A DNA stretch of 64,000 nucleotides from Kaistia adipata DSM 17808. GTDB taxonomy: Bacteria > Pseudomonadota > Alphaproteobacteria > Rhizobiales > Kaistiaceae. Where the stretch lies: NCBI RefSeq assembly GCF_000423225.1, contig NZ_AUHO01000007.1, forward strand, positions 124,001-188,000. The letters run 5' to 3'. Below, piece by piece: positions 1 to 64,000 of the stretch (position 1 is its first letter; every line of letters begins with the position of its first letter). The position numbers and the translations under genes were made by a program. The notes beneath the pieces were generated by a model. The model was not told the origin of the DNA. It searched no databases and saw only the letters and a program-made list of their open reading frames with translations.

Positions 1-1430
1 TGCTGCTCTACTGGGCGCATCTGATGGCGGAGCCGTCGATCGCAGGCGAGATCGCCGAGCGCTTCGACCATGTGCTGGTTGACGAATACCAGGACACCAA
101 CCGCCTGCAGGCCTCCGTCCTGCTCGGGCTGAAGCCGAAGGGGGAGGGGCTGACGGTCGTCGGCGACGACGCGCAGTCGATCTATTCCTTCCGCGCCGCG
201 ACGGTGCGCAACATCCTCGATTTTCCCGCCCACTTCACGCCGCCGGCCGAGATCGTCACGCTGGAGCGCAATTACCGCTCGACCCAGCCGATTCTCGCCG
301 CCGCCAACGGCGTCATCGGGCTGGCGACGGAACGCTTCACCAAGAACCTCTGGACCGAGCGCGACAGCGGCGCCAAACCGCAGCTCGTCACCGTGCGCGG
401 CGAGGCCGAGCAGGCGCGCTATGTCGTCGAGACGGTGCTGGAGGCGCGCGAGCGCGGCGTGGCGCTGAAGGAACAGGCGGTGATGTTCCGCGCCGCGCAT
501 CATTCCGGCCCGCTCGAATTCGAGCTGACCCGGCGCAACATCCCCTTCGTCAAGTTCGGCGGCCTGAAGTTCCTCGACGCGGCGCATGTGAAGGATCTGC
601 TCGCGGTCCTGCGCTTCGTCGAGAACCCGCGCGACCGCGTCGCCGGCTTTCGCGTCGCGCAATTGCTGCCCGGCGTCGGGCCGGGCACGGCCGGCAAGAT
701 GCTGGATGCGATGGCCGGCGCCGTCGATCCGGTCGCCGCGCTTTCCGACTTCAAGCCGCCGCAAAAGACGGCGGCCGACTGGCCGCCCTTCGTCGAGCTG
801 ATCGACGCGCTGAGGGGCCGCGGCATGGGCTGGCCGGCCGAGATCGAGGCGGTTCGGAACTGGTACGAGCCGCATCTGGAGCGCATCCACGAGGACGCGA
901 CGGTGCGGCTCGCCGATCTCGTGCAGCTGGAGCAGATCGCCGGCGGCTATGCCTCGCGCGAGCGCTTCCTTACCGAGCTGACGCTCGACCCGCCCGACGC
1001 GACGAGCGGCGAGGCCGGCGTGCCGCTGCTCGACGAGGATTATTTGATCCTCTCCACGGTGCATTCCGCCAAGGGGCAGGAATGGAAATCGGCCTTCGTC
1101 CTGAACGTCGTCGACGGCTGCATGCCGATCGATCTCTCGACCGGCACGGCGGAAGAAATCGAGGAGGAGCGGCGGCTGCTCTATGTCGCGATGACGCGGG
1201 CGAAGGACGAGCTGCATCTCGTCATGCCGCAGCGCTTCTTCGTCACCCAGCAGACGCGCGGCGGCGACCGCCATGTCTATGCGACCCGCACCCGCTTCAT
1301 CCCGTCGTCGATCCTCTCGCTGTTCGAGCAGGTGATCTGGCCGCCCGTGGCGGCGGAAGCGCCGGGCGCCCCGGCCCAGCCGCGCGTGCCCGTCGACATC
1401 GCCGCCCGGATGCGCGGGATGTGGAAGTAG
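1..1430 (+). CDS. UvrD/Rep-type ATP-dependent DNA helicase, C-terminal part (5' end outside window)
   Basis: A superfamily 1A 3'-5' DNA helicase that unwinds duplex DNA with ATP during repair or replication restart. The reading frame is open from base 3, so the N-terminal part with Walker A lies left of the window. Visible motifs in order are Walker B-like VDEYQDTN (motif II), GDDAQSIYSFRAA (III), LERNYRST (IV), STVHSAKGQEW (V) and YVAMTRAKDEL (VI). All core residues look intact. Whether it is a UvrD, PcrA or Rep orthologue cannot be decided from this part. It is followed by a repeat-rich gap. Confidence 0.93.
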   Translation, partial: LLYWAHLMAEPSIAGEIAERFDHVLVDEYQDTNRLQASVLLGLKPKGEGLTVVGDDAQSIYSFRAATVRNILDFPAHFTPPAEIVTLERNYRSTQPILAAANGVIGLATERFTKNLWTERDSGAKPQLVTVRGEAEQARYVVETVLEARERGVALKEQAVMFRAAHHSGPLEFELTRRNIPFVKFGGLKFLDAAHVKDLLAVLRFVENPRDRVAGFRVAQLLPGVGPGTAGKMLDAMAGAVDPVAALSDFKPPQKTAADWPPFVELIDALRGRGMGWPAEIEAVRNWYEPHLERIHEDATVRLADLVQLEQIAGGYASRERFLTELTLDPPDATSGEAGVPLLDEDYLILSTVHSAKGQEWKSAFVLNVVDGCMPIDLSTGTAEEIEEERRLLYVAMTRAKDELHLVMPQRFFVTQQTRGGDRHVYATRTRFIPSSILSLFEQVIWPPVAAEAPGAPAQPRVPVDIAARMRGMWK

Positions 1431-1472
1431 GGCCTACGCTCATGCTGGTGCAAGCTGCCCGTCCCGCATCAT

Positions 1473-1677
1473 CCTGAGTGTCTGGCCCCCCCCCTCGCCA
1501 CGCCGCCTTCCCTTCACCTCTCCCTGAGGGAGAGGTCGGAGCGAAGCTCCGGGTGAGGGTTTAGGAAACCATCCGGTGAGGCCGTAAACCCTCACCCGCC
1601 GGCCTTCGGCCGTCGACCTCTCCCTCAGGGAGAGGTGAAAGTAGAGTGTCCCCTGCATTTCGGGCCAGACACTGAGG
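1473..1677. repeat. MITE-like element with terminal inverted repeats, long form
   Basis: A 205-bp element bounded by CCTGAGTGTCTGGCC at 1473-1487 and GGCCAGACACTGAGG at 1663-1677, inverted repeats with one mismatch. Inside it two arms of about 45 bp built on CTCTCCCTGAGGGAGAGG face each other (about 1513-1560 and 1585-1640). A shorter copy lies in inverted orientation at 53207-53320 and lacks this inner part. It encodes nothing, so it would need a transposase in trans. I do not see a clear target-site duplication. Confidence 0.7.
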
Positions 1678-1727
1678 AGGCCCGAAGGGCCGTCTCGAAG
1701 GACGCAGAGCGGCAGCGCCACGACCTC

Positions 1728-1890
1728 TTCACCTCTCTCATGGGGAGAGGTCGGAGCGAAGCTCCGGGTGAGGGGCTAGGGAACTCGCCGATGAGGCCTC
1801 ACCCCCACCCGCCGGGCTTCGGCCGTCGACCCAGAGCCGACCGGCGCCGTCGGCTCCCTCTCCCGCGCGCGGGAGAGGGCCGGGGGAGGG
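1728..1890. repeat. Palindromic intergenic repeat unit
   Basis: This stretch contains the same arm as the neighbouring element (GGTCGGAGCGAAGCTCC followed by GGGTGAGGGG), an inverted partner (CACCCGCCGGGC then TTCGGCCGTCGAC) and a terminal hairpin CCCTCTCCCGCGCGCGGGAGAGGG at about 1855-1879. It lies just downstream of the stop codon of the leftward exporter and may help end its transcript. Confidence 0.6.
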
Positions 1891-1891
1891 T

Positions 1892-3727
<1,836 letters not shown>

Positions 3728-3944
3728 GATGATCTCGACGGCAGGCGGGTGAGCGCGAAGGGAAGCGAACGTCGCGCCGCGGGGAGCGGGCGATGAACGC
3801 GTCCGGGCCGGAGAGCGCCCGGGCGTCGTCGAGAAGCCATGCTAGCCCGCTTTGTGGTGATTCTTAAGCGGATTTGCGGGATTTTTGGCGCGCTGGTGGC
3901 AAAATCAACTGTTGACGTTAGGTTATGGTGCATTAAGGTGTGTG

Positions 3945-3961
3945 TGCAACTTTAAGTTGCA
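3945..3961. promoter_or_regulatory. Perfect 8-bp inverted repeat in an AT-rich promoter region
   Basis: TGCAACTT-T-AAGTTGCA is a perfect palindrome with a 1-base centre in an AT-rich patch (about 3860-3965), 36 bases before the small membrane protein gene. Its symmetry and place suggest an operator for a dimeric regulator. The regulator is unknown. Confidence 0.45.
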
Positions 3962-3996
3962 AAAGTGGAGCTGTTTTCGCCCTGATGAGGTAGCTG

Positions 3997-4296
3997 ATGG
4001 CTGCAATCTTTGATGTGCTCGGTTATGCGCGCCGCCTTATGGAGCACGGTGTCGGGCGCCGGCGGGCGATCCACCATGTGATTGCCGCACAGGCGTTGCT
4101 GGCTATGGTTGGCGTGGCCCAAAAGAGAGATCTGGATCGTCATCTGGTGGCGGTCCGCGCCGATATGGATCGGTTGCGGGCTGAAATTGACGCGAAGATC
4201 GAGAGGTCGAGCTTGCGGACACTGGTTCAGCTTGGTCTCGGAATGGTTGCCTGCTTCACGGTCATGACCGGCCTTCTGGCGCTCGTCCTGAAGTAG
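3997..4296 (+). CDS. Small coiled-coil membrane protein of unknown function
   Basis: A 99-residue protein. Residues about 45-72 (KRDLDRHLVAVRADMDRLRAE and following) look like an amphipathic coiled coil. Residues about 75-97 form one hydrophobic C-terminal membrane segment ending in LALVLK. This layout resembles short DUF1640/CCDC90-like bacterial proteins, but I do not recognise a specific family. It stands alone, after an AT-rich region with a palindrome and before the SOS promoter of imuA. Base use is less GC-rich than its neighbours. Confidence 0.65.
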   Translation: MAAIFDVLGYARRLMEHGVGRRRAIHHVIAAQALLAMVGVAQKRDLDRHLVAVRADMDRLRAEIDAKIERSSLRTLVQLGLGMVACFTVMTGLLALVLK

Positions 4297-4408
4297 GGAC
4301 GGGCTGATCGTTGGCTGTGTCCCTGTTCCTTGGCAAGGGCATCGCCGGCAGCGGTCTGGGCAAAGCTCTCCGTCCTCATTGACTCTTGTCCGGTTTGGAG
4401 TCGTATTA

Positions 4409-4423
4409 GAACAAATAGAGAAC
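4409..4423 (+). promoter_or_regulatory. LexA (SOS) box of the imuA-imuB-dnaE2 operon
   Basis: GAAC at 4409-4412, seven bases, then GAAC at 4420-4423: an exact match to the alphaproteobacterial LexA direct repeat GAAC-N7-GAAC, 31 bases before the imuA start. The damage-inducible mutasome operon that follows is the expected LexA target in this class. Confidence 0.82.
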
Positions 4424-4454
4424 AAAGGCATGGATCGGATAGCGACGGACGGCG

Positions 4455-5273
4455 ATGAGCACGGCGAAGGCGACCCTTTCCGCATTGCGGCAGCGCATTG
4501 CGGCGATCGAGGCGACGGCGGAGGGGGCCGGCGACGGCCTGGCCGTGGCCGGACCGGGCCGCATCGCGCTCGACCGTGATCAAGTCGACGCGGCGCTCGG
4601 CGGCGGGCTGGTGCGCGGCGCGCTGCACGAGATCCACGCCGCGACCGGCGCCGACAACATCGCCGCGAGCGGCTTCTCGCTGGCCCTGGCGCTCGCCGCC
4701 GCTCCCGCCGGGCGGCCGATCGTCTGGGTAAGGCAGGATTATGCCGCGCAGGAGGGCGGCGGGCTCCATGGCGATGGCCTCGCCGCGCTAGGGCTCGACC
4801 CGGCTGCGCTGATCCTGGTCAAGCTGCGCGATCCGCTCGCGGTGCTCCGCGCCGGCGGCGAGGCGGCCCGCTGCGGCGCGCTTGGCGCCGTCATCGTCGA
4901 GCCCTGGGGCGAGCCGAAGGCGCTCGACCTGACGGTACAGCGCCGTTTCCAGCTCGCCGCCGAGGCGTCGGGCGTGACGGTCTTCCTGCTTCGGCCCGGC
5001 GCGCGGCCGAAGCCCGACGGGGCGGAAACGCGCTGGCAGGTCGCTTCCGGCCCGGCCGCGCCGCTTGCGATGAACGCGCCCGGCCACCCGACCTTCGACC
5101 TGACCTTGTTGCGCCATCGCCACGGCCCCCCCGGCGGCCCGTGGCGGGTGGAGTGGAACCGCGATGCAAAGCTCTTCAAACCCCCGGCGCTATTGCGCGA
5201 TCCGGCTGCCGTTCCTCGCCTCGAACCGGCTGCGCCGCCGGCCGAACGCGCCCTATTCCGGCTTGCCGGCTGA
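4455..5273 (+). CDS. imuA: ImuA, RecA-like SOS mutagenesis accessory protein
   Basis: A 272-residue member of the ImuA/SulA-like RecA-fold family. Together with ImuB and DnaE2 it forms the alphaproteobacterial mutasome for error-prone bypass of DNA lesions. It shows the typical N-terminal helix (LSALRQRIAAIE), GGGLVRGALHEIHA, and the strand WVRQDYAAQEGGGLHGDGLAALGLDP. A canonical Walker A is absent, as is usual for the family. The LexA box lies directly upstream. Its 3' end overlaps imuB by 110 bases. Confidence 0.88.
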   Translation: MSTAKATLSALRQRIAAIEATAEGAGDGLAVAGPGRIALDRDQVDAALGGGLVRGALHEIHAATGADNIAASGFSLALALAAAPAGRPIVWVRQDYAAQEGGGLHGDGLAALGLDPAALILVKLRDPLAVLRAGGEAARCGALGAVIVEPWGEPKALDLTVQRRFQLAAEASGVTVFLLRPGARPKPDGAETRWQVASGPAAPLAMNAPGHPTFDLTLLRHRHGPPGGPWRVEWNRDAKLFKPPALLRDPAAVPRLEPAAPPAERALFRLAG

Positions 5274-6732
5274 GCAGCCGCTCGTCATCGTCGAGAAGGC
5301 GAAGGGCGCGCTGGTGATCGCCGCGCCCGATGCGGCGGCGATCGACTTGGGCCTCGCCCCCGGCCTGTCGCTGGCCGAGGCGCGGGCGCGGCTCTCCGAT
5401 CTCGTCGTCGCCGAGCACGACCCCGCCGCCGACGACGCGCTGGTCGAGGCGATCGCCGACTGGTGCGATCGCTACACGCCGCTCGTCGCCCGCCATGGCG
5501 CGCGCGGCCTGATGCTCGACATCACCGGCGTCGCCCATCTCTTCAAGGGCGAGGCGGCGCTGCTCGACGATCTCCTGACCCGCCTCGACGGGCTCGGCCT
5601 GACCGCCTTCGGGGCGATCGCCGGCGCCCCGGCGACGGCCCGCGCGCTCGCCCGCTCGCCGCGCCGCACCGTGGTCGAGCCGGGTCGCGAGGCCTCGGCC
5701 GTGCGGCCGCTGCCGATCACCGCGCTCGGGCTCGATCCGGCCCGGCTGCAGGCGCTGGCGCGCGCCGGGCTGAAGACGGTCGGCGACCTGATCGACCGGC
5801 CGCGCGCGCCGCTCGCCGCCCGCTTCGGCGCCGATTGCGTCGAACGACTGGAGCGGCTCGCGGGAATTTCCGAGCATCCGATCTCGCCGCGCCGGCCGGT
5901 GCCGGTGGCGCTCGCCGAGCGCATCTTCTTCCAGCCGATCGCGCTCGCCTCCGACATCGAGGCGACGCTCGCCCGCCTCGCCGCCGATGTCGCCTCGCTG
6001 CTCGAGACGCGCGGTGAGGGCGGCCGCTCCTTCGAGGCGAGTTTCTACCGCGTCGACGGCGACGTCCGCCGCATCACGGTCGCCACCGCCCGCCCGAACC
6101 GTGCGCCCAAGGCCATCGCGCGGCTGTTTCACGAGAAACTGGACGCGCTTTCCGATCCGCTCGAGGCCGGTTTCGGCTTCGATTTGATCCGGCTCGGCGC
6201 CTTCCGCACCGAGCCCTTCGTCGCCGCGCAGGCGAGCCTCGACGGCCACGCGCTCGACGACGAGGCGGTCGCCGACCTGGTCGATAGGCTCGGCGCCCGC
6301 TTCGGGCCGGAGCGCGTGCTCGGCTTCGTGCCCGAGGACACGCATATCCCCGAGCGGCGGACGCGTATGGTTCCCGTCTTCACGCTCGGTGGGGAGGGGC
6401 GCGCCAGTTGGGACGAGCTGCCGGCGGCCGGCGAGCCGCCGCTCCGGCCCCTGAGCCTGTTCGATCCGCCCGAGCCGGTCGAGGCGCTCGGCGAGGTGCC
6501 GGACGGGCCGCCGCTCTCCTTCCGCTGGCGCCGCGTGCTGCACCAGGTGGCCCGCGCCGAGGGGCCGGAACGGATCGCGCCGGAATGGTGGCGCGACGGC
6601 GCCGGCGGCCTCGACCGCGACTATTTCCGCGTCGAGGACCGCAAGGGCTGCCGCTTCTGGCTCTATCGCGAAGGCTTCTACGCCGCCGACCGGCCGCAGC
6701 CGCGCTGGTTCCTGCATGGGCTGTTCGCATGA
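5164..6732 (+). CDS. imuB: ImuB, Y-family polymerase-like mutasome subunit
   Basis: A 522-residue Y-family polymerase homologue. In this family ImuB is thought not to polymerise but to bridge the beta clamp, ImuA and DnaE2. The start YCAIRLPFLASNRL and the palm segment GLMLDITGVAHLF are ImuB-like; where true polymerases have the catalytic SIDE-type motif there is LDITG. The C-terminus DYFRVEDRKGCRFWLYREG is also characteristic. It overlaps imuA by 110 bases in another frame, which implies translational coupling. No better downstream start is evident, because the conserved N-terminus begins about ten residues after 5164. Confidence 0.88.
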   Translation: MQSSSNPRRYCAIRLPFLASNRLRRRPNAPYSGLPAEQPLVIVEKAKGALVIAAPDAAAIDLGLAPGLSLAEARARLSDLVVAEHDPAADDALVEAIADWCDRYTPLVARHGARGLMLDITGVAHLFKGEAALLDDLLTRLDGLGLTAFGAIAGAPATARALARSPRRTVVEPGREASAVRPLPITALGLDPARLQALARAGLKTVGDLIDRPRAPLAARFGADCVERLERLAGISEHPISPRRPVPVALAERIFFQPIALASDIEATLARLAADVASLLETRGEGGRSFEASFYRVDGDVRRITVATARPNRAPKAIARLFHEKLDALSDPLEAGFGFDLIRLGAFRTEPFVAAQASLDGHALDDEAVADLVDRLGARFGPERVLGFVPEDTHIPERRTRMVPVFTLGGEGRASWDELPAAGEPPLRPLSLFDPPEPVEALGEVPDGPPLSFRWRRVLHQVARAEGPERIAPEWWRDGAGGLDRDYFRVEDRKGCRFWLYREGFYAADRPQPRWFLHGLFA

Positions 6733-6758
6733 GGATTTGGGTCCGGAAGGCGCGCTCC

Positions 6759-6812
6759 TATCCCCTCTCCCTGAGGGAGAGGTCGGCGGCCGCAGGCCGG
6801 CGGGTGAGGGTT
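6759..6812. repeat. Palindromic intergenic repeat (CTCTCCCTGAGGGAGAGG type)
   Basis: A single unit of the repeat seen at 1513-1640: CCCTCTCCCTGAGGGAGAGG, then GGCCGCAGGCC and GGGTGAGGGTTTACGGCC. It lies between imuB and dnaE2 and so separates two genes usually transcribed together. Confidence 0.6.
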
Positions 6813-6854
6813 TACGGCCTCGCGGACAAGTTTTCTCCGTCGTCCCGCCCGCTC

Positions 6855-6950
6855 GCCGTCATCCCGGGCAAGCGTAGCGCGACCCGGGATCCATTTCAGC
6901 CGCCGGCGGCAGACGGATGGATGGATCCCGGCTTTCGCCGGGATGACGGC
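6855..6950. repeat. Double-hairpin intergenic repeat
   Basis: The outer arms GCCGTCATCCCGG (6855-6867) and CCGGGATGACGGC (6938-6950) are perfect inverted repeats. The inner arms GGGATCCAT (6886-6894) and ATGGATCCC (6921-6929) pair as well. This is the widespread GTCATCCCGGG-type repeat. Its right end contains the ATG at 6943, which argues against that codon as the dnaE2 start. Confidence 0.7.
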
Positions 6951-6981
6951 GGAGGGGGCGTGTGCCGAGGATAGAAGCCAA

Positions 6982-9900
6982 ATGAGCGCCTATGCCGAGC
7001 TCGCCGCTATGTCGAATTTCTCCTTCCTGGAGGGCGGCTCGCACGCGGCCGAGCTGATCGTCGAGGCGCATGCGCTGGGGCTGAAGGGGCTCGGGATCGC
7101 CGACCGCAACACCTTCGCCGGCATCGTCCGCGCGCATGATGCCTGGAGCAGCGAGGACTATGGCAACGCGTGCGCCGGCGGCTTCCGCCTCGTCGTCGGG
7201 GTCCGGCTCGTGTTTCGCGATCGGACCCCGGATATCCTCGCCTATCCGGCCGATCTTGCCGCCTATGGCCGGCTCTGCCAGTTGCTCAGCCTCGGCAAGC
7301 GGCGGGCGCCGAAGGGCGAATGCCACATCGATTTTTCCGACCTCGCGGCGCATGCCGAGGGCTCGCTCTTCATCCTGATGCCGCCGGCGCGGCTCGCCTC
7401 GGACAAGGGGGAGCTCGCCGCCGCGCTCGGCCGGCTCGCCGCGCTGGCGCCGGGGCGGACCTGGCTCGCCGCCGTGCTCTATCGCCGGGGCGACGACCGG
7501 CGCCGGCTCGCGAGCCTCTCGGCGCTCGCCTGGGATCACCGCGTCCGGATGCTCGCCGTCAACGACGTGCTCTACCACGCGGCCGAGCGACGGCCGCTGC
7601 AGGATGTTTTGACCTGCATTCGCGCGAAGACGACGATCGAGCAGGCGGGACGGATTCTGGCGATGAACGCCGAGCGGCACCTGAAGCCGGGCGTCGAGAT
7701 GGAGCGCCTGTTCCGCGATTTTCCCGGCGCCGTGGCGGAGACGGCGCGCTTCCTCGCTGAGATCCGCTTCACCCTCGACGAGATCCAATACGAATACCCG
7801 CACGAGACCGTGCCGGACGGGATGACGCCGCAGGCGCATCTGGAGGCGCTGGCGCGGGCCGGAGCGGTGAAGCGCTATCCGGGCGGCGTGCCGGCGTCGG
7901 TCACGGCGACGCTCGACAAGGAACTCGCCATGATCGGGGCGCTCGGCTACGCGCCCTATTTCCTGACCGTGCACGACATCGTGGCCTTCGCCACCGGGCG
8001 CGGCATCCTCTGCCAGGGCCGCGGTTCCGCCGCCAATTCCGCCGTCTGCTATTGTTTGGGCGTCACCTCGGTCGATCCGAACGAGTACCAGCTGCTGTTC
8101 GAGCGCTTCCTCTCGCCCGAGCGCAGGGAGCCGCCCGACATCGACGTCGATTTCGAGCATGAGCGGCGTGAGGAGGTGATCCAGTACATCTACGAGCGCT
8201 ATGGCCGCGACCGCGCCGCCATCTGCGGCACGGTGATCGCCTACCGGACGAAGAGCGCGATCCGCGAGGTCGGCAAGGCGATGGGCCTGTCGGAGGACGT
8301 CATTTTGGCGCTCGGCGGCACGGTCTGGGGCGGCGGCTGGGGCTCGGCCATGCAGGACAAGCATATTCGCGACGCGGGCCTCGACCCGCGCAATCCGATG
8401 ATCGAGCGCGTGGTCCGCCTCGCGATGGCGCTGCGCGGCTTCCCGCGCCACCTTTCGCAGCATGTCGGCGGCTTCGTGCTGACCGAAAAGCTGTTGAACG
8501 ACCTCGTGCCGAGCGGCCCGGCGGTGATGAAGGACCGAAGCTTCATCGAATGGGACAAGGACGACATCGACACGGTGAAGATGATGAAGGTCGATATCCT
8601 GGCGCTCGGCATGCTGACCTGCATCCGCAAGGCGTTCGACCTGATCGAGGAAGCGGGTGGCGCGCGCCACGCGCTGCACACCATCCCCTGGGAGGATCCG
8701 GCCGTCTACGACATGCTCTGCACGGGCGACTCGATCGGCGTGTTCCAGGTCGAGAGCCGGGCGCAGATGAACATGCTGCCGCGCCTCAGGCCGCGCGAGT
8801 TCTACGACCTCGTCATCCAGGTGGCGATCGTCCGGCCCGGGCCGATCCAGGGCGACATGGTGCATCCCTATCTGCGCCGCCGGCAGGGGATCGAGGACGT
8901 CACCTTCCCGTCGCCATCGCCGGAGCATGGCCCGGCCGACGAACTGAAGCAGGTGCTCGGGCGGACGCTCGGCGTGCCGCTGTTCCAGGAGCAGGCGATG
9001 AGCCTCGCCATGGTGGCGGCGCGCTTCTCGCCGGCCGACGCCAACGGGCTGCGCCGCGCCATGGCGACGTTCCGCCATCTCGGCACCATGCACAAATATG
9101 AGAGCATGATGGTCGAGGGCATGGTGCGGCGCGGCTATGAGCGCGATTTCGCCGAGCGCTGCTTCAACCAGATCAAGGGTTTTGGTGAGTACGGCTTCCC
9201 GGAGAGCCACGCCGCGAGCTTCGCCCGCCTCGTCTATGTCTCGGCCTGGATCAAGTGCCACCACCCGGCCGCCTTCGCCGCGGCACTCCTGAACTCGCAG
9301 CCGATGGGTTTCTATGCGCCGGCGCAGATCGTGCGCGATGCCGCCGATCACGGCGTGCCGATCCGGCCCGTCGATATCAATGCGAGCGAATGGGACAACA
9401 CGCTGGAGCCGACGGAAAAGGGGCTGGCGCTGCGGCTCGGCTTCCGCCAGATCGACGGCTTTCGCGAGGATTGGGCGGTGCGGATCGCGGCAAGGCGCGG
9501 CGCCGGCTTCGCGGCGATGGACGATCTCGTCCGCTACACGGGGCTCGAACGGCGCGCCTATGAAAAACTCGCCGATGCCGATGCGCTGCGTTCGCTCGGG
9601 CTCGACCGGCGGCAGGGGCTCTGGGAGGTGCGCCGGCTGCCGGGTTCCGACGCGCTGCCGCTCTTCGCCGCCGCCGACGCGGCCGAGCTCGGCCGCGAGC
9701 AGGACGCGCCGCTGCCCGCCATGCCGCTCTCCGAGCATGTCGTCGCCGACTACCAGACGCTCCGCCTCTCCCTGAAGGCGCATCCGATGAGCTTTTTGCG
9801 CACGCGCTATGGCGGGGCGGGCATCCTCTCGGCCGCCGAGATCGGCGCGCTTTCCGACGGTGCCTTCGCGAAAACGGCCGGCGTCGTGCTGGTGCGGCAG

Positions 9901-10245
9901 CGGCCGGGCAAGGGCAATGTCGTGTTCATGACGCTCGAGGACGAGACCGGCATCGTCAACGTCGTCGTCTGGACGCGCCTGTTCGACACCTTCCGCCGCA
10001 CCATCATCGGCGCCAAGCTGGTGCTGGTCGAGGGCAACATCCAGAGGAGCCCCGAGGGGATCATCCATCTCGTGGCGCGAAAGCTGGTCGACAGGACGGC
10101 CGACCTCGACCATCTGGCCGAGGACCGCCGGCCGAAACTCGACCCCGCCCGCGCCGACGAATTCGCCCACCCGAGCCGCCCGAGCCATCCCGGCAGCCAC
10201 CCGCGCAACGTCCGCATCATCCCGAAATCGCGCGATTTTCACTGA
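6982..10245 (+). CDS. dnaE2: DnaE2, error-prone DNA polymerase III alpha-type subunit
   Basis: A 1087-residue C-family polymerase that performs translesion synthesis as the catalytic part of the ImuA-ImuB-DnaE2 mutasome. An N-terminal PHP domain (YAELAAMSNFSFLEGGSHAAEL) is followed by the palm with catalytic DIDVDF at residues 386-391, the conserved GRGSAANSAVCYCLG, helix-hairpin-helix elements, and a C-terminal OB fold (VVFMTLEDETGIVNVVVW). I chose ATG 6982 over 6943 because the earlier codon lies inside a repeat, family homology starts at AYAEL, and a GAGG-type ribosome site precedes 6982. LexA control is probably shared with imuAB. Confidence 0.93.
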   Translation: MSAYAELAAMSNFSFLEGGSHAAELIVEAHALGLKGLGIADRNTFAGIVRAHDAWSSEDYGNACAGGFRLVVGVRLVFRDRTPDILAYPADLAAYGRLCQLLSLGKRRAPKGECHIDFSDLAAHAEGSLFILMPPARLASDKGELAAALGRLAALAPGRTWLAAVLYRRGDDRRRLASLSALAWDHRVRMLAVNDVLYHAAERRPLQDVLTCIRAKTTIEQAGRILAMNAERHLKPGVEMERLFRDFPGAVAETARFLAEIRFTLDEIQYEYPHETVPDGMTPQAHLEALARAGAVKRYPGGVPASVTATLDKELAMIGALGYAPYFLTVHDIVAFATGRGILCQGRGSAANSAVCYCLGVTSVDPNEYQLLFERFLSPERREPPDIDVDFEHERREEVIQYIYERYGRDRAAICGTVIAYRTKSAIREVGKAMGLSEDVILALGGTVWGGGWGSAMQDKHIRDAGLDPRNPMIERVVRLAMALRGFPRHLSQHVGGFVLTEKLLNDLVPSGPAVMKDRSFIEWDKDDIDTVKMMKVDILALGMLTCIRKAFDLIEEAGGARHALHTIPWEDPAVYDMLCTGDSIGVFQVESRAQMNMLPRLRPREFYDLVIQVAIVRPGPIQGDMVHPYLRRRQGIEDVTFPSPSPEHGPADELKQVLGRTLGVPLFQEQAMSLAMVAARFSPADANGLRRAMATFRHLGTMHKYESMMVEGMVRRGYERDFAERCFNQIKGFGEYGFPESHAASFARLVYVSAWIKCHHPAAFAAALLNSQPMGFYAPAQIVRDAADHGVPIRPVDINASEWDNTLEPTEKGLALRLGFRQIDGFREDWAVRIAARRGAGFAAMDDLVRYTGLERRAYEKLADADALRSLGLDRRQGLWEVRRLPGSDALPLFAAADAAELGREQDAPLPAMPLSEHVVADYQTLRLSLKAHPMSFLRTRYGGAGILSAAEIGALSDGAFAKTAGVVLVRQRPGKGNVVFMTLEDETGIVNVVVWTRLFDTFRRTIIGAKLVLVEGNIQRSPEGIIHLVARKLVDRTADLDHLAEDRRPKLDPARADEFAHPSRPSHPGSHPRNVRIIPKSRDFH

Positions 10246-10256
10246 GGGGGGAGGCT

Positions 10257-10449
10257 TCACTTCTCCCTCCCCCCTGTGGGGAGGGCCGGGGTGGGGGTAC
10301 CGGCGCGGACTGGGGCTGGAACGCTCTGAGCGACGTGGATACCGGCTCGCGTGTAGAAAACGCGAGCCAACAAAGGGTGGCAGGCGGACCATCCTGAAGC
10401 AGCGAGGCGGTACCCCTCCCTGACCCTCCCCGCAAGGGGGAGGGGATGC
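10257..10449. repeat. Composite repeat with GGGGAGGG arms, copy 1
   Basis: The left arm CTCCCTCCCCCCTGTGGGGAGGG starts near 10263 and the right arm CCCTCCCCGCAAGGGGGAGGGG lies at about 10424-10445. The unrelated centre holds a small hairpin (GGCTCGCG/CGCGAGCC around 10341-10366). The same architecture recurs at 45207-45354. It fills the gap between convergent dnaE2 and the Dabb gene. Confidence 0.6.
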
Positions 10450-10496
10450 ACTTCATCCGGCAAGGTTCATGGACATTGAGGGAGAATACGCCTGCC

Positions 10497-10805
10497 TCAA
10501 TGCTCCAGGTCGTAGACGAAAATGCCGTCCGTGCCGCCTTGTGCCGCGGCGACGATGGCGGCGCCGACCTTGGCGTGCTCGTCGTCGGCGAGGTAGCGGT
10601 CGCGCGCCGCGCCGTCGCGGAAGGTGACGATGAAGCCTTCCGAAAAGCCCTTGTCGAGGCCCTCGGGGCTCGTGTTGTTGCCGACCATGATGTTGATCAG
10701 CCCGTCGATGCGGGGCCTGAGCGCGAGCAGACCGTCGAGGATCGCCAGCTTCGCCTGGGGCGTGGTGTCGTCGCGGTAATTGATGAAGACGCAGTGGGTG
10801 ATCAT
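10497..10805 (-). CDS. Dabb (stress-responsive alpha/beta barrel) family protein
   Basis: A 102-residue ferredoxin-fold dimeric barrel protein. The start MITHCVFINYRDDTTPQ and the segments INIMVGNNTSPEGLDKGFSEGFIVTFRDGAARDRYLADDEH are typical of the Dabb family (Pfam stress-responsive A/B barrel). Its biochemical role is generally unknown. I chose the ATG at 10805 because homology begins there; the open frame upstream to 10886 reads repeat-like GC-rich sequence. It is monocistronic and convergent with dnaE2. Confidence 0.85.
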   Translation of the reverse strand: MITHCVFINYRDDTTPQAKLAILDGLLALRPRIDGLINIMVGNNTSPEGLDKGFSEGFIVTFRDGAARDRYLADDEHAKVGAAIVAAAQGGTDGIFVYDLEH

Positions 10806-10888
10806 GATTCTGGAAAACCTCCGGCTCGCCGCAGCATAGGTGGGGCCGGCGCCGGCCGCCACCCGGCCGGGCAAGAGGCGAAGCAAGA

Positions 10889-10927
10889 CCCTCTCCCGCG
10901 TGCGGGAGAGGGTTGGGGTGAGGGCCG
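10889..10927. repeat. Short palindromic repeat (CCCTCTCCCGCGTGCGGGAGAGGG)
   Basis: A 24-base hairpin followed by TTGGGGTGAGGGCC lies just downstream of the stop codon of the leftward RND gene. It is a unit of the same repeat family as 1855-1879 and may act as its terminator. Confidence 0.5.
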
Positions 10928-10937
10928 GGACCCGGAG

Positions 10938-13900
10938 CTATTCCGCCGCGATGCGCATCTCGGAGGGGAGCGCCGCCGCGGGCGGGCCTTGCCGCTTGTC
11001 GTCGGGATGGTCCTCGTCGACCTCGTTGGGGGCGAAGAGGCGGTGGAACAGGCGGCCGACCAGGTGCGAGAGGTCGTCCATGATCGTGTAGACCGACGGG
11101 ATGAAGACGAGCGACAGCAGCGTCGACAGGAACAGCCCGCCCATCACCGCGATCGCCATCGGCGCGCGGAACTCGCCGCCCTCGCCGAAGGCCAGCGCCG
11201 CCGGCAGCATGCCGGCGCCCATGGCGATGGTCGTCATGACGATCGGCCGCGCCCGCTTGCGGCCGGCGTCGATGATCGCCTCCTTGCGGTCCATGCCGTG
11301 CTTGACCTGCTCGACGGCGAAATCGACCAGCATGATCGAGTTCTTGGTGACGATGCCCATCAGCATCAGTAAGCCGATGATGACCGGCATCGAGAACGCG
11401 TTGTTGGTCAAAAGCAGCGCCGCCACCACGCCGCCAATCGAGAGCGGCAGCGAGGCGAGGATGGTCAGCGGCTGGAACACGCTGTTGAACAGCACGATCA
11501 GCACGACGAAGACGAGCAGGATGCCGGAGCCCATGGCGACGCCGAAGGCGGAGAACACCTCGGCCTGGGCCTCGGCATCGCCCGTCTCCTGCAGGCGCAC
11601 GCCGGCGGGGAAGTTCTTGACGACATCCATCGTCTTGATCCGCTCGGTGCCCTGGCCCGACGTGTAGCCATGCGCCATGTCGGTGCCGACTTTGACCAGG
11701 CGCTCCCGGTCGTAGCGCTCGATCGTCGCCGGCCCCTGGCCGAAGCCGACATCGGCGACGGTCGAAAGCGGCACGGATCCGCCGGCCGCCAGCGGCACGC
11801 GCAGCGCCGACAGGATGGAGAGGTCCGAGCGGGCGATCCGGTCGAGCTCGACGCGGATCGGCACCTGGCGGCCGTCGACCGTGAACTTGGCGAGATTGGC
11901 GTCGGCGTCGCCCGTCGTGGCGACCCGGATGGTCTCCGAGATGCGGTCCGGCGCGATGCCGAGCGCCGAGGCTTCGTCGAGCTTCGGCACGATCCGGATC
12001 TCGGGTCGCGCGAAGGAGGAGAGGGCGACCGGATTCAGGAACATCGGGTCGGCCTTCATCGCCGCTTCGAGGTCGCCTGACGCCTTGGCCACGGCGTCGC
12101 CGTCGGGGCCGGTGACGGCGATCGTGGTGGCGCGGTCGCCGCGCTCGTTGACGACGTAGAAGCGAATGTCGGGAATGCCGGCAAGCGCTTCGGCGACGAG
12201 TGGCTTCATGTCCGTCTGGCTGACCGTGCGGTCGGCCTTCGGCACAAGCTCGAGGATGACGGCGGCGCGCCGCGTCTCCAGCGTGCCGGTCGGCGAGGTG
12301 CCGCCCATGACGAAGACGCTGCGGACCTGCGGCAGCGTCCGGAGCGCCGCCGTAATCTTGTCGGTGGTCGCGCCGGTCTGGTCGAGGCCCGTTCCGGGCG
12401 GCAGTTCGACCGAGATGGCGAGACGACTCTCGTCGCCCTCGGGGATGAATTCCGACGGCAGGAAGCCCATGGCCCAGATCGAGATGGCGAAGGTGGCGAT
12501 GCCGGCGGCGAGCGTCACCCAGCGCATGCCACGGGCGAGCGTGCCCTTGAGCAACCCGGTATAGAGCCGCATGATCAGGCCGTCGTGCTCCTCCGCCGGG
12601 TGCGGCTGGCCGAGCCAGGCGCGCACGAGCGCGAAGCCGACCGCGACCGCCAGCGCGCCGAGCGCGATCTTGGTCCAGCCGATCGCCGCGACCCGTTCCG
12701 ACAGCGTGCCGAGCAGCGGCACGCCGACGAGCGCCTCGGCCGTGATCTGCAGCACGAGCGCGCCGAGGCCGATCACCACCGCGAGCGGGATCAGCGCGCG
12801 GATGCGGCGGCCGAGATCGTTCAGGAAGCCGGCATAGACGGGCTGGCCGTCCGTGCCGTCGCCGAGATAGGGCGCGCGCATGAAATAGGCGGCCATCATC
12901 GGCGTGATCAGGCGCGCGACGAGCAGCGAGAAGAACACAGCGATCGCCACCGTCAGGCCGAACTGCTTGAAATACTGGCCGGCGATGCCGCCCATGAACG
13001 AGACAGGCGCGAAGATCGCCATGATCGTCGTCGAGATGGCGATGACGGCGAGGCCGATCTCGTCGGCCGCCTCCAGCGCCGCGCGGTAGGGCTTCTTGCC
13101 CATCCGGGTATGGCGGACGATGTTCTCGATCTCGACGATGGCGTCGTCGACGAGGATGCCCGTCACCAGCGTGATGCCGAGCAGGCTGACGAGGTTGAGC
13201 GAGAAGCCCAGCATCGACAGCGCCCAGAAGGTCGGGATCGCCGAGAGCGGCAGCGCGACCGCCGCGACCAGCGTCGCGCGCCAGTCGCGCAGGAACAGCA
13301 GCACCACGAGGATGGCGAGGATCGCGCCCTCGTAGAGCGTGTCCATCGCGCTCTCGTAGTTGCCGTAGGTGTAGTGGACGGTGTTGTCGATGATCGAGAA
13401 GGAGACGTCCGGGTTGGCGGCGTCGATCTCGGCGATCTTGGCGTTGACGACGTCGGCGACGGAGGCGTCGCTGGCGCCCTTGGCGCGGTAGACGGCGAGC
13501 GCCACGACGGGCTTGCCGTCGAGGCGGGCGAAGGATCTCGGCTCCTCCCAGTGATCCTCGATGGTGCCGAGATTGCCGAGCCGGACCTCGCGGCCGCCGG
13601 AGATCGCGATCCGCGCATTGGCGAGGTCGTCGATCGACTTGGCGCCGGCGAGCGTGCGGATGGTCTGTTCCTGGTTACCGACCTCGCTCTTGCCGCCGGC
13701 GAGATCGACATTGGTGATCTGGAGCTGGCGGTTGACGTCGGCCGCCGTGACGCCGAGCGCCATCAGCCGGTCGGGATCGAGGCGGATCTGGATTTCGCGC
13801 GTGACGCCGCCCATGCGCTCGACCCGGCCGACGCCCTTCAGCGCCTGCAGGTCGCGGATGACCTGGTCGTCGATGAACCAGGAGAGCTGCTCCGGCGAGA

Positions 13901-14348
13901 GCGTCGGCGCCAGCGCGCCATAGGTCATGATCGACTGCGCCTCGACGTCGATGCGCTGGATGATCGGCTCGTCGACGGTGCGCGGCAGGTCGCCCCGGAC
14001 CTTGGCGATGGCGTCCTTGACGTCGTTGAGCGCGCGGTCGGTGTTGACCTCGAGGCGGAATTCGATCGCGGTCGAGGACTGGCCGTCCGTGATCGTCGAG
14101 CTGACATGCTTGACGCCGGTGATCGAGGCGACGGCGTCCTCGACCTTCTTGGTGACCTGCGTCTCCAGTTCGGCCGGCGCCGTGCCGGCGTCGGTGACGG
14201 TGACCGAGATCAGCGGCACGTCGATGTTCGGGAACCGCGTGATCGGCAGGTTCATGAACGAGACGATGCCGAAAGCGCACAGCACGACGAACAGCAGGAT
14301 GGGCGGAACCGGGTTGCGGATCGCCCAGGCGGAGAAGTTCCAGCTCAT
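10938..14348 (-). CDS. RND-family efflux transporter, inner-membrane permease
   Basis: A 1136-residue proton-driven pump subunit of the HAE1/AcrB type. It exports hydrophobic compounds across the envelope with the adaptor encoded just upstream. Proton-relay residues are intact: LVDDAIVEIENI in TM4 (Asp-Asp near 400) and GIVTKNSIMLVDFA in TM10 (Lys). It is about 100 residues longer than AcrB. The extra length is mainly in the TM6-TM7 linker (about 490-607), which carries two additional hydrophobic segments. Its start overlaps the adaptor stop by 4 bases. No outer-membrane channel gene is in the window. Confidence 0.93.
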   Translation of the reverse strand: MSWNFSAWAIRNPVPPILLFVVLCAFGIVSFMNLPITRFPNIDVPLISVTVTDAGTAPAELETQVTKKVEDAVASITGVKHVSSTITDGQSSTAIEFRLEVNTDRALNDVKDAIAKVRGDLPRTVDEPIIQRIDVEAQSIMTYGALAPTLSPEQLSWFIDDQVIRDLQALKGVGRVERMGGVTREIQIRLDPDRLMALGVTAADVNRQLQITNVDLAGGKSEVGNQEQTIRTLAGAKSIDDLANARIAISGGREVRLGNLGTIEDHWEEPRSFARLDGKPVVALAVYRAKGASDASVADVVNAKIAEIDAANPDVSFSIIDNTVHYTYGNYESAMDTLYEGAILAILVVLLFLRDWRATLVAAVALPLSAIPTFWALSMLGFSLNLVSLLGITLVTGILVDDAIVEIENIVRHTRMGKKPYRAALEAADEIGLAVIAISTTIMAIFAPVSFMGGIAGQYFKQFGLTVAIAVFFSLLVARLITPMMAAYFMRAPYLGDGTDGQPVYAGFLNDLGRRIRALIPLAVVIGLGALVLQITAEALVGVPLLGTLSERVAAIGWTKIALGALAVAVGFALVRAWLGQPHPAEEHDGLIMRLYTGLLKGTLARGMRWVTLAAGIATFAISIWAMGFLPSEFIPEGDESRLAISVELPPGTGLDQTGATTDKITAALRTLPQVRSVFVMGGTSPTGTLETRRAAVILELVPKADRTVSQTDMKPLVAEALAGIPDIRFYVVNERGDRATTIAVTGPDGDAVAKASGDLEAAMKADPMFLNPVALSSFARPEIRIVPKLDEASALGIAPDRISETIRVATTGDADANLAKFTVDGRQVPIRVELDRIARSDLSILSALRVPLAAGGSVPLSTVADVGFGQGPATIERYDRERLVKVGTDMAHGYTSGQGTERIKTMDVVKNFPAGVRLQETGDAEAQAEVFSAFGVAMGSGILLVFVVLIVLFNSVFQPLTILASLPLSIGGVVAALLLTNNAFSMPVIIGLLMLMGIVTKNSIMLVDFAVEQVKHGMDRKEAIIDAGRKRARPIVMTTIAMGAGMLPAALAFGEGGEFRAPMAIAVMGGLFLSTLLSLVFIPSVYTIMDDLSHLVGRLFHRLFAPNEVDEDHPDDKRQGPPAAALPSEMRIAAE

Positions 14349-15631
14349 CCCTTCGCTCCCTCGCTCTCGGCGCCGCGACCGGATCCGCTCTTTGCCTCGT
14401 CCTTGGCCTGGTCCTTGCCGTGATCCTTGGCTTCGGTTTGGGGCTCGACGGCGGTGACGGCGTCGCCGTCGCGCACGAAGGTGCCGGCGCGCAGCACCAC
14501 GGCTTCGCCGGGGGCGATGCCGTCCAGGATCTCGACCAGGCCGCGGCCGGAAATGCCGGTCTGGATCGGGCGGGTCTGGATCCTGCCGTCGACGACCACC
14601 TGGGCCGTCACCTCGTCGCCGCTGGTCACGACGGCGGAGACCGGAATGCTCAGGCTTTCGCGCCGCGCGAGCTCGACCGTGCCGCGCGCGAAGGCGCCGG
14701 CGCTGACCTTGACGCCGGCGGGAAGCGCCACGCGCAGGCGGCCGAGGCGGCTCGCATCGTCGATCTTCGGCGCCACCAGGCGGACCGTGCCCGGAATTCC
14801 CTCGGGAACGCCCTGGACGGTGACCTTGACCGGCTGGCCGACGGCGATCTGCGCCAGCTCCGCCTCCGGCACCTGGGCCTCCAGCTCGATCGCGCCATCG
14901 GCGGCCAGGCGGAACAGCGGCTCGCCGCCGCCCGAGACGATGGCGCCGATGCGGGCTGAGCGCGACAGCACCAGGCCATCGGCTGGCGCCTTGATCTCGG
15001 TCTTGGCGACGCGCAGCAGCATTTCGCGGCGTAGCGCCTCGGTCAGTGCCTTGTCGGCCTCGGCCAGCGCCAGGCCCTGCTCGGCGGCGGCGCGGCGCGC
15101 GGCCGCGGTCTTGGCGGTCGAGTCGCGGACGTCGAGCGCGTCCTGGGCCACGATACCCTTTTGCTTCAGCGACAGGCCGCGATCGAGCGCGGCATTGGCC
15201 TGCGCCTCGATCGCCGAGGCCTCGGCGATCTGGCTCTTCGCCTGGGCGATCGCCGCGTCGTTGCGGGCGAGCGACGAGGCGTTCTGCGCCAGCTGCACGT
15301 CGAGCATGTCGGTCGAGAGCCGGGCGAGGACCTGGTCCTTCCTCACTCGGTCGCCTTCCTCTGCCAGGAGCTCCGTCAGCCGGTAGCCGTCGAGATCGAC
15401 GCCGACGAGCACCTCCTCGCGCGGCACCAGCGAGCCGACGACGATCGCCGACTGGACGATCTCGCGGCTGGCGGCGGGAATGACGGTGATGGCCGGCGGC
15501 TTCGGCGCCGCGGCGGCCGGCGCCGGCTCCTCGGCCACGGCCGAGAACATCGAATCCGGCAGCGCGAGGGCGCCGGCGGCGATGGCGGCGACGAAAGCGG
15601 CCGAGGCCGCGAAACGGGTCATGCGCTTCAT
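14345..15631 (-). CDS. RND efflux periplasmic adaptor (membrane fusion protein)
   Basis: A 428-residue HlyD/AcrA-type adaptor that links the RND permease to an outer-membrane channel. It starts with an export signal (KRMTRFAASAAFVAAIAAGALALP). A barrel-sandwich region (REEVLVGVDLDGYRLTELLAEEGDRVRKDQVLARL), a long alpha-hairpin rich in Ala and Gln (about 110-190), and the second lipoyl half (ADGLVLSRSARIGAIVSGGGEPLFRL) follow. The C-terminal tail is charged (KDHGKDQAKDEAKSGSGRG). It lies in one operon with tetR upstream and the pump downstream. Confidence 0.92.
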   Translation of the reverse strand: MKRMTRFAASAAFVAAIAAGALALPDSMFSAVAEEPAPAAAAPKPPAITVIPAASREIVQSAIVVGSLVPREEVLVGVDLDGYRLTELLAEEGDRVRKDQVLARLSTDMLDVQLAQNASSLARNDAAIAQAKSQIAEASAIEAQANAALDRGLSLKQKGIVAQDALDVRDSTAKTAAARRAAAEQGLALAEADKALTEALRREMLLRVAKTEIKAPADGLVLSRSARIGAIVSGGGEPLFRLAADGAIELEAQVPEAELAQIAVGQPVKVTVQGVPEGIPGTVRLVAPKIDDASRLGRLRVALPAGVKVSAGAFARGTVELARRESLSIPVSAVVTSGDEVTAQVVVDGRIQTRPIQTGISGRGLVEILDGIAPGEAVVLRAGTFVRDGDAVTAVEPQTEAKDHGKDQAKDEAKSGSGRGAESEGAKG

Positions 15632-15704
15632 TGTTGTTTCGGCCGCGGGGGCGGCCGCCTCTGGTCGGTTGGGCCGGGGCGGTCTCTCGCCACCCTCGGG
15701 CCGT

Positions 15705-16340
15705 TCAGGCTTTCATTCCGAGCACGCCGGCGACGAGCCGCCGCAGCAGCGGCTCGACGCGGGCGAGGGTCAGGTCGGGGTCGTTGATCTGGCGCAGCGC
15801 GATGCCGTCGACGGCCGCCTGCAGCATGCTGATCGTCGCGTCGAGATCGGCGATCGGCGGCATCTCTCCCGCCTGGATCGCTGCCTCGAACACCTCGCGC
15901 ATGATGTCGCGCACGCTGTCGTCGATCGCGGCGAAACGCTTGCCGATCTCGGAATTGCGCAGGCTCTCGGCGCTGATCTCGGCCATCAGCTCGCAGGCGC
16001 CGGGATCGCGCATATAGCCGAAATAACCCATGGCGCAGCCGACCAGCCGGTCGAGCAGCGGGCCGGGGCCGCGCATGGCGTGGACGATCTCGGCCGCGCC
16101 GCAGCGCTCTTCCTGCGCGATCGCCTCGATGATGGATTCCTTGGAGGGAAAATAGCGGTAGAGCCCGCCGGGGCTCATCCGCGCTTCGGCGCAGATCTCC
16201 TGCATCGAGGCGCCGCGAAATCCCGATCGCGCGAAGCAGGTGCGCGCGGCGTCTAGGATCTGCTGCCGGCGCGCGTCCTGCGCGCTCTCCCGCGTGGCGG
16301 AATCGGTCGGAACGGGGTGGACGATGCTGGCCATGGGCAC
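15705..16340 (-). CDS. TetR-family regulator of the RND operon
   Basis: A 211-residue TetR/AcrR protein. Residues about 22-70 form the DNA-binding domain (ARRQQILDAARTCFARSGFRGASMQEICAEARMSPGGLYRYFPSKESI), and the rest is a variable ligand-binding helical domain. It is the first gene of the leftward operon, 73 bases before the adaptor, so it is probably a local repressor of the pump relieved by a pump substrate. A second ATG two codons downstream is equally possible. Confidence 0.9.
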   Translation of the reverse strand: MPMASIVHPVPTDSATRESAQDARRQQILDAARTCFARSGFRGASMQEICAEARMSPGGLYRYFPSKESIIEAIAQEERCGAAEIVHAMRGPGPLLDRLVGCAMGYFGYMRDPGACELMAEISAESLRNSEIGKRFAAIDDSVRDIMREVFEAAIQAGEMPPIADLDATISMLQAAVDGIALRQINDPDLTLARVEPLLRRLVAGVLGMKA

Positions 16341-16352
16341 CCGGTTTGCGAT

Positions 16353-16368
16353 GCGAATGAATGTTCGC
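16353..16368. promoter_or_regulatory. Candidate TetR operator before the RND operon
   Basis: GCGAA-TGAATG-TTCGC is a 5-bp inverted repeat 13 bases upstream of the regulator start, where an autoregulated TetR protein would bind. The arms are short, so support is modest. Confidence 0.35.
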
Positions 16369-16632
16369 TCGCAGCAGATGCGGATGGGGTGCCGCTAAGT
16401 CAATCCGGAGATGGGGAGGGCTTCCGGATTTTTCCGCCCGTCGCTGTCGATTTTTCCGGAAGGACGGCCGATTGCGGCAAATGCGCAACAGGCGATGGGG
16501 TCCGCTGTTCCAGAATCCGGGTGGCCGGCTGTGCTTTCGCGATGCATTCCGGGCTCAAATGACCTAGACAGGAGCCCGTTCCGGCCGCCCTGGCCGGCCG
16601 GAGCGGGGGAGTGGGAGCCCGGGGAGGCACGA

Positions 16633-17637
16633 ATGGATACGATCGACCGCGAGCTGGCGGCGTGGCTGGTGCATGCCGGTCTTGTGGAGGAGGGCGCGGC
16701 CATCCGGGCGGAGCCGCTGACCGGGGGCGTCGCCTCCGACATCTGGCGGGTCGAGGCCGGTGGCCGCCGCTTCGCCGTGAAGCGGGCGCTGGCGAAGCTG
16801 AAGGTGGCGCGCGACTGGCGCGCCCCGGTTTCGCGCAACGGCAACGAGGTCGAGTGGCTGCTCGAAGCCGGGCGGATCGTGCCCGACGCCGTGCCGCGCG
16901 TCCTGGCGCATGACGCCGCCGTCGGCGCCTTCGCCATGGATTTCCTGCGCCCGGAGGATCATCCGGTCTGGAAGAACGAGCTCAGGGCGGGCCGCGCCGA
17001 TCCGGCCTTCGCCGCCGCCGTCGGCCGGGCGATTGCCGCCATCCATGGCGCGACCGCGCATTCCGCCACCCTCGCGGCGCGCTTCGATACCGACGCGATC
17101 TTCCATTCGATCCGCCTCGAGCCCTATCTCGAGGCGACGGCCGAGGCGCATCCCGATCTCGCGGACAAGCTGATGGCGCTGTCGCGCGACACGCTCGCGA
17201 CGAAGATCGCGCTGGTGCATGGCGACGTCAGCCCGAAGAACATCCTGGTCGGGCCGAAGGGGCCGGTCTTCCTCGACGCCGAATGCGCCTGGTATGGCGA
17301 TCCGGCCTTCGACCTCGCCTTCTGCCTGAACCACATGCTCCTGAAGTGCCTCTGGGTTCCGGAGGCCCGCGCCGCCTATCTCGCGTCGTTCGACGCGCTC
17401 GCGACGGCCTATCTCGAGGCCGTCGACTGGGAGCCGCGGGAAAAAATCGAGGCCCGTGTCGCGCGCCTGCTGCCGGGCCTGTTCCTGGCCCGCGTCGACG
17501 GCAAGTCGCCGGCCGAATACATCACCACCGACGCCGACCGGGACCGCGTCCGCCGGGTCGCGCGCCCGCTCATCGCCACCCCGCCGACGACGCTCGCCGC
17601 CATTCGCGACGCCTGGGAAGAGGAACTTTCGCAGTGA
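16633..17637 (+). CDS. Aminoglycoside-phosphotransferase-fold small-molecule kinase
   Basis: A 334-residue APH/choline-kinase-fold protein. The catalytic loop HGDVSPKNILV and metal-binding FLDAECAWYGDPAFDLAF are intact, and the N-lobe contains RFAVKRALAKLKV with the likely ATP-binding Lys. It should phosphorylate a hydroxyl of a small metabolite; the substrate is unknown. The start at 16633 follows GGGGAGGCACGA; the frame upstream reads non-conserved sequence. Its stop overlaps the start of the enolase paralogue (GTGA, 4 bases), so the two are translationally coupled and probably act in sequence. An antibiotic-resistance role is unlikely in that context. Confidence 0.85.
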   Translation: MDTIDRELAAWLVHAGLVEEGAAIRAEPLTGGVASDIWRVEAGGRRFAVKRALAKLKVARDWRAPVSRNGNEVEWLLEAGRIVPDAVPRVLAHDAAVGAFAMDFLRPEDHPVWKNELRAGRADPAFAAAVGRAIAAIHGATAHSATLAARFDTDAIFHSIRLEPYLEATAEAHPDLADKLMALSRDTLATKIALVHGDVSPKNILVGPKGPVFLDAECAWYGDPAFDLAFCLNHMLLKCLWVPEARAAYLASFDALATAYLEAVDWEPREKIEARVARLLPGLFLARVDGKSPAEYITTDADRDRVRRVARPLIATPPTTLAAIRDAWEEELSQ

Positions 17638-18923
17638 ACGACACGACAATCACCAAGGTCATCGGACGTCGCATCTGGGATTCGCGCGGCCGGCCCACCG
17701 TCGAGACGGAAATCCAGCTCGCCTCCGGCGCGGTCGGCCGCGCCATCGCGCCGGCCGGCGCCTCGACCGGCACCGGCGAGGCGGTTGACCTGCGCGACGG
17801 CGGCGACCGCTTCGGCGGTCACGACGTCACCCGCGCCGTTGCCTCGGTGCAGGGCGAGATCGCCACGAAGCTGAAGGGCATGGACGCGGCCGACCAGGCC
17901 GGCATCGACGCGGCGCTGATCGCCCTCGACGGCAGCGAGAACAAGGGCCGCCTCGGCGGCAATGCGCTGATCGCGACCTCGATGGCGGTGCTGCACGCGG
18001 CGGCCGCCGGTGCCGGCCAGCCGCTCTGGCGCTATCTCGCCGGCGGCAGCAAGGTCCGCATCCCGGTGCCCGAGATCCAGATCTTCGGCGGCGGCGCGCA
18101 TGCGGCGCGGCGCGTCGACGTGCAGGACTTCATGCTGATGTGCCCGGGCGCCTCTTCCTTCGCCGAGGCGCTCGACTGGACCGCCGAGGTCTATCGCGCC
18201 GCGGGCTTGCGCATGAAGAAGGCCGGCAAGCTGCAGGGCGTCGCCGACGAGGGCGGCTTCTGGCCGGCCTTCAACTCGAATGAAGAGGCGCTGGACGAAC
18301 TGGTCGGCGCCATCGCCGATGCTGGCTTCACGCCGGGCGCGGATGTCGGCATCTCGCTCGACATCGCCGCTTCCGAGTTCGGCCGCAACGGCCGCTACAA
18401 GCTGGCGCTCGACGACAGCGAGCTCGACACCGGTGGCATGATCGACCTGCTCGGCCGCTGGCTCGACGCCTATCCGATCCTGTCGATCGAGGATCCGGTC
18501 GCCGAGGACGACGAGGCCGGTTTCATCGCCTTCACCGAGCGCTATGGCGACCGCTGCCAGGTGATCGGCGACGATTTCCTCGTTACCAACGCGGCGCGCG
18601 TCGCGGATGCGGCGGCGAAGGGAGCGGCGACCGCCGTGCTGGTCAAGCCGAACCAGGCCGGCACCGTCAGCGAGACGAAGGCGGCGCTCGAGGCGGGCAA
18701 GAAGGCCGGCTTCGGCACCATCGTCTCGGCCCGCTCCGGCGAGACCGAGGACGTCACCATCGTGCATCTCGCCGTCGGCTGGGATGCCGGCCAGTTCAAG
18801 GTCGGCTCGTTCTCGCGCTCCGAGCGCATGGCGAAGTGGAACGAGATGCTGCGTGTCGAGGAAGCGCTCGGCGCCGACGCGGTCTATGCCGGTCCCTCGG
18901 CGCTCGGCCTGCGCAAGGCCTGA
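17634..18923 (+). CDS. Divergent enolase paralogue
   Basis: A 429-residue protein homologous to enolase along its length: DSRGRPTVE, GASTG loop, ADEGGFWP, metal-binding LDIAAS, SIEDPV and GDDFLVTN, catalytic-base Lys in VLVKPNQAG, and QFKVGS. Compared by eye with E. coli and yeast enolase, two active-site positions differ: the Glu of QEF is Asp (VQDFML), and the His of SHRSGET is Ala (SARSGET). NGG before the HA motif is changed to GGGAHAARR. It is therefore probably not the housekeeping phosphopyruvate hydratase but an enzyme for a related phosphorylated hydroxy acid. The GTG start at 17634 overlaps the kinase stop. Confidence 0.85.
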   Translation: MNDTTITKVIGRRIWDSRGRPTVETEIQLASGAVGRAIAPAGASTGTGEAVDLRDGGDRFGGHDVTRAVASVQGEIATKLKGMDAADQAGIDAALIALDGSENKGRLGGNALIATSMAVLHAAAAGAGQPLWRYLAGGSKVRIPVPEIQIFGGGAHAARRVDVQDFMLMCPGASSFAEALDWTAEVYRAAGLRMKKAGKLQGVADEGGFWPAFNSNEEALDELVGAIADAGFTPGADVGISLDIAASEFGRNGRYKLALDDSELDTGGMIDLLGRWLDAYPILSIEDPVAEDDEAGFIAFTERYGDRCQVIGDDFLVTNAARVADAAAKGAATAVLVKPNQAGTVSETKAALEAGKKAGFGTIVSARSGETEDVTIVHLAVGWDAGQFKVGSFSRSERMAKWNEMLRVEEALGADAVYAGPSALGLRKA

Positions 18924-18934
18924 GGCCAAAAAGA

Positions 18935-18967
18935 AAGCCTCCGGCCGCGTCGAGTGGCCGGAGGCTT
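18935..18967 (-). terminator. Rho-independent terminator of the SDR gene
   Basis: A 12-bp perfect stem, AAGCCTCCGGCC (18935-18946) with GGCCGGAGGCTT (18956-18967), and a 9-base loop. On the minus strand it is followed by TTTCTTTTTGG, so it ends the leftward SDR transcript. The stem may also stop the rightward enolase transcript. Confidence 0.85.
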
Positions 18968-18983
18968 CTGGATGCTAAGTCGA

Positions 18984-19733
18984 TCAGTAGGTGGCGCGGC
19001 CGCCCGAGAGATCGAACACGGCGCCGGTGGTGAACGAGCATTCCTCGCTGGCGAGCCAGGTCAGGATCGAGGCGGCTTCCTCGACCTTGCCGAAGCGGCC
19101 CATCGGGATCTTCGACAGCATGTAGTCGATATGCGCCTGGCTGACCTGCTTCAGGATCGGCGTGTCGATCGTCGCCGGCGTGATCGCGTTGACCGTGATG
19201 TTGTCCTTGGCGAGTTCCTTGCCGAGCGACTTGGTGAAGCCGATCACGGCCGCCTTCGAGGCGGAATAGGCCGAGGCGGTCGGGTTGCCTTCCTTGCCGG
19301 CGATCGAGGCGACGTTGACGATGCGGCCATAGCCGTTCTTCTGCATCAGCGGCGCGACGAAGCGGTTGCAGTAGAACAGGCCGTGCACGTTGATCTCGAA
19401 GACGCGCTGCCATTCATCGATGGGATAGTTGACGACCATCTCGTTCTTGCCGGCGACGCCGGCCGAGCAGATCAGGATGTCGATCTTGCCGAGATGGCCT
19501 TCCGCGGCCTTGGCGGCGGCCTCGACCTGGTCGGGCTTGGCGATGTCGAGCTGGATGCCGTGCGCCTTCGGGCCGAGCGCGGCCTTGGCGGCTTCGATCC
19601 GCTCGGCGTCCACGTCCCAGAGACAAACCGTTCCGCCCTCGGAAACAATGCGCTCGGCCGTCTTGAAGCCGATGCCCGAGGCACCGCCGGTCACGATCGC
19701 GCCACGACCGGAGAAACGCTTGATATCTGCCAT
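18984..19733 (-). CDS. Short-chain dehydrogenase/reductase (FabG-like)
   Basis: A 249-residue classical SDR. The N-terminal TGGASGIG binds the dinucleotide, ICSAGVAGKNE holds the conserved NAG-like stretch, and the catalytic triad is in ASIAG with YSASK. The acidic residue in CLWDVDAER suggests a preference for NAD over NADP. The ATG at 19733 follows a GAAGAGGGAAGAG ribosome site; longer forms extend into the opposing ribB region. It converges with the kinase/enolase pair and could belong to the same pathway, but that is inference from position only. Confidence 0.88.
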   Translation of the reverse strand: MADIKRFSGRGAIVTGGASGIGFKTAERIVSEGGTVCLWDVDAERIEAAKAALGPKAHGIQLDIAKPDQVEAAAKAAEGHLGKIDILICSAGVAGKNEMVVNYPIDEWQRVFEINVHGLFYCNRFVAPLMQKNGYGRIVNVASIAGKEGNPTASAYSASKAAVIGFTKSLGKELAKDNITVNAITPATIDTPILKQVSQAHIDYMLSKIPMGRFGKVEEAASILTWLASEECSFTTGAVFDLSGGRATY

Positions 19734-19899
19734 TCGTCCACTCTTCCCTCTTCGCGCGGCCCAGCCACGCACCTTCGCGGTGGCGATACTGGTAAGGCCC
19801 ATACGGTCATCAGACAACCCGTCTTGCGCGCTTCCGCAGTGGCGCTCCCGGGTTGTTCGCTTATAAGGACAGGATCTTTCCCGCTTACGGACATGGTTC

Positions 19900-21003
19900 A
19901 TGGCCCTCAACACGATTGAAGAAGCCGTAGCGGCGATCGCCGCGGGTGAACTGGTGGTCGTCGTCGATGACACGGATCGCGAGAACGAGGGCGATCTGAT
20001 CATGGCCGCGTCGAAGGCGACGCCGGACAAGGTCGCCTTCATGATCCGCCATACCAGCGGCATCATCTGCGTGCCGGTGCTGGCCGACCGCGCCGAGGCG
20101 CTGCACCTGCCGCCGATGGTCGCCAACAACCGCGATCCGATGCGCACCGCCTTCACCGTGACGGTCGACTACAAGGTCGGCCTCACCACCGGCATCTCGG
20201 CCGAGGAGCGCGCCAACACCATCCAGGCGCTCGCCAACGACAATTGCACCGCGTCGGATTTCCTCCGCCCCGGCCACATCTTCCCGCTGATCGCCCGCGA
20301 GGGCGGCGTGCTGATCCGTTCCGGCCACACCGAGGCGGCGACCGATCTCGCCCGCCTCGCCGGGCTGGAGCCTGCCGGCGTGCTGGCCGAGGTGGTGAAC
20401 GACGACGGCACGGTGAAACGCCTGCCCGAGCTGATCGAGTTCGCCAGGGAGCACGGGCTGAAGATCGTCTCGATCGAGGACCTGATCGCCTATCGCGCCC
20501 GCACCGAGAGCTTCGTCCGCGTCGTCGACAGCTTCCAGGTTCCGGTCGGCGGCCGCACCGCCACCACCTTCGTCTACGAGACGCCGTTCGATCCGCTGCA
20601 GCATCTCGCCATCGTCTTCGGCGACGTCGCCGAGCAGCCCGACGTGCTGGTGCGCATCCACCGCGCCAACCCGATCTCCGACCTGATCTCGCGCGGGCCG
20701 GATTCGAAGGGCTGGCTGGAGACGACGCTGCGCAAGGTCGGCGCCGCCGATCGCGGCGTCTTCGTGCTGATCCGCGACCCGATGGTGGTGCGGCCCGACG
20801 GCTCGGCCGCCGGCGACGGCGAGGAGCGCCACATGTCGGCGCGGCAGCGCAAGGAGCGCTGGCGCGAGATCGGCGTCGGCGCGCAGATCCTGCGGGATCT
20901 CAAGGTGCGCTCGATCCGCCTCCTGTCGTCGCAGGAGCGGCAATATGTCGGCCTGCAGGGCTTCGGCATCGAGATCACCGGCTGGGAGCCCGCCGCCGGA
21001 TAG
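19900..21003 (+). CDS. ribB: 3,4-dihydroxy-2-butanone-4-phosphate synthase with degenerate GTP cyclohydrolase II-like domain
   Basis: A 367-residue RibBA-type fusion. Residues 1-200 form the RibB domain, which makes the four-carbon riboflavin precursor from ribulose 5-phosphate; [19 protein letters not shown] and [10 protein letters not shown] are intact. The C-terminal domain (about 205-367) resembles GTP cyclohydrolase II but lacks the cysteine zinc site: the stretch [14 protein letters not shown] that should carry it has no Cys. Cyclohydrolase activity is therefore unlikely, and a separate RibA is expected elsewhere. The 166-base leader shows no FMN riboswitch conservation. Divergent from the SDR. 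Confidence 0.92.
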
Positions 21004-21020
21004 GACTTCGGCCGCATCGC

Positions 21021-21046
21021 GGAACTCCACCCAGCGTTGTCGCATT
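21021..21046 (+). promoter_or_regulatory. Candidate EcfG promoter of the DUF1328 gene
   Basis: GGAAC (21021-21025), 17 bases, then CATT (21043-21046), 47 bases before the DUF1328 start. The -35 element is perfect; the -10 differs by one base from CGTT. The same GGAAC-N17-CATT form occurs before nepR. DUF1328 genes are common members of alphaproteobacterial stress regulons. Confidence 0.5.
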
Positions 21047-21092
21047 GAATGGGGGAGCGACCTTCGGGCCGCAAATCCATGGAGGGACTACG

Positions 21093-21257
21093 ATGCTGAA
21101 TTGGGCGATCTTCTTTCTCGTCGTTGCGCTGGTGGCCGCCATTCTGGGTTTTGGCGGTATTGCCGGAACGGCGATCGGCATAGCGAAGATCATCTTCGTG
21201 GTCGCGATCATCCTGTTCCTGATCTCCGGCGTGATGCACCTGATGCGCCGCGCCTGA
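21093..21257 (+). CDS. DUF1328 small membrane protein
   Basis: A 54-residue peptide with two hydrophobic segments (about 4-22 and 29-48) joined by a Gly-rich turn ([15 protein letters not shown]). This is the DUF1328/YtjA pattern. The function is unknown; members are often stress-induced. GGAGGG 9 bases upstream is a strong ribosome site. It lies between ribB and the ecfG locus and ends at a strong terminator. Confidence 0.88.
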
Positions 21258-21274
21258 TCTTCCCGGCGCGAAGA

Positions 21275-21306
21275 AAAAAGGCCCCGCGATCTCGCGGGGC
21301 CTTTTT
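21275..21306. terminator. Strong bidirectional terminator
   Basis: A perfect 15-bp stem, AAAAAGGCCCCGCGA (21275-21289) and TCGCGGGGCCTTTTT (21292-21306), with a 2-base centre. A T-tract follows on both strands. It serves DUF1328 on the plus strand and the leftward ecfG transcript. Confidence 0.93.
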
Positions 21307-21310
21307 CATG

Positions 21311-21360
21311 GCAGGGGGACAGGGGCAGGGGGACAGGGGCAGGAGGACAGCGGCAGGGAT
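21311..21360. repeat. 14-bp tandem repeat at the 3' end of ecfG
   Basis: GCAGGGGGACAGGG occurs exactly twice (21311-21324, 21325-21338), then once with two changes (21339-21352), then in part to 21360. The array runs into the stop codon of the leftward sigma factor, so length changes would sit in its 3' untranslated region. Confidence 0.8.
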
Positions 21361-21905
21361 CAGCCGGAGCGGGCCGCCAAGGCGCGCTCGATTTCCCGGG
21401 CCGAGCGCTGCGCGGTCTCGACCGGGGGCAGGGGCACGCCGCCGCTCATCACTTCCTCGAGGCGGGCGCGGGCGCGCGAGACGCGGCTCTTCACCGTCCC
21501 GACCCGCACCTGGCAGATCTCCGCCGCTTCCTCGTAGGAGAAGCCGCTGGCGCCGATCAGCACGAGCGCCTCGCGCTGCTCGTCGGGCAGGAGCTGCATG
21601 GCGCGCAGGAAGTCGTCGAGCTCGAGATGGCTCTGCTGGGCGCCGAGATCGGCCAGCCGCGCCGCATGGACGCCCTCGGCATCCTCGACCTCGCGCCGCC
21701 GCTTGCGGCCTTCCGAATAATACTGGTTGCGCAGGATCGTCACGAGCCAGGCATGCAGGTTGGTTCCCGGCTGGAACTTGTCGCGATTGGCGAGCGCCCG
21801 CATCACCGTTTCCTGCACGAGATCGTCGGCGCGGTCGCGATTGCCGCTCAGGGAGCGGGCAAAGGCGCGCAGCATGGGAAGGGCTTCGACCAGTTCATTC
21901 TTCAT
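21360..21905 (-). CDS. ecfG: EcfG, general stress response ECF sigma factor
   Basis: A 181-residue group ECF15 sigma factor that directs RNA polymerase to GGAAC-N16/17-CGTT promoters. Region 2 (ADDLVQETVMRALANRDKFQPGTNLHAWLVTILRNQYYSE) and region 4 (LPDEQREALVLIGASGFSYEEAAEICQVRVGTVKSRVSRARARL) are complete. It is held inactive by NepR, encoded 99 bases upstream in the same direction, until phosphorylated PhyR takes NepR away. It ends at a tandem repeat and a bidirectional terminator. Confidence 0.95.
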   Translation of the reverse strand: MKNELVEALPMLRAFARSLSGNRDRADDLVQETVMRALANRDKFQPGTNLHAWLVTILRNQYYSEGRKRRREVEDAEGVHAARLADLGAQQSHLELDDFLRAMQLLPDEQREALVLIGASGFSYEEAAEICQVRVGTVKSRVSRARARLEEVMSGGVPLPPVETAQRSAREIERALAARSG

Positions 21906-22004
21906 GACGCTCTTCCTGGCAATGCCTGTCTTCGGCGCAATGCAATGGGCTTGGCATCAGTCGTCGGCCGGCTTGCCCCCAGGGCGGGGCCGCGGCCGCA
22001 AGGT

Positions 22005-22226
22005 TCATCCACGCCGCTTGGCGCTGTCGGAAGCCGCGGGAACCGGCGCGTCGTCGAGACGATCCAGCAACGACATGATGTCGTCGGGAAGCGGCTCGCT
22101 GAGGGCGCTGTCGAAGACGCGGCGCAATTGCCGGCCGATCCAGTCTTCCTTGTCGCCCTGCGTGCTCGGTTCCGATGGGGAAACCGAGCGCATCTCGGCA
22201 TCCTTCAACATGTTCGTCTTGTCCAT
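22005..22226 (-). CDS. nepR: NepR, anti-sigma factor for EcfG
   Basis: A 73-residue protein with the NepR signature IGRQLRRVFDSALSEPLPDDIMSLLDRL (residues about 28-55). It binds EcfG and, after stress, PhyR. The ATG at 22226 is chosen because the longer frame upstream crosses the shared promoter region. It lies upstream of ecfG in one leftward unit and is divergent from phyR, the standard arrangement of this system. Confidence 0.93.
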   Translation of the reverse strand: MDKTNMLKDAEMRSVSPSEPSTQGDKEDWIGRQLRRVFDSALSEPLPDDIMSLLDRLDDAPVPAASDSAKRRG

Positions 22227-22292
22227 CTTTTTTCCCTGAGTGCCCAAGGGCCCCGTCCTTCCGATACCGTGCAGTGCGCCTGCCGGATTGCC

Positions 22293-22318
22293 AATGCGGA
22301 AAGGCCGGGAATGGTTCC
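22293..22318 (-). promoter_or_regulatory. Candidate EcfG promoter of nepR-ecfG
   Basis: Reading leftward: GGAAC (22318-22314), 17 bases, CATT (22296-22293), about 67 bases before nepR. It would give autoregulation of the sigma factor. The -10 deviates by one base from CGTT. Its -35 sits back to back with that of the phyR promoter. Confidence 0.5.
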
Positions 22319-22329
22319 AGATTTTTTTG

Positions 22330-22354
22330 GGAACCGAATGCAACTTGCCACGTT
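22330..22354 (+). promoter_or_regulatory. EcfG promoter of phyR
   Basis: GGAAC (22330-22334), exactly 16 bases, CGTT (22351-22354): a perfect match to the EcfG consensus, 33 bases before the phyR start. With the nepR promoter it forms an inverted pair, GGTTCC and GGAACC, separated by a T-rich spacer (22319-22329). Confidence 0.87.
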
Positions 22355-22387
22355 CTGACCGGTATCGAGTTCAACGAGGGGGAAGCT

Positions 22388-23191
22388 ATGCCCGAAAGTC
22401 TGTCGCAGGCCCTGGCGCCGCATCTGCCACTGCTGCGGCGCTATGCTCGCGCCCTGACGGGAGGGCAAATCAGCGGCGACGCCTATGTGCGGGCCTGCCT
22501 GCAGGCGATCGTCGACGACCCCAGCGTTCTCGCCCGCGACATCCATCCCAAGGTCGCGCTCTACCGGCTGTTCCATGCCATCTGGTCCGGCACCCAGCTC
22601 GGCCCCGACGCCGAGATCGCGGGACTGAGCCGGCAGGAATCGACGGCGCAGCAGCGGCTCGCCACCCTGACGTCCGAAAGCCGGCAGACGCTGCTGCTGA
22701 CCACGATGGAAGGCTTCTCCGACGCGGACGCGGCGGCGGTGATGGGCATCGACGTCAGCCGCATTCATCCGCTCTTGGAGGATGCGCTGGCCGAGATCGA
22801 CCGCCAGACGCGCACGCGCGTGCTGATCATCGAGGACGAGCCGCTGATCTCGATGGACCTTTCCGGCATCGTGCAGGAGCTCGGCCATGACGTCGCCGCC
22901 GTCGCGCGGACGCGCGACGACGCGGTCGAGGCGGCGGTGCGCGAGCAGCCCGGGCTGGTGCTCGCCGACATCCAGCTCGCCGACGGCTCTTCGGGCATCG
23001 ACGCGGTCAAGGACATCCTGTCCGGCTTCAGCGTTCCGGTGATCTTCATCACCGCCTTCCCACAGCGCCTTCTGACCGGCGAGCGCCCCGAGCCCACCTT
23101 CCTGCTGACCAAGCCGTTCGACCCCCGCACCGTGAAGGCGGCGATCAGCCAGGCGCTGTTCTTCAACTCCACGGCGTCGATGGCGGCCTGA
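22388..23191 (+). CDS. phyR: PhyR, anti-anti-sigma response regulator
   Basis: A 267-residue protein. Residues 1-130 form an ECF sigma-like domain that mimics EcfG (HLPLLRRYARALTGGQISGDAYVRACLQ), and residues 140-265 form a receiver domain. Phosphoacceptor Asp194 lies in VLADIQLAD, with the acidic pocket in IIEDEP and the Lys in LLTKPF. After phosphorylation it sequesters NepR and frees EcfG. It has its own EcfG promoter. The HWE kinase 170 bases downstream is the likely phosphodonor. Confidence 0.95.
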   Translation: MPESLSQALAPHLPLLRRYARALTGGQISGDAYVRACLQAIVDDPSVLARDIHPKVALYRLFHAIWSGTQLGPDAEIAGLSRQESTAQQRLATLTSESRQTLLLTTMEGFSDADAAAVMGIDVSRIHPLLEDALAEIDRQTRTRVLIIEDEPLISMDLSGIVQELGHDVAAVARTRDDAVEAAVREQPGLVLADIQLADGSSGIDAVKDILSGFSVPVIFITAFPQRLLTGERPEPTFLLTKPFDPRTVKAAISQALFFNSTASMAA

Positions 23192-23360
23192 TCCGGATCG
23201 GCCTGCTCCGTCCTGCCCGCCGGCGGGGAGCGGGCCGCTTGGCTGGTCAGGCAGGGGCGCGGCCGCCCCGCCAGGCGCCCGGTCTCCGTGGGGCCGCCCC
23301 GCGCCCGCCCGTTGCGACGGGGATCCTCGCCCGAACGTCTTCGATCCGGAAGGACAATCG

Positions 23361-25181
23361 ATGGATTGGTTGATGCCCCTTGTGCCGGGCGGGCTGGTCG
23401 GCCAGGAAGAAATCCTGCTGCGCGCGATCCCGCGCGCCCTGATCGCCGCCAGCACGCTCGCCATCGCGATCGCGGCCATCGTCTTCCTCGTCCGGCGACG
23501 CGACCTGCCGGGCGTCTACAAGCGCGTGGCGCTCGCCTTCGTGCTGCTGCTGCTCTGCATCACGCTGGTCTATGGCGTGGCGACCTATGCGCTGTGGTGG
23601 CCGTCGCCGAGTTTCCAGCCCGTGTTCGACAGCGTCGCCGCGGTGATCGCGCTGGTCGCCGTGTTCCTGATCCGCTTCGCGCTGCCGGTGTTGCTGGCGC
23701 TGCCATCGCCGCGCCAGCTCGAGCGCAACAACCAGCACCTCAAATCGGAGATCGACGCGCATATCGACACGATGCGCGAGCTGACCGAGATCCGCAGCGA
23801 TCTCGAGGAGAAGGTGCGCGACCGGACGCGCGAGCTGAAGGAGATCAACCAGCGCTTCGAGGCGGCGCTGTCCGGCTCCGACATCGCCGTCTTCACGCAG
23901 GATCGCGACCTGGTCTTCACCTGGGCCTACAACAATCCGCGCTTCGAGATCGGATCGGACCAGGTCGTCGGCAAGACGGATGCCGACCTGTTCTCGGACG
24001 AGGTCGCCGGCCAGGTCGTGGCGGCCAAGCGCGCGGTGCTGGCGAGCGGGCAGCGCGCGACGCTCAACGTCGTCGTCGAGACAGCCGACGGTGGCTCCCA
24101 ATATCTCCGGCTGTCGATCGAGCCGCTGCGCGACGGCGCCGGCGACACGATCGGGCTGACCTCGGCCGTCGTCGACCTGACCGAGCGGCACGATTATGAG
24201 ACTCGCCTGCACGCGCTGACCACCAGCCTCGCGCAGGCCAATGCGCGCTTCGACCTGGCGCTGCGCGGTTCGGCGATCATGGTGTTCACCCATGACGCGG
24301 ACCTGCGCTACAACTGGATCTACAATCCCGCGACAGGCCTCGTTCCCGAAGACATGCTCGGCCGAACCGACGCCGCGATCTGGCCGCCCGATGTCGGCAG
24401 GCCGATCATCGCCATGAAGCGCGAGGCGGTGGCCACCGGGCAGCCGCAGCATGGCGAGATCGTCATGCCGCTGGCCGGGGCCGACCGTCATTTCCAGGTT
24501 CGCATCGAGCCGATCCTCGCCGGCGACCACGCGATCGTGGGCCTGGCCGGCGTCGTCGTCGACGTCACCGAGACCCATCTGCAAGAGGCGCATCTGCGCC
24601 TCGTCATGCGCGAGCTGACGCATCGCTCGAAGAACCTGCTCGCCGTGATCCAGGCGATGGCGCGGCAGACGGCGGCGCGCTCGGACGATCCGCACACCTT
24701 CGTCGCCCGCTTTTCGGCGCGGCTGCGCTCGATGGCCGCGTCGCATGATCTCCTCGTCGCGCAGGAGTGGCATGGCGCGATCCTGCACGATCTCGTCGAC
24801 GTCCAGATTGGCCAGGCGATCGATCCGGGCTCGGAGCAGCTCAAGGTCGAGGGGCCCTTCATCAGCCTCCGGCCCGACGCGGCGCAGAACATCGGCCTCG
24901 CCCTGCACGAGCTGACGACGAACGCGTCGAAATATGGCGCGCTCTCGGTGCCGGGCGGCCGCATCACGCTGCGCTGGTCGATCCGCGACGGCAACCGCTT
25001 CCACCTGCGCTGGGAGGAGACGAACGGCCCCGTCGTCGTGCCGCCGGAGAAGACCGGCTTCGGCGTGACGCTGCTGGAGCGCACCGTCGGCCAGGCGCTC
25101 GACGGCGGGGTGAAACTCGCCTTCGCGCCCGGCGGCGTGGTGTGCGACATCGACATCCCGGCGAGCCACGTCCTCGCCTGA
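23361..25181 (+). CDS. HWE-family sensor histidine kinase with two PAS domains
   Basis: A 606-residue membrane kinase. Three hydrophobic segments (about 24-110) precede a short coiled coil (LEEKVRDRTRELKEINQR), two PAS modules (about 165-285 and 295-405), and the HWE core with phospho-accepting His421 in ELTHRSKNLLAVIQ. The ATP-binding part shows LALHELTTNASKYGA and LRWEE, which marks the HWE group. Next to phyR it is the likely input kinase of the stress response (PhyK-like). The second PAS shows NWIYNPATGLVPEDMLGRTD, a form often seen in such kinases; a bound cofactor cannot be inferred. Confidence 0.9.
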   Translation: MDWLMPLVPGGLVGQEEILLRAIPRALIAASTLAIAIAAIVFLVRRRDLPGVYKRVALAFVLLLLCITLVYGVATYALWWPSPSFQPVFDSVAAVIALVAVFLIRFALPVLLALPSPRQLERNNQHLKSEIDAHIDTMRELTEIRSDLEEKVRDRTRELKEINQRFEAALSGSDIAVFTQDRDLVFTWAYNNPRFEIGSDQVVGKTDADLFSDEVAGQVVAAKRAVLASGQRATLNVVVETADGGSQYLRLSIEPLRDGAGDTIGLTSAVVDLTERHDYETRLHALTTSLAQANARFDLALRGSAIMVFTHDADLRYNWIYNPATGLVPEDMLGRTDAAIWPPDVGRPIIAMKREAVATGQPQHGEIVMPLAGADRHFQVRIEPILAGDHAIVGLAGVVVDVTETHLQEAHLRLVMRELTHRSKNLLAVIQAMARQTAARSDDPHTFVARFSARLRSMAASHDLLVAQEWHGAILHDLVDVQIGQAIDPGSEQLKVEGPFISLRPDAAQNIGLALHELTTNASKYGALSVPGGRITLRWSIRDGNRFHLRWEETNGPVVVPPEKTGFGVTLLERTVGQALDGGVKLAFAPGGVVCDIDIPASHVLA

Positions 25182-25204
25182 GGCGGGAAGCCGGCAAAAA
25201 GAAA

Positions 25205-25221
25205 GGGAGCCGGAGGCTCCC
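25205..25221 (-). terminator. Terminator of the small stress operon
   Basis: GGGAGCC-GGA-GGCTCCC forms a 7-bp stem with a 3-base loop. On the minus strand it is followed by TTTCTTTTTG, so it ends the leftward three-gene operon. It may also serve the convergent kinase gene. Confidence 0.8.
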
Positions 25222-25245
25222 TGTCGCGTCGTCGGCGGTCCGGGC

Positions 25246-25587
25246 CTATCGCTTGCGCGAGAGGCCGCCGAGCAGGCCCATGGCGAAGGCGAGCGCGACG
25301 CTGGTCGTGCCGACCTCCTGGACCTGGCGGCGGTTGCTGCGCCAGTTGGCCACCAGCAGCACGATCAGGCCGAGGATCAGGAAGGCGCCGCCGACCACGA
25401 GCTTCGCCACCAGCGAGCCATAGGAGAGCGTCAGCGCCTGATAGCCGGCCGCGACGCCGAAGCAGAGGCCGATGATGATGAACACGCCGGCGACGGCGAG
25501 AAGGCCGGCCCGCTTCAGCGTTCGCATCGTGGCCTGCGTGGCGGCGGCGGCCGCCACGCTCGTCAGGGCCTGGAACAGGCCGCTCAT
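25246..25587 (-). CDS. Small two-TM membrane protein (phage-holin/DUF1469-like)
   Basis: A 113-residue protein with two long hydrophobic segments (about 27-51 and 60-82) and a basic NWRSNRR stretch after them. It looks like the holin-family envelope proteins that commonly accompany DUF883 (ElaB/YqjD) proteins in YqjE-like operons. It is the last gene of a three-gene leftward operon; the upstream gene overlaps it by 4 bases. Confidence 0.75.
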   Translation of the reverse strand: MSGLFQALTSVAAAAATQATMRTLKRAGLLAVAGVFIIIGLCFGVAAGYQALTLSYGSLVAKLVVGGAFLILGLIVLLVANWRSNRRQVQEVGTTSVALAFAMGLLGGLSRKR

Positions 25588-25889
25588 CGCCGGCCTATCA
25601 GCGCGCCGATGAAGAGGCCGATGCCCGCCGCGATCAGCACGGCCGGGACGGGGTTCTTGGTGATGTGGCTTTCGATGTCCTCGGCCGCCTGATGGCCCCG
25701 CCGGCGCGCTTCCTCGGCCGAGGCGCGGAAGGTCTCGCCCGCCCGGCCGGCCGCGTCATGCAGGGCTTCCGCCCCGGCGCTGGCCTGCTGCGAACCGAAC
25801 TTGCGGATGGTCTCGGTGAGCGAGGCCAGTTCGGCCTGGATGGCCTTGACCTGGTCGGAGAGGTCGGAACCGTCAGTCTTGGTCACCAT
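25584..25889 (-). CDS. DUF883 (ElaB/YqjD-like) membrane-anchored protein
   Basis: A 101-residue protein. A helical amphipathic region (about 8-75, LSDQVKAIQAELASLTETIRKFG and following) is followed by one C-terminal membrane segment (VPAVLIAAGIGLFIGALIGRR) with the family's GxGxxxGxxIGRR ending. E. coli relatives are stationary-phase, inner-membrane proteins that bind ribosomes. It overlaps the next gene by 4 bases and lies behind an EcfG promoter. Confidence 0.87.
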   Translation of the reverse strand: MVTKTDGSDLSDQVKAIQAELASLTETIRKFGSQQASAGAEALHDAAGRAGETFRASAEEARRRGHQAAEDIESHITKNPVPAVLIAAGIGLFIGALIGRR

Positions 25890-25910
25890 TTCGGCACTCC
25901 TGTACGTTGT

Positions 25911-26174
25911 TCAAGACTCGTTGGACTTGTCGAGCGGCTTATCCAACATATGAGGCTTGCCCGGCGATAAGTCGATATGCGTCAGCGCCGTGGCGAGCTC
26001 TATGGTTAGGTTTCGGTAAGCCTCGCGCTCGGCCTCCGGCACGAGGCGGGCGAGGCGTTGTACCGCACGCTTCCAGTGCAGCAGGGTCTCCGTCTTCTGG
26101 TCGTCCGTCAGTACATTGTCCGACACGATGTCGCGCGGTCGCTGGAAGCCGGCATAGCCGAGATACGCACTCAT
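25911..26174 (-). CDS. Unrecognised 87-residue protein, probable stress-regulon member
   Basis: I do not recognise this family. The protein is soluble, with no signal or membrane segment. It shows MSAYLGYAGFQRPRDIVSD, then a helical stretch (TDDQKTETLLHWKRAVQRLARLVPEAEREAYRNLTIELATALTHID) and a polar tail. It is the first gene of the leftward operon with DUF883 and holin-like genes, 42 bases downstream of a perfect EcfG promoter. Its arrangement argues for a real gene. Confidence 0.72.
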   Translation of the reverse strand: MSAYLGYAGFQRPRDIVSDNVLTDDQKTETLLHWKRAVQRLARLVPEAEREAYRNLTIELATALTHIDLSPGKPHMLDKPLDKSNES

Positions 26175-26215
26175 ACGCTTTCTTCCCCTGGATGATCCAA
26201 GCGACCCGCACTGAA

Positions 26216-26240
26216 AACGGGTGCTTCGGCCAATGGTTCC
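26216..26240 (-). promoter_or_regulatory. EcfG promoter of the small stress operon
   Basis: On the minus strand: GGAAC (26240-26236), exactly 16 bases, CGTT (26219-26216), 42 bases before the first gene. It is an exact consensus match and places the operon in the EcfG regulon. Confidence 0.85.
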
Positions 26241-26290
26241 CGAGGGCGTTGCAGCGTTTCGTCATGACGCGCGGCTGTTGCCGAAATGCA

Positions 26291-26320
26291 CGCGCCGCGC
26301 CGGAGGGCCGGCGCGGCGCG
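26291..26320 (-). terminator. Terminator-like hairpin after the polyamine-type importer operon
   Basis: CGCGCCGCGCCGG (26291-26303) pairs perfectly with CCGGCGCGGCGCG (26308-26320) around AGGG, directly after the stop codon of the leftward permease. The following T-rich stretch is weak (TGCATTTCGG), so termination may be incomplete. Confidence 0.65.
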
Positions 26321-26321
26321 G

Positions 26322-27281
26322 TCAGGCCAGGGCGCGGCCGGCGTCGGAGCCATGCCGGCGCCGGCGATGCTGCACGATCAGCATGACGAGGATGGCCGTC
26401 GCGATCACGGCGAAGGAGACGGCCGTGGTGACGGTGCCGAGCGCATAGATCACCGGTGTCGTGACGGTGGTGGTGAGGCCGCGCAGCGTCAGCGGCAGCG
26501 TGTTGACGGCGCCCACCGTCTGCGACGAGCGGGCGATCTCGTCGAAGGAGAGCGTGAAGCCGAACAGCGCGACGCCGATCAGCGACGGCGCGATCATCGG
26601 CAGCACGACATGGCGGAAGGTCTGCCAGGACGAGGCGCCGAGATCGCGCGCGGCCTCCTCATAGGCCGGGTTGAAGCGGTTGAAGACGGCGAACATGATC
26701 AGGAGGCCGAAGGGCAGCGTCCAGGTCAGATGCGCGCCGAAGCCGGAGGTGAACAGGCCCATCAGGGTCTGGAAATTGTCCTGGATGGCGATGCCGAGAT
26801 TGCCGAGGAGATTGGTCCAGGCGGTGGCGTTGTCGATATCGACGTAGCTGTCGACGAGGTGGTCGCCGAGGCCGGAGATGCCCTGGTTGAACAGCTGGAA
26901 CTCGAGCGCGATGCCGAGCGAGACGACGATCGACGGCAGGATGAGGCTGGCGATCGCCGTGAAGAACAGCAGGTTCGCCCCCTTGAAGGGGCGGCGGAAG
27001 GCGTAGCCCGCCATCACCGAGATCACCACCGTCGCCAGCGTGACGGCGAGGCCGAGCTTCAGCGAGTTCTTGAGCGCGTCGACGACGTTGGGCACGCCGA
27101 TGCCGGCCCACAGATTGTGGAACCAGTGCAGCGACACCCCGTTCATCGGGAAGGTCATGCCGCCGTTCGGGCCCTGGAACGACAGCACCAGGATGGTGAG
27201 GGTCGGGCCGTAGAGGAACAGCGTGTAGAGGGCGAAGACCGCCGACAGGAGATAGAAGGCGCGGGAGCGTCCCTCGGTCAT
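26322..27281 (-). CDS. ABC importer permease, PotC type
   Basis: A 319-residue inner-membrane permease of the spermidine/putrescine-type family with about six hydrophobic segments. The ATPase-docking EAA loop is EEAARDLGASSWQTFRHVVLPMIAP near residues 210-230. It is the last gene of a leftward ATPase-binding protein-permease-permease operon that begins at 30610. An insertion of about 40 residues (GISGLGDHLVDSYVDIDNATAW region) lies between the early membrane segments. Confidence 0.92.
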   Translation of the reverse strand: MTEGRSRAFYLLSAVFALYTLFLYGPTLTILVLSFQGPNGGMTFPMNGVSLHWFHNLWAGIGVPNVVDALKNSLKLGLAVTLATVVISVMAGYAFRRPFKGANLLFFTAIASLILPSIVVSLGIALEFQLFNQGISGLGDHLVDSYVDIDNATAWTNLLGNLGIAIQDNFQTLMGLFTSGFGAHLTWTLPFGLLIMFAVFNRFNPAYEEAARDLGASSWQTFRHVVLPMIAPSLIGVALFGFTLSFDEIARSSQTVGAVNTLPLTLRGLTTTVTTPVIYALGTVTTAVSFAVIATAILVMLIVQHRRRRHGSDAGRALA

Positions 27282-27282
27282 T

Positions 27283-28164
27283 TCAGAGCTCCTTGCGGAT
27301 GTCGACGAAGCGCAACAGCGTCCAGATGATCATCAGGACGATCACCAGCAGCACGACGGCGTTGGCGGCGGCGATCGGGAATTGCAGCGCGTTGATCTGG
27401 GCCTCGATCACCTTGCCGGCCGAGGCGATCTGCTGGCCGCCCATGATGCCGATCGAGATGAAGTCGCCCATCACCACCGTGATGACGAAGATCGAGCCGA
27501 TGGCGATGCCGGTCTTGGAGAGCGGGATGATGACGTTCCAGAGCGTCTGCCAGCCGCTCGCGCCGGTGTCGTAGGCGGCCTCGACCAGCGATTTGTCGAT
27601 GCGCGACATCGAGTTCAGGATCGGCACGATCATGAACACCGTGTTGAGGTGGACGAGGGCCAGCACGACGGAGAAATCGGAATAGAGCAGCCAGTCGATC
27701 GGCTCGGCGATGATGCCGGCCGACATCAGCGACTGGTTGACCAGGCCGTTGCGGCCGAGCAGCGGGATCCACGAGATCATGCGGATGACGTTCGAGGTCC
27801 AGAACGGGATCGTCGTGATCAGCGCCAGGATCAGCCGCGCATTGTTCGACTTGACCTCGAAGACGAGGAAATAGGCGATGGTGAAGCCGAGGACGAGCGT
27901 GATCAGCCAGACCATCAGGCAGAATTTCAGCGTCGACAGATAGGTTCGGAAGGTGGTGCAGAGCTCGGGCAGCGACGAGAAACACTTGTCGAAGGCGGTG
28001 GCGTAGTTGTCGCCGACGAAGGCTGGCTCGATCGAATAGCCCGTATAGGTCCAGAAGCTGACCGCGACCGTCACCAGGAGCGGCAGGACGAAGAAGATCA
28101 GGAACACGATCGCGAGCGGCGCGGCCTGCCAGTAGGGTGCCCAGCGCGATTTCATTTCCAGCAT
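27283..28164 (-). CDS. ABC importer permease, PotB type
   Basis: A 293-residue permease, partner of the PotC-type protein; the two genes are one base apart. It has about six hydrophobic segments. Its EAA loop is VEAAYDTGASGWQTLWNVIIPLSKTG. A periplasmic loop after TM1 contains two Cys (DKCFSSLPELC). Substrate is discussed under the binding protein. Confidence 0.92.
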   Translation of the reverse strand: MLEMKSRWAPYWQAAPLAIVFLIFFVLPLLVTVAVSFWTYTGYSIEPAFVGDNYATAFDKCFSSLPELCTTFRTYLSTLKFCLMVWLITLVLGFTIAYFLVFEVKSNNARLILALITTIPFWTSNVIRMISWIPLLGRNGLVNQSLMSAGIIAEPIDWLLYSDFSVVLALVHLNTVFMIVPILNSMSRIDKSLVEAAYDTGASGWQTLWNVIIPLSKTGIAIGSIFVITVVMGDFISIGIMGGQQIASAGKVIEAQINALQFPIAAANAVVLLVIVLMIIWTLLRFVDIRKEL

Positions 28165-28292
28165 GTCGGGGCAGGCTCCGTTGTGGGGCGCATGAGGAGG
28201 GGGCTTGGGCCGGACCGGCGAATGCCGGCCCGGCAGCGGCTACCCGCGGAAAGGCGGTCGGCGTCTCCCGCGGGCGAGGCCGTGAAAGCCGC

Positions 28293-29579
28293 TCAGGCGG
28301 CGATGAACTCGTTCCACTTCTGGATCATGTAGGCGTTCTCATCCATGATCGAGTTCCAGCAGGCGACGGCGCCCATGCGGGTGTTGTAGGAGCCGCCGTC
28401 GCGGACCGTGCCGGCCTTTTCGAGCAGGCCGCCATCCGGACCGAGGATGTCCTTCTCGGCCGGCTTGCCTTCCATCCAGAACGCCCACTCATAGGGCTCC
28501 ATGCTCTGCTGCGCGGTATCGAGCACGGCGGCGTAGTAGCCCTGCCGGTTCAGATGCGCGCCAGCCCAGCCGTCGAGGAACCAGTTGATGAACTCGTAGG
28601 CGGCGTCGAGCTTCTTGCCCTTCAGCGTCCGCGGCAGGCCGAAGCCGGAGGCCCAGGCGCGGTAGCCTTCCTTGAGCGGCTGGAAGGTGCAGGGGATGCC
28701 CTTGAGGCGGACGGCGGTGACGGCCGGCGACCACATCGACTGCACGACGGTCTCGCCCGAGGCCATCAGGTTGACGCTCTCGTTGAAGTCGGACCAGAAG
28801 GCGCGGAACTGGCCGGCCTTCTTGGCCTCGATCAGGGTGGCGATCGTCTTGTCGATCTCCTCCTTGGTCATGTTGCCCTTGTCGCCATACTTCACGACGC
28901 CCATCGCCTCGTTGACCATGGCGGCGTCCATGATGCCGATCGAGGGGATGTTGAGGATCGAGGCCTTGCCCTTGAACTCGGGATTGAGCAGCTCCGACCA
29001 GCTTTCGATCGGACGCTTGATCAGGTCGGGGCGGATGCCGAGCGTGTCGGCGTTGTAGGTGGTCGGGATCAGGGTGATCCACTCGGTCTGTTCCTTGGCG
29101 AACTCCTTGCCGCGCTGCTTCTCGAGATACAGGACCTTGTGCGGCGCCGTGCCCTGGTCGCCGATCTTCTTGCCGTCGATCTCGCCCTTGGTGATGGCGG
29201 TCGCCAGCTTGTCGACCAGCTTCACCTTGTTGGCGTCGATCGCCTGGAAATTGCCGGACGGGATCAGGTTGCGCAGCGCGAAATACTCGGTATCGACCAG
29301 GTCGAACGAATCCGGCTGGGTGATGATGCGCTTGGTGACGTCGTCCGTGGTGACGGTGACGTATTCGATGTTGATGCCGGTGACTTCCTTCGCCTTGGCG
29401 GCGATCGCCGGCGACTGGTTGGTCGCGGTCGAGAGATAGCGGAGCGTGATCGGTTCGTCGGCATGCACCGCCGGGAAGCCGGTCACCGCGGTGGTGCCGA
29501 GGAAGCCGGCCGTGATGGCGGAGCCCTTCAGCAGCGTGCGGCGCGAGATGCCGCCCTTGGTGTTGTTCTTGTCGTCCAT
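28293..29579 (-). CDS. ABC importer substrate-binding protein, PotD type, Tat-exported
   Basis: A 428-residue periplasmic binding protein of the polyamine/extracellular solute-binding family 1 fold. The N-terminus ISRRTLLKGSAITAGFLG is a twin-arginine signal, with likely cleavage after AVHA. The mature protein begins with the strand ITLRYLSTATNQSPAIA. It is longer than PotD (about 350 residues). The divergent neighbour is the uracil reductase operon with a RutR site between them, so a pyrimidine or pyrimidine-derived amine is a plausible ligand, but this is inference. The ATG at 29579 follows GGAGACCAAGG. Confidence 0.9.
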   Translation of the reverse strand: MDDKNNTKGGISRRTLLKGSAITAGFLGTTAVTGFPAVHADEPITLRYLSTATNQSPAIAAKAKEVTGINIEYVTVTTDDVTKRIITQPDSFDLVDTEYFALRNLIPSGNFQAIDANKVKLVDKLATAITKGEIDGKKIGDQGTAPHKVLYLEKQRGKEFAKEQTEWITLIPTTYNADTLGIRPDLIKRPIESWSELLNPEFKGKASILNIPSIGIMDAAMVNEAMGVVKYGDKGNMTKEEIDKTIATLIEAKKAGQFRAFWSDFNESVNLMASGETVVQSMWSPAVTAVRLKGIPCTFQPLKEGYRAWASGFGLPRTLKGKKLDAAYEFINWFLDGWAGAHLNRQGYYAAVLDTAQQSMEPYEWAFWMEGKPAEKDILGPDGGLLEKAGTVRDGGSYNTRMGAVACWNSIMDENAYMIQKWNEFIAA

Positions 29580-29620
29580 TCCCTTGGTCTCCTCTGGTTT
29601 TGTCGCAGGAAACCGCGCGC

Positions 29621-30610
29621 TCAGGCGGCGGCGGAAAGTTCGTGGATGTCGGCGGGGTCCCAGTGTACCGTGACGGTGTCGCCGGCTTCGAAGGGGCGCT
29701 GGTAGAAGGCGCGCTCGGGCACGATTGCGGTTAGGTCGAGGCCGGTATCGGTGGCGAGGCTGATGTAGACGACGGTGCCCTGGTACTCGACGTCGCGCAC
29801 CGAGGCGGCAAGGCCGTCGCCGCCCTCGGCCGAGACGCTCATCCGGTCGGCGCGGACGCTGACGGTGCGGCCGTCGATCGGCAGGACGTTGTGGCCGCCG
29901 ATGAAGCGGGCGACGAATTCGGTCGCCGGGGCGTTGAAGATCTCGCGCGGGGTTCCGGCCTGCTCGATCTTGCCGTTGTTCATGATGACGATCAGGTCGG
30001 CGAGCGCCATCGCCTCTTCCTGGCTGTGCGTCACATGGATGAACGAGATGCCGAGCTCGCGCTGGAAGCGTTTCAGCTCGGTGCGGACCTTGATCTTGAG
30101 GAAGGGGTCGAGGGCGGAGAGCGGCTCGTCGAGCAGCAGGATCTGCGGGTCGGTGACGAGGGCGCGGGCGAGCGCGACGCGCTGCTGCTGGCCACCGGAG
30201 AGCTGGCTCGGCAATCGCTCGGCATAGCGCTCCATGTCGACGAGCTTCAGCGCCTCGGTCGCCTTGATCGAGCGGTCGACCTTGCCGACGCCCTTCATCT
30301 TCAGCGAGAAGGCGACGTTGTCGCGCACCGAGAGATGCGGGAACAGCGCGTAGGATTGGAACATCATCGCCGTTCCGCGCTTGGCGGGCGGCAGGGCGTT
30401 GACCACGTCGTGGCCGAGCGCGATGTCGCCGTCCGAGACGCTTTCGTGGCCGGCGATCATCCGGAGCGTCGAGGACTTGCCGCAGCCCGATGGCCCGAGC
30501 AGGCAGCAATAGGTTCCGGCCTTGATCTTGAGGTTGATCGCGTCGACGGCGACCGTGTCGCCGTAGCGTTTGGTGACCGAGGCCAGTTCAAGATCCGCGG
30601 GGCGTGCCAT
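29621..30610 (-). CDS. ABC importer ATP-binding protein, PotA type
   Basis: A 329-residue ATPase. Walker [11 protein letters not shown]-loop FQSYALFPHL, signature LSGGQQQR and Walker B ILLLDEPLSALD are intact, followed by H-loop FIHVTHSQEEA. The C-terminal 90 or so residues form a TOBE regulatory domain. It is the first gene of the leftward importer operon. The ATG at 30610 fits family length (MARPADLELASVTKRYGD); the upstream frame extension is not conserved-looking. Confidence 0.92.
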   Translation of the reverse strand: MARPADLELASVTKRYGDTVAVDAINLKIKAGTYCCLLGPSGCGKSSTLRMIAGHESVSDGDIALGHDVVNALPPAKRGTAMMFQSYALFPHLSVRDNVAFSLKMKGVGKVDRSIKATEALKLVDMERYAERLPSQLSGGQQQRVALARALVTDPQILLLDEPLSALDPFLKIKVRTELKRFQRELGISFIHVTHSQEEAMALADLIVIMNNGKIEQAGTPREIFNAPATEFVARFIGGHNVLPIDGRTVSVRADRMSVSAEGGDGLAASVRDVEYQGTVVYISLATDTGLDLTAIVPERAFYQRPFEAGDTVTVHWDPADIHELSAAA

Positions 30611-31072
30611 CTCTGTCTCCGATTGATCCTGCGGAGAAGGATGGCAAGTCGCGTGCCAGCGGCGGGAATCCGCCATTTCCCCGTTTCTCCGGTGGTCGCG
30701 GACGGGCATCGGCGCTTGGATCGAATGATCAAAAAAAGAACTTGCCTAGAAAATGAGCTGCGTCCGGGAGCGTTGCCCGGACGCTGCCTGGCGCCCGATG
30801 AGTCGGGTTGCGAATTTTCGATGCGGAATCAGCCGCGCGCGGTTGCCCGTCGGCCCTCCGGCTGGCGCGAAGTTGAGCAAAGGCGCAGTTTGGAAGGGCT
30901 CAAATCGAGCCTTGACGGTCTCCGGAAAATTTGTCCAGATGATCAAGACTTCGAGGGCGGCTCCGAACAAAAATAACGAGGGGCGGACCGCATCGTCGGA
31001 TCGATGCCGGACGGCATGGCGCCGGCCGGAATGGGACCCAGGGCCGCGCGCGGCCGACAGGGAGGGACGCAT
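30611..31072. promoter_or_regulatory. Divergent promoter region between importer and preTA, no gene
   Basis: This 462-base region separates two divergent operons. It contains a near-consensus RutR operator at 30931-30946 and a weaker look-alike, TGGATCGAATGATCAA at 30717-30732 (10 of 14 defined positions by eye), near the importer side in an A-rich patch. The distance from the operator to preT allows a long leader. I find no credible small gene in it. Confidence 0.6.
30931..30946. promoter_or_regulatory. RutR-type operator upstream of preT-preA
   Basis: TTGTCCA-GA-TGATCAA matches the E. coli RutR consensus TTGACCA-N2-TGGTCAA at 12 of 14 defined positions, with one change per half-site. It lies 127 bases before preT, and a close RutR homologue is encoded 5 kb away. 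In E. coli RutR releases DNA on binding uracil or thymine, so substrate induction of preTA is likely. Confidence 0.75.
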
Positions 31073-32440
31073 ATGCCCACGCATGTGCCGGACGTTGCAT
31101 CGGGCCGTCTGTCGCCCGACGAGTACATCAGCAATTTTCTCGACATCCACCCGCCGCTCGATCGCCACCAGGCGCTGGTCGAGTCCGACCGCTGCTATTT
31201 CTGCTATGACGCGCCCTGCGTGCAGGCGTGTCCGACCTCGATCGACATCCCGCTCTTCATCCGCCAGATCCTGACCGACAATCCGGAAGGCTCGGCGGAG
31301 ACGATCCTGTCGCAGAACATCCTCGGCGGCATGTGCGCCCGCGTCTGTCCGACCGAGACGCTCTGCGAGGAGGCCTGCGTCCGCGAGGCGGCCGAGGGCA
31401 AGCCGGTCAAGATCGGCCTGCTGCAGCGCTACGCCACCGACGTGCTGATGGAAGCGCGCGATGGCGAGCAGCCCTTCGCGCGCGCCGAGCCGACCGGCAA
31501 GCGCGTCGCCGTCGTCGGTGCCGGGCCGGCCGGCCTTTCCGCCGCGCACCGGCTCGCCATGCATGGCCACGACGTCGTCATCTATGACGCGCGCGAAAAG
31601 GCCGGCGGCCTCAACGAATACGGCATCGCCGCCTACAAGACGCCGGACGATTTCGCCCAGAAGGAGGTTGATTTCATCCTGTCGATCGGCGGCATCACCA
31701 TCGAGCACGGCAAGGCGATCGGCCGCGACATCAGCCTGTCGGAATTGCGCGCCAACTATGACGCCGTGTTCCTCGGCATGGGGCTCGCCGGCGTCAACGC
31801 GCTCGGGCTCGCCGGCGAGGAATTGGAAGGCGTCGCCGACGCGGTCGACTACATCGCGGATCTGCGCCAGGCCGAGGATCTCGGCACGCTTCCCGTCGGC
31901 GCCCGCGTCGTCGTGGTCGGCGGCGGCATGACGGCGATCGACGTCGCCGTGCAGTCGAAGCGCCTCGGCGCCCGGGAGGTCACCGTCGTCTACCGGCGCG
32001 GACAGGCCAAGATGGGCGCGTCGGAATATGAACAGGATCTCGCCCAGACCGACGGCGTGCTGATCCGCCACAATGCGAAGCCAAGCCGGCTGGTCACCGA
32101 GGCCGGCCGGGTCACGGGCATCGAGTTCGAGGAGACTCGCGAGGAGGGCGGCAGGCTGGTCGGCACCGGCGTCGTCTTCACGCTTCCCGCCGACACCGTC
32201 TTCAAGGCGATCGGCCAGACCCTCGTTCCCGCGGCCTTGAACGGATCGGCCGAGACGATCGCGCTGGAAAATGGCAAGATCCGTGTCGACGAGGAGCGGC
32301 GCACGACGCTTCCAGGCGTCTGGGCCGGCGGCGATTGCGCCGCGACCGGAGAGGATCTGACGGTAGCCGCCGTCGCGGACGGCCGCATCGCCGCCGAATC
32401 GATCCATCTCGCGCTCTCGACCCCTTCCGCTGCGGCCTAG
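31073..32440 (+). CDS. preT: NAD-dependent dihydropyrimidine dehydrogenase subunit PreT
   Basis: A 455-residue FAD/NAD and Fe-S subunit. With PreA it reduces uracil and thymine to the 5,6-dihydro forms. N-terminal 4Fe-4S ligands are in CYFCYDAPCVQACP and MCARVCPTETLCEEACV. The FAD site is VAVVGAGPAGLSAA and the second dinucleotide site VVVVGGGMTAIDVA. The start at 31073 follows CAGGGAGGGACGCAT; the longer frame to 31004 lacks such a site. Nine bases separate it from preA. Confidence 0.94.
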   Translation: MPTHVPDVASGRLSPDEYISNFLDIHPPLDRHQALVESDRCYFCYDAPCVQACPTSIDIPLFIRQILTDNPEGSAETILSQNILGGMCARVCPTETLCEEACVREAAEGKPVKIGLLQRYATDVLMEARDGEQPFARAEPTGKRVAVVGAGPAGLSAAHRLAMHGHDVVIYDAREKAGGLNEYGIAAYKTPDDFAQKEVDFILSIGGITIEHGKAIGRDISLSELRANYDAVFLGMGLAGVNALGLAGEELEGVADAVDYIADLRQAEDLGTLPVGARVVVVGGGMTAIDVAVQSKRLGAREVTVVYRRGQAKMGASEYEQDLAQTDGVLIRHNAKPSRLVTEAGRVTGIEFEETREEGGRLVGTGVVFTLPADTVFKAIGQTLVPAALNGSAETIALENGKIRVDEERRTTLPGVWAGGDCAATGEDLTVAAVADGRIAAESIHLALSTPSAAA

Positions 32441-32449
32441 GAGGAACCC

Positions 32450-33772
32450 ATGGCCAATCTCACGTCGACCTTCGCCGGCATCAAGTCGCCCAACCCGTTC
32501 TGGCTCGCCTCCGCGCCGCCGACCGACAAGGCCTACAACGTCGTCCGCGCCTTCAAGGATGGCTGGGGCGGCGTCGTCTGGAAGACGCTCGGTACCGATC
32601 CGCCGGTCGTCAACGTCTCCGGCCCGCGCTACGGCGCGATCCATTCGAACGATCGTCGCCTGATCGGTTTGAACAACATCGAGCTGATCACGGACCGGCC
32701 GCTCGAGGTCAATCTGCGCGAGATCAAGCAGGTCAAGCGCGATTGGCCGGACCGCGCGCTTGTCGTCTCCCTGATGGTTCCCTGCGAGGAGCATTACTGG
32801 AAGGACATCCTCGCCAAGGTCGAGGAGACCGAGGCGGACGGCGTTGAGCTGAATTTCGGCTGCCCTCACGGCATGAGCGAGCGCGGCATGGGCTCCTCGG
32901 TCGGCCAGGTGCCGGAATACATCGAGATGGTGACGCGCTGGTGCAAGCAGCATTCGCGCATGCCGGTCATCGTCAAGCTGACGCCGAACATCACCGACAT
33001 CCGCTATCCCGCCCGCGCCGCCCAGGCCGGCGGCGCCGACGCCGTGTCGCTGATCAACACCATCTCGTCGATCATCGGCGTCGACATCGACAGCTTCGCG
33101 CCGATCCCGACCATCGACGGCAAGGGCAGCCATGGCGGCTATTGCGGTCCGGCGGTGAAGCCGATCGCGCTCAACATGACGGCCGAGATCGCCCGCGACG
33201 CGCAGACGCGCAACCTGCCGATCTCCGGTATCGGCGGCATCACCACCTGGCGCGACGCGGTCGAGTTCATGGCGCTCGGCGCCGGCAACGTGCAGGTCTG
33301 CACCGCCGCCATGACCTATGGCTTCCGCATCGTGCAGGAGATGATCTCGGGCCTGTCCGACTACATGGACAAGCACGATTTCGAGACGATTGACGACATC
33401 GTCGGCCGCGCCGTCGGTAACGTCACCGACTGGCAGTACCTGAACCTGAACTACGTCGCCAAGGCGAAGATCGACCAGGATCTCTGCATCAAGTGCGGCC
33501 GCTGCCACATCGCCTGCGAGGACACCTCGCACCAGGCGATTACGTCGATGGTCGACGGCATCAGGCATTTCGAGGTGATCGACGCCGAATGCGTCGGCTG
33601 CAATCTCTGCGTCAATGTCTGCCCGGTCGATAATTGCATCACCATGGAGCAGATGGTCGAGGGCGTCGATCCGCGCACCGGCTTTGCGATCACCGATCAG
33701 TACGCCAACTGGACGACGCACAAGAACAACCCGATGTCGAAGACCTTCGTCCCGGCCGAGCCGGCGGAGTAG
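32450..33772 (+). CDS. preA: NAD-dependent dihydropyrimidine dehydrogenase subunit PreA
   Basis: A 440-residue catalytic subunit: a dihydroorotate dehydrogenase-like FMN barrel (1-310), then two 4Fe-4S clusters with ligands in CIKCGRCHIACE and CVGCNLCVNVCPVDNC. NFGCPHGMSERGMG and SGIGGITTWRDA are the expected pyrimidine and FMN segments. Where mammalian DPD has its active-site Cys (ACGQ) this protein has SVGQ; as I recall E. coli PreA also lacks the Cys there. It forms one operon with preT and ends at a hairpin. Confidence 0.94.
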   Translation: MANLTSTFAGIKSPNPFWLASAPPTDKAYNVVRAFKDGWGGVVWKTLGTDPPVVNVSGPRYGAIHSNDRRLIGLNNIELITDRPLEVNLREIKQVKRDWPDRALVVSLMVPCEEHYWKDILAKVEETEADGVELNFGCPHGMSERGMGSSVGQVPEYIEMVTRWCKQHSRMPVIVKLTPNITDIRYPARAAQAGGADAVSLINTISSIIGVDIDSFAPIPTIDGKGSHGGYCGPAVKPIALNMTAEIARDAQTRNLPISGIGGITTWRDAVEFMALGAGNVQVCTAAMTYGFRIVQEMISGLSDYMDKHDFETIDDIVGRAVGNVTDWQYLNLNYVAKAKIDQDLCIKCGRCHIACEDTSHQAITSMVDGIRHFEVIDAECVGCNLCVNVCPVDNCITMEQMVEGVDPRTGFAITDQYANWTTHKNNPMSKTFVPAEPAE

Positions 33773-33785
33773 CCATCCGAATGCG

Positions 33786-33814
33786 GATCGGCCGCGCTTC
33801 GGGCGCGGCCGATC
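33786..33814. terminator. Terminator hairpin between preA and the convergent oxidoreductase
   Basis: A perfect 12-bp stem GATCGGCCGCGC / GCGCGGCCGATC around a TTCGG loop. T-runs on both sides are short, but its location between two convergent stop codons supports a shared terminator. Confidence 0.75.
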
Positions 33815-33827
33815 TTCGAAGCGCAGG

Positions 33828-35492
33828 TCAGGCCGAGACCTTGCGGCCCTCGCGCGCCAGATACTGGTGCACGAAGGCGATCGCCATGCTGCCCTCGCCG
33901 ACGGCGGCGGCGACGCGCTTGACCGGGCTCAGCCGGACGTCGCCGCAGGCGAAGACGCCGGGAATGCTCGTCTCGAGCAGATAGGGATCGCGGTCGCGCG
34001 GTCCCTGGCCCGTCTTCCTGAGATCGTCGCCGGTGAGCACGAAGCCGCGCGCGTCGCGGGCGATCTCGCGCGGCAGCCATTCGGTCTCGGCGTCGGCGCC
34101 GATGAAGCTGAAGACGCCGCCGCAATCATGCCGGCCGGTTTCGCCGCTCTGGCTGTTCTGGATATCGATTGCCGTCAGGCTGGTCTCGCCATGGACGGCG
34201 ACGATTTCGGAATGCAGCAGCGTTGCGATGTTCGACTTGGCGCGGATCTGGTCGATCAGATATTGCGACATGCTCTTTTCCAGCGAGTCGCCGCGCACTA
34301 CGAGCGTCACCGTGTTGGCGTGGTTGGCGAAATAGAGCGCCGCCTGGCCGGCCGAATTGCCGGCGCCGACGAGGTGGATGTTGAGGCCGTGCGTGGCGCT
34401 GACCTCGCTGCGCGCCGCGCCGTAATAGATGCCCTTGCCGATGAAGCGGTCGAAGCCCTCGATGGCGAGCCGGCGCCAGCTGACGCCCGTCGCCAGGATC
34501 AGGGTGCGCGCCTGCACGATCTCGCCACCGTCGAGGGTGATGCGGTGCGCCGCCGGCTCGATCTTCTCGACCGCCCGCGTCACCAGGATCTCGGCGCCGA
34601 GGCGGCGCGCCTGCTGCAGCGCGCGGTTCGCCAGTTCGTCGCCGGAGACGCCGCTCGGAAAGCCGAGATAGTTCTCGATCCGCGACGATGTGCCGGCCTG
34701 GCCGCCCGGGGCCTCGCGCTCGATGACGATGGTGCGCAGCCCCTCCGACGCGCCATAGACCGCCGCCGCGAGCCCCGCCGGCCCGCCGCCGACGATCGCG
34801 ACGTCGTATTCGGCGACGCGCGGCCGCGTCTGCAGCCCGAGGCGGTCGGCGAGTTCGCGCACGCTCGGGCGGAACACCGTGTCGCCGTTGGCGAAGCGCA
34901 GCGCCGGGCATTCGCTGTCGGACGGGCAGGGGCCGGACCACTGCGCCGCCAGGTCGGGGGCATCCGGCGTGACCCAGCTGAAGGAAATCTGGTTGCGGGC
35001 GAGGAAGCGGCGGAGCTGGCCGCCCTCGGTGTCGAAGCGCTGGCAGATAAGGGTCACGCGCGGCTTCTGCGGCTCGGCGTTCAGGCTCTGCAGCCCGCCG
35101 AGACGCTCGCGCGCCAGTGCGCTGACCTTCTGCGCGACTTCCGGAGCGACGGCGGCGATCGCGTGATAGTTCTGCAGCTCGATCCGGATCACCCGCGACG
35201 GCTCGGCGGCGCGGTAGCTGCCGGGAAAGGGCGAGCCGAGGGCGATCGGCACTTCGCCGAAGATCTGGCCGGGGTTGCGCCAGCCGAGCGTGCGCTCGAC
35301 GCCGTCGAAGCTCTTCACCACCTCGAACTTGCCGGAAAGCACGGCATAGAGCGCCGGCTCCTCGCCGGCGTGGACGGCGAATTCGCCGGCCGCGAGCCGG
35401 ATGTCGGCCGCGGTCCGGGCCAGCCGGTCCAGTTGTTCGAGCGCGAGGGAGGAGAAAAGCGGAACGTTTGCTACGTCGTCGATCGTCAGCAT
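33828..35492 (-). CDS. Fusion of cyclic-nucleotide-binding, thioredoxin-like and thioredoxin-reductase-like domains
   Basis: A 554-residue three-part protein. Residues 1-125 form a CNB/cNMP-like sensor barrel (LFSSLALEQLDRLA, GEFAVHAGE, IFGEVP). Residues about 145-205 look like a small thioredoxin-fold domain. Residues 230-550 form a class II pyridine nucleotide-disulfide oxidoreductase (VAIVGGGPAGLAAAVYG, LVGAGNSAGQAALYFA, GVFACGDV). The CxxC of thioredoxin reductase is missing; YYGAARSEVSATHG is found there instead. It may be a flavoprotein reductase gated by a ligand or partner. Electron acceptor unknown. It lies within the pyrimidine region but convergent. Confidence 0.88.
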   Translation of the reverse strand: MLTIDDVANVPLFSSLALEQLDRLARTAADIRLAAGEFAVHAGEEPALYAVLSGKFEVVKSFDGVERTLGWRNPGQIFGEVPIALGSPFPGSYRAAEPSRVIRIELQNYHAIAAVAPEVAQKVSALARERLGGLQSLNAEPQKPRVTLICQRFDTEGGQLRRFLARNQISFSWVTPDAPDLAAQWSGPCPSDSECPALRFANGDTVFRPSVRELADRLGLQTRPRVAEYDVAIVGGGPAGLAAAVYGASEGLRTIVIEREAPGGQAGTSSRIENYLGFPSGVSGDELANRALQQARRLGAEILVTRAVEKIEPAAHRITLDGGEIVQARTLILATGVSWRRLAIEGFDRFIGKGIYYGAARSEVSATHGLNIHLVGAGNSAGQAALYFANHANTVTLVVRGDSLEKSMSQYLIDQIRAKSNIATLLHSEIVAVHGETSLTAIDIQNSQSGETGRHDCGGVFSFIGADAETEWLPREIARDARGFVLTGDDLRKTGQGPRDRDPYLLETSIPGVFACGDVRLSPVKRVAAAVGEGSMAIAFVHQYLAREGRKVSA

Positions 35493-35620
35493 GGTTGGCG
35501 CCCGAAACCCGGCGTGACCCTACGTCACGTCGGCCGCCCTTGATTAGCAGCGCGATGGCAGATGCGCCAGTTGCAAACCACGCGCGGCGCTGGGTTTCGG
35601 CCGGGTCGGGCGCGCCGCCG

Positions 35621-36283
35621 CTATTTCGGCAGCAGGCCGTTCAGGACGATCGCTTCCAGCGTCCGCGTCGCGGTGTCGAAATGGCGGTTGCCCTCGGCCG
35701 CCTCGCCCAGCGTGGCGCGGACCTGGACGTCGAAATCGGCGTAGTGCTGGGTCGTCGCCCAGATCAGGAAGATCAGGTGATACGGGTCGATCGGGGCGAG
35801 CCGGCCCTCGGCGATCCAGCGCCGGATCACCTCGGCCTTGGCGTCGACCAGCGTCTTCAGCCGCGTCTCCAGCGCCGCGCCGATGATCGGCGCGCCCTGC
35901 AGGATCTCCATCGCGTAGAGCCGCGACGCCTTCGGGTTGTCGCGCGACATCTCCAGCTTGCGGTCGATATAGGCGCGGATCTCGGCGATCGGATCGTCGC
36001 TTTCGCCGAGCGATTCCAGCGGCTGCAGCCAGAGTTCCAGCGTCCGCCGCAGGATGGCGAGGTAGATGTCGTCCTTGCGGCGGAAATAATAGAGCAGGTT
36101 CGGCTTGGTCATGCCGGCGCGCTCGGCGATCTGGTCGACGGTGGCGCCGCGGAAGCCGTAGCTCGAAAACACCTCGAGCGCGGCGTCGAGGATGCGGCCC
36201 TCGTTCTCTTCCTGGATGCGCGTCCGCTTCTTGGTCTGGCGCGCGCGGGCGGTGTTGGCAGGCGTCAGGGCGGCGCGTGTCAT
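35621..36283 (-). CDS. rutR: RutR-like TetR-family regulator of pyrimidine catabolism
   Basis: A 220-residue TetR-family protein very similar to E. coli RutR. The DNA-binding domain is ILDAALEVFSSYGFRGATVDQIAERAGMTKPNLLYYF. The ligand domain keeps LAPIDPYHLIFLIWATTQHYADF, nearly identical to the RutR segment, and RLYAMEILQGAP. RutR binds uracil and thymine. I chose ATG 36283 because it matches RutR length; an ATG 15 codons earlier (36328) is possible. It is surrounded by reductive, not Rut-pathway, genes; a matching operator lies at 30931. Confidence 0.88.
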   Translation of the reverse strand: MTRAALTPANTARARQTKKRTRIQEENEGRILDAALEVFSSYGFRGATVDQIAERAGMTKPNLLYYFRRKDDIYLAILRRTLELWLQPLESLGESDDPIAEIRAYIDRKLEMSRDNPKASRLYAMEILQGAPIIGAALETRLKTLVDAKAEVIRRWIAEGRLAPIDPYHLIFLIWATTQHYADFDVQVRATLGEAAEGNRHFDTATRTLEAIVLNGLLPK

Positions 36284-36436
36284 GACGGTTCGGACTTTCC
36301 CGTTCGATCTTCGCGGCGCGCCAGTCATCCGGCACGTCGTGGCCTGCGCGCGGCCACCGGGCGGTGCCGTCAGCGCTGCTGCGCGAGTTTCGGCCGATTC
36401 CGCTCCGATATCAACGGCTTCGCGCCGCGCTTGCGG

Positions 36437-37000
36437 CTAGAAGCTCGGCGGGGTGCAGGCGGAGACCAGTTCCAGATCCTCCTCACCGGCGTTGCGGAAG
36501 GCGTGCGGTTTGCGGCTGTCGAAGAAATAGGCGTCGCCGGGGCCGAGCTCGTAGCGCGCGCCGTCGACCTCGAGCAGCATGCGGCCACGGATGATGAGGC
36601 CCGCTTCCTCGCCCTGGTGCGACAGCATCGCCTTGCCCGAGACGGCGCCCGGCTTGTAGCGCTCGTGCAGCATCTGCAGCGAGCGGCCCTCGAGATTGGC
36701 GCCGACCTGGCGATAGGAGATCTTGCCGCCGCCGATCTCCTTCAGTTCCGCCGCGCGGAACACCACCTGCTCGGCCGGCGGATGTGTCTCGGCGAAGAAC
36801 TCCGACAGGCTGTAGGGGATGCCGGAGAGGATCTGGCGCAGGCCCGAGACGGACGGGCTGATCCGGTTCGCCTCGACCATCGACACGGTGGCGTTGGAGA
36901 CGCCGGCGCGCTTCGCCAGCGCGCGTTGCGACAGGCCGTGCCGGATCCGCAATTCGCGCAGCCGGGCGCCGACGTCGATGTCGAAATGGGAGGCGTTCAT
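36437..37000 (-). CDS. XRE-family regulator with C-terminal cupin
   Basis: A 187-residue protein. The N-terminal helix-turn-helix is LRELRIRHGLSQRALAKRAGVSNATVSMVEANR. The C-terminal cupin (about 105-180) shows HQGEEAGLIIRGRMLLEVDGARYELGPGDAYFFDSRKPHAF. This architecture is that of PuuR and related regulators of amine or amino acid catabolism. It is divergent from the omega-aminotransferase gene, which it probably controls; the cupin would sense the amine or a metabolite. A perfect palindrome lies just before its start. Confidence 0.9.
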   Translation of the reverse strand: MNASHFDIDVGARLRELRIRHGLSQRALAKRAGVSNATVSMVEANRISPSVSGLRQILSGIPYSLSEFFAETHPPAEQVVFRAAELKEIGGGKISYRQVGANLEGRSLQMLHERYKPGAVSGKAMLSHQGEEAGLIIRGRMLLEVDGARYELGPGDAYFFDSRKPHAFRNAGEEDLELVSACTPPSF

Positions 37001-37013
37001 GTGTTCAGGATAT

Positions 37014-37023
37014 AGAACGTTCT
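37014..37023. promoter_or_regulatory. Candidate operator of the XRE-cupin regulator
   Basis: AGAACGTTCT is a perfect 10-bp palindrome 14 bases upstream of the regulator, within the 122-base divergent promoter shared with the aminotransferase. Two direct TTGACC hexamers (37040-37045, 37050-37055) lie next to it and could be RutR half-sites or a -35 element. Confidence 0.45.
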
Positions 37024-37122
37024 TAACGGCGGCAACCGTTTGACCGGCATTGACCCTACGGCTACGTTCGAGAAAGTGACCGGCCGCGCTCGAAAATCGG
37101 CCGTAGAGGGATATCCAGCATC

Positions 37123-38445
37123 ATGAACACGGCGCCTATTCCGAACAATCTCGAAGCCTTCTGGATGCCGTTCACGGCGAACCGGCAATTCAAGCAGAAT
37201 CCGCGCATGCTGGTCGGCGCCAAGGACATGCACTACACCTCGGCCGATGGCCGTCAGATCTTGGACGGCACCGCCGGCCTCTGGTGCGTCAATGCCGGCC
37301 ATGGCCGTCCCAGGATTGTCGAGGCGGTGTCGAAGCAGGTCGCCGAGCTCGACTATGCGCCGGCCTTCCAGATGGGCCACCCCAAGGCGTTCGAGCTGGC
37401 CGCGCGCCTCTCCGCCATGATGCCCAAGCCGCTCGACCATGTGTTCTTCACCAATTCCGGCTCGGAATCGGTCGATACCGCGCTGAAGATCGCGCTCGCC
37501 TATCACCGCGCCAAGGGCAACGGCACCAAGTTCCGCCTGCTCGGCCGCGAGCGCGGCTATCACGGCGTCGGCTTCGGCGGCATCTCGGTCGGTGGCATCT
37601 CCGGCAACCGCAAGACCTTCGGCACCATGCTGACCGGTGTCGACCACATCCGCCACACGCATGATCCCGCCCGCAACGCCTTCACCCGCGGCGAGCCGGA
37701 ATTTGGCGTCGAGTTCGCCGACGACCTGGAAAAGGTCATCGCGCTGCACGACGCCTCCAACATCGCGGCGCTGATCGTCGAGCCGGTGGCGTGTTCGACC
37801 GGCGTGCTGATCCCGCCCAAGGGCTATCTGAAGCGCCTGCGCGAGATCTGCGACAAGCACGACATCCTGCTGATCTTCGATGAGGTCATCACCGGCTTCG
37901 GCCGTCTCGGCACGCCCTTCGCGGTCGATTATTTCGACGTCATTCCCGATCTTGTGACCACCGCCAAGGGGCTGACCAGCGGCGTCGTGCCGATGGGCGC
38001 GGTGTTCGCCTCGAAGAAGATCTATGATGCGTTCATGAACGCGCCGGAAAACACCATTGAGCTGTTCCACGGCTATACCTATTCGGCGCATCCCGTGGCC
38101 TGCGCCGCCGCGCTCGCCACCCTCGACGTCTACGAGGAAGAGGGGCTGCTGACCCGCGTCGCCAGCATCAGCCAGTACTGGGAGGACGCGCTGCACAGCC
38201 TGAAGGGCCTGCCGCATGTCATCGACATCCGCAATATCGGCCTGATCGGCGCGATCGAGCTGGAGCCGATCGCCGGCAGCCCGACCAAGCGGGCGTTCCA
38301 GGCCTTCCTGAAGGCCTATGAAAGCAATCTGATGATCCGCACGACGGGCGACATCATCGCGCTGTCGCCGCCGCTGATCATCGATGAGAGCCATATCGAT
38401 CAGATCGTCGAGACGCTGTCGAGCGTGCTCAAGCAGATCGACTGA
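37123..38445 (+). CDS. Omega-amino acid:pyruvate aminotransferase (beta-alanine type)
   Basis: A 440-residue class III PLP aminotransferase. The PLP Lys is residue 282 in TTAKGLTSG. Cofactor elements [12 protein letters not shown] and [12 protein letters not shown] are intact. The N-terminus [18 protein letters not shown] is typical of beta-alanine:pyruvate aminotransferases. Here it would convert beta-alanine or beta-aminoisobutyrate, the end products of pyrimidine reduction, to malonate or methylmalonate semialdehyde. The following mmsA gene is 17 bases away. Polyamine-derived amines are an alternative substrate. Confidence 0.9.
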
Positions 38446-38462
38446 GGGCTCGGGAGGACGAC

Positions 38463-39971
38463 ATGGACACGATTGCGTTGAGCACCATCACCAACCTGGT
38501 CGACGGCAAGCCGTCGCCTTCGACGTCGACGCGCAGCCAGCCCGTCTACAATCCCGCCACCGGCGAGGCGGCGGCGACGCTGCCGCTGTCGACGGCGGCG
38601 GAACTCGATGCCGCCGTCGCCTCGGCCAAGGCGGCGTTCCCGGCCTGGGCCGACACGCCGCCGATGAAGCGCGCGCGGATCATGTTCAAGTTCAAGGACC
38701 TGCTCGAGCAGAACGCCGATCGCATCGCCCGCGCCATCTCGGCCGAGCACGGCAAGACGCATGACGACGCGCTCGGCGAAGTGCAGCGCGGCCTTGAGGT
38801 GGTCGAGTTCGCCTGCGGCATCCCGCATCTGCTGAAGGGCGAGTATTCGAAGAATGTCGGCCCGGCGATCGACACCTATTCCGACCGCCAGGCGCTCGGC
38901 GTCGTCGCCGGCATCACGCCGTTCAACTTCCCCTGCATGGTGCCGCTCTGGATGTATCCGGTGGCGATCGCCTGCGGCAACACCTTCATCCTGAAGCCGT
39001 CGGAGCGCGATCCTGGCGCCGCCATGGTGGTGGCCGAGCTGCTTTACGAGGCGGGCCTGCCGCCGGGCGTGCTCAACGTCGTGCATGGCGACAAGGAGGT
39101 CGTCGACGCGATCCTGCATCATCCCGACATCAAGGCGGTGTCCTTCGTCGGCTCGACGCCGATCGCCGAATATGTCTACGCCACCGGCACCAAGGCCGGG
39201 AAGCGGGTGCAGGCGCTGGGCGGCGCCAAGAACCACATGGTGGTGATGCCCGACGCCGACATGGACAAGGTCGCCGACGCGCTGATGGGCGCCGGCTACG
39301 GTTCGGCAGGCGAGCGCTGCATGGCGGTCTCGGTCGCCGTGCCGGTCGGCCAGAGGACCGCCGACGCGCTGGTCGAGACGCTGGCGCCGCGCGTGCGCGC
39401 GCTGAAGATCGGCCCGGCGACGGATCGCGACGCCGAGATGGGCCCGCTGGTCACCAAGCAGCACATGGACAAGGTGCTCGGCTATATCGACAAGGGCGTC
39501 GCCGAGGGCGCGAAGCTCGTCGTCGACGGCCGCGGCTTCAAGCTGCAGGGCTACGAGAACGGCTATTTCGTCGGTGGCACGCTTTTTGATCATGTGAAGA
39601 AGGACATGACGATCTACCGCGAGGAGATCTTCGGTCCTGTGCTCGCGGTCCTGCGGGCCGGTTCCTATTCCGAGGCACTCGAGCTGATCAATGCCCATGA
39701 ATTCGGCAACGGCACCGCGATCTTCACCCGCGACGGCGATGCCGCGCGCTCCTTCGCCGACAAGGTGGAAGCGGGCATGGTCGGCATCAACGTGCCGATC
39801 CCGGTCCCCGTCGCCTATCATTCCTTCGGCGGCTGGAAGCGCTCGCTGTTCGGCGACCACGCCATCTACGGGCCGGAGGGCGTCCACTTCTATACCCGCC
39901 TGAAGACGGTGACGACGCGCTGGCCGGATGGAATCAAGTCCGGCGCGGTCTTCAACTTCCCGACGATGTGA
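38463..39971 (+). CDS. mmsA: CoA-acylating methylmalonate-semialdehyde dehydrogenase
   Basis: A 502-residue aldehyde dehydrogenase of the MmsA group. It turns malonate semialdehyde into acetyl-CoA and methylmalonate semialdehyde into propionyl-CoA with loss of CO2. Catalytic Cys286 is in [27 protein letters not shown] and [13 protein letters not shown] are MmsA-typical, and the general-base Glu of other ALDHs is absent as expected. It is coupled to the aminotransferase and completes the path from uracil and thymine to central metabolism. Confidence 0.93.
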
Positions 39972-40128
39972 CTAAGGTGTCGTCAGGAAAGCTCTCTGAG
40001 TCCCGCATCGCCGTGACCACGGCAGTGCTTTCGGCCGCGACGCCTCAGGGCGTCGCGGATGCGTGCGAGTTATCTCCTGCTCCGGCCGGAAGACACGGCC
40101 TGGGGCGCTAACGACGAAAGCGAACTGC

Positions 40129-41379
40129 ATGACGGCCCCGACCGACAATCTCCGCATCAATGGCGACCGCCTTTGGGACAGCTTGATGGAGATGGCCAAG
40201 GTCGGGCCGGGCATCGCGGGCGGCAACAACCGCCAGACGCTGACCGATGCCGACGCCGAGGGGCGCGATCTCTTCAAGTCGTGGTGCGAGGCGGCGGGGC
40301 TGACGCTCGGCGTCGACCAGATGGGCACCATGTTCGCCACCCGTCCGGGCACGGATCCCAACGCGCTGCCGGTCTATGTCGGCAGCCATCTCGACACCCA
40401 GCCGACCGGCGGCAAGTATGACGGCGTGCTCGGCGTGCTCTCTGGCCTCGAGGTCGTTCGCTCGATGAACGATCTCGGCATTCGCACCAGGCATCCTGTC
40501 GTCGTCACCAACTGGACCAACGAGGAAGGCGCGCGCTTCGCCCCGGCCATGCTGGCTTCGGGAGTCTTTGCCGGCGCGCTGACGCTCGACTACGCCTATG
40601 AGCGCCGGGATCTCGAGGGCAAGAGCTTCGGCGACGAACTGAAGCGCATCGGCTGGGTCGGCGACGAGGCGGTCGGCGCCCGCAAGATGCACGCCTATAT
40701 CGAGTACCACATCGAGCAGGGCCCGATCCTCGAGGCAGAGAAGAAGCAGATCGGCGTCGTCACCCATTGCCAGGGCCTGTGGTGGCTCGAGGTGACGCTG
40801 ACCGGGCGCGAGGCGCATACCGGCTCGACACCGATGAACCTCCGCGTCAATGCCGGCCTCGCCATGGCGCGCATCTTCGAGATGGTGCAGCGGGTGGCGA
40901 TGGAGAACCAGCCGGGCGCCGTCGGCGGCGTCGGCCAAGTCAGCTTCACGCCCAATTCGCGCAACGTGCTGCCGGGCAAGGTCGTGTTCACGATCGACAT
41001 CCGCAGCCCCGACCAGGCCAAGCTCGACGGCATGCGCGCGCGCATCGAGACCGAGGCGGCCGAGATCGCGGCGGCGCTCGGCGTCGGCTGCTCGATCGAG
41101 GCGGTCGGCCATTTCGATCCCGTCACTTTCGATCCGACGCTGGTTTCGCGCGTGCGGAGCGCCGCCGAGCGGCTCGGCTACAGCCACATGAACATCATCT
41201 CGGGCGCCGGCCATGACGCGTGCTGGGCCGCCAAGGTGGCGCCGACGACGATGATCATGTGCCCTTGCGTCGGCGGTTTGTCGCATAATGAGGCCGAGGA
41301 GATCAGCCCGGAATGGGCGGCCGCGGGCGCGGACGTGCTGCTGCACGCGGTTCTGGAGACTGCCGAAATCGCCGGCTGA
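40129..41379 (+). CDS. Zn-dependent amidohydrolase, probable N-carbamoyl-beta-alanine amidohydrolase
   Basis: A 416-residue M20-type amidase of the beta-ureidopropionase / N-carbamoyl-L-amino acid hydrolase family. Metal ligands appear in GSHLDTQPTGGKYDG, NEEGARF and EQGPILE, and the C-terminal GAGHDACWAAK and CVGGLSHNEAEE are family hallmarks. It would hydrolyse N-carbamoyl-beta-alanine (or the aminoisobutyrate analogue) to the beta-amino acid, CO2 and ammonia. I chose ATG 40129, which matches family N-termini (LRINGDRLWDSLMEMA). The dihydropyrimidinase gene follows after 57 bases. Confidence 0.9.
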   Translation: MTAPTDNLRINGDRLWDSLMEMAKVGPGIAGGNNRQTLTDADAEGRDLFKSWCEAAGLTLGVDQMGTMFATRPGTDPNALPVYVGSHLDTQPTGGKYDGVLGVLSGLEVVRSMNDLGIRTRHPVVVTNWTNEEGARFAPAMLASGVFAGALTLDYAYERRDLEGKSFGDELKRIGWVGDEAVGARKMHAYIEYHIEQGPILEAEKKQIGVVTHCQGLWWLEVTLTGREAHTGSTPMNLRVNAGLAMARIFEMVQRVAMENQPGAVGGVGQVSFTPNSRNVLPGKVVFTIDIRSPDQAKLDGMRARIETEAAEIAAALGVGCSIEAVGHFDPVTFDPTLVSRVRSAAERLGYSHMNIISGAGHDACWAAKVAPTTMIMCPCVGGLSHNEAEEISPEWAAAGADVLLHAVLETAEIAG

Positions 41380-41436
41380 GGCCGGTTCAAGAACAACGAG
41401 CCGCAAAGTCGGCCGGGAACATCAGAGGGAAATGAC

Positions 41437-42894
41437 ATGTCGACGGTTATCAAGGGCGGAACGATCGTGGCGGCGGATCGCAGCTACGCGGCCGACATCC
41501 TGATCGAAGGCGAGACCATCCAGACGATCGGTCCGGATCTGTCCGGCGACACCGTCGTCGACGCCACGGACGCCTTCATCATCCCCGGCGGCATCGATCC
41601 GCATACGCATCTCGAAATGCCCTTCATGGGCACCACGGCGGCCGAGACCTGGGAGAGCGGCACCTTCGCCGCGCTCTCCGGCGGCACCACCACGGTGGTC
41701 GACTTCGTCATCCCGGGCGAGCCCGGCATGCTGGCGGCGCTGGAGGAATGGGAAGGCCGCGCCACGCGTCAGGCCTCGTCCGACTATTCCTACCACATGT
41801 GCGTCACCGGCTGGTCGGAGAAGCATTTCGACGACATGGCCAAGGTGGTCGAGCGCGGCATCAACACCTTCAAACACTTCATGGCCTACAAGGGCGCGCT
41901 GATGGTGAACGACGACGAGATGTTCGCGTCGTTCCAGCGCTGCGCCGCGCTCGGCGCGCTGCCGCTGGTGCATGCCGAGAACGGCGACATCGTCGCCGCC
42001 TTGCAGCAGAAATATCTGGCCGAGGGCACCACCGGACCGGAGGGCCACGCCTTCTCGCGGCCGCCCGAGGTCGAGGGCGAGGCGACCAACCGCGCCATCA
42101 TGATCGCCGATGCCGCCGGCGTGCCGGTCTATATCGTGCACGTCTCCTGCGAGCAGAGCCACGAGGCGATCCGCCGGGCCCGCCAGAAGGGCATGCGCGT
42201 CTATGGCGAGCCGCTGATCCAGCACCTGACGCTGGACGAGAGCGAATATTTCAACCGCGACTGGGACTATGCGGCGCGCCGCGTGATGTCGCCGCCCTTC
42301 CGCAACAAGATCCACCAGGACAGCCTCTGGGCCGGCCTCGCGGCGGGCTCGCTGCAGGTGGTCGCGACCGACCATTGCGCCTTCACCACCGAGCAGAAGC
42401 GTGTCGGCCTCGGCAATTTCGCCAAGATCCCGAACGGCACCGGCGGCGTCGAGGACCGGCTCTCCGTGCTCTGGACCAAGGGTGTCGAGACCGGCCGGCT
42501 GACGCCGAACGAGTTCGTCGCCGCGACCTCGACCAACATCGCCCAGATCCTCAACATCTACCCGCAGAAGGGCGCGATCCTGCCGGGCTCCGACGCCGAT
42601 CTCGTCGTCTGGGATCCGAAGCTTTCCAAGACCATCTCGGCGGCGAACCAGAAGTCGATCATCGACTACAATGTGTTCGAGGGCGTCGAGGTGCGCGGCC
42701 TGCCGCGTTACACGATCTCGCGCGGCGAGGTCGTCTGGGCCGACGGCCAGAACTCGCAGCCGCAGCCCGGCCGCGGCAAGTTCATCCGGCGCCGGCCGTT
42801 CCCGGCCGTGAACGCAGCGCTTTCGAAGTGGAAGGAAGTCACCGCGCCGCGGGCGGTGAACCGTTCGCCCGAGCATATGCCGATCGGCGTCTGA
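41437..42894 (+). CDS. Dihydropyrimidinase / D-hydantoinase
   Basis: A 485-residue amidohydrolase-superfamily enzyme that opens the ring of dihydrouracil and dihydrothymine. The metal site HTH is in GGIDPHTHLEMP, the carbamylated Lys is residue 152 in FKHFMAYKGAL, and further ligands lie in PLVHAENGD, YIVHVSCEQ and ATDHCAF. The substrate stretch PNGTGGVEDRL is conserved. It is placed between the amidase and an ABC importer ATPase, whose gene starts 8 bases after its stop. Confidence 0.93.
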   Translation: MSTVIKGGTIVAADRSYAADILIEGETIQTIGPDLSGDTVVDATDAFIIPGGIDPHTHLEMPFMGTTAAETWESGTFAALSGGTTTVVDFVIPGEPGMLAALEEWEGRATRQASSDYSYHMCVTGWSEKHFDDMAKVVERGINTFKHFMAYKGALMVNDDEMFASFQRCAALGALPLVHAENGDIVAALQQKYLAEGTTGPEGHAFSRPPEVEGEATNRAIMIADAAGVPVYIVHVSCEQSHEAIRRARQKGMRVYGEPLIQHLTLDESEYFNRDWDYAARRVMSPPFRNKIHQDSLWAGLAAGSLQVVATDHCAFTTEQKRVGLGNFAKIPNGTGGVEDRLSVLWTKGVETGRLTPNEFVAATSTNIAQILNIYPQKGAILPGSDADLVVWDPKLSKTISAANQKSIIDYNVFEGVEVRGLPRYTISRGEVVWADGQNSQPQPGRGKFIRRRPFPAVNAALSKWKEVTAPRAVNRSPEHMPIGV

Positions 42895-42902
42895 GGTAGG
42901 GC

Positions 42903-43742
42903 ATGAGCGCCGTGTTCCAGCCTTTCGAGGAGAGAGCCGACGGTCTGCCCCAAGCCGGAAACGCCGCATCCGTCATCGATATCCGTGGGCTTTCGCTCAC
43001 CTTCGAGACGAATGATGGCCCGGTCCAGGCGCTCTCGAACATCGATCTCGACATCAAGCGGGGCGAATTCGTCTCGTTCATCGGCCCGTCCGGCTGTGGC
43101 AAGACCACGCTGCTCCGGGTCATCGCCGATCTCGAGCGGCCGACCGGCGGCTCGATCACGGTCAACGGGGTTTCGCCCGAGGAGGCGCGGCTCGCCCGCG
43201 CCTATGGCTATGTCTTCCAGGCGGCGGCGCTCTATCCCTGGCGCACCATCGCCAAGAACGTCGCGCTGCCGCTCGAGATCATGGGACTGCCCCGTGCCGA
43301 GCGCGAGCGGCGGATCGCCGACAATCTCGCGCTGGTCAATCTCGCCGGCTTCGAGAAGAAATATCCCTGGCAGCTCTCCGGCGGCATGCAGCAGCGCGCC
43401 TCGATCGCCCGCGCGTTGGCAGTCGAGCCGGAGCTGCTGCTCATGGACGAGCCCTTCGGCGCGCTGGACGAGATCGTCCGCGACCATCTGAACGAACAGC
43501 TGCTGAAGCTGTGGGCCAAGACGCAGAAGACGGTCGTCTTCGTCACCCACTCGATCCCGGAAGCCGTGTTCCTCTCGACCAAGATCGTGGTGATGTCGCC
43601 GCGTCCCGGCCGCGTCACCGACGTGATCGACTGCGGTTTCCCGCGCGACCGGACGCTCGACATCCGCGAGACGCCCGCGTTCCTCGAAGTGGCGGCCCGC
43701 GTCCGCGACGGCCTGAGGGCGGGGCACTCCTATGAGGATTGA
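42903..43742 (+). CDS. ABC importer ATP-binding protein, SsuB/TauB type
   Basis: A 279-residue ATPase with Walker A GPSGCGKTT, Q-loop FQAAALYPW, signature LSGGMQQR, Walker B LLLMDEPFGALD and H-loop FVTHSIPEA. It belongs to the nitrate/sulfonate/thiamine-precursor group and matches the two permeases and NMT1-type binding protein downstream. It is probably co-transcribed with dihydropyrimidinase, which points to a pyrimidine or ring-opened derivative as cargo. Confidence 0.92.
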   Translation: MSAVFQPFEERADGLPQAGNAASVIDIRGLSLTFETNDGPVQALSNIDLDIKRGEFVSFIGPSGCGKTTLLRVIADLERPTGGSITVNGVSPEEARLARAYGYVFQAAALYPWRTIAKNVALPLEIMGLPRAERERRIADNLALVNLAGFEKKYPWQLSGGMQQRASIARALAVEPELLLMDEPFGALDEIVRDHLNEQLLKLWAKTQKTVVFVTHSIPEAVFLSTKIVVMSPRPGRVTDVIDCGFPRDRTLDIRETPAFLEVAARVRDGLRAGHSYED

Positions 43743-43764
43743 CGCGCCCTTTGCCCGGCCTTTT

Positions 43765-44178
43765 TCAGCGCGGCACCAGGCCCTCCAGCTCCGGCAGCAG
43801 GACGACGCTCTCCTGCTCGTTCGGATCGGTGCGGGCGATGATGGCGACGCAGGGCTCGGTGCCCCGGTTCACGGCGAGATGCGGCATGTCGGCGGGGATG
43901 TAGAACATCTCGCCGGCCTTGACGACGACGTGGCTCTCCAGCCGCTCGCCGAACCAGGTCTCCGCCTCGCCGGCGAGGATGTAGATCGCCGTCTCGTGGT
44001 GCTCGTGCTTGTGCGCGCTGGCGCGGCCGCCGGGCGGGATGGTGAGCAGCATCATGCAGAGGCCGCTCGCCCCCACCGACTCGGTCGAGATGCCCTCGAC
44101 ATAGGTGAAGCCCTGTTTGCCCAGATAGCTGCCGCTGGGACGGATCACCCGGCAGGTCCGTTCGATGGTCGCGCTCAT
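43765..44178 (-). CDS. Small single-domain cupin protein
   Basis: A 137-residue cupin. The two motifs are GGRASAHKHEHHETAIYILAG and GEMFYIPADMPHLAVN, with His and Glu ligands for a metal. It might be an isomerase, dioxygenase or sensor; none can be chosen. It is encoded against the direction of the surrounding importer genes and splits ATPase from permeases, ending 22 bases from the ATPase stop. Confidence 0.85.
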   Translation of the reverse strand: MSATIERTCRVIRPSGSYLGKQGFTYVEGISTESVGASGLCMMLLTIPPGGRASAHKHEHHETAIYILAGEAETWFGERLESHVVVKAGEMFYIPADMPHLAVNRGTEPCVAIIARTDPNEQESVVLLPELEGLVPR

Positions 44179-44228
44179 GTCGCCTCCACGCTGCAAGCTA
44201 CCGGAAGATATGGGACGGAGGGCGCCGC

Positions 44229-45182
44229 ATGACCACGCTCGCCTCGCCCGTTTCCTCGCCCGCCGCCGCCCGGCCGCGCTCGCTGAAGAAGCCCGGCCAT
44301 GTTTTCCCGGTCACCGTCGTCGTGATCGCGATCGTCGCGATCTGGTATGTCGGCGCCTTCTTCCTCAACGGGCAGCTCGCCCGCGACGCCTTCGCACGCC
44401 AGAAGGTGGAGCCGACGATCAGCCAGCTCGCCGAGGCGACCTTCTCGATGGAGCGGCCGCTCCTGCCGGCGCCGCACCAGGTCGCGACTGAGCTCTGGAA
44501 GAGCACGACCGGCTACGCCATCAACTCCAAGCGCAGCCTCGTCTATCACGGCTGGGTGACGCTCTCGGCGACGCTCGCCGGCTTCGTCATCGGAACGGCG
44601 CTCGGGCTGCTGCTCGCCATCGGCATCGTGCATGTGGCGAGCCTCGACAAGAGCCTGATGCCCTGGGTCGTCGCCTCACAGACGATCCCGATCGTCGCCA
44701 TCGCGCCGATGATCGTCGTCGTTGGCTATAATCTGATGAATGGCCAGCTCGGGCTTTCGACCGATACGTCGCGCTTCCTCGCCAAGGCGATGATCTCGAC
44801 CTATCTCTCCTTCTTCCCGGTCACGGTCGGCATGGTGAAGGGGCTGCGCTCGCCGGATCCGATGCATCTCGACCTGATGCGCACCTATTCGGCGACCAGC
44901 TGGCAGGCGTTCTGGAAGCTGCGCTTCCCGGCCTCGCTCCCCTATCTCTTCACCTCGATGCAGATCGCCATCGCGATCAGCCTGGTCGGCGCTATCGTCG
45001 GCGAACTGCCGACCGGCGCTTCGGCCGGTCTCGGCGCGCGGCTGCTCGCTGGCTCCTATTACGGCCAGACGGTGCAGATCTGGGCGGCGCTCTTGGCCGC
45101 CTCGATCCTCGCCGCCGTGCTGGTGGCGATCGTCGGCTTCGCCAACCGCATCGTCCTGAAGCGCATGGGGATGGCACGATGA
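44229..45182 (+). CDS. ABC importer permease 1, SsuC/TauC type
   Basis: A 317-residue permease with about six hydrophobic segments and the EAA-like loop MRTYSATSWQAFWKLRFPASLPY. A periplasmic insertion after the first segment (FFLNGQLARDAFARQKVEPTIS) is typical of dual-permease thiamine-precursor or pyrimidine-type systems. It is followed, across a repeat insertion, by the second permease. Confidence 0.9.
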   Translation: MTTLASPVSSPAAARPRSLKKPGHVFPVTVVVIAIVAIWYVGAFFLNGQLARDAFARQKVEPTISQLAEATFSMERPLLPAPHQVATELWKSTTGYAINSKRSLVYHGWVTLSATLAGFVIGTALGLLLAIGIVHVASLDKSLMPWVVASQTIPIVAIAPMIVVVGYNLMNGQLGLSTDTSRFLAKAMISTYLSFFPVTVGMVKGLRSPDPMHLDLMRTYSATSWQAFWKLRFPASLPYLFTSMQIAIAISLVGAIVGELPTGASAGLGARLLAGSYYGQTVQIWAALLAASILAAVLVAIVGFANRIVLKRMGMAR

Positions 45183-45206
45183 GCGACTTCATCCATGCGT
45201 CGGGCC

Positions 45207-45354
45207 TTCTCCCTCCCCCCTGTGGGGAGGGCCGGGGAGGCGGGGCCACCTCGAGGGCGGGAATTGGTCTCTGTTCGCGCCGATATCATTCAATGCGGAG
45301 GGACCGAGCCGGTACCCCCTCCCTAACCCTCCCCGCAAGGGGGAGGGGATCTAT
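45207..45354. repeat. Composite repeat with GGGGAGGG arms, copy 2, inside an operon
   Basis: Left arm CTCCCTCCCCCCTGTGGGGAGGG and right arm CCCTCCCCGCAAGGGGGAGGGG reproduce the element at 10257-10449, again with an unrelated centre. It fills most of the 190 bases between two permease genes that must be expressed together, so the repeat lies in the transcript and may form mRNA hairpins. Confidence 0.65.
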
Positions 45355-45372
45355 GGCGGAGGGGATGGCACG

Positions 45373-46497
45373 ATGAGCTCGCGCGGACATTTGCAGCCCT
45401 GGATCGCCTTCTTCGGCCTGTTCGCGGCGGTCGCGCTGCCGCTCGACGCCGCCGACCCGGCAAGCCTGCTGCCGCGCCAGGGGCTCGCCGGCTGGAGCGT
45501 CATCCTGCTTTTCGCCGCGGCGATTTACCAGTCGATCCGCGCCGAGCGGAGCACGTTCACGGCGATCCTGCTGGCGGTGGCGGCGCATGCCGGCGCCTGG
45601 CTGGCGCTCGACAGGCTGCCCGGCCTCGCCGGTCATGCCGGCCCCGGCTTCTGGGCGCTGCTCTTCACCTCGTGGCTGCTCGCCTGGCGGCTGGTGTCGC
45701 AGCTTGCCGCGATCCGGCCGCGCGGCGGGCTCGGCGGCTTCCTGCTGAAGCTGGTGGTGCCGCTGATCTTCGGCATCTGGATCCTGATCTTCTGGGAGGT
45801 CATCGTCGTCGCCTTCGAGGTGCCGCGCGTGCTGATCCCGCCGCCCTCGGCGATCTGGGCCAAGCTCATCTCGTCGATCCCGATCCTCGCCGCCGATTTC
45901 CGCCAGACCTTCCTGAAGGCGGTGATCGCCGGCTATGTCATCGGCTGCGGTTCCGGCTTCCTGGTCGCCATCCTGGTCGACCGCATCCCGTTCCTGCAGC
46001 GCGGCCTGCTGCCGGTCGGCAATCTCGTCTCGGCGCTGCCGATCATCGGCATCGCGCCGATCATGGTGATGTGGTTCGGCTTCGATTGGCCGTCCAAGGC
46101 GGCGGTGGTCGTGGTGGCGACCTTCTTCCCGATGCTGGTCAACACCGTCACCGGCCTCGCCGCGGCGCAGCCGATGCAGCGCGACCTGATGCGCACCTAT
46201 GCGGCGAGCTACTGGCAGTCGCTCTTCAAGCTGCGGCTTCCCGAGGCGCTGCCCTTCATATTCAATGCCCTCAAGATCAATTCGACACTGGCCCTGATCG
46301 CGGCCATCGTCGCCGAATTCTTCGGCACGCCGATCGTGGGCATGGGATTCCGTATCTCCACCGAAGTCGGGCGCATGAACATCGACATGGTGTGGGCGGA
46401 AATCGCGGTGGCGGCGCTGGCCGGCTCCGCGTTCTACGGGGTGATCGCGCTCATCGAGCGCGCCTCGACCTTCTGGCATCCGTCCTTTCGCACCTGA
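45373..46497 (+). CDS. ABC importer permease 2, SsuC/TauC type
   Basis: A 374-residue permease. The first 120 or so residues carry several extra hydrophobic segments. The core transporter domain follows (VPRVLIPPPSAIWAKL, then EAA-like loop MRTYAASYWQSLFKLRLPEALPF). It is the partner of permease 1. The longer N-terminus is found in the second permease of such two-permease systems. The start ATGAGCTCG at 45373 has only a weak purine stretch (GGAGGGGATGGCACG) before it, provided in part by the repeat. Confidence 0.88.
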   Translation: MSSRGHLQPWIAFFGLFAAVALPLDAADPASLLPRQGLAGWSVILLFAAAIYQSIRAERSTFTAILLAVAAHAGAWLALDRLPGLAGHAGPGFWALLFTSWLLAWRLVSQLAAIRPRGGLGGFLLKLVVPLIFGIWILIFWEVIVVAFEVPRVLIPPPSAIWAKLISSIPILAADFRQTFLKAVIAGYVIGCGSGFLVAILVDRIPFLQRGLLPVGNLVSALPIIGIAPIMVMWFGFDWPSKAAVVVVATFFPMLVNTVTGLAAAQPMQRDLMRTYAASYWQSLFKLRLPEALPFIFNALKINSTLALIAAIVAEFFGTPIVGMGFRISTEVGRMNIDMVWAEIAVAALAGSAFYGVIALIERASTFWHPSFRT

Positions 46498-46543
46498 GGG
46501 CGGGTTCCGGGAAAGGCTACAAGAACCGAACCTGGAGGGGTCA

Positions 46544-47542
46544 ATGAAGAAGCTTATGATTGGGGCGCTCGCGGTTGCCGCGACGCTCATGACCAGCGTC
46601 TCGGCCCAGGCGGCCGACGCGCTGACGCTGCAGCTGAAATGGGTCACGCAGGCCCAGTTCGCCGGCTATTACGTCGCCAAGGAGAAGGGCTTCTACGAGG
46701 AGGAGGGCCTCGACGTCACGATCAAGCCGGGCGGCCCCGACATCGCCCCCGAGCAGGTGATCGCCGGCGGCGGCGCCGACGTCATCACCACCTGGATGCC
46801 GGCGGCGCTGGCTTCGCGTGAAAAAGGCGTGCCGCTCGTCAACATCGCCCAGCCCTACAAGAAATCGGGCATGATGCTGACCTGCCGCAAGGATACGGGC
46901 ATCACCTCGCCGGACGATTTCAAGGGCAAGACGCTCGGCGTCTGGTTTTTCGGCAACGAATATCCCTTCCTCGCCTGGATGGCGAAGCTCGGCCTTCCGA
47001 CCGAGGGCGGCCCGAACGGCGTCACCGTGCTGAAGCAGGGCTTCAACGTCGACCCGCTGATCCAGAAGCAGGCCGACTGCATCTCGACCATGACCTATAA
47101 CGAGTTCGGCCAGGTCCTCGACGCGGGCATCCCGGAGAGCGAGTTGATCGTCTTCAAGTATGAGGACCAGGGCGTCGCGACCCTCGAGGACGGCCTCTAT
47201 GTCATGGAGGACAAGCTCAAGGACCCGGCCTTCGTCGACAAGATGGCGAAGTTCGTCCGTGCCTCGATGAAGGGCTGGGCCTATGCCCGCGACAACACCG
47301 AGGAAGCCGCCAAGATCGTCCTCGACAATGACGAGACCGGCGCGCAGACCGAGGCGCACCAGAAGTTCATGATGGGCGAGGTCAACAAGCTCACCGAAGG
47401 CACCAACGGCAAGCTCGACGAGGCGGACTACAAGCGCACCGTGCAGACGCTGCTGTCGGCCGGCGGCGAGGCGCCCGTCATCACCAAGGAGCCGACCGGC
47501 GCCTGGACGCATGCCGTCACCGACGCGGCCGGGCTGAAGTAA
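46544..47542 (+). CDS. ABC importer substrate-binding protein, NMT1/THI5-like
   Basis: A 332-residue periplasmic protein with a Sec signal (1-24, cleavage likely after SAQA). The mature part LTLQLKWVTQAQFAGYYVAKEKGFYEEEGLDV is the NMT1/THI5-like signature of proteins that bind thiamine pyrimidine, riboflavin or other small heterocycles. As the last gene of the dihydropyrimidinase-importer cluster it probably binds a pyrimidine base or reduced derivative. RBS CTGGAGGGG precedes the ATG by a few bases. It ends at a clear terminator. Confidence 0.9.
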   Translation: MKKLMIGALAVAATLMTSVSAQAADALTLQLKWVTQAQFAGYYVAKEKGFYEEEGLDVTIKPGGPDIAPEQVIAGGGADVITTWMPAALASREKGVPLVNIAQPYKKSGMMLTCRKDTGITSPDDFKGKTLGVWFFGNEYPFLAWMAKLGLPTEGGPNGVTVLKQGFNVDPLIQKQADCISTMTYNEFGQVLDAGIPESELIVFKYEDQGVATLEDGLYVMEDKLKDPAFVDKMAKFVRASMKGWAYARDNTEEAAKIVLDNDETGAQTEAHQKFMMGEVNKLTEGTNGKLDEADYKRTVQTLLSAGGEAPVITKEPTGAWTHAVTDAAGLK

Positions 47543-47569
47543 TTCCTGCCGCGCGACATCCGATAAGCG

Positions 47570-47597
47570 AACGGGCGCCCTCGAGGCGCCCGTTTTT
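47570..47597. terminator. Terminator after the NMT1-type importer operon
   Basis: A 10-bp stem AACGGGCGCC / GGCGCCCGTT with loop CTCGA, followed by TTTC on the plus strand. It also faces the convergent glycosyltransferase. Confidence 0.88.
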
Positions 47598-47695
47598 CAT
47601 TCTGGTCAGCTTCCACTTCTGCCCCTGACGCGAAGGGCCTCAGGATGATGGTGGAGCGGATCGCAAGCCTGGGGGAATCCGTTGCGATCGCGCGA

Positions 47696-49228
47696 TCAAG
47701 TTGCGCAGGCGCCGAGCGCCTCCGGCAACAGCGCGGGGTCACGAGCGATCATCGTCAGCGTTTGCTCGCCGAAGCGGAAGCGGCAGACGATGGCGTCCGC
47801 CGTGAGCGCGGCCGGCAGCGGCTTGTGGGAGGCGGTCAGCAGGACGGCGAGCGGGCGCCCGGCCGCCCTGTCCCAGAGCCTCTCCATCGGCTCGCGCATC
47901 GGGTCGATGGCGTCGTAGCGGATGCCGTCCGTGGCGGCGACATAGTGGCGGAGCGCCTTCTCGGCCTGCGGCGCGTCGGTGAGGATCTCGGTGTCGGCGA
48001 CGCCGTGCGCGCGCAGGAAGGCCGCGACTGGGCGCCAGTCATATTTCCGCTCCGTGACCAGCATGTCGGCCGCCTGCAGGCCCAGCCCGCAGAAGAAGAG
48101 GGTGAGGAGGGCCCCCGCCGCGACGCGGGATGCGCCGCGCCGGGCCGGGAGCGCCGCGACGCCCGCCGCCGCGAGCAGGATCGCCGCCGGCAGCATGCCG
48201 ATCAGGTAGCGCCCGGCGCTGGCGGAGAAGAGGCCGAGGCCGAGGAAGACGAGCGGCGTGCCGAAGGCGGTGACGGCCAGCATGCGGAAGGCCGGGTTCC
48301 GGCGATGGGCGAGGAAGCCGGCCAGCATCAGGGCGAGGAAGCCGGCGGCGATCCAGCCGTTCCAGCCGGCGGCGAGGAATCGGTCGGCGTCGCGTGGCAC
48401 GGCGAAGCCATAGGTCTCGCCGAAGGCCTCGACGACGCGCTGGCCGAAGGTGTCGCGGGTCTGCCACTTCATCAGCCCGACCGGCTTCGCCGCCTGCGCC
48501 AGCACGGCCGGGATCAGGAAGGCGGCGGCGCAGAGGATGCCGGCCCAGGTGACGAGGATGTGCCGCCACCAGAGCCGCTTCTCGGCCGGCGGGAAATCCC
48601 GGAAGCCGCAGAGCGGCAGCGCGAGGTGCTGCAGCGCGACCGGCACGATTGCGGCCGGCATGACGAACGCGGCGCCGAGCGTGCCGATCGTCGCGAGCAC
48701 GGCCTGGCGCCCGGGATTGGCCCGCCCCGACAGCAGGCCTACCTGTCCGGTAATGGCGAGCGCGACGAAGGCGAGCATCAGCGCGTAGGGGCGCGCCTCC
48801 TGGCCGTACTGGATGAGGGCCGGGTAGAAGGCGTAGAGCAGCAGCGCCGCGATCGCCCCGGTGCGTCCCGACAGGCGGAGCGCGACGACGGCGACGAGCG
48901 CGGCTGCGAGGCTGTCGAAGAGGGCCGAGGGCAGGCGAAGCGCGAACTCCGATCCGCCGGCGAGGCCGAACGCCTTCAACGCCGCGAAATAGGTCGGGAA
49001 ATGGCCGTTGCCGAGGCGGTCGGCGACGAGCGCCGGCCAGGGCGCGGCGGCGATGTCGGCGGTGATCACCTCGTCGAACCAGAGCGCCAGATGGCCGAGC
49101 GTCGACAGGCGGAGCAGGAGCGCGAGCAGGAAGGCGAGGGCGGCCCAACCGAGGCCCGCAGGCACGCGGACAGCCGGACGGGCTGCCGCGCTGACCGCCG
49201 CGAGTCGTCCGCCATCCGCCTCTGCCAT
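47696..49228 (-). CDS. GT39/ArnT-like membrane glycosyltransferase
   Basis: A 510-residue multi-pass membrane protein of the GT-C fold. The first luminal loop has the catalytic acidic motif in LALWFDEVITADIAA, and RLPSALFDSLAA and YGQEARPYAL are typical of the Dol-P-Man mannosyltransferase/PMT_2 group. About ten or more hydrophobic segments follow, then a soluble C-terminal part (KYDWRPVAAFLRAHG). It likely transfers a sugar from a polyprenyl phosphate donor to an envelope acceptor. Monocistronic. Confidence 0.85.
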   Translation of the reverse strand: MAEADGGRLAAVSAAARPAVRVPAGLGWAALAFLLALLLRLSTLGHLALWFDEVITADIAAAPWPALVADRLGNGHFPTYFAALKAFGLAGGSEFALRLPSALFDSLAAALVAVVALRLSGRTGAIAALLLYAFYPALIQYGQEARPYALMLAFVALAITGQVGLLSGRANPGRQAVLATIGTLGAAFVMPAAIVPVALQHLALPLCGFRDFPPAEKRLWWRHILVTWAGILCAAAFLIPAVLAQAAKPVGLMKWQTRDTFGQRVVEAFGETYGFAVPRDADRFLAAGWNGWIAAGFLALMLAGFLAHRRNPAFRMLAVTAFGTPLVFLGLGLFSASAGRYLIGMLPAAILLAAAGVAALPARRGASRVAAGALLTLFFCGLGLQAADMLVTERKYDWRPVAAFLRAHGVADTEILTDAPQAEKALRHYVAATDGIRYDAIDPMREPMERLWDRAAGRPLAVLLTASHKPLPAALTADAIVCRFRFGEQTLTMIARDPALLPEALGACAT

Positions 49229-49385
49229 GCAACCTCCCGCCTGATGCCCCTGCGTTGCCGCGTTTCGGGCCGGCCGTCAATGGCGGCTTGCGATGCGGGC
49301 CGGAGCGGGCTACCGGAGACGCGTCGCTCCTGTTGTCGTAGGGGCGGCCGCCATTTCCAGCCCCTTTCTCCCGGAGAACCGCCCC

Positions 49386-50204
49386 GTGCCGAGCCTGAAT
49401 GCCGCCGACGATGCGCTGTACGAGGCCCTGATCGAGACGACGATCGCCGCCGGCCGCGTCGTGATGGAGGTCTATGATGGCGGCTTCGCGGTCGAGCAGA
49501 AGGGCGACGCCTCGCCGGTGACGGAGGCCGACCGGCGTGCCGAAATCGTCATCCTGGAGGCGCTGCGCCGGCTGGTGCCGACCATCCCCGTCGTCGCCGA
49601 GGAGGCGTGCTCGGTCGGGCTGATCCCGACCGTCGGCGGCGCGTTCTTCCTGGTCGATCCGGTCGACGGCACGCGCGAGTTCATCAGCCGCAACGGTGAT
49701 TTCACCGTCAATATCGGCCTGGTCGAGAACGGCGCGCCCGTCCTTGGCATCGTCTATGCGCCGGCGCGCGGTGATCTCTATGCCGGCCGCTCCGGCCTGG
49801 GCGCCGAGCAGATGGCGGTCGCCGGCGGCGCGATCACGGCGCGCCGGGCGATCCGCGTCACCGATCCCGCCGCGATGCCGCCGCGCATTCTGGCCAGCCG
49901 CTCGCACCGGACGCCGGAGACGGATGCGTTCATCGCCCGCTATCCCGGCGCCGCGCTGGTCGCGGCCGGCTCGTCGCTGAAGTTCTGCCTGATGGCGGCG
50001 GGCGAGGCGGATCTCTATCCGCGCATGGGGCCGACGATGCAATGGGACACGGCGGCGGGCGACGCGGTGCTGCGCGCGGCCGGCGGCCGCGTCGAAACCG
50101 TCGACGGCGCGCCGCTCGCCTATGGGCCCGGCGCGGCCGATGGGGTCGCCGCCTATGCCAATCCGTGGTTCGTCGCGCGCGGCGGCGCGACGGCCGCGGA
50201 CTGA
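49386..50204 (+). CDS. cysQ: CysQ-like 3'(2'),5'-bisphosphate nucleotidase
   Basis: A 272-residue inositol monophosphatase-fold enzyme that removes the 3'-phosphate of PAP, a by-product of sulfate assimilation. Metal motifs are VVAEEA and DPVDGTREFISRNGDFTVNIG, and the C-terminal site is MQWDTAAGDAVLRAAGG. A GTG start at 49386 is chosen because GGAGAA lies 8 bases upstream and homology begins at SLNAADDALYEAL; no ATG fits. It lies upstream of cysD and cysNC, which supports the substrate assignment. Confidence 0.9.
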   Translation: MPSLNAADDALYEALIETTIAAGRVVMEVYDGGFAVEQKGDASPVTEADRRAEIVILEALRRLVPTIPVVAEEACSVGLIPTVGGAFFLVDPVDGTREFISRNGDFTVNIGLVENGAPVLGIVYAPARGDLYAGRSGLGAEQMAVAGGAITARRAIRVTDPAAMPPRILASRSHRTPETDAFIARYPGAALVAAGSSLKFCLMAAGEADLYPRMGPTMQWDTAAGDAVLRAAGGRVETVDGAPLAYGPGAADGVAAYANPWFVARGGATAAD

Positions 50205-50362
50205 TTAATCCCGACTATTTCTATCGAATTTACTGAAATGACTTTTCGGAAACCGCTGCCGTCGCGCCAATCTTCCCGCTATGGATGGAGATATACGGCA
50301 CGGCCGTGCTTGAGAATGCTTGCCTGCCAAGACTAGGTTTTCGCTCCCTTTCGGAGTTTCGC
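50205..50362 (+). promoter_or_regulatory. AT-rich promoter region of cysD-cysNC
   Basis: The first 40 bases (ATTAATCCCGACTATTTC, then TATCGAATTTACTGAAATG) are clearly AT-rich against the background and carry short dyads such as TTC-TATC-GAA. That is the kind of region bound by a LysR-type activator of sulfur genes (CysB/CbbR-like). No defined site can be proven. A leader of about 110 bases follows. Confidence 0.4.
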
Positions 50363-51271
50363 ATGTCTCTATCCGCGCTGCCGCATCTTCGCCGCCTCGA
50401 GGCCGAGGCGATCTTCATCATGCGGGAGGTCGTGGCGAGCTTCGACAATCCCGTGATGCTCTATTCGATCGGCAAGGATTCGTCGGTCATGCTGCATCTG
50501 GCGATGAAGGCGTTCTATCCGGCCCGGCCGCCCTTCGCGCTGCTGCATGTCGACACGACGTGGAAGTTCCGCGAGATGATCGCGTTTCGGGACCAGACGG
50601 TGCGGCGGCTCGGCCTCGATCTTCGCGTCCACACCAATCCGGAAGGCAGGGCGGCCGGCATCAATCCGTTCGATCACGGCTCCTCCAACTACACCCAGGT
50701 GATGAAGACCGAGGCGCTGAAGCAGGCGCTCGACGCCGGCGGCTATGACGCGGCCTTCGGCGGGGCGCGCCGCGACGAGGAGAAGAGCCGCGCCAAGGAG
50801 CGCATCTTCTCGTTCCGCTCCGCCAATCACGGCTGGGACCCGAAGAACCAGCGGCCCGAGCTCTGGTCGCTCTACAACACCCGCATCAAGCCCGGCGAGA
50901 GCATCCGAGTCTTTCCGCTGTCGAACTGGACCGAGCTCGACATCTGGCAATACATCCTCGCCGAGAACATCCCGATCGTGCCGCTCTATTTCTCGGCCGA
51001 GCGCCCGGTCGTGCAGCGAAATGGCCAGTGGATCATGGCCGACGACGCGCGCATGCGCCTGCTGCCGGGCGAGGTGCCGCAGCCGCGCCGGGTCCGCTTC
51101 CGCACCCTCGGCTGCTACCCGCTGACGGCGGCCGTCGAATCCGACGCCGAAACGCTGGAGGACATCGTCCGCGAGATGTTCCTCGCCACCACCTCCGAGC
51201 GGCAGGGCCGCCTCATCGACCACGACGAATCCGGCTCGATGGAGAAGAAGAAGCGCGAGGGCTATTTCTGA
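50363..51271 (+). CDS. cysD: Sulfate adenylyltransferase subunit 2
   Basis: A 302-residue ATP-sulfurylase catalytic subunit of the PAPS reductase/N-type ATP pyrophosphatase fold. The PP-loop is [35 protein letters not shown] and [28 protein letters not shown] are family hallmarks. It makes APS from ATP and sulfate with the GTPase CysN. ATG 50363 matches the family start ([18 protein letters not shown]). Its stop overlaps the start of cysNC by one base. Confidence 0.95.
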
Positions 51272-53187
51272 TGACCGAGTTGTTCAACCCGTCCCGCCCG
51301 GTCCTCGCCGAGCAGCCCGCCGCCGCGCTCTTCGGCGAGCTGGAGGACAAGGGCATCCTGCGCTTCCTGACCTGCGGCAGCGTCGATGACGGCAAGTCGA
51401 CCCTGATCGGCCGCCTGCTCTACGACACCAAGCGGCTGTTCGAGGACCAGCTCGCGACGCTGGAGAAGGACTCGCGTAGGTTCGGAACGGTCGGCGACGA
51501 CATCGATCTCGCCCTCCTGGTCGACGGCCTCGAGGCCGAGCGCGAGCAGGGCATCACCATCGACGTCGCCTATCGCTTCTTCGCCACCGAGAAGCGGAAG
51601 TTCATCGTCGCCGATACGCCCGGCCACGAGCAGTACACGCGCAACATGGCGACCGGCGCCTCGACGGCCGATCTCGCCGTGCTCCTGATCGACGCGCGCA
51701 AGGGCATCCTGACCCAGACGCGGCGACACGCCACCATCGCCGCGCTGCTCGGCATCCGCCATGTCGTGCTCGCCATCAACAAGATCGACCTCGTCGGCTA
51801 TGACGAGGAGACCTATGCCCGCATCGTCGCGCAGTTCGATGCTGATGCCGACCACTATGGCTTCGCCACGCGCGTCGCGATCCCGCTCTCGGCCCGCTTC
51901 GGCGACAACGTCACCGCGCCGAGCCCGAGCATGGCCTGGTATCGCGGCCCGACCCTGCTGCAGCATCTCGAGACGCTCGAACTGGCGCCGGCCGCCGAGC
52001 GGCCGTTCCGCTTCCCGGTGCAATGGGTCAACCGTCCCGACCTCACCTTCCGCGGCTATGCCGGAACGATCGCGAGCGGCGCCGTCCGGCCGGGCGACGA
52101 CGTGGTGGTCGCACGCACCGGCCAGCCGGCGCGGGTCGAGCGCATCGTCACGCATGACGGCGACCTCGCCGTCGCGGGGGCCGATCTCGCCGTGACGCTG
52201 ACCCTCGACCGCGAGATCGACGTTTCGCGCGGCGACGTGCTGGTGCCGGCCGATGCGCGGCCCGAGGTTTCCGACCAGGTCGCGGCGCATCTGATCTGGA
52301 TGGCCGAGGCGCCGATGCTGCCCGGGCGACCCTATCTGATGAAGATCGGCACCCGCGTCGTCGGCGCCGCGGTGACGGAGCTGAAGCACCTCGTCGAGGT
52401 CGAGACCTTCAAGCCGCTGGCGGCCAAGACGCTCGGGCTGAACGACATCGGCTTCGCCAATCTGTCGCTGGCCGAGCCGATCGCCTTCGATCCCTATGAG
52501 GCGAACCGCGCCACCGGCGCCTTCATCCTGATCGACCGCTTCACCAACCAGACGGTGGCGGCCGGCATGATCCGCTTCGGCCTGCGTCGCGCCACCAACA
52601 TCCACCGTCAGGCGCTCGACATCGACAAGCAGGCGCGCGCCGGCGCCAAGGGCCAGCGCCCCGGCATCCTCTGGTTCACGGGCCTCTCCGGCGCCGGCAA
52701 GTCGACCATCGCCAACCTCGTCGAGAAGAGGCTCCACCTGATGGGGCGGCACACCTACCTGCTCGACGGCGACAATGTCCGCCATGGCCTGAACCGCGAT
52801 CTCGGCTTCACCGACGCCGACCGGGTCGAGAACATCCGCCGCGTCGCCGAGACGGCGAAGCTCTTCGTCGATGCCGGGCTGATCGTCCTGGTGTCGTTCA
52901 TCTCGCCGTTCCGCTCCGAGCGGCAGATGGCGCGCGACCTCGTCGAGGCGGGCGAGTTCATCGAGATCTTCGTCGACACGCCGCTTGCCGTCGCCGAGGA
53001 GCGCGACGTGAAGGGGCTCTACAAGAAGGCGCGCGAGGGCCAGATCAAGAACTTCACCGGCATCGACAGCCCCTATGAGGCGCCGGTCACGCCCGACATC
53101 CACCTCGACACGACCGCGCATGACAGCGAGGCGCTGGCCGACCAGATCGTCGACTACCTGACCGGCAACGGTTACCTGCCGGGGTAA
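51271..53187 (+). CDS. cysNC: Bifunctional sulfate adenylyltransferase GTPase subunit / APS kinase (CysNC, NodQ-like)
   Basis: A 638-residue fusion. The N-terminal GTPase of the EF-Tu type (1-440) has GSVDDGKST, the switch DTPGHEQY and NKIDLVG, and drives APS synthesis. The C-terminal APS kinase (about 465-638) has Walker [10 protein letters not shown] near residue 471, [15 protein letters not shown], and the phosphoserine-type segment [11 protein letters not shown]; it makes PAPS. The fusion is common in alphaproteobacteria and is called NodQ in rhizobial Nod clusters, but no nod genes are here. Confidence 0.95.
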
Positions 53188-53206
53188 GGGGGGCTCTTCC
53201 CCTCTT

Positions 53207-53320
53207 CCTGAGTGTCTGGCCCGAAATGCAGGGGACACTCTACTTTCACCTCTCCCTCAGGGAGGGGTGAAGGGAAGGCGGCGTGGCGGGCCTTGTCCAA
53301 TTACGGGCCAGACACTCAGG
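53207..53320. repeat. MITE-like element with terminal inverted repeats, short form
   Basis: A 114-bp element bounded by CCTGAGTGTCTGGCC (53207-53221) and its perfect inverse GGCCAGACACTCAGG (53306-53320); the inverted match extends two more bases inward. Read in reverse it matches the outer parts of 1473-1677, including a stretch of about 50 nearly identical bases around GAAAGTAGAGTGTCCCCTGC, but has one CTCCCTGAGGG core where the long form has two flanking an insert. Non-coding. Confidence 0.75.
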
Positions 53321-53343
53321 AGACCTATGCCAGACACCACGCT

Positions 53344-53466
53344 CATCATGCTGAGGGGCCCGCAGGGCCGTCTCGAAGCACGCAGAGCCGACGTGCAATC
53401 GATGGCTTGCACCGAGATTGTGTGTCCTTCGAGGCCCGAGCTGCTCTCGGGCACCTCAGGATGATG
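53344..53466. repeat. Inverted-repeat element with CATCATGCTGAGG ends
   Basis: Starts CATCATGCTGAGGGGCCCG and ends with the near-inverse CGGGCACCTCAGGATGATG. Inner segments TCTCGAAGCA and TCCTTCGAGG also face each other. This is the common CATCCTGAGG/CTCGAAGGA repeat of rhizobial genomes. Pieces of the same repeat flank the long MITE-like element near 1466 and 1678-1711, so the two repeat types occur together at both loci. Confidence 0.65.
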
Positions 53467-53531
53467 GGGATCCAGCACCGCATGACCGCCGGGGGTGAAG
53501 GCGAACCTCCCGCCTGCGACCGGCGCTGCCC

Positions 53532-55292
53532 CTATTGCAGGATCTCGATCCGCACCGAGCTCACGTCGGCGGCCGTGCCGTCGCCGGGGATGCCGGGCTC
53601 GATCATGATCGCGTCGGTCTCGGGGCCGCCGCGTTCCTTCGGAACCTGCCAGGTCAGCGACAGCGGCGCATAGTCGGTGCCGAGCGCGCCGTCGAACCAG
53701 GGGCTGAGGCTGCGGCCGTTCTGGTAGGAGAAGCGGAGCGACGAGGCCGGGTCCGTCGCCGCCGCGCGCGCCACGACGACGACGCGCACGGTGCGGCCCT
53801 CGAGGCGCTCGAAGACGCCGCGCCCGACCGTGATCCGCGATCCCGAGCCGTTCGGCGAGGAGGAAATACGGGCGAAACCGCCCAGCGTGTCGCCCTCGAA
53901 GCGGATGGGATTGCCCGGCGACGACTGGAACACGCTCGGGTCGCGGCCGTCGAACAGGCTGAGCGTCTCGAGCGCCAGGCCGCCATTCGGGATCGCAGCG
54001 GGAGGCGGCGCTTCGGCGGGTGGTGTCGCGGGTTCGGTCGGCGTCGCGGTCGGCGGTGCCGGCTCCCCGGCCGATGCCGCCGGCGGCGCGGGCTGTTCGG
54101 GGGCCGCCGCCGTCAGTTGCGGCGTGTCCGGCCTGCTCATGAAATAGGTGGTGCCGAGCAGGATGCCGGCGAGTCCGACCACGCCCGCGGCGGCGGCCGC
54201 GATCATCGTGCCGTTGAGGCCGCCGGCGATCTCGCTCAGCCTCTCGCGCAAGGTCGGCCGGTCGCGCAGGTCATCGTCTTCGTCGGCGGCGGCGTCATCA
54301 TCATCGTCGCGGTCGCCGGCGACGTCGTCATCGTCCTCGACGAGATGCCTCGGCATCGCGCGGGCGCGCGGATCGGCCGGCAGCTCGTCTTCGTCGGTGT
54401 CGTCGTCCGTGTCCCGTTCGTCGTCGGTGTCGTCGTCGTCCCGCCCGTCGTCCTCGTCCAACTCCTCGTCCGTCGCGTCGTCCGAATCGGCCTCGCGGTC
54501 GTCTTCTTCCTCGTCGTCGGCGCGATCGTCCGCCTCGACGGCGTCGGCTGCGTCGTCGTCCTCGAACAGGTCCGCGTCGTTTTCTGCGTCGTCCTCCGGG
54601 GCGTCGTCCGTCGCGACGGCCTCGTCCGCTTCATCCTCGAGCGGTTCGTCGAGCGCGTCGCGATCGTCGTCCGGCTCCGCCGTTTCTTCCGGGATGGGCG
54701 CCAGCTTGCCGTTGAGACGGGCGAGGGCCTGATCGACGGCCAGCTTTGCCAGCAGCGCGCCCTCGGTGGGCGGCTTGGCGGCGAGAGCGGCGGAGGTATC
54801 GGACTTTCCGGCCAGGGCTCCCGGCGTCGGCGACCCGATCTGCGGCATCGGCTCGAAGCGGGCCGGCCGGCGCAGCAGCGCCAGCGCCTCGGCCCGGCGC
54901 TCCGACATGACGGGGGCGTCCGCCGGCGGGCGGGACGGCGTGGTCAGCGGCGCCGGCGCCGCTACGGGCACTTCCGCGTCGTCCGGCGAGCCGCCCTCGT
55001 CCTCGTCCCAGGCGGGCTCGGTTTCGTTGCGTTCGGCCTCGTCCGGTTCGGTCTCGGCCGCCTCGGCCTCCGCTTCCGTCTCGTCCGTCCTCTCGCCGAG
55101 GATGATCGCGACGATGTCGTCGAATTCGTCGATCTTGCTGTCGATCTCGCTCGGCGAGAGCGGCGGGTCGTAGGACCACAGCAGCCGGATCATCGCTTCG
55201 CGCGCATTGACGAACACACGTTCCCGACCGTCGTGATCCGACGGGTCGAGATGCGCTACGGAGCGACGCAGGACCGATTGAAGCTGACTCAT
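53532..55292 (-). CDS. Highly acidic single-pass membrane protein of unknown function
   Basis: A 586-residue protein of an unrecognised family. The N-terminus (1-66) is a small helical domain (REAMIRLLWSYDPPLSPSEIDSKIDEFDDIVAIILGE). Residues about 70-120 are Glu/Pro-rich, and 205-348 are extremely rich in Asp and Glu. A single membrane segment (about 362-385) follows a basic amphipathic helix, then a Pro/Ala-rich linker (386-435) and a beta-rich periplasmic domain (440-586) with DTLGGFARIS, VRVVVVARA and SLRFSYQNGRS, which resembles a carbohydrate-binding or jelly-roll fold. The orientation (acidic part in the cytoplasm) is inferred from positive residues before the membrane segment. Confidence 0.7.
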   Translation of the reverse strand: MSQLQSVLRRSVAHLDPSDHDGRERVFVNAREAMIRLLWSYDPPLSPSEIDSKIDEFDDIVAIILGERTDETEAEAEAAETEPDEAERNETEPAWDEDEGGSPDDAEVPVAAPAPLTTPSRPPADAPVMSERRAEALALLRRPARFEPMPQIGSPTPGALAGKSDTSAALAAKPPTEGALLAKLAVDQALARLNGKLAPIPEETAEPDDDRDALDEPLEDEADEAVATDDAPEDDAENDADLFEDDDAADAVEADDRADDEEEDDREADSDDATDEELDEDDGRDDDDTDDERDTDDDTDEDELPADPRARAMPRHLVEDDDDVAGDRDDDDDAAADEDDDLRDRPTLRERLSEIAGGLNGTMIAAAAAGVVGLAGILLGTTYFMSRPDTPQLTAAAPEQPAPPAASAGEPAPPTATPTEPATPPAEAPPPAAIPNGGLALETLSLFDGRDPSVFQSSPGNPIRFEGDTLGGFARISSSPNGSGSRITVGRGVFERLEGRTVRVVVVARAAATDPASSLRFSYQNGRSLSPWFDGALGTDYAPLSLTWQVPKERGGPETDAIMIEPGIPGDGTAADVSSVRIEILQ

Positions 55293-55398
55293 GTTCCTCG
55301 GGATGACCGGAAAAGGGTGAACGAACGGTTGATAGGACAGGCCGAAGGCAAAACTTCGGCAGCCTTGCGGCTGTCCATCGACCGCTGCGGGTCGTTTC

Positions 55399-56418
55399 CT
55401 AACCCTTCTTCAGGAACTTGAGGCCATGGCCGAGGATCAGCGGATCCGGCTCGCGCACCACCGACTTGTCGCGGCCCGGATAGTCGATCTGGCCAAGCAC
55501 GTGGCGGATGATGTTGAGGCGGGCGCGGCGCTTGTCGTTGGCGAGCACCACCGTCCAGGGCGTGATGTCGTTGTGGCAGGCGTCGAGCATCGTGTCGCGC
55601 GCCTTGGAATAATCCTTCCACTTGCCGAGCGCGGCATAGTCCATCGGCGACAATTTCCAGATCTTGAGCGGATTGTGCCGCCGCTCGTGGAAGCGCTTCA
55701 GCTGCATTTCCTGGCCGATGTCGAGCCAGAACTTGAACAGGATGGTGCCGGACTGCACCTGGGCGGCCTCGAAATAGGGCACCTGCTTCAGGAAAATCGC
55801 GTGTTCCTCGGGCGTGCAGAAGCCCATGACGATCTCGACGCCGGCGCGGTTGTACCAGGAGCGGTCGAAGGTGACGATCTCGCCGGCAGTCGGCAGCTGC
55901 GCGACATAGCGCTGGAAATACCACTGGCCGCGCTCGGTCTCGGTCGGCTTCGGCAGGGCGACGTCGCGCGCGGTGCGCGGGTTCATGTACTGGCGCAGCG
56001 CGAAGATGGCGCCGCCCTTGCCGGCGGCGTCGCGGCCCTCGAACACCAGAACCACCTTGAGGCCCTTGTCGATGACGTGGTGCTGCAGCTTGACCAGTTC
56101 GATCTGCAGCGCCGTCAGGTCTTCCTCGTATTTCTCCGACTTGAGCGTCTTGTCATAGGGATAGCCGCCCGACTTGAGCGCGGCGTCCGCCACCCATTCC
56201 GGCAGGACGGGATCGTCGAGGTCGAAGGAACCGAGCCGGGTCTCGATCGGCGGGGCGTCGATGGTCGGCTCCAGCTGCTCCGGCAGGGGGGCGGCCGCCT
56301 GGCCATTGTCCTTGCCGCCGTTCTTGCCGTTCTGCTTGCCGCCGTTCCTTCCCTTGTCGCCATTCTTGGCCGTGTCGTTCGGCTTGTCGCCGTCCGTCTT
56401 GTCGTCCGATTTCGCCAT
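55399..56418 (-). CDS. ppk2: Polyphosphate kinase 2 (PPK2)
   Basis: A 339-residue PPK2-family phosphotransferase that moves phosphate between polyphosphate and nucleotides. Walker A is [11 protein letters not shown] and the Walker B-type segment [19 protein letters not shown]; the lid region [22 protein letters not shown] is typical. The first 45 or so residues are a low-complexity Lys/Asn/Gly/Asp tail ([17 protein letters not shown]) beyond the usual length. The start at 56418 is the first fitting ATG. It is divergent from phoR, so phosphate storage and phosphate sensing lie side by side. Confidence 0.92.
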
Positions 56419-56588
56419 CGTCCTTGCCGATGCCTCCTTGCCTGCTCCGCCATTCCGGGTCGATTGGCGACGGGACCGCCGATCGCCTAAGTATGGCTCG
56501 CGGCACACTGCCACGATGTCATCGGCTTGTCCTGTTCGACATGCAATGATGAGCCGGCAGTGGATCGGCACGGATATGGACATACGGA

Positions 56589-57926
56589 ATGAACAATGAC
56601 GACGGCGCGGCGGCGGGGCCGGACGGGATCGGTGAGGGGAAGGGCGGCGTGCTCGCCAGGCTGGCCGAGGCGCGCGCCTTCTTCCTGACGCTGGCGGCGC
56701 TCCTGCTGCTGCTCGTGCTGCTCGACCAGATCAGCGCGGTCGCGGCGGGGCTGCTGCTGGCGGCGAGCGTCGGCCTGTTCGCGGTGTTCGTGCGCGGCCG
56801 CGAGGCGGCGCCGGTGCGCCTGAAGAGCCGACAGCCGCCGTCGATCTGGCCGGAGACCGGCGTCAAGCGCATGGCCGACGCGCTGCCCGATCCCTGCGTC
56901 ATCCTCGATCGCCGGGGCGTCGTGCGTTACGCCAACAGCCGCGCCGAGGCGAGCTTTCCGATCCGGCCGGGCGATCCGCTCACCTTCCGCCTGCGCGCGC
57001 CGGATTTCGTCGGCGCCTTCGACCGGGTCGCCGCCGGCGGCCCGGCGGAAAAGGTGGAGTTCCTCGAGCGCGGCCTGACGGAGCGCTGGTACGAGGCCTG
57101 GTTCGCGCCCCTGGAGCCGGCTCCGAACGGCGCCGGCGAGCGCAGCAGCTTCATCGTGCTGATCTTCACCGACCTGACCGAGCAGCGCGTCAGCGAGAAG
57201 ATCCGCGTCGATTTCGTCGCCAATGCCAGCCACGAGCTGCGCACGCCGCTCGCCTCGCTTTCGGGCTTCATCGAGACCATGCAGGGGCCGGCGCGCGACG
57301 ACGCGGTGGCGCGCGCGCGCTTTCTCGGCATCATGCACGACCAGGCGACCCGCATGAGCCGCCTGATCGACGATCTCCTGTCGCTGTCGCGCATCGAGAT
57401 GAAGGCGCATATGCGGCCCGAGACGCCCGTCGACGTGGTGCGCGTCATCCGTGGCGTCGTCGACGCGCTGGAGCCGCAGGCGCGCGAACTTGGCGTGACC
57501 ATCGAGACGGACCTGCCCGACGCGCCCCTCGTCGTGCCGGCCGACCGCGACGAACTCGTGCAGGTTTTCCAGAACCTGGTCGAGAATGGCTGCAAGTACG
57601 GGCAGTCCGGCAAGCGGGTGCTGGTGACGGCGCGGGCGGCCGTCGACGGGCGCGGCGGGCCGGTCGTCTCGGTGCGCGATTTCGGCGCCGGCATCCCGGC
57701 CGAGCACCTGCCGCGGCTGACCGAGCGCTTCTATCGCGCCGACATCCAGGCGAGCCACGCGCAGCGCGGCACGGGGCTGGGCCTGGCCATCGTCAAGCAC
57801 ATCCTGAACCGCCATCGCGCCCGCCTGCTGATCGAAAGCAAGGCCGGCGAAGGGGCGACCTTCACCGTCGCATTCACCACCACGCTCAGCCTTCCCGATT
57901 CGTCATCTGTCGGAAAAGTGAATTGA
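56589..57926 (+). CDS. phoR: Phosphate regulon sensor histidine kinase PhoR
   Basis: A 445-residue membrane kinase. Two hydrophobic segments (about 28-68) precede a PAS domain (about 95-200). The HisKA domain has phospho-acceptor His215 in [17 protein letters not shown], and the ATPase domain has [10 protein letters not shown] (N box), DFGAGIP (G1) and [12 protein letters not shown] (G2). It phosphorylates PhoB at low phosphate and is inhibited through PstSCAB-PhoU. It is the first gene of the pho locus. Confidence 0.93.
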
Positions 57927-57941
57927 TTTCAAAGGTTTGCA

Positions 57942-57981
57942 CTGTCACAAAACAGTAATGATATCGTCATAGAACGATTAC
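57942..57981 (+). promoter_or_regulatory. Pho-box array before pstS
   Basis: Half-sites spaced 11 bases apart: CTGTCAC (57942), CAGTAAT (57953), TCGTCAT (57964) and weakly CGATTAC (57975), compared with the PhoB half-site CTGTCAT/C. The first two form CTGTCAC-AAAA-CAGTAAT, a recognisable Pho box. The AT-rich patch stands out in GC-rich DNA. It lies 91-130 bases before the pstS start, so the pst operon should be PhoB-activated. Confidence 0.75.
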
Positions 57982-58071
57982 CTGCCGGCTCTAGGGTCCC
58001 CTCGCGTCCCGGTCGACAGCGGCGGGGACAGGCAACCGCAAGTCCCGGAACCTTCGTCAGGGAGACGTCAG

Positions 58072-59121
58072 GTGAAATTCAAGAACATCGCACTCGCCGC
58101 CGGCTTTTTCGCCGCCACGATCGGCTTCGGCTCGGCCCAGGCCGCCGATATCTCCGGCGCCGGCGCGACCTTCCCCTATCCGGTTTACGCCAAGTGGGCT
58201 GACGCCTATAAGAAGGAAACCGGCACCGGTATGAATTACCAGTCGATCGGTTCCGGCGGCGGCATCAAGCAGATCAAGGCGAAGACGGTCACCTTCGGTG
58301 CCTCCGACGCCCCGCTGAAGCCGGAAGAGCTCGAGAAGGCCGGCCTGGTCCAGTTCCCGACGGTCATCGGCGGCGTCGTGCCGATCATCAACGTGCCGGG
58401 CCTGAAGCCGGGCGAGCTCGTCCTCGACGGCCAGACGCTCGCCGACATCTTCCAGGGCAAGATCGCCAAGTGGAACGACGAGGCGATCAAGAAGCTCAAC
58501 CCGTCGCTCGAGCTGCCGGACATGGCGATCGCCGTCGTGCGCCGCTCGGACGGTTCGGGCACCAGCTTCGTGTTCACCACCTACCTGTCGCAGGTCTCGA
58601 AGGCCTGGGCCGACGAAGTCGGCGCCGCCTCGGCCGTCGAGTGGCCGGTCGGCATCGGCGCCAAGGGCAATGAGGGCATCGCCGCCAATGTCGGCCAGAC
58701 CCAGGGCTCGATCGGCTATGTCGAGTACGCCTTCGCCGCCCAGAACGGCATGTCCTACGCCAAGCTGATCAACAAGGACGGCAAGACCGTCGCTCCGGAC
58801 GCGGCCAACTTCGCCGCCGCCGCCGCGAATGTCGACTGGGCCAACGCGCCTGGCTACTACGTCACCATGACGAACGAGCCGGGCGAGGCTTCCTGGCCGA
58901 TTACCGCCACCACCTTCATCCTCGTCTATGCCAAGCCGGACAAGCCGGCCGACGTCGCCGAAGCCCTCAAGTTCTTCGACTGGGCCTACGCCAAGGGCGA
59001 CGCGATGGCCGAGGAACTGCACTACATCCCGCTGCCGGACAGCGTCGTCGCCAACATCAAGGCAACGTGGACGAAGAGCATCGTCGACGCCGACGGCAAG
59101 CCGGTCTTCGCGGCTAACTAA
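58072..59121 (+). CDS. pstS: Periplasmic phosphate-binding protein PstS
   Basis: A 349-residue phosphate receptor. The Sec signal covers about residues 1-24 (cleavage after GSAQA). [48 protein letters not shown] and [17 protein letters not shown] contain the phosphate-binding loops. The start is GTG at 58072 with AGGGAGA 8 bases upstream; no upstream ATG is in frame. Strong hairpin at 59135-59161 follows, which would help make PstS more abundant than the membrane subunits. Confidence 0.96.
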
Positions 59122-59134
59122 GTCGAAACAAAGC

Positions 59135-59161
59135 GGAAGAGGGGCGTTCGGCCCCTCTTCC
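59135..59161 (+). terminator. Hairpin between pstS and pstC (attenuator or mRNA stabiliser)
   Basis: A perfect 11-bp stem GGAAGAGGGGC / GCCCCTCTTCC with loop GTTCG, 14 bases after the pstS stop. No T-run follows, so partial termination or 3'-end protection of pstS mRNA is more likely than full termination. Confidence 0.65.
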
Positions 59162-59204
59162 CACTTTCAGCAAATGGGTCCGTATGCGGAGCCGGGAAAA
59201 CAAC

Positions 59205-60197
59205 ATGGTCGATGCAGCGATGACAGGCGTGACCAGCGCCGGCATGGATAGCGCCAGGCTCAAACGCATGCGGCGGTTCAGGACCGGCGACGCCACCTTC
59301 AGGGGGCTGACCTTCGGCGCCGCGCTGACGGTCCTGCTGCTCCTCGGCGGCGTGATCCTGTCGCTGGTCCATGGATCCCTCCCGGCGCTGTCGGAATTCG
59401 GCTTCGGCTTCCTGACTTCGCAGTCCTGGAATCCCGTCACCGAGAAGTTCGGCGCGCTGTCGCCGATCTACGGCACGATCGTCACCTCCTTCATCGCGCT
59501 GCTGATCGCCGTTCCCGTCGGCATCGGCATCGCCATCTTCCTGACCGAGCTTTGCCCGCCCTGGCTGAAGCGCCCGATCGGCGTCGCCGTCGAGCTGCTC
59601 GCCGGCATCCCGTCGATCATCTACGGCATCTGGGGCCTGTTCGTCTTCGCGCCCTTCTTCCAGACCAACGTCCAGCCCTTCCTGATCTCGCTGTTCGCGC
59701 CGATCCCGGTGCTGAACAACCTGTTCGCCGGCCCGCCCTACGGCATCGGCATCCTCACCGCCGGCTTCATCCTGGCGATCATGGTCCTGCCCTTCATCAC
59801 CTCGATCACCCGCGACGTGTTCGACACCGTCCCGCCCGTACTGAAGGAGGCCACCTACGGCCTCGGCTGCACGACCTCGGAGGTCGTCACCAAGGTGGTG
59901 CTGCCCTACACCCGGGTCGGCGTCATCGGCGGCGTCATGCTCGGCCTTGGCCGCGCCCTCGGCGAGACCATGGCGGTCACCTTCGTCATCGGCAACGCGC
60001 ACAAGATCTCGGCCTCGATCATGGCGCCCGGCACGACGATCTCGGCCTCGATCGCCAACGAGTTCACCGAGGCGGTCGGCGACCTCTACACCTCGTCGCT
60101 GATCGCGCTCGGCCTGATCCTCTTCATCATCACCTTCATCGTTCTCGCCGGGGCACGCCTGCTGCTGCTGCGCATGAACGTCAAGGCCGGCAACTGA
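59205..60197 (+). CDS. pstC: Phosphate ABC transporter permease PstC
   Basis: A 330-residue inner-membrane subunit with about six hydrophobic segments. [18 protein letters not shown] and [25 protein letters not shown] (ATPase-docking loop) are PstC-specific. I chose ATG 59205, preceded by CCGGGAAAACAAC, over ATG 59184, which lacks a ribosome site. Acts with PstA and PstB and couples phosphate supply to PhoR through PhoU. Confidence 0.94.
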
Positions 60198-60208
60198 GGC
60201 GCGCGATC

Positions 60209-61111
60209 ATGGCAAACACTCTCGGCACCTCCGCCTCCGCCGGCTTCTCGGCCGCCTCCACGCCCGAGGCCCAGGCGCTCTATCGCCGCCGCCGGCGCGG
60301 CAATGGGATCCTCCTGTCGCTTTCCGTCGTCGCCACGCTGTTCGGCCTGCTCTGGCTCGTGCTGATCCTGGCGGCGCTGCTCTACAAGGGCGTCAGCGGC
60401 CTCTCGGTCGCGGTCTTCACGGAAATGACCCCGCCGCCCGGTTCCGCCGGCGGCCTGCTCAACGCCATCTGGGGCAGCCTGCTGATGACCGTCGGCGGCG
60501 TGCTCATCGGTACGCCGATCGGCATCCTCGCCGGCACCTACATGTCGGAGTATGGCCGCGGCAGGAAGCTCACCACCGTGGTCCGCTTCATCAACGACAT
60601 CCTGCTCGCGGCGCCGTCGATCGTCATCGGCCTGTTCGTCTACGAGGTGATGGTCGTGCAGATGGGCCACTTCTCGGCCTGGGCCGGCTGCGTGGCGCTC
60701 GCCATCCTGGTCATCCCGGTCGTCGTCCGCACCACCGAGGACATGCTCAACCTGGTGCCGAACCAGCTGCGCGAGGCGGCCGCCGCGCTCGGCCTGCCGC
60801 GCTCGATCATGATCCGGCATGTCGCCTACAAGGCGGCGATGTCGGGCATCGTCACCGGCGTGCTGCTCGCCATCGCCCGCGTCAGCGGCGAGACGGCGCC
60901 GCTGCTCTTCACCGCTCTGAACAACCAGTTCTGGAGCTCCGACATGAACTCGCCGATGTCGTCGCTGCCGGTGACGATCTTCCAGTTCGCGCTCTCGCCC
61001 TATCAGGACTGGCAGTCGCTGGCCTGGACCGGCGCCCTGCTCATCACCTTCACCGTGCTTGCGCTCAACATCGTTGCGCGCGCCTTCCTCAGCCCCAAGG
61101 CTCAAAAATGA
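60209..61111 (+). CDS. pstA: Phosphate ABC transporter permease PstA
   Basis: A 300-residue permease with about six hydrophobic segments, [19 protein letters not shown], and the docking loop [26 protein letters not shown]. The N-terminal basic stretch YRRRRRGNG precedes the first segment. The start at 60209 lies 11 bases after pstC; its stop overlaps the pstB start by 4 bases (ATGA). Confidence 0.94.
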
Positions 61112-61893
61112 ACCAGCTCGCGATGAACACCACCGGCTTGGCCGAGAAGGTCTCGATCCGCAACCTGAAGTTCTTCTATGGCGACACCCAGGCGCTGAAG
61201 ACGATCAACCTGCCGCTCTTCGAGAAAAAGGTCACCGCCTTCATCGGCCCGTCGGGCTGCGGAAAGTCGACCCTGCTGCGCGTGCTGAACCGCATGTACG
61301 ACCTCTACCCGCGCCAGCGCGCCGAGGGCGAGGTGCTGTTCGACGGCAAGAACGTGCTGGACCCCGACCAGGACCGCAACATGCTGCGCGCCCGCATCGG
61401 CATGGTGTTCCAGAAGCCGACGCCGTTCCCGATGTCGATCTACGACAACATCGCCTTCGGCATCCGTCTCTATGAAAGCCTCTCGCGCTCGGAGATGGAC
61501 GGTCGCGTCGAGGCGGCGCTGACCCGCGCCGCGCTCTGGAACGAGGTCAAGGACAAGCTCAATTCCAGCGGCCTCAGCCTGTCGGGCGGTCAGCAGCAGC
61601 GCCTCTGCATCGCCCGCACCATCGCGGTGCGGCCGGAAGTGGTGCTGTTCGACGAGCCCTGTTCGGCGCTCGATCCGATCTCGACCGCTAAGATCGAGGA
61701 ACTGATCGACGAGCTGACGACCGACTACACGATCGCCATCGTCACCCACAACATGCAGCAGGCGGCGCGCGTCTCCGACTACACCGCCTTCATGTATCTC
61801 GGCGAGCTGATCGAGTTCGACGAGACGGCGAAGATCTTCACCTCGCCCAGCGACAAGCGCACCCAGGATTACATCACCGGACGCTTCGGCTGA
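61108..61893 (+). CDS. pstB: Phosphate ABC transporter ATP-binding protein PstB
   Basis: A 261-residue ATPase. Walker [10 protein letters not shown], the PstB-specific [25 protein letters not shown]-loop [15 protein letters not shown], signature LSGGQQQRL, Walker [17 protein letters not shown] and H-loop VTHNMQQA are all intact. Overlaps pstA by 4 bases; phoU follows after 27 bases. Confidence 0.96.
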
Positions 61894-61920
61894 GGCCGGG
61901 CCGGGGGGTAGGAGCACGAC

Positions 61921-62637
61921 ATGTCCGAGCATATTGTTTCCCGTTACGATGATGAACTGAACGACGTCGCCCGCCGCATCGCCGAGATGGGCGGCATGGC
62001 GGAGCGCCTGGTGGATGTGGCCGTCGGCGCGCTGATGCGGGTCGATACCGAGACCGCCAAGCAGGTGATCGCCGACGACAAGAAGCTCGACGCGCTGCAG
62101 CGCGAATGCGAGGAGCGGGCTGTCATGATCATCGCCCGGCGCCAGCCCATGGCGCTGGACCTGCGCGAGGTCATCGGCGTGCAGCGCATCTCGAGCGATC
62201 TCGAGCGCATCGGCGACCTGGCCAAGAACATCGCCAAGCGCGTCATGGCGCTGGACGGCCAGTTCCAGTCGAAGCGCTTCAACACCGGCGTCGAGCACAT
62301 GGCGCAGCTGTCGCTGGCCCAGCTCAAGGACGTGCTGGACGCCTATGCGACCCGCGATGTCGACCAGGCCTACCAGGTCTGGAAGCGCGACGAAGAGATC
62401 GACGCCATGTACACGTCGCTCTTCCGCGAGCTCCTCACCTACATGATGGAAGATCCGCGCAACATCACCTTCTGCACGCATCTCCTGTTCTGCGCCAAGA
62501 ACATCGAGCGCATCGGCGACCACGCCACCAACATCGCCGAGACGATCTACTACGTCGTCAATGGCCGCGTGCTCGAGGAAGACCGTCCGAAGCAGGACGA
62601 GTCGAGCACGACCGCCGTCGCGTACGAGCAGAACTGA
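61921..62637 (+). CDS. phoU: Phosphate transport regulator PhoU
   Basis: A 238-residue protein of two repeated three-helix bundles. The paired metal-binding motifs are in DDKKLDALQRECEERA...ISSDLERIGDLAKNIAK and RDEEIDAMYTSLFREL...CAKNIERIGDHATNIAE. It relays PstSCAB state to PhoR and restrains both transport and the Pho response. Upstream GGGGGTAGGAGCACGAC supplies the ribosome site. phoB follows 31 bases downstream. Confidence 0.95.
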   Translation: MSEHIVSRYDDELNDVARRIAEMGGMAERLVDVAVGALMRVDTETAKQVIADDKKLDALQRECEERAVMIIARRQPMALDLREVIGVQRISSDLERIGDLAKNIAKRVMALDGQFQSKRFNTGVEHMAQLSLAQLKDVLDAYATRDVDQAYQVWKRDEEIDAMYTSLFRELLTYMMEDPRNITFCTHLLFCAKNIERIGDHATNIAETIYYVVNGRVLEEDRPKQDESSTTAVAYEQN

Positions 62638-62668
62638 ACCGCGCGCCGAGAGATCCGGATATTTCTTC

Positions 62669-63367
62669 ATGACCCCCCGCGTGATGATCGTCGAGGACGA
62701 GGAGGCGCTGAGCCTCCTCCTCCGTTACAATCTTGAAGCCGAGGGCTATGCCGTCGAAGTGGTGCCGCGTGGCGACGATGCCGAGATGCGGCTGCTGGAG
62801 ACGGTTCCCGACCTGCTGCTGCTCGACTGGATGCTGCCCGGCATCTCCGGCATCGAGCTTTGCCGGCGCCTGCGGGCGCGCGACGCCACCCGCACCCTGC
62901 CGGTGATCATGCTGACCGCCCGCGGCGAGGAGCAGGAGCGCATCCGCGGCCTCGCCACCGGCGCCGACGACTATGTGGTGAAGCCGTTCTCTGTGCCGGA
63001 GCTGATGGCCCGCGTCCGCGCCATCCTGCGCCGCTCGCGGCCCGAGGTGATCGCGACGCTGCTCAAGGCCGGCGACATCGAGCTCGATCGCGAGACGCAC
63101 CGCGTCCGTCGTTCCGGCCGCGAGCTGCATCTCGGCCCGACCGAGTTCCGCCTGCTCGAATATCTGATGAAGAGCCCCGGCCGCGTGTTCTCGCGCGAGC
63201 AGCTCCTGGACGGGGTCTGGGGGCGCGACGTCTATGTCGACGAGCGCACCGTCGACGTGCATATCGGCCGCCTGCGCAAGGCCGTCAATCGCGGCCGGGT
63301 CAAGGATCCGATCCGCACGGTGCGCGGCTCCGGCTATTCCTTCGACGACCAGTTCGCGGCGGCCTAG
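62669..63367 (+). CDS. phoB: Phosphate regulon response regulator PhoB
   Basis: A 232-residue OmpR-class regulator. Receiver domain (1-120) has VEDEE, phospho-acceptor Asp53 in LLLDWMLPG, and the Lys of YVVKPFS. The winged-helix DNA-binding domain (about 130-230) has LGPTEFRLLEYLMKSPGRVFSREQLLDGVWG and VDVHIGRLRKAVN. The ATG at 62669 is close behind phoU. It should bind the Pho-box array before pstS. Last gene of the phoR-pst-phoU-phoB set. Confidence 0.96.
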   Translation: MTPRVMIVEDEEALSLLLRYNLEAEGYAVEVVPRGDDAEMRLLETVPDLLLLDWMLPGISGIELCRRLRARDATRTLPVIMLTARGEEQERIRGLATGADDYVVKPFSVPELMARVRAILRRSRPEVIATLLKAGDIELDRETHRVRRSGRELHLGPTEFRLLEYLMKSPGRVFSREQLLDGVWGRDVYVDERTVDVHIGRLRKAVNRGRVKDPIRTVRGSGYSFDDQFAAA

Positions 63368-63413
63368 CCGTCCGCCGGAGCCTTTCGCCTTTCGGGGCGG
63401 TTCGCTTCAATCC

Positions 63414-63445
63414 AAGCCGCGCGGGAACTCCCGGCGCGGCTTTTT
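63414..63445 (+). terminator. Terminator after phoB
   Basis: AAGCCGCGC (63414-63422) pairs with GCGCGGCTT (63434-63442); GGG/CCC extends it inside. A T-run TTTTT (63441-63445) follows. It ends the phosphate regulon transcript. Confidence 0.88.
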
Positions 63446-63480
63446 GCTGTCCGCGCGACGGACGGCAGTCCCTGGAAACA

Positions 63481-63518
63481 ATTCGGCCGCGCGTCTCCGG
63501 GGAGGCGCGCGGCCGAAT
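63481..63518 (-). terminator. Long hairpin, probable terminator of gcrA
   Basis: A 13-bp perfect stem ATTCGGCCGCGCG / CGCGCGGCCGAAT, with CTCC-GG-GGAG inside the 12-base loop. It lies 53 bases beyond the gcrA stop. The T content after it on the minus strand (TGTTTCC) is low. Confidence 0.65.
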
Positions 63519-63571
63519 CGTGTCGCGCCGGGAGGGGGGAGGACCGGCGCGTGGAGAGGATCAGCCTCGGC

Positions 63572-64000
63572 TCAGGCGCCGACGGCCTTCTTCTGGCGGC
63601 GGTCATGCACCGGCTGGTAGGCGACGCGCGAATGATATTCGCAGTACGGGATGCCGGAGTTGGAGCGCTGGCCGCAGAAGTGGAAATCCTCGGAGCTCGG
63701 ATCGCCGATCGGCCACTTGCAGGTCTGCTCGGTCAGCGTGAGGATCGTGGCGTGCAGGCTGATCGGCACGACCACGTCGTCGGTGCTGGCGGCGCGGACG
63801 ACGCGGCGCGGCTCCGGCGCCAGCTGGCCGAGCGGCTTCAGCGCCGTGTTGCCGGCGACCATCGGCCTGACCGGATTGGGCCGTCCGGTTGTCGCCGAGC
63901 GGCCGCTGCTGGTCGCGGCGGGCTTGCGGGCGCGGGCGACCGGCGTCGAGGCCGGCTTGGCGCGACCGGAGAGGCTCAGCCGATGTACCTTGCCGATGAC
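63572..64000 (-). CDS. gcrA: GcrA cell cycle regulator, C-terminal part (5' end outside window)
   Basis: The frame is open to the right edge, so the N-terminal DNA-binding part (with the WTDER-type helix-turn-helix) is missing. Visible are VIGKVHRL followed by LSLSGRAKP, a basic Ala/Pro/Arg linker, and the conserved C-terminal domain TEQTCKWPIGDPSSEDFHFCGQRSNSGIPYCEYHSRVAYQP. In Caulobacter GcrA binds sigma-70 and acts at promoters methylated by CcrM. The protein is an alphaproteobacterial marker. Confidence 0.93.
   Translation of the reverse strand, partial: VIGKVHRLSLSGRAKPASTPVARARKPAATSSGRSATTGRPNPVRPMVAGNTALKPLGQLAPEPRRVVRAASTDDVVVPISLHATILTLTEQTCKWPIGDPSSEDFHFCGQRSNSGIPYCEYHSRVAYQPVHDRRQKKAVGA

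Follow-up and report, generated by a model that had tools for sequence, protein, structure and literature searches.

A kinase and an enolase homologue encoded by overlapping genes in Kaistia adipata form a widespread and dedicated gene pair. Sequence comparison places the enolase homologue (hereafter the paralogue) in a separate clade, whose active-site change is specific to that clade. The altered enolase beside a kinase points to an undescribed route that brings an unusual hydroxy acid into central metabolism, and the paralogue would be a variant within a known enzyme family.

The gene pair and its distribution

The window, a stretch of 64,000 nucleotides, contains the following features:

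16633-17637, + strand: APH-fold kinase of 334 aa with the catalytic loop HGDVSPKN, the metal motif LDAE and a conserved C-terminal LARVDGKSPxEY; predicted structure
17634-18923, + strand: enolase paralogue of 429 aa with a GTG start; open reading frame, Pfam, curated model and predicted structure
17634-17637, + strand: GTGA, in which the kinase stop and the enolase start overlap; read in the sequence
18126-18128, + strand: codon of Asp165, which replaces Glu168 (yeast numbering); Asp in 126/126 paralogues, Glu in 34/34 reference enolases
18729-18731, + strand: codon of Ala366, which replaces His373 (yeast numbering); His in 34/34 reference enolases
18984-19736, - strand: convergent SDR dehydrogenase (FabG-like), a possible but weakly supported partner; profile matches, locus and genome-wide comparison

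The preliminary description had read an APH-fold kinase that overlaps an enolase homologue by GTGA, and this holds: the reading frames share 17634-17637 and both Pfam assignments pass. The kinase, with its HGDVSPKN loop, reached 59.3 bits against PF01636 (APH; gathering cut-off 23.2). At E 0.001 the other Pfam match was to Fructosamin_kin, below the cut-off of that family, and the glycerate kinase families GckA (PF13660) and GarK (PF02595) gave no match. In the predicted structure (pLDDT 93.8) the nearest solved fold is methylthioribose kinase (2pyw, TM 0.83 on the query, 17% identity). An identity as S-methyl-5-thioribose kinase (MtnK) was rejected at 60.8 bits against a TIGR01767 cut-off of 275. 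Public records label the protein 'aminoglycoside phosphotransferase family protein'; judged from its context, which looks catabolic, a role in aminoglycoside resistance seems unlikely. A consensus scan of 16300-19990 found no sigma-70-like promoter (0.2 expected). No sugar-acid gene adjoins the pair in the window.

Among 385 Alphaproteobacteria, 34 genomes carry the enolase signature, 39 the kinase and 33 both, compared to 3.4 expected; the two genes share a contig in 30 of these. In the one signature genome without kinase (G088) the matching sequence is ARTGERED, a false positive. As for the other kinase genomes, G141 and G408 possess a paralogue that the exact pattern missed, G352 has fragments at contig ends, and in the nearly complete genomes G064, G380 and G401 no paralogue was found and GckA is also absent. 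A stop codon interrupts a few matches, namely those of the kinase in G169 and G348 and those of the paralogue in G182, G286, G348 and G426.

After removal of duplicate loci (L063, L065, L072 and L136, identical to L044, L049, L046 and L055), 125 loci hold the kinase and 115 of them also the paralogue. According to automatic gene calls, 105 of the 115 two-gene loci have the genes next to each other on the same strand, with the kinase first in 101; 69 of these 105 pairs overlap, 50 by exactly 4 nt. In L138 and L140 the paralogue is not adjacent but located elsewhere in the genome. Gene order and phylogenetic profile thus bear out the pairing on which the preliminary description relied, and a local accident is rejected, since the pair is conserved in many loci and occurs in 33 genomes instead of 3.4. 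The distance matrices of enolase and kinase correlate (r 0.67 over 115 pairs), but common descent could be enough to produce this. Of 14 Kaistia genomes, 11 match the kinase strongly (E < 1e-70); the pair is therefore accessory.

A scan in which each species was represented by a single genome gave 573 kinase relatives, of which the best 80 were used. Most of these loci belong to Alpha- and Betaproteobacteria, and a few are on contigs that carry the label Gammaproteobacteria, Actinomycetota (among them Streptomyces spongiae) or Acidobacteria (three MAG contigs). Plasmid records matched in 32 cases, and the 20 examined add Rhodococcus, Rhizobium, Cupriavidus, Paraburkholderia, Haladaptatus and others, so that relatives reach Actinomycetota and Halobacteria. 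A scan of viral contigs found no relative.

The enolase clade and its active site

The paralogue scores 158 bits against Enolase_N and 294 bits against Enolase_C in Pfam, and it passes the curated phosphopyruvate hydratase model TIGR01060 (472.9 bits, cut-off 300). It stays below the gathering cut-off of PF13378, the mandelate racemase/muconate lactonizing group (27.4 versus 29.4 bits), and far below that of PRK08350 (61.8 versus 624 bits). Its predicted structure (pLDDT 91.9) matches solved enolases at a TM of about 0.95, with 41-48% identity to those listed. That it is the sole enolase of the genome was rejected, since the canonical eno asked for in the preliminary description lies on another contig (G000:C2:587940-589199) and reaches 685.9 bits with TIGR01060. 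A canonical enolase (580-686 bits) is present in 32/33 pair genomes, the exception (G315) being 63% complete. A GckA-type D-glycerate 2-kinase was detected in 29/33 pair genomes compared to 194/385 Alphaproteobacteria overall; larger genomes may favour both GckA and the pair. The Kaistia genome itself has one GckA-type match and, for GarK, none.

Paralogues from plasmid records, genome contigs and relatives were aligned with canonical enolases of alphaproteobacterial genomes after removal of identical sequences. Residues are given in yeast numbering, which we take to map onto this alignment. Compared to the canonical enolase of its own genome, the Kaistia paralogue has E168 replaced by D and H373 by A, while the equivalents of S39, H159, E211, D246, E295, D320, K345, R374, S375 and K396 are retained. 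The preliminary description had noticed by eye the Asp in VQDFML and the Ala in SARSGET, and had seen most metal ligands, the Lys base and the second Glu kept; the alignment confirms all of these, and the two replacements are clade-wide. At position 168 an Asp is found in 126/126 paralogues, and at position 373 an Ala in 123/125 and a Gly in 2/125 (L037, L132) of those with a letter there, while E and H occupy these positions in 34/34 reference enolases (31 alphaproteobacterial and three plasmid-borne ones, two from lactobacilli and one from E. coli). His159, Asp246, Glu295, Asp320 and Lys345 are unchanged across all 126 paralogues, and Arg374, Ser375, Lys396 and Ser39 are kept in every paralogue that has a letter there. 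Glu211 is kept in 125/126 and is Lys in the divergent Enterobacter sequence L037, a distant relative in a plasmid cluster of unrelated genes. Without L037, gaps are the only variation at the equivalents of K345, E211, the metal ligands, R374 and S375.

For a second comparison L037 was left out, three further reference enolases were added and L151 was included, which the residue table had sorted as canonical by best BLAST score but which has Asp and Ala and lies on the paralogue side of the tree split. That split separates 127 paralogues from the 34 references with a support of 0.998, the references being without haloarchaeal and actinobacterial canonical enolases. There are ten columns that set 126 paralogues apart from the 34 references, with at most a few paralogues sharing the reference residue. 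In the numbering of the Kaistia canonical enolase these are M147I/V, N151G/S, N158R and others, E164D (126/126), L189A, G203A (126/126), A209W (115; 2 still Ala), L275W (125; 1 still Leu), H365A and T389V/I. Several of them flank the H159 loop, E168, E211, H373 and K396, and the changed residues presumably surround the 3-hydroxyl. Judging from these ten columns, we favour a substrate changed relative to that of enolase.

The enolase residues Glu165, Glu206, Lys338, Arg367 and Ser368 correspond, in our own mapping, to yeast E168, E211, K345, R374 and S375. These five are named around 2-PGA in the consulted part of one study; the His, which the preliminary description took to contact phosphate, is not among the residues named there (PMC4450660). 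The same part assigns the role of base to Lys345 and of acid to Glu211 (PMC4450660).

Neighbouring genes and the proposed reaction

Partner genes were counted within four genes of the pair at 125 loci (L037 and L149 excluded), and as automatic gene calls were used, the counts are lower bounds. The commonest tracked partner is a D-2-hydroxyacid dehydrogenase, annotated as C-terminal binding protein, at 49/125 loci, followed by a FAH-family hydrolase at 16/125, a PEP carboxylase at 5/125 and a PanE-type reductase (Pfam) at 2/125; the latter is a possible stand-in for the dehydrogenase. The PEP carboxylases belong to Rhizobium-type loci (L033, L057, L146, L152, L153) and all five keep TAHPTE, GYSDSNKDGG, FHGRGGSVGRGG and RPASR. 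Tracked partners are absent from 60/125 loci, some of which are cut by contig ends.

On plasmids of Roseibium and Paracoccus a divergent LacI gene is followed by kinase and enolase, then by FAH hydrolase, SDR and ABC importer, and a tripartite tricarboxylate transporter is encoded upstream; G082 (L192) has a similar order with an SDR of the window type. The Roseibium FAH protein reaches 342 bits with the model of 2,4-didehydro-3-deoxy-L-rhamnonate hydrolase (cut-off 500). Ahead of the pair, L122 encodes an SDR that resembles xylose dehydrogenase (338 bits, cut-off 400), a dehydratase of the IlvD/EDD family (872 bits to L-arabinonate dehydratase, cut-off 882), a member of the AraD1 family and a further SDR. 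Rhizobium, Pararhizobium, Cupriavidus, Paraburkholderia, Rhodococcus and Sphingobium have a recurrent cluster that also includes an alcohol dehydrogenase and an extradiol-dioxygenase-like protein, the latter at 298 bits to HpaD in L042 (cut-off 321). Halobacterial plasmids carry kinase, enolase and cupin, then an ilvC-like gene and mandelate-racemase-like genes. The remaining neighbours are diverse and none is widely shared.

The convergent SDR had been put forward as a possible third step. An SDR of this type lies near the pair in 9/125 loci from about five lineages, and L048 has one that the gene caller missed. Within the loci collected up to that comparison, the window SDR is 54-57% identical to the pair-adjacent SDRs of L036, L122, L192 and L195; if a 137-residue edge match in L133 is disregarded, the next match has 35%. 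The first impression of an SDR specific to the pair was overturned by the genome-wide search, which revealed a broad family: homologues (E 1e-65 or better) are present in 79/385 genomes, some of them closer (62%), and lie near the pair only in G000, G082 and G395. They are enriched in kinase genomes (24/39 versus 55/346 others), for which larger genomes may be the reason. Where three or more genes flank the pair on either side (94 loci), the window-type SDR (9 loci) is never accompanied by D-2-hydroxyacid dehydrogenase or PanE (40 loci; P about 0.005), but since five of the nine SDR loci are from Kaistia we do not lean on this exclusion. The SDR is a weak candidate for a partner; the D-2-hydroxyacid dehydrogenase is the commoner one.

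Both the neighbours and the retention of the base and the metal ligands agree with the suggested outline, in which the kinase would phosphorylate a small hydroxy acid and the enolase-like enzyme would dehydrate the resulting phosphate. Since the Lys base, Glu211, the metal sites and the Arg and Ser of the phosphate site are kept, the paralogue probably still dehydrates a 2-phospho-3-hydroxy acid. No dedicated downstream enzyme seems to be required, as 60/125 loci are without a tracked partner. Because a tracked downstream enzyme is often absent and PEP carboxylase is present in some clusters, the product would most simply be PEP and the acid glycerate. We propose, tentatively and at somewhat below even chances, that the pair is a catabolic entry module in which glycerate is 2-phosphorylated and then dehydrated to PEP, with L-glycerate as the natural acid and the paralogue as L-2-phosphoglycerate dehydratase.

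In this module, upstream enzymes that differ by organism would supply a small 2,3-dihydroxy acid, most likely glycerate. The suppliers would be sugar-acid enzymes and a FAH-family diketo-acid hydrolase in some organisms and, in others, a 2-oxo-acid reductase acting on something like hydroxypyruvate. The APH-fold kinase would phosphorylate the 2-hydroxyl, and the paralogue, with two Mg ions as in enolase, would form PEP by removing the proton at C2 and the 3-hydroxyl. PEP would then enter central metabolism directly or via a co-encoded PEP carboxylase. The Route III chemistry of non-phosphorylative sugar pathways yields pyruvate and lactate or glycolate according to the part consulted (PMC6336799); by the same chemistry glycerate would be expected from a hexonate. 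Substrate, position of phosphorylation, stereochemistry and product of the pair are what we infer from this pattern. L-glycerate is favoured because GckA is present in 29/33 and canonical enolase in 32/33 pair genomes and the whole clade shows changed residues around the active site. Reductases of the D-2-hydroxyacid dehydrogenase and PanE types usually give D-acids, and these partner families therefore argue against L-glycerate.

Going further, the paralogue may be an enantio-complementary enolase that forms PEP from L-2-phosphoglycerate, for which the kinase would serve as a dedicated L-glycerate 2-kinase. The Lys345 face and the Glu211/Asp168 face might have exchanged their acid and base roles, and bacteria and haloarchaea would share a route from L-sugars to PEP; we hold this to be possible but rather doubtful. 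In the open-access literature no paper was found on an L-glycerate kinase or on the enolase group of the paralogue. In the parts of the sources consulted, a cytidylyltransferase accepts L-2-phosphoglycerate in vitro (PMC12275187, PMC13228409) and L-glycerate is the substrate of a racemase (PMC11623692).

The unchanged K345 and E211 are just as compatible with an unaltered stereochemistry at C2 and another group at C3. The kinase might then 2-phosphorylate erythronate, threonate or 2,3-dihydroxybutyrate and the paralogue form a four-carbon phosphoenol acid, where the smaller residues in place of Glu168 and His373 would accommodate a larger C3 group under otherwise identical C2 chemistry. In L114 and L137 the pair and a D-2-hydroxyacid dehydrogenase are followed by a D-threonate-kinase-like protein (104 bits, cut-off 450) and PdxA, a combination known from C4-acid catabolism. 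However, the four-carbon product needs a further enzyme and no tracked one is regularly present, the PEP carboxylase of five loci retains the usual motifs, and the Ala209 column, which we take to be yeast A215, is Trp in 115/126 paralogues, so that space is filled there and not made. A four-carbon substrate is unlikely.

Ordinary chemistry on D-glycerate, with the pair as a catabolic duplicate of glycerate 2-kinase and enolase, would resemble the serine-cycle segment, in which hydroxypyruvate is converted to D-glycerate, 2-phosphoglycerate, PEP and oxaloacetate. The D-2-hydroxyacid dehydrogenase at 49/125 loci, the two PanE-type reductases and the five ppc genes would suit it, as would the three kinase genomes that are without both paralogue and GckA, where the kinase may use the canonical enolase on D-glycerate. 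The pair is, however, not a replacement of the D-glycerate route, since GckA (29/33) and canonical enolase (32/33) are usually present in pair genomes, and the equivalents of Glu168 and His373 are changed in 126/126 and 125/125 paralogues but constant in 34/34 references. We consider this explanation improbable. In another reading the paralogue would no longer be a dehydratase: it would catalyse a different reaction of an enolised phospho-acid, such as the epimerisation of 2-phosphoglycerate or chemistry like that of carboxyphosphonoenolpyruvate synthase, or it would have a regulatory role. Two altered active-site residues and the additional loss of Glu211 in the Enterobacter plasmid relative are compatible with this, but Glu211 is kept in all other paralogues, Lys345 and the metal ligands in all, and transporters and sugar-acid neighbours suggest catabolism, and we give it little probability.

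Comparison with known systems

Enolase is treated as an enzyme of one substrate. If a second, widespread family has both Glu168 and His373 replaced and is tied to a kinase of its own, this would show how the active site can be re-tuned; it would also add an entry point into central metabolism. For annotation the paralogue is a trap, as it passes the phosphopyruvate hydratase model and records call it eno.

With canonical enolase (TIGR01060) the paralogue shares the fold, the metal ligands and the equivalents of Lys345, Lys396, His159, Glu211, Arg374 and Ser375, whereas it differs in Glu168 to Asp, His373 to Ala and eight more columns, forms its own clade, has a kinase as neighbour and coexists with eno. 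The kinase resembles MtnK as its nearest solved fold, with weak sequence similarity, but falls below the TIGR01767 cut-off and is accompanied by an enolase homologue. The serine-cycle set of GckA, enolase and PEP carboxylase corresponds to the proposed steps from a 2-oxo acid via glycerate, 2-phosphoglycerate and PEP to oxaloacetate. In contrast to that set, the kinase of the pair is of another fold family, the enolase is altered, and GckA is usually present besides (29/33).

We take PRK08350 to be the group of second enolases of Methanococci and Thermococci. These enolases (arCOG01169/01170) likewise exist beside a glycolytic one, but in the part of the source consulted they have a ribosomal superoperon context (PMC4390880), unlike the kinase context of the paralogue. 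The term 'enolase paralog' in the consulted part of PMC6946804 refers to the wider superfamily. Route III of the non-phosphorylative sugar pathways (PMC6336799) is similar in the FAH-family hydrolase and SDR that stand beside the pair at several loci; its products in the part consulted are lactate and glycolate, and a subsequent kinase and enolase, as in the pair, do not appear there.

Genes around the kinase-enolase pair

In the window, two groups of genes on the opposite strand flank the pair formed by the APH-fold kinase and the altered enolase:
10938-16340 (-): genes for a large efflux-type transporter, a membrane-fusion-type protein and a TetR regulator, divergent from the pair
26322-30610 (-): four genes, approximately 7-12 kb from the pair

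One of the four genes encodes an ATPase that is 45% identical to a UgpC homologue, and in locus L069 members of c13 and c160, two clusters of proteins from this group, are also encoded a few genes after the pair. Possibly, the four genes encode a sugar importer that belongs to the pathway of the pair. The divergent group, for which the efflux-type and membrane-fusion-type names were given by eye and TetR by a Pfam match, is probably unrelated to the pair; its TetR gene also lies upstream of the pair in L043-L047.

A recurrent dioxygenase and dehydrogenase cluster

A repeated gene set comprises an HpaD-like extradiol dioxygenase, an alcohol dehydrogenase, a D-2-hydroxyacid dehydrogenase, the kinase and the altered enolase, usually joined by a cupin. 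It was found in Rhizobium relatives, Cupriavidus, Paraburkholderia, Sphingobium and Rhodococcus:
L033, L035, L042, L057, L144, L146, L150, L152, L153: extradiol dioxygenase-kinase-enolase cluster

Plasmid-borne and halobacterial enolase relatives

Further observations concern enolase-related genes on plasmids and the surroundings of the halobacterial pair:
L037, Enterobacter chuandaensis plasmid NZ_CP097174.1, 8244-19982: distant kinase relative and adjoining divergent enolase-like gene
L209, Halomontanus rarus plasmid NZ_CP135523.1, 2998-3672: enolase C-terminal fragment of 224 residues, annotated as hypothetical
L038, 10696-11724, and L040, 11041-12036: ilvC-like reductoisomerase gene near the halobacterial pair

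The Enterobacter enolase-like protein, also annotated as hypothetical, carries Gly at position 373, Asp at 168 and Lys instead of Glu211 (yeast numbering). Neighbouring genes encode a U32 peptidase, an aminotransferase, an iron-containing redox enzyme, an M14 peptidase, an MFS transporter and a nucleotidyltransferase; the cluster looks biosynthetic and may encode a further enolase-derived activity.

Canonical enolase also matched 686 Escherichia plasmid records in the plasmid collection. Most of the E. coli matches listed span residues 288-424 only (54.7% identity), and their extent suggests that a second, truncated enolase gene is widespread on plasmids.

The Halomontanus fragment, with ISARSDET at the position of SHRSGE in canonical enolase and mandelate-racemase-like genes close by, is apparently a remnant of the altered enolase. 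In L038 and L040, mandelate-racemase-like genes also surround the ilvC-like reductoisomerase gene, an unusual neighbour for sugar-acid catabolism.
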